This document shows, piece after piece, positions 1 through 36,011 of a stretch of DNA of 36,011 nt. Position 1 is the first letter of the stretch; every line of letters begins with the position of its first letter. This DNA is from Candidatus Treponema equi (GTDB lineage Bacteria > Spirochaetota > Spirochaetia > Treponematales > Treponemataceae): positions 1-36,011 of the forward strand of contig JAGHUO010000061.1 in assembly GCA_018064785.1 (NCBI GenBank), read 5' to 3'. The translations under genes were made by a program, and so were the position numbers. The notes beneath the pieces were generated by a model that saw only the letters and a program-made list of their open reading frames with translations, had not been told where the DNA came from and did not search any database.

Positions 1-54
1 ATCAGCAGCACCCTTGGCATGTTTAATTGTCGACCATTTATTGTGTCCTGACAT
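1..54 (-). CDS. yebC: YebC/PmpR family protein, N-terminal 18 codons only
   Basis: The reverse strand encodes MSGHNKWSTIKHAKGAAD, which matches the very conserved YebC/PmpR start (MSGHSKW..IKH.K). The gene runs off the left edge of the window, so only 18 codons are visible. A clear Shine-Dalgarno (AGGAG, plus-strand ctcct at 61-65) lies 6 nt before the ATG. Members of this family are DNA-binding regulators or ribosome-associated factors acting at proline stretches; which role applies here cannot be judged from the fragment. It has its own promoter candidate in the gap after the TIGR03545 gene. The ORF track missed it because it is short and truncated by the window edge. Confidence 0.85.
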   Translation of the reverse strand, partial: MSGHNKWSTIKHAKGAAD

Positions 55-90
55 GTATAACTCCTATAAATTATATGCAAATTATGGAAT

Positions 91-120
91 AAAATACCAT
101 AAAATGCACAATATCGTCAA
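91..120 (-). promoter_or_regulatory. Candidate sigma70-type promoter of yebC
   Basis: On the minus strand TTGACG (115-120) is followed after 18 nt by TATTTT (91-96), leaving a leader that carries the AGGAG ribosome binding site. A TATAAT closer to the start codon is also present, but it has no good -35 and would cut into the ribosome binding site. Confidence 0.45.
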
Positions 121-128
121 TTCCCAAT

Positions 129-2354
129 TTAGAAAAGCTTCTTAAGAGCCTTGGAGGCATCCTTTGTTCCGGATGGAAGAGCCTTGTCCACAGCCCCGGA
201 AACAGCAGAACCGGCACGCTTCTTTATTTCAGACTCAAACTGAGCTTTCTTGTTGTCCAATGACTTCTGCACTGTAGCAAGGTTTGCGTTCTGTGCATTT
301 ATGTCACCTTCGATTCCGGCAAATTCCTTTACCTTTGCAAGGGCTTCAGAAGAAGAACCGTTGATCTTATCGTTGAGCATAGCAAGAGCCTTGTCCTTTG
401 CGTCACTTCCGATTTCAGAAGCGGCTGCCATAAGAGCCTTTCCAAACTGCTCGCCAAAGTTTCCTGTAAGACCAAAGTCAACACCCTTTGCATCAGAGAA
501 TCCAACATGATAGCCTGCCTTGATCCTGTCGACCGAAGCAAGAGCCTTGTTGTAGTACTTTGTGACAGTCTCGTTTCCAAGACCGTCGGATGTAAGCTTT
601 ACAGGATATAGGTCGATGCTTCCGTCTGCCTCAAATGCGCCAAAGTCAAAGGCCCCCTTCATTGTGATGGCAGCTGTACCTTCAATCGATGGAACTCCAC
701 TTGCAGAAGCGACTTTCTTTCCGTCAATGTTTGCGCCAAAACCCTTTCCCGAATAACCGAGAGTAACAAGCTTTGCAGAAGAATTCTTTCTTGTATCAAC
801 CACAAGGTTTGCTGTATGGGATGTCTTTCCAAGAGAGAAAGCCCCCTCACCCTTCATAGGCTTTCCAAGAAGATCCTGGTCGTTGGAAATATCAATGACT
901 TTTGCTTCGAAATTAGGTCCCGAAGCAAACATTCTTTCGATAAGGAAGGCTGGCTTTGTTGTTCCGTACCAGAAAGTAGTACCACGGAGACGCTGTCTTG
1001 CCTGCTTCTTTTCCTTCTTTACCTTTTCCTTTGGTTTTGAAGTATCGTTGGAAGAAGCCTTCATCTGCTCAACATAGGCAAGTCCCTTCTTTGCATATGG
1101 ATAGTACTCGCCAAGCATGCTGCAGGCAACAGTCTCAAGTGCGTCGTTGAGGATGGCCTTTGCGTTCTTTACGGAATCAACGGCACCACCGACTGTATCC
1201 TGCACAAACTTCTTGTCATCAGCTACAGCCTTTGTCACATTCTCACCAAGCTGCTGAACCTTCTTTGAGTCAGCCTTGATTTCATCTGCCACACCAGAAA
1301 CGTTCTTCTGGACCTTCTTGCTGTCGTCAGCTGCCTTCTGGAGCTTTTCAAGAGTTGCCTTAAGTTCTGTCACATCCTTGATCTTTGTTGGATCAAGTTT
1401 CTGGAGATCCTTTACAGAAGAAGAAAAATCCGAGACCTGCTTCTTGATCTCATCCGGCTTTGACTTCCATTTTGAGACAAGAGCCTCAGACTGTTCCTTT
1501 GTTTCTTTTACGACAACAGGAGTCTTCAACTGGGCCTCAAGGTTCTTTACGATTTCCTCAGGTGTTCCGCCTCCAAGCATGGCAGTAGTCTGGGACTTAA
1601 GGCGTTCAAGAGCAACATCCGATCTTGCTTTGAGTGAAACCATGAATGCGCTTTCGGAATTTTCCTTTTCTTCCACCTTGTCCTTTATTTCCTGCAATGG
1701 AAGCTTGCAGCTTGTCTTTCTGTCGGTGTTGAACTGCATTCCAGAAACTTCTATGTTCCTGCAGTCGAATCTTCCGCGAAGAGCCTGAGCGAGACTGAAT
1801 GAAACCTCGATCTTCTCAGCTTCAAAGATGTTCTTGAATTCCTCGTTCTTGTTTCCAACTGCCAATCCATTGACTGTAAGTGAGGTTCCAAAAATCTCAA
1901 GGTTAACGGAACGGATTTCAGTCTTTGCACCTGCGACCTTCTGGCATCCAAAAATGAGGGCCTTTTTTGTGATAGGGTTCTTAAAGATTGTGACGGCAAT
2001 GCCAACACCTGCTACAACGGCTACAACCGCAACGAATGGTACAAGACTGAAAATAGACTTCTGTGCCTTTATCTGCTTTGCCAGTGACTTGAAATGCTTG
2101 AGTTCAGCCTTTGTGAACTGCCTTTCCATAGACATGGCCATGCACTCAGGCTTCTTTGGATTTGCTCCCTTCTCAAAGAGAGCTGTAACTTCCTTTTTGT
2201 CAGACGGAACATAAAGACGCTTGAGAATTTTCTTCTCGAGCTTTTTATCTGTGTATGCCTTCTTGAACATTCCTGGCATCTTTTTGGCCGGGAACTTCTT
2301 TGCTTCTTTCTTAGGCTTCTTAGCCTTCTTCTCTTTCTTTTCTTTCTCAGCCAT
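129..2354 (-). CDS. TIGR03545 family AsmA-like envelope protein
   Basis: 741-residue protein. It starts with a very Lys-rich cytoplasmic region (residues 1-100), followed by one membrane segment (about 101-124, LVPFVAVVAVVAGVGIAVTIF). After this comes an AsmA-like beta segment (about 143-225, with SVNLEIFGTSLTVNGLAVG and a later ALRGRF), a long Lys/Ala-rich coiled-coil-like region (about 225-430), and a second beta-rich region (about 470-640). The arrangement, together with the TIGR03546-type gene 3 nt upstream, fits the TIGR03545/TIGR03546 two-gene pair known from bacteria with an outer membrane. AsmA-like folds are associated with trans-envelope lipid transport and outer-membrane homeostasis; applying that here is inference. 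The start has a GGAG ribosome binding site. The reaction or ligand is unknown. Confidence 0.7.
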   Translation of the reverse strand: MAEKEKKEKKAKKPKKEAKKFPAKKMPGMFKKAYTDKKLEKKILKRLYVPSDKKEVTALFEKGANPKKPECMAMSMERQFTKAELKHFKSLAKQIKAQKSIFSLVPFVAVVAVVAGVGIAVTIFKNPITKKALIFGCQKVAGAKTEIRSVNLEIFGTSLTVNGLAVGNKNEEFKNIFEAEKIEVSFSLAQALRGRFDCRNIEVSGMQFNTDRKTSCKLPLQEIKDKVEEKENSESAFMVSLKARSDVALERLKSQTTAMLGGGTPEEIVKNLEAQLKTPVVVKETKEQSEALVSKWKSKPDEIKKQVSDFSSSVKDLQKLDPTKIKDVTELKATLEKLQKAADDSKKVQKNVSGVADEIKADSKKVQQLGENVTKAVADDKKFVQDTVGGAVDSVKNAKAILNDALETVACSMLGEYYPYAKKGLAYVEQMKASSNDTSKPKEKVKKEKKQARQRLRGTTFWYGTTKPAFLIERMFASGPNFEAKVIDISNDQDLLGKPMKGEGAFSLGKTSHTANLVVDTRKNSSAKLVTLGYSGKGFGANIDGKKVASASGVPSIEGTAAITMKGAFDFGAFEADGSIDLYPVKLTSDGLGNETVTKYYNKALASVDRIKAGYHVGFSDAKGVDFGLTGNFGEQFGKALMAAASEIGSDAKDKALAMLNDKINGSSSEALAKVKEFAGIEGDINAQNANLATVQKSLDNKKAQFESEIKKRAGSAVSGAVDKALPSGTKDASKALKKLF

Positions 2355-2357
2355 AGG

Positions 2358-2867
2358 TTACTCCGAAATCATTCCCGCGATTTTTTCTACAAGAGGAATA
2401 TTCTTGATGACAGCGGCGATCTTAAGTTTTCTTACCTTCTCCGCAAGATACTTTCTCCATGCCCATACAAATACTCTTGCAAGACCATAGACCGGTGCAT
2501 ATGCGATGATTCCACACACCAAAGATCCCATGACCACAGTGTTGTTCAGCTTTGTGAAGGCCACAAACGGAATATTGAGAAGCGAAGCATAGGTTGCCTT
2601 CATGCTTTCAATAGTGAGGATACTATATCCAACAGTATCAAAAAGAGGGTCAAGGAAAACTGTAAGTGCCGCACCAAGAAGGATGGACAGGGCATAGGCT
2701 CCACGCTGTATGTTCATGAAGAGTATGAAAACGAAAAGAACATACCAGAGGAGATTGTCCTTTGGCACAAAACCAAGAAGAATGCCGCATGAAACGGCAT
2801 GGGCTATTGCTCCCGGCCTGGTATTATTGCTCAAGGCTCCAAGGAGTTTTGCTATAAACTTTACCAT
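2358..2867 (-). CDS. TIGR03546 family small membrane protein (DUF2062-like)
   Basis: The ORF track opens at 2984, but its first 39 residues (MYFELFFTCFHYQPHVHK...) are unlike the family. I start at MVKFIAKLLGAL (ATG at 2865-2867), giving about 169 residues. It has several hydrophobic segments, and the region with GILLGFVPKDNLLWYVLF resembles the small DUF2062/TIGR03546 membrane proteins. Stop and next start are only 3 nt apart, so it is translated with the AsmA-like TIGR03545 protein, its usual partner. There is no Shine-Dalgarno before the chosen start; instead TATAAT ends 6 nt upstream, suggesting a leaderless mRNA. Molecular function is unknown; a role as membrane partner of the AsmA-like protein is inference. 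Confidence 0.7.
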   Translation of the reverse strand: MVKFIAKLLGALSNNTRPGAIAHAVSCGILLGFVPKDNLLWYVLFVFILFMNIQRGAYALSILLGAALTVFLDPLFDTVGYSILTIESMKATYASLLNIPFVAFTKLNNTVVMGSLVCGIIAYAPVYGLARVFVWAWRKYLAEKVRKLKIAAVIKNIPLVEKIAGMISE

Positions 2868-2873
2868 GGCCCG

Positions 2874-2902
2874 ATTATAACACATAAAACGGTCTGATTC
2901 AC
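2874..2902 (-). promoter_or_regulatory. TATAAT box 6 nt before ATG (leaderless candidate)
   Basis: TATAAT (2874-2879) is followed by CGGGCC and then ATG at 2867. The hexamer 17 nt upstream is GTGAAT (2897-2902), a weak -35. The usual +1 position would fall on or next to the ATG. Confidence 0.4.
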
Positions 2903-2924
2903 TAGAATTCAACAACTTATTATT

Positions 2925-2953
2925 TTGATTTTTATGGACATGTGGCTGATAAT
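2925..2953 (+). promoter_or_regulatory. Sigma70-type promoter of the Gfo/Idh/MocA gene
   Basis: TTGATT (2925-2930), a 17-nt spacer, and GATAAT (2948-2953) lie about 48 nt before the start codon of the downstream plus-strand gene, with an AAGGAG ribosome binding site in between. Confidence 0.6.
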
Positions 2954-3001
2954 GGAAGCATGTAAAAAACAATTCAAAATACACTATCTCAAGGAGTCCT
3001 T

Positions 3002-3979
3002 ATGAACATTGGAATCATCGGCGCAGGAAGCATCGCCAAGACCATGGCAAAAACAGTTGCCGCCATTCCGGAACAGGCAACAATCTATGCCATCGCATCA
3101 AGATCCCTGGAAAAAGCACAGGCCTTTGCGGCGGAATTCAAGATCCCCAAGGCATACGGAAGCTATGAAGAAATGCTCCAGAATCCTTCCATCGACCTGG
3201 TATACATCGCTACACCACATTCACAGCACTATCAGAACATGAAGCTGTGCATAGCAAACAAGAAGGCAGTGCTTTGTGAAAAGTCATTCACAAGAAACCA
3301 CACAGAAGCCAAGGAAATCCTTGAGGATGCGGAAAAAGCAGGTGTTCTGGTGACGGAAGCTATCTGGACCCGTTACATGCCTTCAAGAAAAATCATAGCT
3401 GAAACCATAGCCAGCGGAATCATCGGTGAGGTCGACACCTTGAGCGCAAACCTTCACTACAGCATAGCACATAAGGAACGCATGACACGCCCTGAACTTG
3501 CAGGCGGTGCCCTTCTTGACCTTGGTGTATATTGTCTGAACTTTGCAACCATGTTCTTTGGAGATGACATAGAAAAGATCGAATCGTCGGCAGGTCTTAC
3601 AGACACAGGCGTAGACAAGTTCAACAGCATGACGGTTTTCTTCAAGGACGAAAAAACAGCATTCCTTTCAAGCGGATTCACAAGCCGTTCCGACAGAAAA
3701 GGAATTTTCTACGGCAGCAATGGATATGCCATCGTAGAGAACATCAACAATCCTCAGTCGCTCAGCCTCTATGACACAAACGACGTGCTGCTCAAGCACA
3801 TTGACTTTCCTGAAATCTCCACGGGCTATGAATACGAGGTCCTTGAATGCAAGGAAATCCTTGAACAGGGAAAGATTGAATGTCCATCAATGCCACACGA
3901 AGAAACATTACGCATCATGAAGCTTATGGACAATCTCAGAAAGGAATGGGGAGTAATCTACCCTTGTGAAAATCTGTGA
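3002..3979 (+). CDS. Gfo/Idh/MocA family NAD(P)-dependent oxidoreductase
   Basis: 325 residues, normal length for the family. The N-terminus is a Rossmann fold (GIIGAGSIAKTMA, residues 4-16), followed by VYIATPHSQHYQN and CEKSFTRN, the position of the family EKP motif. Lys94 is retained but the Pro is Ser. The C-terminal half has the typical GGALLDLGVYCLNF signature. Such enzymes oxidise or reduce hydroxyl groups on sugars, inositols or trans-dihydrodiols; the substrate cannot be read from the sequence. The start is fixed by AAGGAG 5-6 nt upstream. It is monocistronic, divergent from the TIGR03546 gene and convergent with the pseudouridine synthase gene. Confidence 0.88.
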   Translation: MNIGIIGAGSIAKTMAKTVAAIPEQATIYAIASRSLEKAQAFAAEFKIPKAYGSYEEMLQNPSIDLVYIATPHSQHYQNMKLCIANKKAVLCEKSFTRNHTEAKEILEDAEKAGVLVTEAIWTRYMPSRKIIAETIASGIIGEVDTLSANLHYSIAHKERMTRPELAGGALLDLGVYCLNFATMFFGDDIEKIESSAGLTDTGVDKFNSMTVFFKDEKTAFLSSGFTSRSDRKGIFYGSNGYAIVENINNPQSLSLYDTNDVLLKHIDFPEISTGYEYEVLECKEILEQGKIECPSMPHEETLRIMKLMDNLRKEWGVIYPCENL

Positions 3980-3989
3980 AAAATTTTCT

Positions 3990-4015
3990 CCAGGGCTTCT
4001 TATATCTAGCCCTGG
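3990..4015 (-). terminator. Hairpin at the 3' end of the rluA-like gene
   Basis: CCAGGGCT and AGCCCTGG form an 8-bp stem with a 10-nt loop overlapping the TAG stop of the minus-strand gene. The following minus-strand sequence AGAAAATTTTT is only a weak U-tract, so termination strength is uncertain. It lies between two convergent genes. Confidence 0.4.
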
Positions 4016-4692
4016 CACTTGAAATGTTCCGGCAGAGGAATCTCAAAAAGCCTAGATTTTCCATCTACCGGAACTGAAAGTCTTGTCGCCGCAAGCTGCA
4101 GTTTTTTTATGCCTGCCTTGCGTGCGATCTTGTTCAGCTTGAAGTTTCCGTGCTTGTCATCGCCTGCAAGAGGTGCTCCGGCTTTTGCCATCTGAATTCT
4201 TATCTGATGCATGCGGCCTGTTCCAAGAGTGATATGCACAAGGCTCAGTTCCAGTTCTTTTTCCGACGTCTCACCTGTCTCTCCGTTTACTGAAACAATG
4301 TTCTCCTTCCATGTCTTCTCAACCTCAAAGAAAAGCTCGGCATTCTGGGTGCGTCCATGGGCTTCCACAGTACCGATAAGTTTGCCTTTCATGGCTGGCT
4401 TTCCTTTGACCTGCGGAATTCCAAAACAGACGGCTGTGTATTCCTTCTGGACCTGTTCCGTCTGAATGAGTTTGGTCCATTTGGTTGCGGCCGCCGGATT
4501 CTTCGCAACAATGAGGATTCCGGCTGTTTCCTTGTCCAGTCTGTGCACAAGATGGATCTTATACCCAAGCTGCTTTGGAAGTTCCTCATCAAGTGGATGT
4601 TCGATTCCGGCTCCACCCTGTACCGAAACGCCACATTTTTTGTTTATAAGGAGGATTTCATCATTTTCATAAATTATAGAAACGTCTTTCAT
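4006..4692 (-). CDS. RluA family 23S rRNA/tRNA pseudouridine synthase
   Basis: 228 residues. The catalytic motif is HLVHRLDKETAGIL with the active-site Asp at residue 52. The start IIYENDEILLINKKCGVSVQ and the later GRMHQIRIQMAKAGAPLAGDDKHG are standard RluA-family blocks. There is no S4 domain at the N-terminus, so it is the short catalytic-domain-only type (as in RluA/TruC-like enzymes). It isomerises uridine to pseudouridine in structured RNA; the exact target site cannot be assigned. No Shine-Dalgarno is visible; TATATT ends 6 nt before ATG, so the mRNA may be leaderless. It is divergent from the transglutaminase-like gene, with 31 nt between starts. Confidence 0.88.
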   Translation of the reverse strand: MKDVSIIYENDEILLINKKCGVSVQGGAGIEHPLDEELPKQLGYKIHLVHRLDKETAGILIVAKNPAAATKWTKLIQTEQVQKEYTAVCFGIPQVKGKPAMKGKLIGTVEAHGRTQNAELFFEVEKTWKENIVSVNGETGETSEKELELSLVHITLGTGRMHQIRIQMAKAGAPLAGDDKHGNFKLNKIARKAGIKKLQLAATRLSVPVDGKSRLFEIPLPEHFKCQG

Positions 4693-4698
4693 TTTCCG

Positions 4699-4704
4699 AA
4701 TATA
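4699..4704 (-). promoter_or_regulatory. TATATT -10-like box 6 nt before the rluA-like ATG
   Basis: TATATT (4699-4704) plus CGGAAA directly precede ATG. No convincing -35 lies at 16-18 nt (TTGTCA lies at 20 nt). It overlaps the leader of the divergent gene. Confidence 0.3.
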
Positions 4705-4723
4705 TTAAAGAAGGATTGTTAAT

Positions 4724-5875
4724 ATGACAAGATTTGCAAAGAAAATATTCATCATGACGGCAGCACTGGTAGCGGCATGCCCGTTATTTGCCCTGCGCAC
4801 AAATTTCAACGGATTCAGCAAGTCAGTGTGCATTGACCTGCCTGAAGGTTTCAAACTGGAATCGGCCAGCAGTGAAACATCATTCCAGCTACAGAGCACC
4901 ATAGCGCCTGTACACGCCATAATCCAGATCTACTCTGCGGAAAAATACAAGGGAACAAGAGACGCAATGGAAACCTCGATCTCAAGACTTGGAATCCATG
5001 CAGACATCGACACATTCAAATGGCGCAACAACGACACCACAATAGCCCTGTTTTCCGGCAACCTGATGGGAATCGACTCAAGCGGTTACGGGGCAGCAGC
5101 TGTGATCCCAGAGAACAAAAGCATAATCATGGTTTTGACATGGGCCGCAGACAAAGATGCACCAAAGGCATCGCCATATATGACAAGCCTTCTTGATTCC
5201 GTATATGTGGACCTTGAAAGCTACTATGTGCCAGGACTTCTAACGGAATACACATATCCAAAACAGGGCTCAAAGAACATCAAGATTTCAATCGACGGAA
5301 AGACAGTGGACACAAGCATAGATTCATCCGACAAGGAAGCGTCTGAATTCCTCATCGACCGTGAATACCAGGTGCTCCTCATGTACCAGAAAAGCAACCT
5401 ATGGAAAGAGGCATGGCAACGATACTACAGGATCATATTCCGTGACTCATGCCAGAGACTGCGGCAGGCAACCTATGACATAACCAATGCCATAGCTCCC
5501 GATTGCAAGGACACTACTGAAATAGCACAGAAACTCCTGACCTGGACACAGGGATTCAAATACGAAAGGGAAAAGACGGCGAGTGATTTCGCATCACTTC
5601 CTTCCATCCTTCTTGGTGGCGGTTCTGACTGCGACAGCCGTTCCATGCTCCTTGCCGTTCTACTGCAGGGGATAAACCAGGATGCCATAATTTTTGTAAG
5701 CGCCGAATACAAGCATTCAATCGCAGGTTTTGTTTCAGACCATCCGGGATTTGCTTTCACAGTAAACGGGAAAAAATATCTGACTGGAGAAACGACAGCA
5801 AAGGGTGTCACCTGGGGCAAGATAGACGGAGCCCAGACCGACGCAAGCAAATGGATTCCTGTTGAACTGCCATAG
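4724..5875 (+). CDS. Exported transglutaminase-like (cysteine protease fold) protein
   Basis: 383 residues. An N-terminal signal peptide is likely (KKIFIMTAALVAACPLFA, cleavage near residue 23). The first half (about 25-170) is beta-rich and unrecognised. The C-terminal third looks like a transglutaminase-like domain: GGGSDCDSRSML gives Cys303, YKHSIAGF gives His331, and YLTGETT could supply an acidic third residue (Glu356 instead of the usual Asp). Such domains act as peptidases, transglutaminases or structural parts of envelope proteins; the actual reaction is unknown. A Cys at residue 19 is not in a convincing lipobox. AAGGA lies before the start. It is monocistronic and ends at a strong palindromic terminator. 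Confidence 0.65.
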   Translation: MTRFAKKIFIMTAALVAACPLFALRTNFNGFSKSVCIDLPEGFKLESASSETSFQLQSTIAPVHAIIQIYSAEKYKGTRDAMETSISRLGIHADIDTFKWRNNDTTIALFSGNLMGIDSSGYGAAAVIPENKSIIMVLTWAADKDAPKASPYMTSLLDSVYVDLESYYVPGLLTEYTYPKQGSKNIKISIDGKTVDTSIDSSDKEASEFLIDREYQVLLMYQKSNLWKEAWQRYYRIIFRDSCQRLRQATYDITNAIAPDCKDTTEIAQKLLTWTQGFKYEREKTASDFASLPSILLGGGSDCDSRSMLLAVLLQGINQDAIIFVSAEYKHSIAGFVSDHPGFAFTVNGKKYLTGETTAKGVTWGKIDGAQTDASKWIPVELP

Positions 5876-5893
5876 GACATGGAAAACAAAAAA

Positions 5894-5925
5894 AAGGCCT
5901 GAATGATCTAGATCATTCAGGCCTT
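5894..5925. terminator. Bidirectional intrinsic terminator, 32-bp perfect palindrome
   Basis: AAGGCCTGAATGATCT is followed directly by its exact reverse complement. The left flank is A-rich (acaaaaaaa) and the right flank is T-rich (ccttatttac), so it can serve both convergent genes. The structure is a long GC-containing stem with a small loop at the ATCTAGAT centre. Confidence 0.8.
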
Positions 5926-5946
5926 CCTTATTTACTATTTCCAGTA

Positions 5947-6591
5947 CTACTGGATAAGAAGGTTGTATGCTTCCATTGGTGACTGTGCGTCAAGAAGCTT
6001 TTTATAAAGCTCTGGTTCACGAAGCTTTGTGCTCAGATGAGACAAAGTCTTGAGATAGTAGCTGTGCTGGTTGAATGCAGCACCGATCATGAACATTACG
6101 CGTACAGGAGTCTCATCAATTGGCTGGAAGTCAATGATGTCACACTTTGAAATTCCTACAGACATGACAAGATCAGTAACGGAAGAAAGACGTACGTGAG
6201 GAATTGCAAGTCCACGACCGATGGAAGTAGACATAAGCTCTTCACGCTTAAGGATTTCTGTCTCAAGTTCCTTTGCATCCTTTACCTGTGGAGCTGTAGC
6301 AAGGTTCTGTGCCAGCTGAACAAGGCTGTCATGCTTTGTCTGATGGTTCATGAACACAATGCGCTCTGGCGAAAGAATATTCTTGATCTGAACAACTATA
6401 TCTGAAGAAGACTTTTCTGAAGAAGAAAGGCGCTCATTGACCCACTTCTCTATCTCAGACTTCTTGAATCTCCATACTGTACCAATTTTACCACTTGGAA
6501 TTTCACCCTTCTGAGCCCAGTCATATACTGTGCGCTCACTAACACGAAGATACGAAGCAACTTCTTCAATTGTAAGAATATCGTCTTCCAT
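5947..6591 (-). CDS. HTH (excisionase-type) - PTS EIIA(Ntr)-like fusion regulator
   Basis: 214 residues in two parts. Residues 1-55 form a MerR/excisionase-type helix-turn-helix (LTIEEVASYLRVSERTVYDW, then the WRFKKSEIEKWV wing). Residues about 68-214 form a PTS EIIA type-2 domain whose phospho-acceptor is His132 in SIGRGLAIPHVR. The fusion suggests a DNA-binding protein whose activity is set by PTS phosphorylation; targets are unknown. No sugar permease (EIIB/EIIC) lies nearby. The start follows AAAGGGG. It is monocistronic, with a perfect TTGACA -35 upstream and a palindromic terminator downstream. A second, HTH-free EIIA protein lies at 24092-24547. Confidence 0.85.
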   Translation of the reverse strand: MEDDILTIEEVASYLRVSERTVYDWAQKGEIPSGKIGTVWRFKKSEIEKWVNERLSSSEKSSSDIVVQIKNILSPERIVFMNHQTKHDSLVQLAQNLATAPQVKDAKELETEILKREELMSTSIGRGLAIPHVRLSSVTDLVMSVGISKCDIIDFQPIDETPVRVMFMIGAAFNQHSYYLKTLSHLSTKLREPELYKKLLDAQSPMEAYNLLIQ

Positions 6592-6631
6592 TCTTTAACC
6601 CCTTTAGTACAATTTTACACTACCTTGAAGT

Positions 6632-6660
6632 ATTTTGCATCCTTTACGGTTTTTTGTCAA
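6632..6660 (-). promoter_or_regulatory. Promoter of the HTH-EIIA gene
   Basis: TTGACA (6655-6660), a 17-nt spacer, and CAAAAT (6632-6637) on the minus strand. The leader to ATG is about 35 nt and holds the GGGG-containing ribosome binding site. Confidence 0.5.
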
Positions 6661-6681
6661 TATTTGCAAAACTCTTATTTT

Positions 6682-7509
6682 CTATTCCTTCCAAGGGAAA
6701 ATGAAGCTTTTCAAAGGACGAGGACCAAGGGTTTTCTTGTCTTTTGCGATTAGATCATCCCAAGGCACATTGCGTCTTTCTTCGGGAGTAAGGTCAGGGT
6801 TCACCTCGATCCAGTCGTACTTGTAAAGACGCATCCTTAAGGCATTCATATTGGTGAAGATGATTCCGGTCATACCTGGGAAAAGGCCAAAAGTAACAAC
6901 GGTAAGAAGCAGATTCAGGATGTTCACGCCAAACATGCCAAAGGTAAAGGACATGTTGTCTATGAAAAGAATGTAGCATTTCTTGAGGCACTTGAAATAA
7001 CCGTTCTTCATGATCACCCTTACAGGAATGAACCACTGCATGGCAAAAAAGGTGGTCACAAGGAACCAGAAAATCACCACGATGAAGGCAAGCCACAGAA
7101 TGCTTCCGGTGCTTCCGTCTGCAGGCTTCCACATCCTGAAGTAGAAAGGAATGCTCACGGAACCAACCAGTGAAACTATGCCGATGAAAATTCCGGCAAA
7201 AAGCCCGTCCTTGATCGAAGGAAGAAAATTACCAAAGAAATCGCCGTATCTTGGAGTATTGAAATTGGCGGCGTTGAAGGCATTCTTTCCGCCTGTAAAA
7301 GCCACAGTGCATACAAGGACACATGAAAAAAGGAATGTTGCAAAATAGACAAGCTTTGCATATTCCTGGGCTATGTTCATGGAAAGCTCAAACTTGAACA
7401 AGGCAAAGACAATGAAAAAGCTCAACAGCGCAAAGAAATTCGTAATGACAACATAGAAAATGTTGTCCCATACATCACAAAGATTCTTCTTGAAATAGAA
7501 ACCAAACAT
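6682..7509 (-). CDS. Multi-TM membrane protein, weakly YesL/DUF624-like
   Basis: 275 residues with about six hydrophobic segments: near 16-38 (IFYVVITNFFALLSFFIVFALF), 52-72, 100-120, 138-160, 185-215 and 215-235. A hydrophilic conserved-looking tail follows, ending in LGPRPLKSFIFPWKE. The arrangement recalls the DUF624/YesL-like membrane proteins, but I do not recognise it with confidence and assign no function. It is divergent from a MarR regulator, with 79 nt between starts, so it is the obvious candidate target of that regulator. No Shine-Dalgarno is visible; TTGAAT-17-TATCAT sits 6 nt before ATG. Confidence 0.6.
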   Translation of the reverse strand: MFGFYFKKNLCDVWDNIFYVVITNFFALLSFFIVFALFKFELSMNIAQEYAKLVYFATFLFSCVLVCTVAFTGGKNAFNAANFNTPRYGDFFGNFLPSIKDGLFAGIFIGIVSLVGSVSIPFYFRMWKPADGSTGSILWLAFIVVIFWFLVTTFFAMQWFIPVRVIMKNGYFKCLKKCYILFIDNMSFTFGMFGVNILNLLLTVVTFGLFPGMTGIIFTNMNALRMRLYKYDWIEVNPDLTPEERRNVPWDDLIAKDKKTLGPRPLKSFIFPWKE

Positions 7510-7515
7510 GCAGAC

Positions 7516-7544
7516 ATGATAATTGGAAAATCAAAAAAATTCAA
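7516..7544 (-). promoter_or_regulatory. Promoter with -10 box 6 nt before ATG (leaderless candidate)
   Basis: TTGAAT (7539-7544), a 17-nt spacer, and TATCAT (7516-7521), then GTCTGC and ATG. Spacing and hexamers are good, and no ribosome binding site fits. Confidence 0.5.
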
Positions 7545-7588
7545 ACACAAGATTTATGGTACATGCGGAATGACAGGAGCCCCCAAGA

Positions 7589-8041
7589 ATGATACAATGG
7601 CTCCCTATGAAATACACCATCGATTCAGTGATGTCGCTGATATCCCATATCCATTCTAAAAGCGCTGATTTCACAAACAACCGTCTTTCAAAGAACGGAA
7701 ATTTCGTGTCATCCCATGGATTCATACTTTATCTTCTGTCTGAAAACGGAACCCTCACCATGGGAGAACTGTCAAAACGCATAAACAGGGACAAATCGAC
7801 CACAACAGTGCTGATCAAAAAGCTGTCGGAGGAAGGCCTTGTAATGACGGAAAATGACGCCAGCGACAGCAGAAAGAAACTCATATCCCTCACAGAAAAG
7901 GGAAAGGAATATAAAAAGCTTACATCTGGGATCTCACAGCAGCTTAGGGACTCCTGCCTTAAAAACTTTACCGATGAAGAAAAGACAACCCTTCTCTGCC
8001 TGCTGGAAAAGATGAACAGCAACCTGTCGGAATCAATTTAA
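7589..8041 (+). CDS. MarR family transcriptional regulator
   Basis: 150 residues. It is a typical MarR winged helix: TLTMGELSKRINRDKSTTTVLIKKL is the helix-turn-helix (about 53-80), followed by the wing with DASDSRKKLISLTEKG, where the DxRxK wing motif is well kept. It probably acts as a homodimeric repressor or activator at palindromic sites; the ligand is unknown. The start ATG at 7589 has AGGAG 9 nt upstream; an alternative Met lies at codon 7. It is divergent from the multi-TM gene, so it may control that gene and itself. I saw no obvious operator palindrome in the 79-nt gap. Confidence 0.88.
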   Translation: MIQWLPMKYTIDSVMSLISHIHSKSADFTNNRLSKNGNFVSSHGFILYLLSENGTLTMGELSKRINRDKSTTTVLIKKLSEEGLVMTENDASDSRKKLISLTEKGKEYKKLTSGISQQLRDSCLKNFTDEEKTTLLCLLEKMNSNLSESI

Positions 8042-8051
8042 AACACATAGA

Positions 8052-8076
8052 CGGTCCTGGAGAACCTCCAGAACCG
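8052..8076. terminator. Hairpin between convergent marR-type gene and cheY
   Basis: CGGTCCTGGAG, loop aac, CTCCAGAACCG makes an 11-bp stem with one G-T wobble or mismatch. On the minus strand the following GTCTATGTGTTTT is a mediocre U-tract. It probably ends the chemotaxis operon, the marR-type gene, or both. Confidence 0.5.
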
Positions 8077-8105
8077 CATATATGAGAATTGAAAGTAAAA
8101 AAAGA

Positions 8106-8540
8106 CTATTTCAACGATGCGCTGATGCGCTCAAGAACCTTCTTGCGATCCAATGGCTTAACAATGTAGTTCTTTGCACCTGCAAGGAGAGACTTCTTAA
8201 CGAGTTCTTCCTTACCAAGAGCGCTGACCATAACAACACGAGCGTTCTTATCGAATGCGATGATCTGCTCGAGAGCTGTGATACCGTCCATGCGAGGCAT
8301 AGTGATATCCATTGTTACCAAGTCAACATTAGGGCAGAGTTCCTTGTACTTGTCTACTCCGTCTTTTCCATCTGTTGCTGTTGCAACGATTTCGTATCCG
8401 TCACTTGTAAGGATCTGAGTAAGCTGCTTTGCAACGAACATCGAATCATCTACAACAAGTACACGATACTTTGTTCCGTCAACTCTCTCTCCCTCAGGAG
8501 GACGTGCGTTGATTGATGGAAAATCTTCTTTTGTTTTCAT
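8106..8540 (-). CDS. cheY: Chemotaxis response regulator CheY
   Basis: 144 residues, a single receiver domain preceded by about 24 extra N-terminal residues compared with enteric CheY. Acidic pocket residues are Asp31-Asp32 (VVDDS), the phospho-acceptor is Asp78 (TMDITMPRMDG), and the conserved Ser (VSALGKEE) and Lys (YIVKPLD) are present. When phosphorylated by CheA it signals to the flagellar switch. It is the last gene of cheA-cheW-cheX-cheY and directly follows the CheY-P phosphatase cheX, the order described in Treponema. AAGGAG lies before the start. Confidence 0.95.
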   Translation of the reverse strand: MKTKEDFPSINARPPEGERVDGTKYRVLVVDDSMFVAKQLTQILTSDGYEIVATATDGKDGVDKYKELCPNVDLVTMDITMPRMDGITALEQIIAFDKNARVVMVSALGKEELVKKSLLAGAKNYIVKPLDRKKVLERISASLK

Positions 8541-8555
8541 TCTATGCTCCTTAAA

Positions 8556-9038
8556 TTATGCGCGTTCTCTGATTGCAACGTTAACTTCAACTTTACCACA
8601 ATCTGTTACGAGTGGTACGATAAGAGCCTCTACACTCTCCGATGTTCCGCCCAATGCTGCAATTTCCATGTTCTCACCTGCAAAAAGTGCTGGTGGAGTA
8701 AGGTCAAACTTGAATCCAAGCTCATGAAGCTTAGTTACAGCCTGTCCTGTGATAATATTAGCAAGTTCGCTGATTGTAGCCTTGGCCATATCATCAAAGC
8801 TTGCCATCTTTTCACCATTCATCTTTGAAGCAATATTAAGTGCTGTCTCAAATGTCATGTCAAAAAGAACACGACCTTCAACATCTCCTGCAAGACCAAC
8901 AAGTGCAGCAACACCCATAACTGGCATAGCTGTAGACTTAAGATAAAGGTCTCCGCGTTTTACTTCTGCGCCTTCAAGAACTTCTTTAAGAACTCTGTAA
9001 GAAGTTTCTACAAACGGATTGATGTACTCAACTCTCAT
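8556..9038 (-). CDS. cheX: CheY-P phosphatase CheX
   Basis: 160 residues, normal for CheX. The phosphatase motif E-x-x-N is visible in ATISELANIITGQA (Glu91, Asn94), in the place used by CheX/CheC family enzymes to position water for CheY-P hydrolysis. It dephosphorylates CheY-P and so ends the motor signal; spirochetes use CheX instead of CheZ. The start has GGGGGA upstream. It lies 15 nt before cheY in the same operon. Confidence 0.93.
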   Translation of the reverse strand: MRVEYINPFVETSYRVLKEVLEGAEVKRGDLYLKSTAMPVMGVAALVGLAGDVEGRVLFDMTFETALNIASKMNGEKMASFDDMAKATISELANIITGQAVTKLHELGFKFDLTPPALFAGENMEIAALGGTSESVEALIVPLVTDCGKVEVNVAIRERA

Positions 9039-9071
9039 TATAATCCCCCTGGATAATATTTACAAATTATT

Positions 9072-10478
9072 TTATTTCGAATATACCGGAATTTCACCAT
9101 CAGATTTTTTAAGTCCTGCACCGGTAATATTTTCGTTTTCACCAACTATTATAACACCATTTCCCTTAATTTTCTCGACAAATTCGCCCAAAACTGTATT
9201 CTGTGCTGAATCTGAAAGGAACGAGAGCATGTCACGTGAGAATACAACGTCAATTGGAGGAAGGTTGTTTGTATGAACACAGTCATGGTATTCAAACATG
9301 ATGGCATCCTTTATCTCCTTAGAGAAAGTATAGTCACCGCTGGCAGTTCGTGTTGTAAATGGCTGGTACCAACTGTTGCTTGCCTCATCAGAGAGAATCA
9401 TGAGAGGAGCATTTGAAACGCTAAGAAGGTCAGTATCATGGCCATAAACCCTGATCTTTGCTCCTGGATAACGCTTTCTCAGGACACATGCGAGGGAATA
9501 TGATTCATATCCCTTTCCGCATCCTGGGTTCCATACAACGATGTTCTTTGCGGAATTCTCAGGAAGAGCTTTCATGACCTTTTCCGCATATTCCTCTGAC
9601 CACCAAGTGCCTGTGAACTGAGAATAGAAAGGTGCAAGGAACTTTTCTGCGTCAACTTCATTCTGAAGCTGAGTATTGCCCTCACCTCTTTCCTTTACCC
9701 ATTCAGCATAGCGTGATTTAATCCATTCCTCTGTAATTCCGTTTACAGCGAACTTCTTGAATGTGGCAAGAGAATTGCCTATAAATTTAAGGTCTTCTGC
9801 AGCCTTCTTTGCACTGTCTTCTTCGGCCTTTGCGGCGGCTTCCTTCATAGAAGCTTCCTGGATAGCCTTCTGTTCTGCGGCGGCTTCCTGTCTCATCTGC
9901 ATCTGAGCTTTTGCAGTCTCTGCAAGTTCACGCTCTTCTTCAGGTGTACGGACACCGAAGATTCTCTCAATGTCAAGGAGAACGTAGAGGTTGTTCTCTG
10001 CTTCAACAACACCGTAGATATACTTGATGTTGATGTCTCCAAAGAGAGGATGTGGAGGCTGGATGGAACTCTTCTGGATTCCAACAACCTTATCAATAGC
10101 ATCTACAACAACACCAAATGTCTGTTCACCTACAGTTACGATGAGCATGTTCTCAAGATAATTCTCATCATGTTCCTGAACAGGGCTGTTGAAGAAAAGT
10201 CTCAAGTCGATGATCGGAATGATGTCGCCACGAAGATTGTATACACCAAGAACAAAAGGAAGTGCGTTTGGAACATAAGTAAAATGTCCAGCTTTTGCGA
10301 TTTCCTTTACCTTCATGATATCAATGGCATAATCTTTTCCCGCAAGAGAAAATGTAACCATCTTGTAGTCAACAACAGAGATCTTCTTTTTTTCTTCGTT
10401 GAGCTGTTCATTTGTCAAATCATCAGCTCTTTCAACCGTGTTGGCAAGTACGCTCAGTCTTTCCTGGATTGTAGCCAT
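9072..10478 (-). CDS. cheW: CheW coupling domain fused to a CheR-like domain
   Basis: 468 residues. Residues about 36-177 are a CheW domain (YKMVTFSLAGKDYAIDIMKVKEI, then LPFVLGVYNLRGDIIPIIDL). Residues about 178-230 are an Ala/Glu/Gln-rich helical linker. Residues about 231-460 resemble a CheR methyltransferase: NPGCGKGYESYSLA at 317-330 corresponds to the SAM-binding motif, YGHDTDLLSVSNA follows, and VVFSRDMLSFL replaces the usual FCRNVLIYF. The CheR N-terminal subdomain looks reduced, and the usual Asn in that last motif is Asp. Such CheW-CheR-like proteins are known in Treponema arrays. Methyltransferase activity is doubtful; a structural role in the array is more likely (inference). It lies 4 nt after cheA. 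Confidence 0.9.
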   Translation of the reverse strand: MATIQERLSVLANTVERADDLTNEQLNEEKKKISVVDYKMVTFSLAGKDYAIDIMKVKEIAKAGHFTYVPNALPFVLGVYNLRGDIIPIIDLRLFFNSPVQEHDENYLENMLIVTVGEQTFGVVVDAIDKVVGIQKSSIQPPHPLFGDINIKYIYGVVEAENNLYVLLDIERIFGVRTPEEERELAETAKAQMQMRQEAAAEQKAIQEASMKEAAAKAEEDSAKKAAEDLKFIGNSLATFKKFAVNGITEEWIKSRYAEWVKERGEGNTQLQNEVDAEKFLAPFYSQFTGTWWSEEYAEKVMKALPENSAKNIVVWNPGCGKGYESYSLACVLRKRYPGAKIRVYGHDTDLLSVSNAPLMILSDEASNSWYQPFTTRTASGDYTFSKEIKDAIMFEYHDCVHTNNLPPIDVVFSRDMLSFLSDSAQNTVLGEFVEKIKGNGVIIVGENENITGAGLKKSDGEIPVYSK

Positions 10479-10482
10479 CTAT

Positions 10483-12939
10483 TTACCCTCTTGCAGAAGA
10501 TCTCATTGCTTCTGCTTCACGAATCTGCTGTGCGTCAAGCTCCTGCTTAACACCAAGCTCAAGAAGCTGGTTAACATCAACAATAAGAGAAACGGAACCG
10601 TCACCAAGAACAGTTGCACCGGCAATACCAGGTGAAGAAGTGAACTGCGACTCAAGAGGCTTGATAACAACATCTTCTTCTCCGATAAGGGCATCTACCA
10701 TGACACCGATTTTCTTTTCTGCTGAACCTACGATAACGATGAAACAGAATTCATCACTATCGGTCTTTTTAATATTGAACAATCTGCCAAGACGAAGGAT
10801 CGAGATGACTTCATTACGAACATTGAGAACTTCGTAGTTGTCAATTGTATTGATTGTATCTCTCTTTACGCGCTGGCTTTCGATAACGTTTGCGATAGGA
10901 ATTGAGTAGACTTCCTTTCCGACACGTACAAGAAGACCCTGGATGATGGCCAAAGTAAGAGGAAGTCTGATAGAGAACTTAGATCCCTTACCTCTTTCAC
11001 TTGTAACGCTGATTGTACCCTTAAGCTTTTCAACCATTGTCTTTACAACATCAAGACCTACACCACGTCCTGAAACGTTGCTGATCTTGTCGCTTGTAGA
11101 GAAGCCTGGAAGGAAAATAAGGTTATATGCATCCTGGTTCGAAAGAACCTTGTTAGGACTGATAAGTCCCTTCTGGATGGCCTTGTTGCGGACCTTTTCA
11201 ACTTCGATACCCTGACCGTCGTCGATAATGTCGATGACAATCATGTTACCTTCGTTGGAAGCCTTAAGTGTAAGTGTACCTGTCTCGCTCTTGCCTGCAG
11301 CAGCACGTTCTTCTGGTGTTTCGATACCATGGTCTACGGAGTTGCGTACGCAGTGCATGATTGGATCAAGAAGATCGTCTACGACAGTCTTATCAAGTTC
11401 TGTCTCTTCACCTTCAATGATCAGGTCAACTTTTCTTCCAAGGTCACGGCTAAGATCACGGACAACACGAGGGAAGCGGTTGAAGATAGTTCCGATAGGA
11501 ACCATTCGAATCTTCATGACACCTTCCTGGAGTTCGCTTGAAATGCGTCCCAGGTTCTGTGTTGTCGAACGATACTTTGTAGACGAAACCTTGAAATCAT
11601 TTTCAAAGGCATCAAACCAGTTAGCGACATTGCCGAAATCTTCAGCATATTTCTGGCGAATATCCTTGATTGAAGCACCATTCTGAAGCTGCTCAAGATA
11701 CTTTGGAATAGATTCAGCGATACGATGCTGCTTTTCCTTGAATGTATTGTTGAGAGCCTGGAGCTTAACCTGAAGGTCTGCCATATGGAGTCCGTTCTGG
11801 TTGAATGCTGCCTTTGTGATAACTGTTTCAGAGACAAGGTTCATAAGATTGTCTACGCGCTTTGAGTCTACGCGGAGGATTGAACCTGTCTGTGTTGCAT
11901 GGCCGGATGCTGCCGGCTTCTTTGCTTCCTGCTTTGCTTCTTCTTTTGGAGCTGCAGGTGCCGCTGCTGTTTCCTGAACTGGAGCTGCAGGTGCTGGAGC
12001 AGGAGCAGCTTCTTCCTTTACCGGAGCGGCTGGTGCAGGAGCGGCTGGAGCTGGTGCTGGTGCCGACTGTACTGGAGCAGCTGCTGGTGCTGATTCTGAT
12101 GGACCCTTTGCAGGCTGTGCATCAACAGCAGTTGTAACATCATCAAGGAATGCGGCATCTTCAAGATCACCGCCTTCGCAAGAGGCTGCAACGTAATATA
12201 CTACCTGTGGATGATATTCATCCTCGTAAAGTGCTTCGAAATCTGGAACAGTCTTGAGGACGGTACCGCAGTTCTTGAGAGCGGCAAATACCTGGATTCC
12301 ACCGACACTGTTCATTGGATTTGACTCATCGAAAGTAACGTTGACGGTCCAGAGCTTCTGGCCTTCACCAACAGCTTCCTTGAGTTCCGAGAATTCATCA
12401 TCCGAAATGGAAGGAAGAGGTGGCATTCCGTTATCAACAGCTGCAGCAGGTGCAGGTGTCGCAACTGGAACTGGTTCCGGCTTGGCACCAACCATTCCAG
12501 CTGGAAGCTTGACTCCGCTTGAACCGCCCTTCTTCTTTTCCTTTGCAGGGATGTATGAATTGATCTTTTCAACAAGAGGAGCGATGTCGCCGTTGTATAC
12601 GGAACCATTGCTTCTTGCCTCAAGCATCAGTTTTATAGTATCTATGGAAGTGAGCAGAGTATCTACGATAGGCTCTGTTACCTCAACAAGATTTCCTCTA
12701 AGTGCATCAAGCAAATCTTCCACGTCATGACAGAATGTTGCAAGCTCTGTCATTTCAACAGTAGCTGAACCACCTTTCAAGGTGTGAGCTGCGCGGAAAA
12801 TTTCATCAATAGCATCATGATTGGAAGGATCGTTCTCAATGACAAGGATATTGCTTTCCAGTGTCTCTACCTGCTGTTCTGCTTCGGCAAAGAAGTCTTT
12901 GAGAAGTTCTTCGTTATTTGCGTCAAGATAATCACTCAT
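10483..12939 (-). CDS. cheA: Chemotaxis histidine kinase CheA, with enlarged P3 domain
   Basis: 818 residues. The Hpt domain (about 5-110) has phospho-His52 in AAHTLKGGS. A P2-like or linker domain lies at about 185-272, followed by a Pro/Ala-rich linker (about 276-350). The dimerisation P3 region (about 354-482) is roughly twice the usual length. The ATPase domain has HCVRNSVDHG (N box, about 529-538), DDGQGIE (573-579) and GRGVGLD (624-630). The CheW-like P5 domain runs from about 660 to 800. It autophosphorylates on His52 under receptor control and passes phosphate to CheY. It heads the operon. No Shine-Dalgarno is visible, and a good promoter places +1 at the ATG. The enlarged P3 fits the atypical Treponema CheA described from array structures. 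Confidence 0.95.
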   Translation of the reverse strand: MSDYLDANNEELLKDFFAEAEQQVETLESNILVIENDPSNHDAIDEIFRAAHTLKGGSATVEMTELATFCHDVEDLLDALRGNLVEVTEPIVDTLLTSIDTIKLMLEARSNGSVYNGDIAPLVEKINSYIPAKEKKKGGSSGVKLPAGMVGAKPEPVPVATPAPAAAVDNGMPPLPSISDDEFSELKEAVGEGQKLWTVNVTFDESNPMNSVGGIQVFAALKNCGTVLKTVPDFEALYEDEYHPQVVYYVAASCEGGDLEDAAFLDDVTTAVDAQPAKGPSESAPAAAPVQSAPAPAPAAPAPAAPVKEEAAPAPAPAAPVQETAAAPAAPKEEAKQEAKKPAASGHATQTGSILRVDSKRVDNLMNLVSETVITKAAFNQNGLHMADLQVKLQALNNTFKEKQHRIAESIPKYLEQLQNGASIKDIRQKYAEDFGNVANWFDAFENDFKVSSTKYRSTTQNLGRISSELQEGVMKIRMVPIGTIFNRFPRVVRDLSRDLGRKVDLIIEGEETELDKTVVDDLLDPIMHCVRNSVDHGIETPEERAAAGKSETGTLTLKASNEGNMIVIDIIDDGQGIEVEKVRNKAIQKGLISPNKVLSNQDAYNLIFLPGFSTSDKISNVSGRGVGLDVVKTMVEKLKGTISVTSERGKGSKFSIRLPLTLAIIQGLLVRVGKEVYSIPIANVIESQRVKRDTINTIDNYEVLNVRNEVISILRLGRLFNIKKTDSDEFCFIVIVGSAEKKIGVMVDALIGEEDVVIKPLESQFTSSPGIAGATVLGDGSVSLIVDVNQLLELGVKQELDAQQIREAEAMRSSARG

Positions 12940-12946
12940 ACCATCT

Positions 12947-12974
12947 ATTCTAATCTGAAAAAACCATAAGTCAA
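12947..12974 (-). promoter_or_regulatory. cheA operon promoter, -10 box 7 nt before ATG
   Basis: TTGACT (12969-12974), a 16-nt spacer, and TAGAAT (12947-12952), then AGATGGT and the cheA ATG. It is sigma70-like rather than a flagellar sigma28 site. Usual spacing puts +1 on the ATG, implying a leaderless mRNA. Confidence 0.55.
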
Positions 12975-13076
12975 GTTTGGCCGTTTATTTTTTACATTTT
13001 TTTCTAAGATTGTTTTAAGGCTTATTTTGCTTAAATTCGGCTGTCCTTTTACCGAAAATTTACTAGAGGTGGAACA

Positions 13077-14339
13077 ATGAAAAGAACTCTATTAGCCGCA
13101 TTTTTCTCTGTATTGACAGCTTCAGCGGTATTTGCTTTGGAAAGACCTTTTTTCAGCGGAACAACAGGCTTCCTTGCAGGCATTGAAAACGACAGTGACA
13201 CAGACGGGTTTGACCCTACCCTCAGCGCAGAGGCATATTTCGCAGGTCAGTTTGACTTTTCCGGAAAATTCTTCCTTCGCGGAGAATTCTATGTCATGGG
13301 CGCCGAAATCTTTGATGACGATACATTTGGCATGAACGGAACTTTCCCTAACGCCTACTTCAGGGTGCAGGAACTTTCCGCAACATACAAGGCAAACAGC
13401 GAATCCGCTTCCCACTACCTGACCCTCTATAAAGGAAACTACGAGCCAATCGGTTCAGACCTTTTCCTCCAGAGACAGTTTGGCATAAAACCAATACGCT
13501 CTTATTTAACAGATAGTTATCATGGAGTCGAGGGAGCTTCCTTCTATCCTATGTATTCCACAGGAGCCTCCTACACACTGCACACAGCATCAAACAAGGC
13601 CTTGGCATTTTCATTCTATAAAGACAAGGCAATCCAGGAACCTGGATCAGACAACAACGCCCTAAACTTTGACGTACGTTTTGCTTCTCTTTATGACAAC
13701 GTGACAATCGACGCCCTTGCAGGCTTTGCATTCCCGATGGATGAAAAGGACGGCAGCGGATTCGCATTTGGCGAGGTCCAGTTCCACACAGGCGTGAACA
13801 TCCTCTTTGGAAACAAAAAGACAACAATGTTCCTTACTCAGCTGGCTGTGGACAGAATCGTGCTCAAGGAAGGAGCAACAAAGAGCTCTGACATGGACAT
13901 GGAAAACCTCTACATCCTTGTGGAACCAAGATTCCCTATCTCAGACTTCTATTTTGCACCTGCATTCTTCAATATTCCGGCTAAAAGCGCAAAAGACATG
14001 ATGTACCTCAGGCCTCTCATGTACAAGACACCTGACACAGAAAGCATCATAGGATTCAACTTCAATCTTGTGAACGAAAACTTCTATATTGGATCAACAA
14101 AGTCCACAATCGGTGTACACGGAACCATCGCAATGACAGACATAAAGCTTGATGACTTCAGCGAGGAAGGATTCGGAATATTCGGTGAAGCAGAAAAGAT
14201 CTTTGCCCTCACTCCATACGTAAGCATCGAGGTCTTTGGCGGAACAGTCTCAGCATCACTGTCAATCGACATGAGCGAATTCATGGATGACCTGGCACAC
14301 TCAATGACAGCGACTGTAGGACTGAGGACAAGCTTCTAA
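13077..14339 (+). CDS. Predicted outer-membrane beta-barrel protein, orphan
   Basis: 420 residues. A signal peptide is evident (MKRTLLAAFFSVLTASAVFA, then LERPF). The rest has alternating hydrophobic/aromatic strands, many Gly/Asn/Asp turns, no long hydrophobic helix, and ends in TATVGLRTSF. A terminal Phe is typical of outer-membrane barrels recognised by BamA. I do not recognise a named family. The ribosome binding site GAGGTGG lies just upstream. It is divergent from cheA (137 nt between starts) and convergent with the response regulator gene, whose stop is only 6 nt away with no terminator hairpin. Function (porin, adhesin or structural) is unknown. Confidence 0.65.
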   Translation: MKRTLLAAFFSVLTASAVFALERPFFSGTTGFLAGIENDSDTDGFDPTLSAEAYFAGQFDFSGKFFLRGEFYVMGAEIFDDDTFGMNGTFPNAYFRVQELSATYKANSESASHYLTLYKGNYEPIGSDLFLQRQFGIKPIRSYLTDSYHGVEGASFYPMYSTGASYTLHTASNKALAFSFYKDKAIQEPGSDNNALNFDVRFASLYDNVTIDALAGFAFPMDEKDGSGFAFGEVQFHTGVNILFGNKKTTMFLTQLAVDRIVLKEGATKSSDMDMENLYILVEPRFPISDFYFAPAFFNIPAKSAKDMMYLRPLMYKTPDTESIIGFNFNLVNENFYIGSTKSTIGVHGTIAMTDIKLDDFSEEGFGIFGEAEKIFALTPYVSIEVFGGTVSASLSIDMSEFMDDLAHSMTATVGLRTSF

Positions 14340-14345
14340 AATAGA

Positions 14346-15023
14346 TTATTTTTCCTCTTCAAGGGAGTAGCCAAGGCCGCGTGTAGTACGGATCACTGCA
14401 TGGACATTGAGCTGCTCCATTTTTTTTCTAAGGAAGGAAATGTAGACTTCCACATTGTTGTATTCCGCATCGCTGTCGCCACCCCAGATCTTGTCGATGA
14501 TCTCTTCTTTTTTGACAATCTGGTGAGGCTTGTCGCAGATGAGGGAAACTATGAGAAGTTCCTTGAGGGAAAGCTTTATGGCGTTGCCTTGGGAATTCCT
14601 GATCTCACAGGCCTTTTTATCCAATATGAAATCGTTGAAAGTTATGACATCCTTCTGGAAATCACTTTTGCGCCTTGAAAGGGCATGTACACGTGCTATG
14701 AATTCTTCCGGATTATATGGCTTTTTCATGTAATCATCAGCGCCGGCATAGAGGCCACCAACAATATCAGGATGATCCGCCTTTTCAGAAAGGAACATTA
14801 TAGGCACAGAAAAACCTGCAAGCCTTAACCTGCGGACAATATCAAGTCCGTCAGCATCTGGAAGTCTATTTTCGAGAATAATAATGTCATGTGAGCCAGT
14901 CTGGGCATATCTCAGCCCTTCCTCTCCGGTAAATGCCGTATCGACACCAAAGAGGTTCTTTTTAAGAAGCTCGGATGCAGCTTGGGACGACCTTAGGTCA
15001 TCATCGATAAACAATACTCTCAT
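14346..15023 (-). CDS. Orphan OmpR/PhoB-type response regulator with Asp-to-Glu phospho site
   Basis: 225 residues. The receiver domain (1-115) has the acidic pocket (FIDDD, 7-9), a conserved Ser (MFLSEKA) and Lys (YMKKPYNPEEF). The phospho-acceptor position reads IIILENRLPDADG, with Glu51 in place of Asp. The C-terminal winged helix (about 130-222) is a full trans_reg_C domain (LSLKELLIVSLICDKP, then VEVYISFLRKKM and TTRGLGYSL). Glu at this site often mimics the phosphorylated state and cannot be phosphorylated normally, so it may be constitutively active or regulated otherwise (inference). No histidine kinase is adjacent. TATAAT ends 7 nt before ATG and no ribosome binding site is seen. Confidence 0.88.
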   Translation of the reverse strand: MRVLFIDDDLRSSQAASELLKKNLFGVDTAFTGEEGLRYAQTGSHDIIILENRLPDADGLDIVRRLRLAGFSVPIMFLSEKADHPDIVGGLYAGADDYMKKPYNPEEFIARVHALSRRKSDFQKDVITFNDFILDKKACEIRNSQGNAIKLSLKELLIVSLICDKPHQIVKKEEIIDKIWGGDSDAEYNNVEVYISFLRKKMEQLNVHAVIRTTRGLGYSLEEEK

Positions 15024-15030
15024 AACAAAT

Positions 15031-15036
15031 ATTATA
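15031..15036 (-). promoter_or_regulatory. TATAAT box 7 nt before the response regulator ATG
   Basis: A perfect TATAAT is followed by ATTTGTT and then ATG. The -35 region at 16-18 nt is only a T-rich tract, so the -35 is poor. It is a leaderless candidate. Confidence 0.4.
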
Positions 15037-15100
15037 AGCCACTTATTTGCAAAAAAAAGAAAGAGAGAAAGAATTTTACAAAGATTACACTAACAAAATG

Positions 15101-15592
15101 TTATACCAAGCGAAATTTCTGCTCAATATAGGGCTCACGGACAACAAGTACGGAACAATGGGCGCTTCCTATGATCTCGCTGTCACGACTTGAGATGTTC
15201 TTGTGGCATAGATTGGAATTATCTTCATCGGCGCCACCAAGAAGGATGACATCGGCCTTGAATTCGTCGGCAGCCTTGATGATTTCGGACCATACGGAAC
15301 CAAAACACAGCTGTGTTTCTATTTTTACACCCTTTTTCTTGGCGATATCTGCCACATAGTCAAGGTTTTTCCTTCCGTCTGCTTCAAGATTCTGGGAAAG
15401 AACCTGGGCTTCGTCGGCAACCATGAATTTAGAAAGTGTAAGCTGTTTGATGGAAGCCGTGTCCACGACGCAAACAACCTTTACATCACACCTGTAGACC
15501 TTTGCCATGAGGATTGCGTAAAGAACTGCGTGAAGTGAGGTCTTTGAGCCGTCATAGCCAACGACCACCTTCTGGAACAATGGCTTTATCAC
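15101..15592 (-). CDS. Universal stress protein (UspA family), last gene of V-ATPase operon
   Basis: 163 residues. The start VVVGYDGSKTSLHAVLYAILMA, the central VKIETQLCFGSVWSEIIKAA and the end GSAHCSVLVVREP are UspA-family blocks. The ATP-binding loop after ILLGGA (usually GxxGxxxxxxxxxGS) is altered (DEDNSNLCHKNISSRDSEIIGS), so ATP binding is uncertain. The GTG start at 15590-15592 directly abuts the TAG stop of atpD, implying translational coupling to the V-ATPase genes. The role is unknown; regulation or protection of the ATPase under stress would be inference. Confidence 0.85.
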   Translation of the reverse strand: MIKPLFQKVVVGYDGSKTSLHAVLYAILMAKVYRCDVKVVCVVDTASIKQLTLSKFMVADEAQVLSQNLEADGRKNLDYVADIAKKKGVKIETQLCFGSVWSEIIKAADEFKADVILLGGADEDNSNLCHKNISSRDSEIIGSAHCSVLVVREPYIEQKFRLV

Positions 15593-16213
15593 CTATTCTG
15601 CCTGCCTTTTTTTAAGGGATTTCATTACAAAGACGTTGTCGCGTTCCCTTTCTTCAAGGACGCTTTCGATGTATTTGACTGTTTCCTTGTCCTGAGGAAT
15701 GACCATCTTGTCCAGGGCATTTACCCTTCTCTGGGTCTTTTTGACCTCGATGGCAAGACGCCATGCAACCGTACGGATGCTTGCCATGCGGGTGATCAGT
15801 GAAAGATATTCAAAGAATTCCGCCATTACGGCATCGCTCTGGGCAAAGGAACCCATGAAAGACGAGAAAAGCTGTCTTTTAGGCAGTTCCACATCAATGG
15901 TGGTAAAGGACATTCCGCCTATGTTCACTGGCTTTCCTGTGATCTTATAGTCGTATTCTACACCATGGGCAATACGCTCAACACGGTCACCACCAATCTG
16001 CATGAGCATTTCCTTAAGTGCCGGGTAAGCTCTTGCAATGCACTTGTCCATCTCTGCTTCAAGAAGCTTTACCTTTTCCACGATGCGCATAAGTTCCATT
16101 ACAAGGATTTCGCGCTTCTGCTCAAGAAGGTCATAGCCCTCTGTGGAAATGGCAAGCTGTTCCTTTAAGTTGAGGAGATTGGACTTTGTTGGGGCGATGT
16201 TAAGCTTTGCCAT
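15593..16213 (-). CDS. atpD: V/A-type ATPase subunit D (central stalk)
   Basis: 206 residues, normal length. The protein opens with NIAPTKSNLLNLKEQLAISTEGYDLLEQKREIL, the characteristic subunit D start, and ends with a second long helix (VNALDKMVIPQDKETVKYIESVLEERERDN). The two helices form the coiled-coil rotor shaft inside the A3B3 head, equivalent to gamma in F-type enzymes. It is only 3 nt after atpB in the G/H-C-I-K-F-E-A-B-D operon. Confidence 0.94.
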   Translation of the reverse strand: MAKLNIAPTKSNLLNLKEQLAISTEGYDLLEQKREILVMELMRIVEKVKLLEAEMDKCIARAYPALKEMLMQIGGDRVERIAHGVEYDYKITGKPVNIGGMSFTTIDVELPKRQLFSSFMGSFAQSDAVMAEFFEYLSLITRMASIRTVAWRLAIEVKKTQRRVNALDKMVIPQDKETVKYIESVLEERERDNVFVMKSLKKRQAE

Positions 16214-16216
16214 AGA

Positions 16217-17596
16217 TTACTCACTCTTTGGAAGATATTTCTCGATGAGCTCATCCTTGATGCGGTAAAGCTCTTCACGTGGAAGTATCGAAAGGATCTT
16301 CCAACCAAGGTCGAGGGTTTCCTCAATGCTGCGGTCCTCGTATTCTCCCTGGGTAAAGAACTTTGCTTCAAGTTCGTTGCCAAACTTAAGGTAGAGCTGG
16401 TCAAGGTCGCTGAGTTCTTCCTCACCGATGATCGAAGCAAGGTTGCGGATTGACTTTACCTTTGAGTAGGCGGCAAAGAGTTGGCTTGAAACAGGAGCAT
16501 GGTCTTCGCGGGTCATTCCGTCTCCGATACCGTCCTTCATAAGACGTGACAAAGATGGGAGTCCTGCGACAGGAGGATACATGCCTTTCTGGTTCATCTC
16601 GCGGTCAAGAACAATCTGCCCTTCTGTGATATATCCTGTAAGGTCAGGAATTGGATGAGAAATATCATCGTTAGGCATGGAAAGAATAGGAATCTGGGTG
16701 ATGGAACCAGTCGATCCCTGAACCTTTCCTGCACGCTCGTAAAGCTCGGCAAGATTTGAATAGAGATATCCAGGATATCCCTTTCTTCCAGGAACTTCAC
16801 CACGGGTTGTGGAAATTTCGCGCAAAGCCTCGCAGTAGTTTGTCATGTCTGTCATTACGACAAGAACATGCATGTTGCATTCGTAGGCAAGATATTCCGC
16901 TGCTGTAAGGGCACAGCGTGGAGTGATGATACGCTCGATGGAAGGTGCGTCTGCCAGAGACTGAAACATGACAACCTTGGAAAGAACACCAGATTCCTCA
17001 AAAGTATGTTTGAAGAACTGCGAAACATCGTATTTGATACCCATGCCGGCAAAAACCATAACGAAGTCTTCGTCACTTCCCTTGAGCTTTGCCTGGCGGA
17101 TGATCTGTGCAGCAAGTTTGTTATGTGGCAGACCGTTGCCGCTGAAAATAGGAAGCTTCTGGCCACGGATAAGAGTGTTCATTCCGTCGATGGAAGAAAT
17201 ACCAGTCTGGATGAAGTCACGAGGATAGACACGGGCATAAGGGTTGATAGGACAGCCGTTTACATTAACTTTCTTATCGCTGATGATCTCTGGATAGCCG
17301 TCTACAGGTTTTCCAAGTCCGTTGAAGATGCGTCCAAGAAGTCCCTTGCCTACACGAAGCTCCATTGGTTCTTCAAGGAATTCAACGGTGGTGCTTTCAA
17401 GATCAAGACCAGTTGTAGTACCAAAGATCTGAACGACAGCCGATTCCTCATTAAGGTCGATGATACGGCCAGTGCGTTTTTCACCATACTTGTCGCGAAC
17501 ATAAACAACTTCGTCAAAAGAGGAATTCTCGCTGCGTTTTACCACAACGATAGGTCCGTCAACTGATTCAAGTCCTGAGTATTCAATACCTTTCAT
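16217..17596 (-). CDS. atpB: V/A-type ATPase subunit B
   Basis: 459 residues, full length. It starts [29 protein letters not shown] and has the hallmarks [63 protein letters not shown] and [17 protein letters not shown]. The P-loop place reads SGNGLPHN, the usual degenerate form of the non-catalytic B subunit. It alternates with A in the A3B3 head. Its first base overlaps the end of atpA, indicating coupled translation. Confidence 0.96.
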
Positions 17597-19359
17597 TAGA
17601 AACCTTCCTTGCGGTACATGCGGTCAAGTTCCATCATCTGGTCATCAAGATGGCTTCTGATTGTCTTGAGCATTTCAAGTTTATCATTTGGAACTGTGCT
17701 CTTTGCGCGAATGATTTCATTTCGCACAGGAAGTTCCGAAATCTTCATTAACGGGCATCCATTCTTTACAAGTGAAAGAGCATGTGAATAGAAGTCCATT
17801 ATCAAAAGAAGAATATCAAGCTGTTTTTCAGGAACCGAATATGCGTCGATGTCATCAAAGGCATTCTGCTGAAGGAATCCGTTCTTGATCATTTCACATA
17901 CGATGAGGACAAGTCGGTCGCTTTCTGGCAAAGCATCGGCACCGATAAGGCGTACGATCTGCTGAAGTCTCTGTTCCTTCTTGAGAAGGTCCAGTGCCTT
18001 AATACGGACAGAAGCCCAGGCTGGGTCAAACTTGTCCCACCACTCCTTGATTTCTGAAGCATATTCTGAATATGAGTCGATCCATCCGATGGCTGGATAA
18101 TGGCGTGCGTTTGCAAGCTCACGTTCCAAAGCCCAGAAACATCTGATGAAGCGTTTTGTATGCTGTGTAACAGGTTCAGAGAAGTCACCGCCGGCAGGAC
18201 TTACCGCACCGATGACAGAAACAGAACCTTCCTTGCCGCAAAGTGCGTTTACACGGCCTGCGCGTTCATAGAATTCTGCAAGGCGTGTTGGAAGATATGC
18301 AGGATAACCTTCTTCCGCAGGCATTTCTTCCATACGGCCAGAAAGTTCACGGAGAGCTTCTGCCCAACGTGATGTTGAATCAGCCATGATGGCAACATGA
18401 AGACCCATGTCGCGGTAATATTCCGCAAGGGTGATTCCTGAATAGAGGGAAACTTCACGTGCAGCAACAGGCATGTTTGAAGTATTTGCGATAAGGATGG
18501 TGCGTTCCATCAAAGAGCGGCCTGTTCTAGGGTCGATCAAAGTCGGAAATTCCGTAAGAACGTCCGTCATTTCGTTTCCGCGTTCTCCACAACCGATATA
18601 GACGATGAGATCTGCATCACACCATTTTGCAACGGCATGCTGTGTCATTGTCTTTCCTGTACCGAATCCACCTGGAATGGCTGCTGTACCACCCTTTGAA
18701 AGTGGGAAGAAAACATCGATGACACGCTGTCCTGTAACGAGAGGCTGGTTTACCTCAAGCTTCTGAGCAAAAGGACGTGGTCTACGCAAAGGCCAGTACT
18801 GGGAAAGCTTGAGCTCTTCGCCAAGTTCCGTAGTTCCGATGACCTCATCTACAGTATATGAGCCTGCTCCCTTGAAAGAAGCAAGTTTTTTACCTTTGAC
18901 AGTTGGAGGAACCATGATCTTGTGGATGATGGAACCTGTCTCCTGTACAGTTCCAAGAACAAAACCAGGAGCTATCTGATCGCCTTCATTTGCAACGGCA
19001 ACGAAATCCCATTTTTTGTTTTCATCGATTGGAGATGTGCGCTGACCAGGAAGAAGAAATGCACCCTTGTCTTCATACATTTCCTTGAGAGGACGCTGGA
19101 TACCGTCGTAGATTGTTCCTACAAGTCCAGGACCAAGCTTTACGGAAAGAGGACGCTCGCTTGAGACAACCGGTTCACCGATGCGCATTCCGCTTACATC
19201 CTCATAAACCTGGATTGTTGCCTTTCCTTCACTCTGGCGGATGATCTCACCGATGAGTTTTGCGTTTCCTACATCGACAACATCGTAGAGACCGCATTTT
19301 TCAAGTCCTTCAGCATAGACGATAGGACCAGATATTCTTGTGATTTTTCCGGTAATCAT
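17596..19359 (-). CDS. atpA: V/A-type ATPase catalytic subunit A
   Basis: 587 residues, full length. The Walker A motif is [12 protein letters not shown] (from residue 230). The arginine-finger and head region ([33 protein letters not shown]) and the A-specific non-homologous region (about 115-200) are present. It is the catalytic subunit that hydrolyses or makes ATP. The ATG overlaps the atpE stop (ATGA), and its stop overlaps the atpB start by one base. Confidence 0.97.
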
Positions 19360-19976
19360 TCAGGCAACCTCCCGTTAAAAAGACTCAAGGCAAGCTGCTG
19401 CCGATTCATGGCCAGAAGTTCATCTACCTTTTCCCGAAGAGTAAGACGGCAGGTAACCTTTTTATCTTCGGTGACAACAATCATTCCGTATGAAAGGATA
19501 TCATCATCATTGCCGGCCCCCTGCTCCACTTTTTTACAGGCGGAACCAAGAACGCGGGAAAGAATACCCTCTGCCTTCTTGGCATCAAGAGCGCCAGTCG
19601 CTGTGGCGGTGACATTGCGGTCGCCTATGACAGCCTTGGCCTTCTTTACAAGATTTTCTATAGCAAGTTCCTTTTTCTCGGAACTGAGATTTTCAAAATA
19701 ATCAGAAACAGCCTTCATGACTGAATCATCGATATAGGAAACAAGGTAACGCTGCTTCTCAAGAGGAACTGAAGATTTTTCGTTCTTCTCAAAGAAATCA
19801 AGACGTGCCTTAGAAGCCGTCATTGCATCTTCCCTTGCTTTTTCTATGCGGTTATCTACTTCGTCCAAAAGAGACTTTGCATTATCCTTTGCCTTTTCAA
19901 GAAGCTTCTGCGCTTTCTTTTCACTGTCCGCGCGGATTTCCCTGTCAAGGACATCAGTTGAACGTAACTCTTCCAT
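19356..19976 (-). CDS. atpE: V/A-type ATPase subunit E (peripheral stalk)
   Basis: 206 residues. A long, highly charged N-terminal helix (about 10-75, [32 protein letters not shown]) is followed by a globular C-terminal domain with [20 protein letters not shown] and [26 protein letters not shown]. This is the architecture of the peripheral-stalk E subunit that pairs with the small G/H subunit. It has a 4-nt overlap with atpA and a 9-nt gap from atpF. Confidence 0.88.
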
Positions 19977-19985
19977 AATTACAAC

Positions 19986-20315
19986 CTACACATTGATGCC
20001 GACTGCTTCACGAATGGAATCAGTCAGTGTTTTTCTACCTGGAATATGACCATTCAAGCCAGGTATTTCCACAATAAGTGGAGCGACACCCTTCATCTGC
20101 CAGGCCTGAACCTCTGCAGAAAGCATGTCCGACACATCCTCTGTCATAATGAGAACTTTTGGTCTGTCTGACTGGACAGCACTGCCCAAGCCTTCACCTG
20201 TAAGATGGTTGAAGGTATCAAGTGCTTCCTGTCTGTTGCTTACGGGCTGTCCCTGGACTCCAACAAGCTTGAAGCCAAGAACAAGTTCCCGTTCGCCTAT
20301 AACAAAATAGTTCAT
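19986..20315 (-). CDS. atpF: V/A-type ATPase subunit F
   Basis: 109 residues, right size for the small Rossmann-like F subunit at the tip of the central rotor. YFVIGERELVLGFKLVGVQG is the typical start, PKVLIMTEDVSDML the middle strand-helix, and PLIVEIPGLNGHIPGRKTLTDSIREAVGI the end. It sits between the proteolipid gene and atpE. No strong ribosome binding site is visible before the ATG. Confidence 0.9.
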   Translation of the reverse strand: MNYFVIGERELVLGFKLVGVQGQPVSNRQEALDTFNHLTGEGLGSAVQSDRPKVLIMTEDVSDMLSAEVQAWQMKGVAPLIVEIPGLNGHIPGRKTLTDSIREAVGINV

Positions 20316-20361
20316 AATATCTGTCTTTGAAAAATTGCCGCAAAGGGCAATCTTTCAATAA

Positions 20362-20676
20362 TTACATGATGATGATGAAGAGAGCTACAAGGAAGCCCCA
20401 GAGACAGATACCTTCAGCAAGACCTACGAAAGGAAGAGCCTTACCAGAAAGTTCTGCGTTCTCTGCCATGGCACCCATAGCTGCGCTACCGATCTTGCCT
20501 ACAGCTGCACCACCACCGATACATCCGATACCTACAGCGATAGCTGCCGCAATGTACTTCATTGCGCTACCAGCACCAGCTGCTGCAGCCTGAGCCTTCT
20601 CTGCATCTTCAGCAAAAAGACATGCAGCACCCATTACCATCAAAGTTGTCAAGACAGTAAGAAATTTCTTGTTCAT
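20362..20676 (-). CDS. atpK: V/A-type ATPase proteolipid subunit K (short, with signal peptide)
   Basis: 104 residues. The N-terminus looks like a cleavable signal peptide (KKFLTVLTTLMVMGAACLFA). Two membrane helices follow, about 40-72 (AAAIAVGIGCIGGGAAVGKIGSAA) and 81-104. The ion-binding carboxylate is Glu88 in PFVGLAEGICLWG. It is the two-helix c-ring subunit, like that of Thermus, not the four-helix NtpK type. The residue after Glu88 is Gly and helix 1 has no Gln, so the usual Na+ pocket signature (Gln, then Glu-Ser/Thr) is not seen; proton use is favoured (inference). An AGGAG ribosome binding site lies upstream after a 98-nt gap from atpI. Confidence 0.92.
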   Translation of the reverse strand: MNKKFLTVLTTLMVMGAACLFAEDAEKAQAAAAGAGSAMKYIAAAIAVGIGCIGGGAAVGKIGSAAMGAMAENAELSGKALPFVGLAEGICLWGFLVALFIIIM

Positions 20677-20699
20677 AAAAAACTCCTATAACCTCAGGA

Positions 20700-20749
20700 T
20701 TGCCGAGCCAGTCGAATTACCCTGAAGTTTTTTTACAGACCCTTCAGCA
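20700..20749 (-). other. Structured 98-nt gap before atpK: hairpins and dispersed-repeat-like motif
   Basis: In the atpI-atpK gap the minus strand has CTGAAG...CTTCAG and TCAGG...CCTGA inverted repeats plus TTCGACTGGCTC, which resembles the dispersed TTCGACAAGCTCA-type repeat seen again near 29860. This could be an mRNA processing or stability site that allows extra proteolipid synthesis; this is inference. Confidence 0.35.
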
Positions 20750-20774
20750 TGATAGCGTACAGGGATCCTTTTAT

Positions 20775-22748
20775 TTACTTATATTCAAACCTGAAAGGCT
20801 TAAATTCACGACCAGTTTCACTGAAGAACTTAGAGAAGAACTCATAGTACTGCAGACGAACAACCTGAATTGCAACAATCATACCCTCGAGTACTACGAC
20901 GATACCGTTGCCTACGACAGCCACAGCAATTCCGCCTGGACCAGGTGTGATCTCAACAAGGGCGTTGATGATGTAACCAAGAACGGCATGTGCAAGGGCA
21001 AAGGCACCTACACGGACAAAGCTGACTGTATTTGAAAGGTACGAAGAAACGATCTCAATGATTTCAACGACAGCACCGATGACTGCGGAAAGAACGCCGT
21101 TCTCAAGGACAGGTCTCTCACCTTCAATAAGACGCTCAAGAGGTTCCTCGAAGGCAGAAATCAAAAGTGTTCCAAGGATGATGACAAAATCATAGGTCTG
21201 TGGTGTATGGCCCATGAAGGCAATACGCAGAGCAAAGGCAACAACATACCAGAAGAAAAGTGCGCCGCTGATTCCGTTTTTACCAAAGAATGCACGCCCC
21301 CAGCGTCTGAGTGAAAGCTGGTTCGTTATGTTGATTATGAGACCGCAACTGTTGATAAGGAAACCTACACCGATGGTGAAGCCAAAGAAAGTGAACATTC
21401 TTGTGATGGAATGAGGATCGCTTGAAGGCATCATGTGAAGAATTGGTGCATGTGGATGTCCAAAGAGACCTGTAACCCAGAGACCAAATGGCTCAAGGAA
21501 TGTTTCATTGGCAAAGAATTCACCTGTAAGAAGTCCCATTATTGTGGAACTTACACCGATACAGCAGAACACAGGACCAAATTTTTCCCAGCCGCTGATC
21601 TTGATTTTCTTAAGGCTGCAGAGAATACCGATGATAAGGAAACAAAGTCCCTGACCAGCGTCTCCGAACATTATTCCAAAGAGGACGGTGAAGAACACTG
21701 CGACAAACGGAGTTGGATCGATTGTTCCGTAGAGAGGTGAACCATAGCTGAAAATCATGCGCTCAAAGTTCTGGATGACCTTGTTGTGCTTTACCTGGAC
21801 TGGAACCTTTTCCTGACCGCTGATTACAGAAGGCACTTCCTTAGGAAGATATTCGCGTACGGCGGCACGGCTTTCAGTGATCTTGTCGATCTCCTTTGAG
21901 ACTTCCTTTGCCTCATAAGCCGGAATCCATCCAGTGATGCGGTAGACATATTCAGTCGATTCAAGATTGTTCTCTACATCGATGATCTGCTTAGCAACAG
22001 AGAAGCACTGAAGAAGTCTGAAAAGCTCATCCTTATGTGTCTCTGCAAAATTCCTGCGCTCAGTGACAACTTCCTCAAGGGCAGCTTTTGCATCTGCGGC
22101 ATTAACCTTGAGAGTCTCAAGAACATCCTCAGGGATTCCCTTGAAGTCCTTTGGAATCTCTATCTCGACAAAACCGGCTTCCTTAAGGTCACCGTCAAGG
22201 GCAAAGCGTGCTTTCTTTGAACATGCGGCAAGAATGCGGGACTTGTCTTCACCAAGGGAAACAATGGTTGCCCTTCTGCCTGCGTTCCTCTTAAGTTCGT
22301 CAAAACGCGACGGATCGATCTTACCGATTCTAAGTGTAAGGAAAGAAAGGGATTCAAGATCCGAATATGAAACCTGAAGGTTGGAGAAAGCAAGAGCCTC
22401 GTTGTAATCTGCAGAAGCCTTCTTCTCTTCTTCTGCAGCGGCAAGCTCACGCTCGTTTATTTCTTTTACAGTCTCCGCAAATTCACGGCCCTTCTGATAG
22501 TCATCCTCTACAGGTAACTTGATGGCACCCTTGAATCCGGAAATATTCTCAAGACCAAGATGAACCCTGGACTGCTCAAGGCTGTCAAAGATTTCCTGGG
22601 CAGGGTTTTCCATGTGGCTGTCCTGAGAAACAGTGAAGTCCTGCTGGAACTGGAAATCCCCCATCTCCCCAAGATATTTGAGGACAAGGTCAATATCCTG
22701 ACGAAGAACCATAAGTTCAATAAGTCTCATTGCGGTAGTTCTAGCCAT
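20775..22748 (-). CDS. atpI: V/A-type ATPase subunit I (a-subunit homologue)
   Basis: 657 residues. The N-terminal cytoplasmic half (about 1-330) has long helices and coiled-coil regions. The C-terminal half (about 345-630) has seven or eight membrane segments, including VAVFFTVLFGIMFGDAGQGL and NTVSFVRVGAFALAHAVLGYI, where the Arg is the conserved residue of the ion half-channels. It is the stator membrane subunit next to the K ring. The start overlaps the 3' end of atpC by 8 nt. Confidence 0.95.
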   Translation of the reverse strand: MARTTAMRLIELMVLRQDIDLVLKYLGEMGDFQFQQDFTVSQDSHMENPAQEIFDSLEQSRVHLGLENISGFKGAIKLPVEDDYQKGREFAETVKEINERELAAAEEEKKASADYNEALAFSNLQVSYSDLESLSFLTLRIGKIDPSRFDELKRNAGRRATIVSLGEDKSRILAACSKKARFALDGDLKEAGFVEIEIPKDFKGIPEDVLETLKVNAADAKAALEEVVTERRNFAETHKDELFRLLQCFSVAKQIIDVENNLESTEYVYRITGWIPAYEAKEVSKEIDKITESRAAVREYLPKEVPSVISGQEKVPVQVKHNKVIQNFERMIFSYGSPLYGTIDPTPFVAVFFTVLFGIMFGDAGQGLCFLIIGILCSLKKIKISGWEKFGPVFCCIGVSSTIMGLLTGEFFANETFLEPFGLWVTGLFGHPHAPILHMMPSSDPHSITRMFTFFGFTIGVGFLINSCGLIINITNQLSLRRWGRAFFGKNGISGALFFWYVVAFALRIAFMGHTPQTYDFVIILGTLLISAFEEPLERLIEGERPVLENGVLSAVIGAVVEIIEIVSSYLSNTVSFVRVGAFALAHAVLGYIINALVEITPGPGGIAVAVVGNGIVVVLEGMIVAIQVVRLQYYEFFSKFFSETGREFKPFRFEYK

Positions 22749-23742
22749 TGTTCACCTCCTGGTTTATGTTAAGCCTTATTCCTTCCGAAGCCGTTCTTAT
22801 GTTGTCCAGCTCATCCTGCTTTATGATGAACCAGCTTACCAAAGGACAGCACGTAGAAGGATATTGATGGAACAGCCTTCTTGCACGGTCTACATGGACG
22901 CTTCTGTAGGCATTGCTTAACCAACGTGGGTCTACAGACCACACCACTCCATCCTCATGAAGATTAAGCAAGGCGGAATGCTTCCACTTCTTCCATGAAT
23001 CATAATCATCCAAAGGCCAGTCCAAAGATCTTATTGCATCCTGGACAAGAGGATCCTTTGACGATTTTTCTTCATTTGAATATGCAAGGAGAGGAATTAT
23101 CTCTTCCTTCTCCATATTATAATACAATCTGAGCCTTATTGCCCAAACAACATTGTCCAAACTGAATTTTTCACTGAAAAGCTTTTTTATGTCCTTGCGG
23201 CATACAGATTCAGTAACGTCCAGAGCTTTCCACAGCTCCATGACATTCTGGCAGTCAATCTTGTAGTTGATCTGATGCTGAAGCTTTATGTCAGGAACCT
23301 TGTCGTACCATGCAAGAGGACCATCAGCTGTCATCGCCTTAAGGTCAGGCCATTTTGAATAGTTGATGATGTTGAAAGGAACTATTTTCTGGACATGGGG
23401 AATTTCCTTCTCGCCCAAAGCAAGGGAAGCTCCAATATCCTTCAGATTCTCATAGTCATAGGAATGAAGCAAAGCCTTTAGGATAGGCTGAGGATCTGAA
23501 TAGTTGTCGATTAATTTTCTGTAGTTTTCTACAAAGACGTCAAAAGCTTCCTGCTCCAAAGCACGGGCAAGAAGCGATTCTGGAACAAGGGGAACCTCTT
23601 TCTTGAACAGGAATGACCAAAGTTCCTGCAAGGTATGGAATGAAAAAAGAGTTCTTGAACGATTGCCTACATAGGACTTGGCAAGCATTCCACTTGCTTT
23701 TGCGTAAACATATGAATCAGCTGCAGACTTGTCCATTGCCAT
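22741..23742 (-). CDS. atpC: V/A-type ATPase subunit C (d-like central stalk socket)
   Basis: 333 residues, normal for subunit C/d. It starts AADSYVYAKASGMLAKSYVGNRSRTLFSFHTLQELWSFLF, typical of the family, and is nearly all helical with repeated modules. WPLDDYDSWKKWKHSALLN and VDPRWLSNAYRSVHVDRARRLFHQYP near the end match conserved C-terminal blocks. It connects the rotor shaft (D/F) to the proteolipid ring. AGGAG precedes the ATG at 23742. Confidence 0.85.
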   Translation of the reverse strand: MAMDKSAADSYVYAKASGMLAKSYVGNRSRTLFSFHTLQELWSFLFKKEVPLVPESLLARALEQEAFDVFVENYRKLIDNYSDPQPILKALLHSYDYENLKDIGASLALGEKEIPHVQKIVPFNIINYSKWPDLKAMTADGPLAWYDKVPDIKLQHQINYKIDCQNVMELWKALDVTESVCRKDIKKLFSEKFSLDNVVWAIRLRLYYNMEKEEIIPLLAYSNEEKSSKDPLVQDAIRSLDWPLDDYDSWKKWKHSALLNLHEDGVVWSVDPRWLSNAYRSVHVDRARRLFHQYPSTCCPLVSWFIIKQDELDNIRTASEGIRLNINQEVNNG

Positions 23743-23757
23743 ACCAAACTCCTGATA

Positions 23758-24066
23758 TCATGCAAAGAGCAGACTGTCCATGACGCTGTTGAAGGAATTC
23801 TGATCCTTGGCAGTGGAACTCAAACTGTCCTTGTATGCCTGGATATCAGCAAGGCGGCTTTCGGTTATCTTTTCCTTTGCAGCCTTCTCCTGTGCGTCGA
23901 TTTCCTCGACTACATTTGAATACTGCTGGTGAAACCTGGAATCGGCCTGATTTCTGGCATCTGAGATTATCTCATCCGCTTTTTTCTGTGCCTCAAGAAG
24001 CACTCCTGATGCTTCCTTCTCAATTTCAAGAAGGTGTCGGATTACATCGATTTCTTCTTCTGCCAT
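23758..24066 (-). CDS. V/A-type ATPase subunit G/H (small peripheral-stalk coiled coil)
   Basis: 102 residues, almost entirely charged helix: VIRHLLEIEKEASGVLLEAQKKADEIISDARNQAD with a conserved E-A-x2-L/A heptad style, as in AhaH/NtpF. It forms the peripheral stalk with subunit E. It is the first ATPase gene of the operon, 25 nt after the EIIA-like gene and 15 nt before atpC, with a GGAG ribosome binding site. Being a short coiled coil, identification rests on size, pattern and position. Confidence 0.8.
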   Translation of the reverse strand: MAEEEIDVIRHLLEIEKEASGVLLEAQKKADEIISDARNQADSRFHQQYSNVVEEIDAQEKAAKEKITESRLADIQAYKDSLSSTAKDQNSFNSVMDSLLFA

Positions 24067-24091
24067 AAACCATCTCCGTTAACACATAGTG

Positions 24092-24547
24092 CTATTGTTC
24101 TGACCTGCAGAGAAAGTCATAGACTTCCTGAGGCGTTTTCTGGTTTTTTAAATCTTCAATAAAACTTTTGTCCTGAAGAACAACTGCAAGTTCCCTCAAG
24201 ACATCAAGGTGAAGCTTATCCTCACCTTCTCCGCAAACAAGCATGAAAATGAAGTTTACAGGAGCACCGTCAAGAGCCTCATAATCGATGCCCTTGCGGC
24301 TTATGCCTACAGCACCTACACAACCCTTTACGGATTTACTGGTACCATGAGGCACTGCGACGGAATGCATGATGCCAGTAGACATCTTGCTTTCCCTTTC
24401 ACGGATTGAAGCAAGAGCCTCATCCCTGTCAAAAGACGGATTTGCCTGGTAGATTACCTGGGCAAGTTCCTCAAAAGCCTCATCCTTATCTTCGCTCTGC
24501 AAATCAAGGATTACAGTAGCTGGAGAAAACAAGTTCTGGAAAATCAT
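24092..24547 (-). CDS. ptsN: PTS EIIA(Ntr)-like protein (PtsN)
   Basis: 151 residues, a single PTS EIIA type-2 domain. The phospho-acceptor is His67 in STGIMHSVAVPHGTSK, and the rest (GRKGIDYEALDGAPVNFIFMLV, HLDVLRELAVVLQDK) is canonical. It probably takes phosphate from HPr and acts by protein-protein contact, as PtsN does. It lies 19 nt after secG and 25 nt before the first ATPase subunit gene, so it is probably in the same transcript. No sugar PTS permease is present. The start at 24547 has no clear ribosome binding site. The target is unknown; the ATPase is a possible one by position only. Confidence 0.9.
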   Translation of the reverse strand: MIFQNLFSPATVILDLQSEDKDEAFEELAQVIYQANPSFDRDEALASIRERESKMSTGIMHSVAVPHGTSKSVKGCVGAVGISRKGIDYEALDGAPVNFIFMLVCGEGEDKLHLDVLRELAVVLQDKSFIEDLKNQKTPQEVYDFLCRSEQ

Positions 24548-24566
24548 AGCAAAACCGGTCTATGAA

Positions 24567-24923
24567 TTACTGTACAGACTGTTCTGTTGAGCCTGAAATT
24601 TCGTTTTCAAGCCAGTTGCCAGAAGTTGTTTCTTCTGTCTTTGTTTCGCCCTGAACTTCAGCAGCTGTAGCAGAAAGATCAGCCTTTCCGATTGCCTTGT
24701 TTGCAAGTCCGAGACCAAATGTAATAACAAAGAAAAGAACAACAAGAACACCTGTTGTCTTCTTGAGTACGCTACCTGAGTGAGCACCGAAAGCTGCGCT
24801 GTTTCCGCCACCAAAAGCACTTCCCATTCCGTTGCTTTCATCGTTCTGAACAAGCACGAGAAGAATAGCAAGAACACATACGATAATAAATGCTACGAGC
24901 ATAATTGTTTTTACAACACCCAT
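24567..24923 (-). CDS. secG: Preprotein translocase subunit SecG
   Basis: The track ORF opens at 24992, but the real start is most likely MGVVKTIMLVAFI (ATG at 24921-24923), giving 118 residues. A GGAG ribosome binding site (GGAGATAAAA) precedes it. Helix 1 (about 4-26, VAFIIVCVLAILLVLVQ), the conserved Gly-rich loop (NGMGSAFGGGNSAAFG) and helix 2 (about 55-75, GVLVVLFFVITFGLGLA) are standard SecG. A 40-residue hydrophilic Thr/Glu-rich tail extends it beyond the minimal protein. It helps SecYE/SecA protein export. A strong promoter lies just upstream. Confidence 0.92.
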   Translation of the reverse strand: MGVVKTIMLVAFIIVCVLAILLVLVQNDESNGMGSAFGGGNSAAFGAHSGSVLKKTTGVLVVLFFVITFGLGLANKAIGKADLSATAAEVQGETKTEETTSGNWLENEISGSTEQSVQ

Positions 24924-24963
24924 TTTTATCTCCACAATTAGTTGTTTAAAAATTAGTCTAGAT

Positions 24964-24992
24964 ATAATAAAGAATAAAAGAAGATTAGTCAA
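24964..24992 (-). promoter_or_regulatory. Promoter upstream of secG and probably the V-ATPase operon
   Basis: TTGACT (24987-24992), a 17-nt spacer, and TATTAT (24964-24969), each 5 of 6 to consensus. It lies just after the tpiA terminator. No better promoter was seen between secG and the first ATPase gene. Confidence 0.65.
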
Positions 24993-25019
24993 ATGAAAAT
25001 GAAGGTTCTTGCCTTAAGC

Positions 25020-25057
25020 AAAAAAAAGCTGCCTGAAGAAGCCTCCAGACAGCTTTT
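25020..25057 (-). terminator. Intrinsic terminator after tpiA
   Basis: On the minus strand AAAAGCTGTCTGGAGGC and TTCAGGCAGCTTTT pair around a short loop, followed by a run of eight T. It separates tpiA from the secG/V-ATPase unit. Confidence 0.8.
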
Positions 25058-25081
25058 ACTATTTATTCATATAGTATAAAC

Positions 25082-25831
25082 TTAGCATTCGCAGATTGGA
25101 ACGAATGTTGCAGCCTTCAAAGAAGCACCACCGATGAGACCACCGTCAATGTCTTCCTGAGCAAGAAGATCCTTTGCATTTTCTGCCTTCATTGATCCAC
25201 CGTACTGGATAATTACTTCATCAGCAACCTTCTGGTCGTAGAGCTTTGCGATGTATGAGCGGATGAACTTGTGGATAGCCTGAGCATCTGCTGGAGTTGC
25301 TGTCTTTCCTGTTCCGATTGCCCATACTGGTTCGTATGCGATTGTAACGTTCTTCATCTGTTCTGCTGTAACACCAGCGAGACCTGCTGAAAGCTGGAAA
25401 GCACAAACCTGTTCTGCCTCACCTGCTTCGCGTTCTGCAAGAAGTTCACCGATACAGAGGTCTACTTCGAGTCCAGAAGCAAGAGCCTTGCGAACCTTCT
25501 TGTTGATGAGTTCGTCTGATTCACCGATTTCGTGGCGGCGTTCTGAGTGACCAAGGATTACGCACTGGCATCCGATGTCCTTGAGCATAGCGCAAGAAAC
25601 TTCACCTGTGTGTGCACCGTTGTCTGTAGCTGCACAGTCCTGAGCTGCGAGGATGATGTTTGATCCCTTAACAACCTGAGCAACTGCATCGAGGTATACG
25701 AAAGGAACACCAATCATGAACTTGTTTGTCTTTCCCTTGAGCTGAGCTACGAGGTCTGTTGCGAGAGCAACTGCTTCTGCCTTGGAAGTATTCATCTTCC
25801 AGTTACCGGCGATATAATGTGTACGTGCCAT
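25082..25831 (-). CDS. tpiA: Triosephosphate isomerase
   Basis: 249 residues, normal length. It starts GNWKMNTSKAEA, with active-site Lys in that motif. It has the catalytic His motif ILGHSERRHEIGESD, the catalytic Glu in AYEPVWAIGTGKTATPADAQ, and the phosphate loops YGGSMKAENA and GGLIGGASL. It interconverts dihydroxyacetone phosphate and glyceraldehyde 3-phosphate in glycolysis. AGGAG lies before the ATG, and the gene has its own promoter and terminator, so it is a separate unit. Confidence 0.98.
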   Translation of the reverse strand: MARTHYIAGNWKMNTSKAEAVALATDLVAQLKGKTNKFMIGVPFVYLDAVAQVVKGSNIILAAQDCAATDNGAHTGEVSCAMLKDIGCQCVILGHSERRHEIGESDELINKKVRKALASGLEVDLCIGELLAEREAGEAEQVCAFQLSAGLAGVTAEQMKNVTIAYEPVWAIGTGKTATPADAQAIHKFIRSYIAKLYDQKVADEVIIQYGGSMKAENAKDLLAQEDIDGGLIGGASLKAATFVPICEC

Positions 25832-25860
25832 ATAAAATCTCCTAAAAAATATTTGCCGTT

Positions 25861-25889
25861 ATTATAGTGATATTACACCAAATCAACAA
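25861..25889 (-). promoter_or_regulatory. tpiA promoter
   Basis: TTGTTG (25884-25889), 17 nt, and a perfect TATAAT (25861-25866), starting right after the cyclase gene stop. The leader to ATG is about 29 nt and carries AGGAG. Confidence 0.6.
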
Positions 25890-25892
25890 GTA

Positions 25893-28688
25893 TCACTTCT
25901 GCAAGAGAGTGAATGTTCCCTTGATTTCGTACTTTGTTCCTACCCAAGAAGGGTCCATGTCCTCAGGATTTTCCGCATTGTATGCAACACCAAAGTCATC
26001 GTCCTTTGTCGGATATTTACCGTTGATGAAGAATTTCTCAATGAGGGAAATATAATACTTTGCGACATTGTCTTTTCCATCTGCATTGCTGCACTTCTGG
26101 AACATTTCGAGAGCCCTGGCATACTCACCTGACTCAAAGGTCTTCATGGCAATCTCCCAGCATTCAACGTATTTGAGGAGTTTTTCGGAAGCTTCCGCCT
26201 TTGTTTCCATGAGTTCAAAAAGACGCATAGGAGTCTTTACATTGACAACCTGAACGCGGTCAAGGGAGCGGACAACAAACTCGTCGCCCAGAAGATTGCG
26301 GGTTGCTTCGCTTATGAGAATTCCGCCTGTAGAGTACTGCTTGTTTACACCCTCAAGACGGCTGGCAAGGTTTACGTTGTTACCCATCATGGTGTAGTTC
26401 TTCTTGTTGTCGGAACCCATGAAGCCTGCGACCATTTCACCGGAGTTGATACCGATACGGGTAAAGATATTGCGTTTTCCTGCAACCATTTTCTTGAAGG
26501 CGCTGTGAAGTTCCTCTGAAATTTCAGGGACACTTTCCATGGCGGCAAACTCAACGATCTTCTTGTTCATTTCTGTCTCGAACTTTTTCATGGTGATGGC
26601 AGCACGGCATGCACGTGACGCATGATCAGTAAGCTTTAGAGGTGCACCAACGAGAGCAACGATGGCATCACCTTCATACTTGTCGACCATTCCGCCTTCA
26701 TCCATGATCTTGTCGGACATAGGTGTAAGATAGTAGTTAAGGAGAGCAACAAGTTCGGCAGCGTTGAGAAGCTCAGAGAAGCCTGAGAACTTCTGGATGT
26801 CTGTAAAGATGGCTGTCATCTCACGGCTGTCACCACCAAGCTTAAGGCTTGAAGGATTGTTCACGATGTCGGCAACAACGTCCTTTGAAAGACACTGGCT
26901 GAACGCATTTGTGATGAATTTCTTTTCATGTGACGCCGTAAGGAATCCAATGATTGTCGTTGCAAGGAACGAAAGGAACAGAGAAGAAAACGGAATTACA
27001 ATACCGATATAGACCCTTGTCATGATGAAGTAAAGGAGGATTGCACCTGTTGTAAGGATCAAGAAAAGTCCACCTGTAAGAAGCTGCTTTGTCGTGCTCT
27101 TGATCTTGTCGGCAAGGTAGCATGAAACAAGACAGAGGACTGCGGCGATGACGATGGAAATCCATACAGGACTGTCATCAGTGAAATCCTGTGTAAGGAT
27201 CTGATTGGCGATGGTATAGTGGACACCAGGATTTGGATAGTGTTCCTCGTACTGTGTAAGACCATAGTCGGTAGTACTTGTGGCACAGGTACCAATAATA
27301 CAGATGGCATTCTTTACTATAGATTCGATTTCCTCCCGTGATGCCACAAGATCAACAAGCTGCTGACGGCATACACCAAAAGCTTCCTTAATGAAGTCCA
27401 GGGTTTCATCATCCAGCTCATCGGAAGAAACAAGGCTGTTCTCATATTCCGCAGAAAGGAATTTTTCTGCACTGCGGAAGAATTCTTTTCTGAAGTCAAA
27501 ATAGGTGGCGTAAGTGATTCCGTTTTCCTCATCGATACCCTTGTAGAGTTCGGACTTTACGAAGGCTGCGTTGTCATAGCAGTCAACGGTTGTGTTTTCC
27601 TCATCCCATTCAGAGAAGAATCCATTATCAGCCATTTCTCTGAGATTATCCACAAACTGTCTTTCAAGAACTGAAAGGCGATAGATGTTCCAGAGCGGAA
27701 TGGAATTGTAGTCCACATATTTTTTGTTTGCGTACTTGAGGAGGACACTTCCGTCTTCTGCACGAGGAATCTTTATATCTTTTGTGGTATTGGCATCAAT
27801 CTTTGCATCCTTAAGTATGATTGAACTGTCAGAAATGATGACCTGAGGATTTCCATAATGGGCAAGAAGCGGAACAAAAAGAAGCTGACCGTAATACTTT
27901 CCGTCAAACTTGCATACAAGATGAACGCGTCTTATATAACCATCAAGATCAGGATCTGCATTTACAAAACCTGCACTGCGGGTCTTTTCCATAAACTCAG
28001 AGATGGCAGGCTGTCCACCTGTATAACGAGGAGTAAGTGTATCCCCTTCCACAACAACATTATCAAGAGCGATGTATTCTTCAATATATCTTTTTTCCTT
28101 TCCCTCAAGGACCACATCATTGTTGAATGTGAGGGTAAGGAAGTTGTTCTCAAAAAATTTAATAGAGTTAGCAAGAACCTCATCCTGGCTATGGATTACA
28201 TACTGGATGGAAGTATTAAGGATGTCCTTGGCATCACTCACAGCACCGGAAAGCATCTTCTTTGCTTCATCTGCATCTGACGGTTTGAGGGAACCGCTGG
28301 CATACTCATCGATGATGTATTCCGCACTTTCTGTGACGGCGGCAAAGTTGGTATCAACATATTTTGGCAGCGTATTCTTTACATAATCCTCATCAACCTT
28401 TGCCTCGCTTTTATCAAGGAAGCTTAAATCGAATACGACCGATTCAGTACCCATTTCCTTTAGGGAAACAAGCACGTCGCCATAAACGTCACGACTGAAA
28501 GGCCATGTCCCGATATTTTCAACAGAACTGTCGTCTACATTTATCATGACCACAGACTTCTGTTCATCAAGTTCAGGTACAGCCCTCTGGAACCAGTCCG
28601 CAGCCTTGTAGTCATAGCAGGTGAATACAAAAAGTGAACAGACCGCAACAGAAAGAACGGCGATAAGCAACGGAGTAAACTTTTTCAT
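25893..28688 (-). CDS. CHASE2 sensor - class III adenylate cyclase
   Basis: 931 residues. An N-terminal membrane segment (about 5-24) is followed by a long extracytoplasmic CHASE2 domain (about 28-500, starting VVMINVDDSSVENIGTWPFSRDVYG), with helical inserts near 95-180 and 340-460. Three membrane segments follow (about 508-527, 536-556, 560-583), then a class III cyclase domain (about 622-825). Metal-binding Asp630 (IFTDIQKF) and Asp674 (KYEGDAIVA), adenine-selecting Lys670 with Thr766, and transition-state Asn772 and Arg777 (VNLASRLE) are all kept. It should therefore make cAMP. A short TPR-like helical tail (about 835-890) ends the protein. It is downstream of two FecR-like genes, with a terminator in between. 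AAAGGA precedes ATG. Confidence 0.92.
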   Translation of the reverse strand: MKKFTPLLIAVLSVAVCSLFVFTCYDYKAADWFQRAVPELDEQKSVVMINVDDSSVENIGTWPFSRDVYGDVLVSLKEMGTESVVFDLSFLDKSEAKVDEDYVKNTLPKYVDTNFAAVTESAEYIIDEYASGSLKPSDADEAKKMLSGAVSDAKDILNTSIQYVIHSQDEVLANSIKFFENNFLTLTFNNDVVLEGKEKRYIEEYIALDNVVVEGDTLTPRYTGGQPAISEFMEKTRSAGFVNADPDLDGYIRRVHLVCKFDGKYYGQLLFVPLLAHYGNPQVIISDSSIILKDAKIDANTTKDIKIPRAEDGSVLLKYANKKYVDYNSIPLWNIYRLSVLERQFVDNLREMADNGFFSEWDEENTTVDCYDNAAFVKSELYKGIDEENGITYATYFDFRKEFFRSAEKFLSAEYENSLVSSDELDDETLDFIKEAFGVCRQQLVDLVASREEIESIVKNAICIIGTCATSTTDYGLTQYEEHYPNPGVHYTIANQILTQDFTDDSPVWISIVIAAVLCLVSCYLADKIKSTTKQLLTGGLFLILTTGAILLYFIMTRVYIGIVIPFSSLFLSFLATTIIGFLTASHEKKFITNAFSQCLSKDVVADIVNNPSSLKLGGDSREMTAIFTDIQKFSGFSELLNAAELVALLNYYLTPMSDKIMDEGGMVDKYEGDAIVALVGAPLKLTDHASRACRAAITMKKFETEMNKKIVEFAAMESVPEISEELHSAFKKMVAGKRNIFTRIGINSGEMVAGFMGSDNKKNYTMMGNNVNLASRLEGVNKQYSTGGILISEATRNLLGDEFVVRSLDRVQVVNVKTPMRLFELMETKAEASEKLLKYVECWEIAMKTFESGEYARALEMFQKCSNADGKDNVAKYYISLIEKFFINGKYPTKDDDFGVAYNAENPEDMDPSWVGTKYEIKGTFTLLQK

Positions 28689-28710
28689 AAAACTATCCTT
28701 TATTGTTATA

Positions 28711-28741
28711 AAAATAAAAAAGGGGGCTTCAAGGGCCCCCC
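28711..28741 (-). terminator. Intrinsic terminator between FecR-like gene 2 and the cyclase
   Basis: On the minus strand GGGGGGCCCTTGAAGCCCCC is followed by TTTTTTATTTTTAT. The G/C-rich stem plus U-run is a strong terminator 23 nt upstream of the cyclase ATG. Partial read-through would make the cyclase the low-level product of the unit. Confidence 0.8.
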
Positions 28742-28760
28742 ACTATCGAAAATATTAAGA

Positions 28761-29168
28761 CTACTCTTCCCAGAGAACATCAGATTTTGCTTCTGATGCG
28801 CGGGATGAAGCTGTTGCCGCACCCTTGCTGCTCTTTCCTGCAGCCTGAGCAATGTCACCCTTAGTAACCTTTGAACCTATCTTAACGCCGTTCTTAGATT
28901 TTCCGGAAACACAAAGCTCAGAGATTTTTCCCTTTTTCATAGGCTTGATGGAAAAATCCTTGCCATCATGGTTAACAACAAGAGTTGAATTAAGACCGGT
29001 GCTTACACTGACATCAGAATCAATGCTCATCCCTGTCTTTATATCAACAGTCTTACCTTTAGAATCCACACAGGTAACATTACCTGTCACTTCCTTAACT
29101 GTCCAGCTTTCAGCAAAGGCAAATACCCCTGCCACAAGCATCGCAATCATGAACACATTTTTTTTCAT
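28761..29168 (-). CDS. Small exported FecR-like protein 2
   Basis: 135 residues. A signal peptide (MKKNVFMIAMLVAGVFAFA) precedes a beta-rich region (about 22-80) with the FecR-like pattern VTGNV...DIKTGMSIDSDVSVSTGLNSTLVVNHDGKDFSIKP. The C-terminal part is basic and ends KSSKGAATASSRASEAKSDVLWEE, almost the same tail as its neighbour. It is a tandem paralogue of the gene just upstream (32-nt gap) and lies upstream of the CHASE2 cyclase. It is probably periplasmic. Function is unknown; a partner or ligand sensor for CHASE2 is inference. A weak GGAG lies 11 nt before the start. Confidence 0.7.
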   Translation of the reverse strand: MKKNVFMIAMLVAGVFAFAESWTVKEVTGNVTCVDSKGKTVDIKTGMSIDSDVSVSTGLNSTLVVNHDGKDFSIKPMKKGKISELCVSGKSKNGVKIGSKVTKGDIAQAAGKSSKGAATASSRASEAKSDVLWEE

Positions 29169-29200
29169 CTTTCTTTACTCTCCACCAGAATTAAAAAAGA

Positions 29201-29611
29201 TTACTCGTCCCAGTCCAATTCTGCCTTAGCTTCAGAAGCACGTGAAGAAGCGGTTGCCTGCCCCTTGCTTGACTTGTCAGACTTTGCGGCAACTGAATCG
29301 TTCTTGAGAGAACCCTTCTTGATTGACTTTGCTGTCTTTGAAGCTTCACCAACAAGCTTGTCCAATGCACCATTCTGCATTGCCTTGATTGTAATCTTGT
29401 TGCTGCCATCAGCAACTACAAGAGTTGAGTTAAGAGCTGTCTTTACAACTGTAGCAGACGAGATCTTCTGTCCGTTCTCAACATCCTTCCAGGTACCTGG
29501 TTCTGCTTCATACTGAACCTTACCCTTGAACGAATCAACGACGTAAGCGTCTGCTGCAAAAAGAGACACAGCAGCAAATGCCATTGCGATAAAAGACATT
29601 ATCTTTTTCAT
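29201..29611 (-). CDS. Small exported FecR-like protein 1
   Basis: 136 residues. It has a signal peptide (MKKIMSFIAMAFAAVSLFA) and a FecR-like beta region (YVVDSFKGKVQYE...GTWKDVENGQKISSATVVKTALNSTLVV...NKITIKAMQNG, about 22-80). A Lys/Ser-rich segment follows, and the terminal block reads KSSKGQATASSRASEAKAELDWDE. It is a paralogue of the next gene; the shared VKTALNSTLVV-type core and the tail are the best conserved parts. A strong promoter (TTGATT-16-TATAAT) and AGGAGT ribosome binding site suggest high expression. It is probably periplasmic; the ligand is unknown. Confidence 0.72.
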   Translation of the reverse strand: MKKIMSFIAMAFAAVSLFAADAYVVDSFKGKVQYEAEPGTWKDVENGQKISSATVVKTALNSTLVVADGSNKITIKAMQNGALDKLVGEASKTAKSIKKGSLKNDSVAAKSDKSSKGQATASSRASEAKAELDWDE

Positions 29612-29625
29612 AATAAAACTCCTCT

Positions 29626-29681
29626 CTCAGGCCCCACCCGAGAAAAACAAAAGGTATGGACGGACTCCTTCTAATACCGTC
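29626..29681 (-). promoter_or_regulatory. Structured 5' leader of the FecR-like operon
   Basis: In the roughly 75-nt leader the minus strand carries GACGG/CCGTC (29677-29681 with 29659-29663) and, sharing bases with it, GGTAT/ATACC (29674-29678 with 29653-29657), so the two are mutually exclusive. A CTCGGG/CCTGAG hairpin (29626-29642) abuts the AGGAGT ribosome binding site. This could be a regulatory leader; no known riboswitch is recognised. Confidence 0.35.
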
Positions 29682-29691
29682 ACAATTTTTC

Positions 29692-29719
29692 ATTATACAT
29701 AAAAAGTAGATGTAATCAA
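29692..29719 (-). promoter_or_regulatory. Promoter of the FecR-like/CHASE2 cyclase operon
   Basis: TTGATT (29714-29719), a 16-nt spacer, and a perfect TATAAT (29692-29697) on the minus strand, giving a leader of about 75 nt. Confidence 0.65.
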
Positions 29720-29761
29720 CCTTTTATGTAAAAAAAAATAAATTTTATAAAACCCTGTTTT

Positions 29762-29870
29762 TGGGACAAAAAGTCCCATCAAGGACCTTTGGACATGCGG
29801 CTGGAAGCTACGCTGCCATTTCAGGGATCCTAGTAAGTTGCTTAGGGTCCCTGATCTTGTCGAAGGGCCC
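29762..29870. repeat. Intergenic inverted repeats and a degenerate dispersed-repeat copy
   Basis: TCAGGGATCCTA (29821-29832) and TAGGGTCCCTGA (29843-29854) form a 12-bp stem with one wobble. The right arm also overlaps GGGTCCCTGATCTTGTCGAAGGGCCC, which can fold on itself and resembles the dispersed GAGCTTGTCGAA-type repeat. A small hairpin TGGGAC-AAAAA-GTCCCA lies at 29762-29778. One of these probably ends transcription of the large gene; none has a good U-tract. Confidence 0.45.
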
Positions 29871-29874
29871 TATT

Positions 29875-32800
29875 CTACTTCTGTCTTCTGCGGCGAAGAA
29901 CAAAGGCACCGGAACCAAGAACAAGGAGAGCGACGGCTGCGGCAACAGGAGCCACAGGAACTCTTCTGTCCTCACCCTTCTTCAATGCGGAACCACCAGA
30001 AACCGCATTGCTCCACTGGTCAATGCCCGTGGCATTGGCTTCTATAATAGTCTCGCCTGTAGAAAGGGCGGCTGCTGCAGTTCCGGCTGAAACTGACTTT
30101 TCTTCAACACTTATCGCATCAGCATCCAGAACGGAAATGCTTTCCCTGAGCTTTCTGGCCTCTTCCTTCTGCTGCTTTGCAAGGAGCTTTGCCTGCTTCT
30201 TTGCTTCCTTGGCGGCGGCGATCTCTGCCTGACGGGCGGCCTTCTTTTCTGCCTTCAGTTGCTTTCTCTGCTCTGACGTAAGGTTCTTGTCCTCATAGGT
30301 GCGGCCAAAGAGAGTTCCGATGGCATTGGAAACAGATGTCGACATCTTGCTGAAGAACGAGCCTGAAATTGAACGGGTTGCAATGACCTCATCAGAAATA
30401 TGGTCGGATGCATCTACAATTTTAATCGAGGTAACCGTTGTTTCATTAGGCAACGTAAGCCATGCAGTAACAGTTCCCACTGTCATGAAATTGTTTGGCA
30501 ATGTAAGAGTAAGAGTCTTGTTGCCTTCACCACCCTTTGTAGCACGTGCATCTGTAACCTGGTATTCTGTCTTAGATCCATTTACCGCTGACAACTGTAC
30601 AGTAACAGAAGGTGTATCGCTTACTTCTTTATCACAAACCAGCATAACGGACTTGATACCAGCAGAGGCAGGATAGTTTTCAATTGTAAGCGTATTTCCG
30701 GAAACCTGTGCATTTGCTCCTGTCGGGGCGGAATACATACCAATCCAGTTTTGCTGAGCATTATTTGGACTACCAATATTATAAGGACATGAAATATTAC
30801 CTACCCTATCCTTGAGCCAGATCATCATATGCCCATGCATTATTGCACTTACTTCAGGAAGCGTGACAGTTAAATTTCCTCCACTGACGGCTACATAGTC
30901 AGACCAAGTATCACCACCAACGGTACTATCAGGAGTTATTGAAGTAAAGTTATCATCGTAGGTGCCATAAGTAAATGAGTATGAATATTCTGATGAACAT
31001 TCAATCGAATCTGAAATTGGAATAGATATTTTAGTATCTTTTGAATAAAGCCACGTTATCCAATCACCATTTTCAGGATTTGCCTTATCCTTCAACTCGT
31101 AAAACTCACCTTCCAATACAGAATAACTTCCTACAGTCTTATAGTTTCGATCTACAACTGTAGTATTCTTTTGTCTGATTTTCTGAGTTGATCCATCTCC
31201 TGTAGTCGGTGCAACACCATCTCGTATCAAGGTTACGGTAAAGGTCGACTTATTGCCTACGTTATCCATTGCGGTTATAGTCCACTCGTCACCATCTGCA
31301 GCTTTTGAAGCTGAAGGTGAACCTTCTTTCAAACCGGAACCTGCATCTGCCAACGCATCCACATACTCAAATGGATTTACAAGATCCGTAAGCTGATCTG
31401 CCTTGCAGTAAACTGTTCCACCACTGACAGTCTTCCAATCGGCTGATTCAGCATAGATATATTTTGCTTCATCATCCAAAGGAATTCCCTTGATCTTATT
31501 AATTGCAAGACCTGAAGGAGATTCGCTGTCTGCAACAAGTGTAACCTGAACTACATCATCATCAGATGTTACGTTGCCAAGTTTGTCTTTTGCCTTGAAT
31601 GAGAGCACAACGCTTCCTGAAGCACCAAGACCTGAAACTGTGAATTTATTGGAATCAGAACCTGTTCCCTGTGTAACTGTCACACCACTTGCAGTACAGA
31701 TAAATTCAGCAAGGTCACTATCACTACTGCTGCATGTGAAGACGATGGATTCAGGCTTGTGTTCCGCATTATAGTAAATGTTTGCATCCTTTTTGTAGAC
31801 ATAGTCACTGCTGTCATCCACAGAGACGGTAAATGTCGGTGGTATATTATCCTCTACCAAAGCAAGTTTGTATGAGGTTGAACTTGCATTCCATACATTG
31901 TCATAAGCATAGAAATACAGATTCGTTTTACCAGAGAGGTCACTACCTGTCAAAGCAACGGAAGAAGATACATCAACTGATGCAACCGGTGCAGATTCCG
32001 TTGTACTATATTTAACTCCTGCAAATCCAGATTTAACTGTACCATTATCAGTTGCTGTGAAATTCAGAGTTCCGCTAGCATCGGATTTGAAATACAGTTT
32101 ACCCGCTCCATCATAGTACATACCAGCGGCACCTTCCGCCAATCCCTGAATCTGAGGTGCAGAAGGTACAACCTTGTCATAATACCATTTCTGCTTATCA
32201 GCAAACACAAGGCTGTATGTCGGAGAGTCAGAATTGCTGTAGAATGAAATATAGAAATCATCGCCATTATTTCTGTCATTGATTAAAGCCGGTAAATAAA
32301 TCTTGTACTTGCGAAGATTTCCTTCCAGCTGCTCATGATCAGATGATACAAAGTCTTTATAGGCAAGCTGATCTGAGCGCAATTTAGATGAGCTAGACTT
32401 AAGAATTTTCCATCCCTTAGGTTCGTATCCAGTTTTGTAAGCCAAGGTAACTTCAATGTAAGCTGCATCATTGTAATAGTTGTGTGTATCAGAAGACCAG
32501 ATTCTTGTTCCCTTTGTACTATCAACCTTTACTTCAATTTTTCCTTCAGAAGGAGCTGGAGATACATCCGGATTCTTTGCGTCAAATTTTATTGTAAGCT
32601 GTGCAGGAGATGTACTTACATTGCCAGCATAGTCAACAGCCCAGAAATAGACCGTAAGACCTGAAGTATTTGCAAGAGAAATTTTTCTTTCCTCAAAACT
32701 GGTTGACAGCTCTTTTCCTGCTTCAAATACAAAAGAAGCAGCAACAGTTGCCAAAGAAGCAGGGGCAGCCGAAGTTTCTGTCATGACATATCCCTTGATT

Positions 32801-35800
32801 CCGCTTGTGTCAGTACCTGTTGGAGTTATCTCTATCTTTGAACTATAGTCTCTATTTGTAACAAGCAGACTCTTTGATGATGCCTCATAATTCAAGAATG
32901 AATTCGTTGATACTCCTGTATCATCAGATGACTCACCCCAGCTTCTAGAATCATAATTCCAGTAATTTCCAGTACGTTTGAAATTAGTGGAAAGATCAGT
33001 AAAGCTTACACTCGGTACCACATTGTCGTAGACAAAGTTAGCATTGGAAATTGGTGTATCTCCGCCATTGACAGTGAAGCTGTCTACTGTTTTAACATTG
33101 CCGAGAATGTCCTGTAGTTTTACCCAGAATGCAGAACTGTCATTATTTTTAAAAATTTCTGTTACACCTGTAGGATCAACACTACCATCGGTTGATATGG
33201 AGTCATCATTAAATCTAGTGAAAATGCTTTGTTTACCATCTGTGCCGGCACCCCACTGGTAGGCACCAAGACCTGCATCTGTGTCCCTTGCACTCAGAGA
33301 GAATTTCAATTCATTAAAATAGAACTTGCCACCAACTACAGAAGATCCTGTATTACCGGTAACTGAAGCGGTTGTTGCAGTCGGGGCCTTATTATCATAC
33401 GGAAGAATATATGCGTAATAGAATACAGCGTTACCCGCAAAGTCTGTGGCAGAAACCTCGTAGAGATTTTCAACAGATTGTCCTGCAGTTGATACATATA
33501 TTGAATTACGTATAGAGCTTTCTCCTTCTTTATATATTTCTTTTCCATTGTTTTCAAGAGAAACTACATCAGGAATTTTTTCAAACAACATTTGTTTGAC
33601 ATTTTGATTTTCATTTGTAAATACAATTTTTCCCTGATCAGTCTGATCCACCCATTCATTATTGCCCCATTTGCGGATGGAAACCTGTGAAATTCCACCA
33701 TCGTCAACTGCCCAAACATTAACAAAGAAGGCAGCATTATTGCTTCGAATCTTGAAGAATCGGCTCTTTTCATCTGGAGTTCCGTATTGGTATGCATTAT
33801 CAACATCAGACTTTGATTCATACTGTTTTGAAACATTTGAAGCAAGGGAATACAACTTGTCATTCCCATTATTTGAATAACCAGACTCTTTTTTATAACT
33901 ATTAAGACCACTTCCCTGATACAAAGACTCAGGTGCAATATTCCATGTCATTACACCAGAAGGTTTTGCTTCTGATCCATAGACCTTTTTATAAAGACTA
34001 TCTGGTGTATGGAATGCAGAAGTATCATTGAGCTTTGTAACACCAACACGCATGGTTGGCGCACTGTCATCAACTTTAACGTTGAGATTACATGTCCAGT
34101 AGTTTCCTGTGTTGTCGAATATATAGTATTCAAGAGTCTTTGCTGTTGTAGCATTTGCATCATTATAGATAAAATACGGAATATCCACAGTCAGATAGCC
34201 ATCAGCAATCGGTTTTGCGCTGCCCTTTACATTAGGTATAAGTCCGGCACCATAGACACCGGAGCTTTTACCTGTTCCGCTACCATCGCTAGTACGTTCC
34301 TGGAAGTCAGTAAACCAGTCAGCAGGTATCCTAATGGAATATGGGTTTTTTTTATCGCTATCGCTGGCAGTTTTGAAAGCTTCACTTGATCCTGCAATAG
34401 TGACATTTATCTGCTTTCTTGAATCAGCTCCAGGCAAAGAAAGATATGAATTACCAGGGTTAGCCTTACCGCCAGTCCATGTAGATCCATCTGCTGTAGC
34501 AGGTTTAGAGTTATCCATCATCCACAAGTTTCCAAGTTTTGTGACAGAAACATTTCCTACACGGTCGCGGATATACAGGTTGAAGGTTCTTTGATTGTAC
34601 TCTGTTGTAGCGCCCTTGATATAACTCAAATTCACAGGAACCTGCGCATTGACTCTTTTACTGTCATCTTTACCGCCGGTATGATTTATATACCAGTGTC
34701 CGTCGCTTCTATTTCCTTCCGAGTCACTCTGACGGTTGTCATCACCTTCCTTTTCACCAAAGCAATATCTGTAACCGTCAATTCCAGATGGGGAATCTGA
34801 GACATCGATATCAAAGAAACATAATACAGGATTTACAGCATATGTATTATTTCCAACTTCTTCTCTTGCATAGTCACCACCAGAGACATTATCTGCAGTA
34901 TTGCCAACATAAGTGACATCTCCAATGACATTGATATCATTCATGACAAGACCGTCGGCTTCAGCCTCGTTGATCATGGCAGAATATCTTGAATCCGACA
35001 TATTTGAAGTTTGAGTCGTGATGTATTTCTTTTTGAAAATCGTAGGTGGAACAAGACGCTTGATGTCCTCGGCATCTGTAAAAGCAAGGTGGCTGTAATG
35101 CCTGTAGGTTCCAAAGCTAGAGAATTTTGAGGCATTAGTTTCTGTCTTTGCAGTATCATAAGTTGCCGGGTAATCTGCTACCGTTCTAAGCTTTACCTTC
35201 GGCGGCTCGTCGTTCCAGACAAATTTATCTACATCACTTCCATTTTTTATCTGGTAAACACCCTTGTTGCCTACATAGTCTTCCAGATAAAGCCAGAGAG
35301 TACCGATTTCACCTTCTGCACCATGCGGCATGAGGATGTTCCAGATACGTTTATCAACATCAACACTCATCTGCTTGAAGCATGACCACTTTGTAAGGGA
35401 AGGAGTTGACGCTCCTGCAAACTCTGATTCCTCAGGCTCACCTGTGCCTTTACGGAACAAAACCCTGGCACGCAATGTGAAATCAGAAGGTTTTGAATCA
35501 TCTTCATAAACTTCCTGAACATTTTTTGTTGTTGCTTCCTGAGCATTCCAGCGAATAGGCTCTTCAGACTTCATTTTAAGCTGGAGATATACTTTGTGAT
35601 TGTAGTACTGGATATTATTTACAGTATCACGGTAAAGGGCACCCAAACGGTCACAGCCAACAGCATAAAAAGTATTTCCATCAGTAATGTTTTTTCCATT
35701 CTCTTCGTTACCATCGCAGCCACCGGCATAGATAATGAACTGATCATTAAGTTTTTCTTCGATACCAGAACTCCATACCACAGGTTCAGGCAACTTCTTG

Positions 35801-35904
35801 TCATATACAAAGCTGATTGCTTCACCACCCATAAGCTTATATTTATCATCCGAAGAATGGTCTGAGTTAATTTCTCCAGCTTCCAGCTCATTAGGACGAA
35901 TCAT
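29875..35904 (-). CDS. Very large Ig-like repeat surface protein (3' part), C-terminal membrane anchor
   Basis: 2009 codons from the first ATG after an in-frame TAG. There is no signal peptide at this start and no Shine-Dalgarno. The protein is a string of beta-sandwich, Ig-like units. At least nine units end with a D-x-x-GN motif (for example EDYVGNKG, RDRVGNVS, VDYAGNVS, KDKLGNVT, MDNVGNKS), often followed by D-x-x-P/AP linkers. Near the end is a Lys/Ala/Glu-rich helix of about 50 residues (SEQRKQLKAEKKAARQAEIA), then a C-terminal hydrophobic segment (VAAAVALLVLGSGAFVL) and the basic end RRRRQK, like a sorting or anchor signal but without LPXTG or PEP motifs. It is probably an exported adhesin or structural stalk, truncated at its N-terminus by the TAG. 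Confidence 0.75.
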   Translation of the reverse strand: MIRPNELEAGEINSDHSSDDKYKLMGGEAISFVYDKKLPEPVVWSSGIEEKLNDQFIIYAGGCDGNEENGKNITDGNTFYAVGCDRLGALYRDTVNNIQYYNHKVYLQLKMKSEEPIRWNAQEATTKNVQEVYEDDSKPSDFTLRARVLFRKGTGEPEESEFAGASTPSLTKWSCFKQMSVDVDKRIWNILMPHGAEGEIGTLWLYLEDYVGNKGVYQIKNGSDVDKFVWNDEPPKVKLRTVADYPATYDTAKTETNASKFSSFGTYRHYSHLAFTDAEDIKRLVPPTIFKKKYITTQTSNMSDSRYSAMINEAEADGLVMNDINVIGDVTYVGNTADNVSGGDYAREEVGNNTYAVNPVLCFFDIDVSDSPSGIDGYRYCFGEKEGDDNRQSDSEGNRSDGHWYINHTGGKDDSKRVNAQVPVNLSYIKGATTEYNQRTFNLYIRDRVGNVSVTKLGNLWMMDNSKPATADGSTWTGGKANPGNSYLSLPGADSRKQINVTIAGSSEAFKTASDSDKKNPYSIRIPADWFTDFQERTSDGSGTGKSSGVYGAGLIPNVKGSAKPIADGYLTVDIPYFIYNDANATTAKTLEYYIFDNTGNYWTCNLNVKVDDSAPTMRVGVTKLNDTSAFHTPDSLYKKVYGSEAKPSGVMTWNIAPESLYQGSGLNSYKKESGYSNNGNDKLYSLASNVSKQYESKSDVDNAYQYGTPDEKSRFFKIRSNNAAFFVNVWAVDDGGISQVSIRKWGNNEWVDQTDQGKIVFTNENQNVKQMLFEKIPDVVSLENNGKEIYKEGESSIRNSIYVSTAGQSVENLYEVSATDFAGNAVFYYAYILPYDNKAPTATTASVTGNTGSSVVGGKFYFNELKFSLSARDTDAGLGAYQWGAGTDGKQSIFTRFNDDSISTDGSVDPTGVTEIFKNNDSSAFWVKLQDILGNVKTVDSFTVNGGDTPISNANFVYDNVVPSVSFTDLSTNFKRTGNYWNYDSRSWGESSDDTGVSTNSFLNYEASSKSLLVTNRDYSSKIEITPTGTDTSGIKGYVMTETSAAPASLATVAASFVFEAGKELSTSFEERKISLANTSGLTVYFWAVDYAGNVSTSPAQLTIKFDAKNPDVSPAPSEGKIEVKVDSTKGTRIWSSDTHNYYNDAAYIEVTLAYKTGYEPKGWKILKSSSSKLRSDQLAYKDFVSSDHEQLEGNLRKYKIYLPALINDRNNGDDFYISFYSNSDSPTYSLVFADKQKWYYDKVVPSAPQIQGLAEGAAGMYYDGAGKLYFKSDASGTLNFTATDNGTVKSGFAGVKYSTTESAPVASVDVSSSVALTGSDLSGKTNLYFYAYDNVWNASSTSYKLALVEDNIPPTFTVSVDDSSDYVYKKDANIYYNAEHKPESIVFTCSSSDSDLAEFICTASGVTVTQGTGSDSNKFTVSGLGASGSVVLSFKAKDKLGNVTSDDDVVQVTLVADSESPSGLAINKIKGIPLDDEAKYIYAESADWKTVSGGTVYCKADQLTDLVNPFEYVDALADAGSGLKEGSPSASKAADGDEWTITAMDNVGNKSTFTVTLIRDGVAPTTGDGSTQKIRQKNTTVVDRNYKTVGSYSVLEGEFYELKDKANPENGDWITWLYSKDTKISIPISDSIECSSEYSYSFTYGTYDDNFTSITPDSTVGGDTWSDYVAVSGGNLTVTLPEVSAIMHGHMMIWLKDRVGNISCPYNIGSPNNAQQNWIGMYSAPTGANAQVSGNTLTIENYPASAGIKSVMLVCDKEVSDTPSVTVQLSAVNGSKTEYQVTDARATKGGEGNKTLTLTLPNNFMTVGTVTAWLTLPNETTVTSIKIVDASDHISDEVIATRSISGSFFSKMSTSVSNAIGTLFGRTYEDKNLTSEQRKQLKAEKKAARQAEIAAAKEAKKQAKLLAKQQKEEARKLRESISVLDADAISVEEKSVSAGTAAAALSTGETIIEANATGIDQWSNAVSGGSALKKGEDRRVPVAPVAAAVALLVLGSGAFVLRRRRQK

Positions 35905-35907
35905 TAT

Positions 35908-36011
35908 CTAGTTAACATTTCCACAGTTATCCATGAGACAAAGTGTCATTGGAGCAATATGAGTCTTATTTTTAGGTATCTCAATCTCTATATCTTCACC
36001 AGGAACATAGT
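35908..36011 (-). pseudogene. Upstream coding part of the Ig-like gene, ending at an in-frame TAG
   Basis: Reading the minus strand in the same frame as the 2009-codon ORF, the window edge gives YVPGEDIEIEIPKNK and then MTLCLMDNCGNVN, followed by TAG (35908-35910), one Ile codon, and the ATG of the long ORF. DNCGNV is the same domain-end motif that recurs through the downstream ORF. This supports one gene interrupted by a single nonsense codon (or a base-call error), rather than two genes. The 5' part lies outside the window. Confidence 0.7.

Follow-up and report, generated by a model that had tools for sequence, protein, structure and literature searches.

A conserved C-terminal peptide of small exported Treponema proteins and its candidate role in an envelope relay to a CHASE2 cyclase

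In Candidatus Treponema equi, two neighbouring small genes, here A and B, encode exported proteins that differ across most of their length and end in nearly the same peptide, raising the question of what keeps this peptide constant and what might read it. The genes lie on a stretch of 36,011 nucleotides (JAGHUO010000061.1), hereafter the window, which is one whole contig (C22) of a genome that is 71% complete. The earlier note had described them as neighbouring FecR-like paralogues sharing a C-terminal tail and an LNSTLVV core, and had joined them with the CHASE2 cyclase encoded downstream into an envelope-sensing cAMP module. Both open reading frames and their coordinates (Table 1) were confirmed, as were the near-identical tails, which agree at 18 of 24 residues, and the cores, which read TGLNSTLVV and TALNSTLVV in the two paralogues. 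A and B each begin like a signal peptide and continue with a compact beta domain, then a variable linker and finally the conserved C-terminal peptide.

Table 1. Features of the window discussed in the text, with positions counted from its first nucleotide.
Feature	Position	Strand	Basis and remarks
CHASE2 adenylate/guanylate cyclase, 931 aa	25893..28688	(-)	Pfam; CHASE2 residues 14-340, cyclase domain 623-824
Intrinsic-terminator-like hairpin and T run, between A and cyclase	28721..28741	(-)	Pattern match; folding energy z -0.32, not unusual
Tailed small exported protein A, 135 aa	28761..29168	(-)	ORF; retention/FecR-like domain and C-terminal tail
Tail of A, KSSKGAATASSRASEAKSDVLWEE	28764..28835; core 28785-28817	(-)	
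Tailed small exported protein B, 136 aa	29201..29611	(-)	ORF
Tail of B, KSSKGQATASSRASEAKAELDWDE	29204..29275; core 29225-29257	(-)	
Folded beta domain and helix of B, residues ~22-95, LapA/RIN-retention-like	29327..29548	(-)	AF2, Foldseek
Sigma-70-like promoter match upstream of B	29692..29719	(-)	10/12 matches; such sites no commoner than in shuffles
Large repeat protein, 2009 aa	29875..35904	(-)	ORF; 5' end probably cut by contig end

A is 41% identical to B by protein comparison. With the tail left aside the identity is 36% over 101 aligned residues (E 1.7e-12), a similarity from which we conclude that the two are paralogues. Ten of the 18 identical tail residues are encoded by different codons, indicating that the protein sequence rather than the DNA is conserved and ruling out recent DNA copying as the source of the tail in this pair. 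The genes are separated by 32 bases, and A from the cyclase gene by 72 bases; the hairpin within this second gap would uncouple expression of A from that of the cyclase. Apart from the cyclase, the neighbours of A and B in the window are tpiA, secG, a ptsN-like gene and the gene for the large repeat protein. The latter protein ends in a transmembrane segment and a basic RRRRQK stretch, weakly LPXTG/PEP-CTERM-like, and has weak OmpL47-type and LPXTG-like matches; its family is present in eight of the fetched regions and is encoded upstream of tailed genes in many related loci. Tandem duplication of the tailed gene, like that in the window, was also observed at loci L126, L141, L147, L148, L150 and L154.

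The tail consensus common to A and B is KSSKG[A/Q]ATASSRASEAKxxxxWxE. A degenerate DNA pattern for its core, ATASSRASEAK, gave 27 matches in 23 of 274 genomes of the family, confined to one genus, and the reversed pattern gave none in the same 274 genomes. All but one of the 27 matches form the C-terminal end of a small protein, with a length of 135-162 aa in almost every case. At E<=0.1, a 21-position tail profile gave matches in 49 of the 294 genomes searched in the order, the weakest of these matches probably arising by chance; two families account for most of them, and almost all sit in ORFs of ~115-175 aa. In a phylum-wide draw of genomes the tail was not found outside the order, and when ~85,000 species were scanned for the exact pattern, every credible carrier was a spirochaete; six non-spirochaete matches were rejected because they sit in short or out-of-context frames. 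Exact copies of the tail occur in two cultured species, Treponema ruminis (RU1) and T. zioleckii (kT3), as well as in numerous assemblies of rumen Treponema. Searching the genome and its relatives thus bore out the earlier observation, with orthologues keeping the tail across Treponematales and a third tailed paralogue in the same genome (C144:8284-8691(-), locus L130), which adjoins two outer-membrane-type genes and has no cyclase visible there.

When 39 tailed proteins were aligned, R124 and A125 did not vary at all, and the eight columns TASSRASE formed the most conserved window. Entropy was 0.45 bits in the tail core vs 1.83 in the domain and 2.3 in the linker, a figure that is partly circular because many loci were collected via the tail itself. 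The same tail decapeptide is encoded by 38 DNA spellings. Tail and linker are predicted to be disordered in the AF2 model of B, and strong conservation combined with disorder at a C-terminus typically marks a linear recognition motif. Taken together, the top conservation, the predicted disorder and the differing codons at 10 of 18 residues indicate that the tail is real and under selection. The reversed-pattern control and the shuffling of loop sequences ruled out that the motif arises by chance or from low complexity, and a general sorting tail is unlikely given the few carriers per genome.

The description of A and B as FecR-like was not borne out as stated. Neither protein matches Pfam FecR (PF04773), FecR is absent from the families listed for the 39 tailed members, and no FecI sigma factor or TonB receptor FecA is encoded among the window neighbours. 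A homologous, larger protein of 317 aa from the same genome (L004, G000:C145) does match PF04773 (9e-11), which lends the label indirect support. The domain gave a match of A to NF033682, the LapA retention module, at 3e-6, and 27 of the 39 tailed proteins matched this model at E<=1e-3 (best 7.6e-8, 32.7 bits), all of them below its curated cut-off of 50 bits. In the AF2 model of B, the beta domain comprises residues 21-90 (pLDDT 93-96) with a helix at 83-95. Its best Foldseek match, and the only confident structural one, was 5ix9 (prob 1.00, TMt 0.71, 70 columns, E 0.13), the structure of a cell-surface anchoring domain. As modelled, the domain of A and B looks like a LapA/RIN retention domain. 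The LapG site [T/A/P]AAG was not present behind the domain, where the core reads TASSRAS, or TAASRAS in some members.

The gene downstream of A encodes, as the earlier note had stated, a CHASE2 domain (PF05226; 8e-30, 104.7 bits) combined with a class III cyclase domain (PF00211; 4e-20, 72.6 bits), as judged by Pfam. CHASE2 serves as a sensor domain in many bacteria, with an input known in few cases. Among the 39 fetched regions that encode a tailed protein, 34 also hold a cyclase of the same family, usually directly beside the tailed gene, and a cyclase-first search independent of the tail gave 28 of 30 loci with a tailed protein within <=1.5 kb (27 counted by script, L303 by reading). The exceptions were L125, where the tailed gene lies ~6 kb from the cyclase on the same contig, and L304, where the cyclase is of a more distant subtype. 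The expected co-occurrence therefore held from both directions for one cyclase subtype. The order of tailed and cyclase genes varies, being codirectional or convergent, and their adjacency is kept. For cyclases of a second subtype, the neighbours at a distance of 1.8-3.0 kb are larger FecR proteins that lack the tail (7/7 same-contig cases), so treponemes have two FecR/CHASE2 modules, only one of which uses the tail. At loci of the second module (G000:C145, L004 and the second-subtype loci), other envelope genes lie in between.

CHASE2 itself was detected in 256 of 294 order genomes and is thus nearly universal, which makes co-occurrence at the genome level little informative and adjacency and subtype more so; the lack of a CHASE2 match in G032, a 1.1-Mb genome of the family, is likewise uninformative. 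The tail-linked cyclase at L140:5145-7873(-) (G190) reads as two ORFs of 400 aa each if the sequence is taken at face value. The tailed loci L130, L133 and L146 are without a cyclase, and the small relative at L044 has neither an adjacent cyclase nor a tail.

A further family accompanies the tail. Fifteen of the 39 tailed regions hold a pair of proteins of ~450-700 aa each, the second of which is predicted by AF2 to start with an 8-stranded barrel of OmpA/Ail type, to which a beta domain and then a transglutaminase-like domain are joined. The barrel, with OmpA/NspA/Ail as best structural matches, dominated the structure search, and a profile search of PDB sequences returned no credible match. 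Cys406 and His432 of the transglutaminase-like domain are invariant in 13/13 sequences and Glu466 is conserved in >90%; the Pfam transglutaminase matches were weak (E 4e-4 to 6e-3, below cut-off), and the assignment, based on these matches and the Cys/His conservation, is a weak one. A profile of the family matched in 26/26 genomes with tail or motif vs 0/4 complete genomes without (Fisher 3.6e-5), the four negative genomes being few, hand-picked and possibly related. The pair lay <20 kb from the tailed gene in the 21 same-contig cases tabulated and <500 bp from it in 10 of them; distances of 5-18 kb were seen where at least one gene intervenes, often for a large repeat protein like that of the window. 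At the cyclase-less loci L130, L133 and L146 the pair is next door. From genome to genome, the barrel/transglutaminase family tracks the tail no less closely than the cyclase. No such gene was seen in the window; because the contig ends inside the large upstream gene, the pair may just lie beyond its end, and the source genome does have it in C144 and at other places.

The motif also occurs on proteins unrelated to A and B. It lies inside alpha-2-macroglobulins (A2Ms) of G079, G199, G081 and G105 as TASSRAS and of G071 as SSRAS only. Bacterial alpha-2-macroglobulin bait regions are described as protease targets, and in a Treponema subgroup the motif sits where the bait lies, flanked by A2M_BRD and PF00207 (in the L094 protein between BRD at 1034-1189 and A2M at 1307-1395, and likewise in L091). 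It is carried by all five long-bait A2Ms seen (L091, L094, L093, L164 and L227) and was not found in A2M groups with short bait loops. Six of 16 loop sequences match the motif vs 0.0012 expected from shuffling, and several of the A2M copies have W at the same spacing. Proteins of VIT-vWA-TPR-DUF2135 architecture (L090:1922-4765, L092, L200, L209) carry the motif in a variable loop in G199, G081, G128 and G105, imperfectly in G081 and G105; this loop is fast-evolving and rich in Met, Ala and Glu. Occurrences in both A2M and VIT proteins are sporadic. In G239 (L143:8010-8462(-), C3), the tail ends an unrelated small exported protein encoded between housekeeping genes, where linker and tail were transferred together to a domain of different origin; this fusion is evidence that the tail is portable. 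Recent DNA copying between the A2M and the tail of G079 was ruled out by different core codons at 5 of 11 positions. The tail was not found inside barrel/transglutaminase, cyclase or large repeat proteins. The earlier note had weighed its module against the tail turning up on unrelated proteins without CHASE2 partners or lapsing in orthologues; the A2M, VIT and G239 carriers indeed have no adjacent CHASE2, although their genomes do have CHASE2 proteins, and in orthologues the tail is conserved.

Several known systems resemble parts of this arrangement. In Campylobacterota, the accessible part of the report describes a CHASE2 adenylate cyclase clustered with a FecR-domain outer-membrane protein, a TPR protein and a phosphodiesterase, proposed to act in one pathway (PMC9239204); the likeness lies in a CHASE2 cyclase beside FecR-like and outer-membrane/TPR proteins, but the other partner proteins differ and the accessible text mentions no conserved C-terminal tail. 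In Sinorhizobium meliloti, according to the available portions of two papers, the outer-membrane receptor NsrA signals to the inner-membrane cyclases CyaK and CyaD1/D2 and on to Clr, and SMc02177, a protein with a FecR domain, is among the Clr/cAMP targets and dispensable for signal perception (PMC7529298, PMC5498481). There too an outer-membrane protein relays a surface signal to inner-membrane cyclases, whereas no tailed adaptor or transglutaminase-like barrel is reported in those portions. In the Lap and Dvh systems, the transglutaminase-like protease LapG cuts just behind the retention domain of LapA (PMC13090378). Common to both cases is a retention domain of beta strands with a helix and then a linear site behind it, and a neighbouring gene for a transglutaminase-like enzyme, a putative one in the treponemes; the treponeme domain, however, sits on a 136-aa protein rather than a giant adhesin, its site is TASSRAS vs [T/A/P]AAG, its enzyme is fused to an outer-membrane barrel, and the neighbouring messenger protein is a nucleotide cyclase instead of a c-di-GMP receptor. 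With FecR proteins (PF04773), A and B share homology through the matching same-genome protein and an outer-membrane-coupled logic, but they have no direct Pfam match and no FecI/TonB receptor beside the window genes. Our literature searches found nothing joining FecR, CHASE2 and Treponema, nothing relevant on Treponema bait regions, and no bait-region use of a peptide common to another envelope system. FecR/OMP/CHASE2 clusters are already known from other bacteria, and the tail, its putative enzyme partner and the bait-loop reuse appear to be new.

We tentatively propose, with a probability of roughly 0.4, a relay from the outer-membrane enzyme via the tailed adaptor to the CHASE2 cyclase, with the tail as a portable recognition peptide for this putative partner. 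A and B would be periplasmic adaptors of such an outer-membrane-to-cAMP relay, their folded domain addressing the CHASE2 sensor in the inner membrane and their tail serving as a linear peptide read by the outer-membrane transglutaminase-like protein, either by docking or by LapG-type cleavage. A surface event would then alter the contact between adaptor and CHASE2 and change the cAMP level. The same partner would also recognize proteins that have borrowed the peptide, first among them the A2Ms, whose bait loop is sensitive to proteases. What the data establish is the anatomy of the proteins, their linkage, the conservation of the tail and its portability; the assignment of binding partners to domain and tail, the choice between a bound and a cleaved tail, and the course of the signal are inferred. 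The relay is favoured by the conservation and disorder of the tail, the cyclase adjacency in 28/30 loci, the enzyme co-occurrence in 26/26 genomes and the portability of the motif, as well as by cyclase-less tailed loci beside the pair and a gene order that varies while adjacency stays. It also draws on the invariant Cys406 and His432 within a barrel/beta/alpha-beta architecture, on the retention-domain fold, known members of which are cut behind the domain by LapG (PMC13090378), and on the precedents of NsrA (PMC7529298) and the Campylobacterota FecR-OMP/TPR/CHASE2 clusters (PMC9239204). Against it stand the absent [T/A/P]AAG site, the weak transglutaminase assignment, the few negative genomes, the terminator-like hairpin between A and the cyclase, and the pair not being seen in the window.

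The tail might instead dock directly on the periplasmic CHASE2 domain, with the folded domain as sensor or outer-membrane contact and the C144 protein acting in trans. This would fit the adjacency of tail and cyclase counted in both directions (34/39 and 28/30), the tail-less larger FecR proteins near the other cyclase subtype (7/7) and the cyclase-less, tail-less relative at L044. We nevertheless consider it rather unlikely, as orphan tailed loci adjoin the barrel/transglutaminase pair and not a cyclase, the A2M and VIT carriers lack a cyclase link, and CHASE2 (256/294) is far wider than the tail in the order. Those same A2Ms lend interest to a reading in which the tail is the cleavage site of a shared periplasmic protease, transglutaminase-like or other, and is cut off rather than held, the A2M bait acting as decoy or regulator. 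The motif at the bait position of all five long-bait A2Ms and of no other A2M group, the 6/16 loops against 0.0012 expected, and the LapA/LapG-like succession of retention-type domain, helix and site (PMC13090378) would all agree with processing. We hold it unlikely, however, since conservation over ~18 residues including W and the acidic end exceeds that of a typical cleavage site, the exact [T/A/P]AAG signature is absent, and the A2M and VIT occurrences are sporadic.

Portability, a mostly C-terminal position, the grafted linker and tail of G239 and a Ser/Thr-rich core would suit a signal for sorting, retention or modification (envelope anchoring, glycosylation or crosslinking) unrelated to signalling. 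Internal copies in A2M and VIT proteins, carriers too few per genome for a general sorting signal and the tight linkage to one cyclase subtype make this explanation very improbable. A bolder version of the relay, which we regard as a long shot, makes the peptide a common input, constitutive in the adaptors and conditional in the A2M and VIT-vWA proteins, where it would report cleavage by foreign proteases or unfolding to the enzyme/cyclase. If that were true, the A2M bait region would be a sensor, beyond a trap.

The module envisaged in the earlier note thus kept its cyclase link, with parallels in the Campylobacterota clusters as far as the accessible text describes them (PMC9239204), and lacked the outer-membrane enzyme family. 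For the tail itself, a common partner or a processing signal remains the right pair of options, and the reading needs to reach beyond a FecR/CHASE2 pair and take in a portable tag linked with that enzyme family. The reuse of the peptide in macroglobulin bait loops suggests, as an idea open to testing, that such regions might hold sequences recognized by envelope machinery of the same cell, and a near-invariant, short and synthesizable peptide offers a direct handle for finding a physical partner of the CHASE2 system.

Follow-up and report, generated by a model that had tools for sequence, protein, structure and literature searches.

A lone in-frame TAG in the gene for a giant, putatively Ig-like-unit lipoprotein of an uncultured gut Treponema, very probably a recent nonsense allele or a consensus error

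The window analysed here, a 36,011-bp stretch that is the entire contig C22 of a genome bin of Candidatus Treponema equi (1.79 Mb, 174 contigs, 71% complete), carries on its minus strand an in-frame TAG codon (35908-35910, located by reading the frame), closely followed by the start of a 2009-aa ORF (29875-35904, minus). Judged by homology, the sequences on both sides of this codon are one protein and one gene, and we regard it as highly probable that this is a single giant gene whose lone TAG arose very recently as a nonsense allele or else is an error of the consensus close to the contig end, two accounts that are about equally likely. The locus, from a gut Treponema not yet in culture, would encode one giant lipoprotein built of Ig-like units, whose best-aligned relative is about 4000 aa long; intact homologues in the same genomic place identify the 2009-aa ORF as the C-terminal half of this surface protein.

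The minus-strand frame at the site reads ...CLMDNCGNVN TAG ATA ATG ATT CGT..., and the last 101 bases of the contig, upstream of the TAG, comprise 33 open codons (35911-36009, minus) that homology and codon score assign to the same gene, of which they are a piece truncated at the contig end. The codon score of this stretch is matched by just 1.2% of equal-length, stop-free windows in wrong frames; by themselves, 33 open codons would be weak evidence. Directly adjoining the TAG is the unit-end motif MDNCGNVN (35911-35934, minus), which aligns with KDGCGNLN and MDNCGNIN in two relatives, L038 and L041, and which shares the D-x-x-GN signature that occurs 10 times downstream of the TAG against 0.8 occurrences expected from composition. 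An earlier sequence-only reading of this DNA had placed the TAG, the open frame upstream and the motif correctly, and its tally of at least nine downstream units sharing D-x-x-GN holds. It was also right that the 2009-aa ORF has no ribosome binding site: no Shine-Dalgarno sequence precedes it, its anti-Shine-Dalgarno pairing (-3.3 kcal/mol) compares with a median of -2.7 at random, and of the 30 other genes in the window 19 pair at -5.5 or stronger.

Because the window is a whole contig, 102 bases separate the TAG from a contig end, and roughly half of the giant gene is missing. None of the bin contigs overlaps this end, a search of the 71%-complete bin with the N-terminal half of the L038 protein did not find the corresponding half of the gene, and no same-species DNA was present in the viral contigs or plasmids searched. 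That a contig should end inside this gene is unsurprising given a length of 12 kb and fragmented assemblies, and the contigs of four relatives (L033, L041, L048 and L097) likewise stop within their copies.

Intact copies of the gene are found in relatives when genomic position guides the search. Direct searches with the 2009-aa protein retrieved no relative from 200 same-genus genomes or from GTDB 220, probably owing to too much divergence; after these searches failed, the neighbouring CHASE2-adenylate/guanylate cyclase gene (25893-28688, minus) was taken as a synteny anchor, and relatives were then located. Orthologues of the cyclase are common in the genus, in records from Treponema of rumen, horse and related sources, and in 9 of the 20 genomes read upstream of it a giant ORF stands directly before a small secreted protein. 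With four further giant-gene loci from GTDB 220 records, including that of T. ruminis RU1, the giant gene is kept in place upstream of small secreted proteins and the cyclase in 13 other species, among them the isolates T. zioleckii kT3 and T. ruminis RU1. All 12 ORFs that cover the stop position, ranging from 2250 to more than 6000 aa, are uninterrupted there, the thirteenth (L097) being left out of this count as too short to reach the position. Complete copies measure 3301, 3956, 4154 and 4206 aa, truncated copies reach at least 6019 aa, and lipoprotein-type signals ending ...TACKNWM or ...TSCKNWM stand at the N-terminus of the three longest of the complete ones. The nearest relatives are nonetheless distant, with 57-58% identity in the neighbouring cyclase and only about 25% in the giant protein. 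In the other 11 of the 20 syntenic loci the giant gene is absent beside the cyclase and the small proteins and cyclase remain, so that the gene is dispensable there across the genus.

Homology to one intact protein is found on each side of the stop and continues through it. In these comparisons the stop position was written as X and no base was restored. The alignment with L038 has no gap at the stop, reading EIEIPKNKTHIAPMTLCLMDNCGNVN-X-IMIRPNELEAGEINSD against EIDIP--DTNIPPLTLLLKDGCGNLNYMVLTFYDDRVTKANSD (E 8e-19), and the L038 match around the stop extends over 433 columns at about 25% identity (E 8e-20). On their own, the 33 residues upstream of the TAG find both L038 (E 5.6e-8) and L041 (E 2.1e-7), at 57% identity over 28 aa in each case; their 41.4 bits to relatives compare with a best of 28.6 bits in 300 shuffles. 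Additionally, the bin search with the N-terminal half of L038 returned a match at 35788-35994 with "1 TAG" inside (E 6.5e-4). The proposal of the sequence-only reading that one stop splits a single gene is thus borne out, both by homology through the stop and by the intact copies in relatives. In L038 the stop falls at about residue 1970 of 3956, the middle of the protein, which makes the 2009-aa ORF a C-terminal half and accounts for its lack of a signal peptide irrespective of the stop. The signal peptide that had been reported missing is indeed absent, but this is independent of the TAG: the true N-terminus would lie some 2000 residues upstream, off the contig.

The first of the two leading accounts, to which we give close to an even chance, is an error in the consensus or the assembly at the contig end, such that no cell has the stop. 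Consensus support is usually thinner near contig ends, and the TAG lies within 102 bases of one. The site is also the sole split gene found in a screen that used codon usage and frames continuing across a stop, covering 101 contigs (0.97 Mb, 54% of the bin). This screen returned 10 candidates without a ribosome binding site, two of them in the window (the TAG site and an adjacent gene pair); the other eight, judged by eye from their sequences alone, looked like neighbouring genes or shadow ORFs, and no second split gene was found in the 0.97 Mb screened. A "match with 1 TAG" on contig C108 was likewise rejected as a further internal TAG, being the normal end of a 653-aa gene. The intact state of all 12 relatives covering the site and the absence of any further stop in the 2009 codons downstream fit an error as well, whereas the clean, single-codon nature of the event, with coding-like sequence on both sides, speaks against it.

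The second account, whose chance we put somewhat short of even, is a real and recent nonsense allele, by which this strain in particular would have lost the surface protein in its full length. Surface proteins of giant size come at a high cost and often vary, and the absence of the giant gene beside the cyclase in 11 of 20 loci agrees with such a loss; against this account, the same evidence serves the error reading. The downstream half offers 829 single-base routes to a stop, which in the absence of selection should yield about 2.8 new stops for every 1% of divergence; as no second stop has appeared, a real allele must have arisen within about the last 1.1% of divergence, unless selection still acts on the downstream half. 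A consensus error predicts this same pattern. On either account the stop would be an isolated event, falling after a D-x-x-GN turn, probably in the last strand of one Ig-like unit. If the stop is real, translation would end there and yield an N-terminal half without the C-terminal helix, and any product restarted at the ATG three bases past the TAG would have no signal and presumably stay in the cytoplasm. The sequence-only reading had listed four options, of which two survive, a recent nonsense mutation and an error of assembly or sequencing; read-through or recoding is disfavoured, and slippage-type phase variation finds no support in the local sequence.

Several further explanations are far less probable. 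The TAG might mark a genuine gene boundary, with the 2009-aa ORF an independent gene translated by termination-reinitiation (TAG ATA ATG). The position of the ATG, three bases past the stop, would suit this arrangement, which we nevertheless consider very unlikely: there is no Shine-Dalgarno sequence, the product would be a C-terminally anchored protein without a signal peptide, homology to one continuous protein crosses the stop, and none of the relatives' loci has the same stop or a gene start at its position. Poorer still are the prospects of a TAG that is real and fixed in the species, with the giant protein made as two pieces or its long form produced by occasional read-through to give two length forms. 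Programmed or tolerated read-through, or amber suppression, yielding the full protein is highly improbable. The frame is perfectly kept on each side of the TAG, as read-through would require, but TAG is an ordinary stop in this genome and is not reassigned: far from being depleted, it terminates 11 of the 31 genes in the window, 97 of 355 long ORFs from the 101 bin contigs sampled and the 2009-aa ORF itself (29875 end), and release factor RF1 (prfA) is present (472 bits, cut-off 423). No tRNA with a CUA anticodon occurs among 34 tRNAs, a result that is not final in a bin only 71% complete; the RNA that follows the stop is no more stably folded than shuffled versions of it (z -0.36); and neither a second internal TAG in the 0.97 Mb screened nor a relative with a stop at this position was found. 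Surface antigens are often phase variable, but switching at this site is the least probable explanation of all, as there is no tandem repeat, homopolymer or slippery repeat at the TAG and no repeat of 25 nt or more involving the contig end, and a substituted base does not make a reversible switch. There is no sign of a new mechanism.

For annotation, the case is mainly a caution: the 2009-aa ORF would be taken for a whole cytoplasmic protein that has a start of its own, yet it represents the C-terminal half of a giant lipoprotein whose gene is broken by the stop codon and by the end of the contig. The more useful by-product is the locus itself, a little-characterised arrangement linking a giant lipoprotein to a CHASE2 cyclase, whose position is conserved in many gut Treponema. 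As represented by the window (25893-36009) and by relatives L033-L038, L041, L048, L049, L123, L128 and L161, it consists of a giant lipoprotein of putative Ig units, which ranges from 3300 to over 6000 aa, together with one or two secreted proteins of about 136 aa and the CHASE2-adenylate cyclase. In the window the small proteins are a 136-aa conserved neighbour of the giant gene (29201-29611, minus) and its 135-aa paralogue (28761-29168, minus); proteins of this type share the C-terminus ...TASSRASEAKxDxxWxE. Upstream of the giant gene, relatives encode TPR/outer-membrane-barrel-like proteins of 1125-1314 aa and about 650 aa (L035 1446-5192, L037 2099-5476, L038 2059-6003), and paralogues of these occur in the window's bin on contigs C144, C108 and C68. 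At its C-terminal end the 2009-aa ORF has a hydrophobic helix followed by RRRRQK (29878-29960, minus), and similar tails are seen in relatives. From these sequence features, an inner-membrane-like C-terminal anchor combined with the lipoprotein N-terminus of the relatives may leave both ends of the protein membrane-tethered; anchoring of the lipoprotein in the outer membrane is probable.

Comparison with known systems places the giant protein only loosely. Searches of the literature yielded nothing specific, no relative is found among solved structures, the window protein matches no Ig-like Pfam family, and its structure models are all-beta but at a confidence too low to be of use (pLDDT 34 and 46). 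An OmpL47-type domain (NF047446) gives a weak match in the 2009-aa ORF (E 1.4e-5, 25.4 bits) and also in L038; as the score falls under the curated cut-off of 40, the window protein is not filed as an OmpL47-type member. L038 additionally contains one Big_5 domain (PF13205) above cut-off (32.8 vs 23.6 bits). The two small secreted proteins of the window resemble the LapA-type "retention module" (NF033682) at sub-cut-off levels (E 3e-6 and 9e-4); this module is known as the N-terminal part of giant adhesins, whereas in the window a domain of this kind may form a protein of its own, encoded next to the giant gene. The closest counterparts are the syntenic giant lipoprotein genes of the 12 relatives listed above, which share with the window copy their place, their D-x-x-GN units and a C-terminal hydrophobic helix with a basic tail, but which are unbroken, whereas the window copy is split by the TAG and lacks its N-terminal half from the bin. 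Finally, nonsense alleles and consensus errors in draft genomes likewise show one in-frame stop in a reading frame that is otherwise intact and has intact orthologues, and compared with these the present case has nothing distinctive except the unusual length of the gene.
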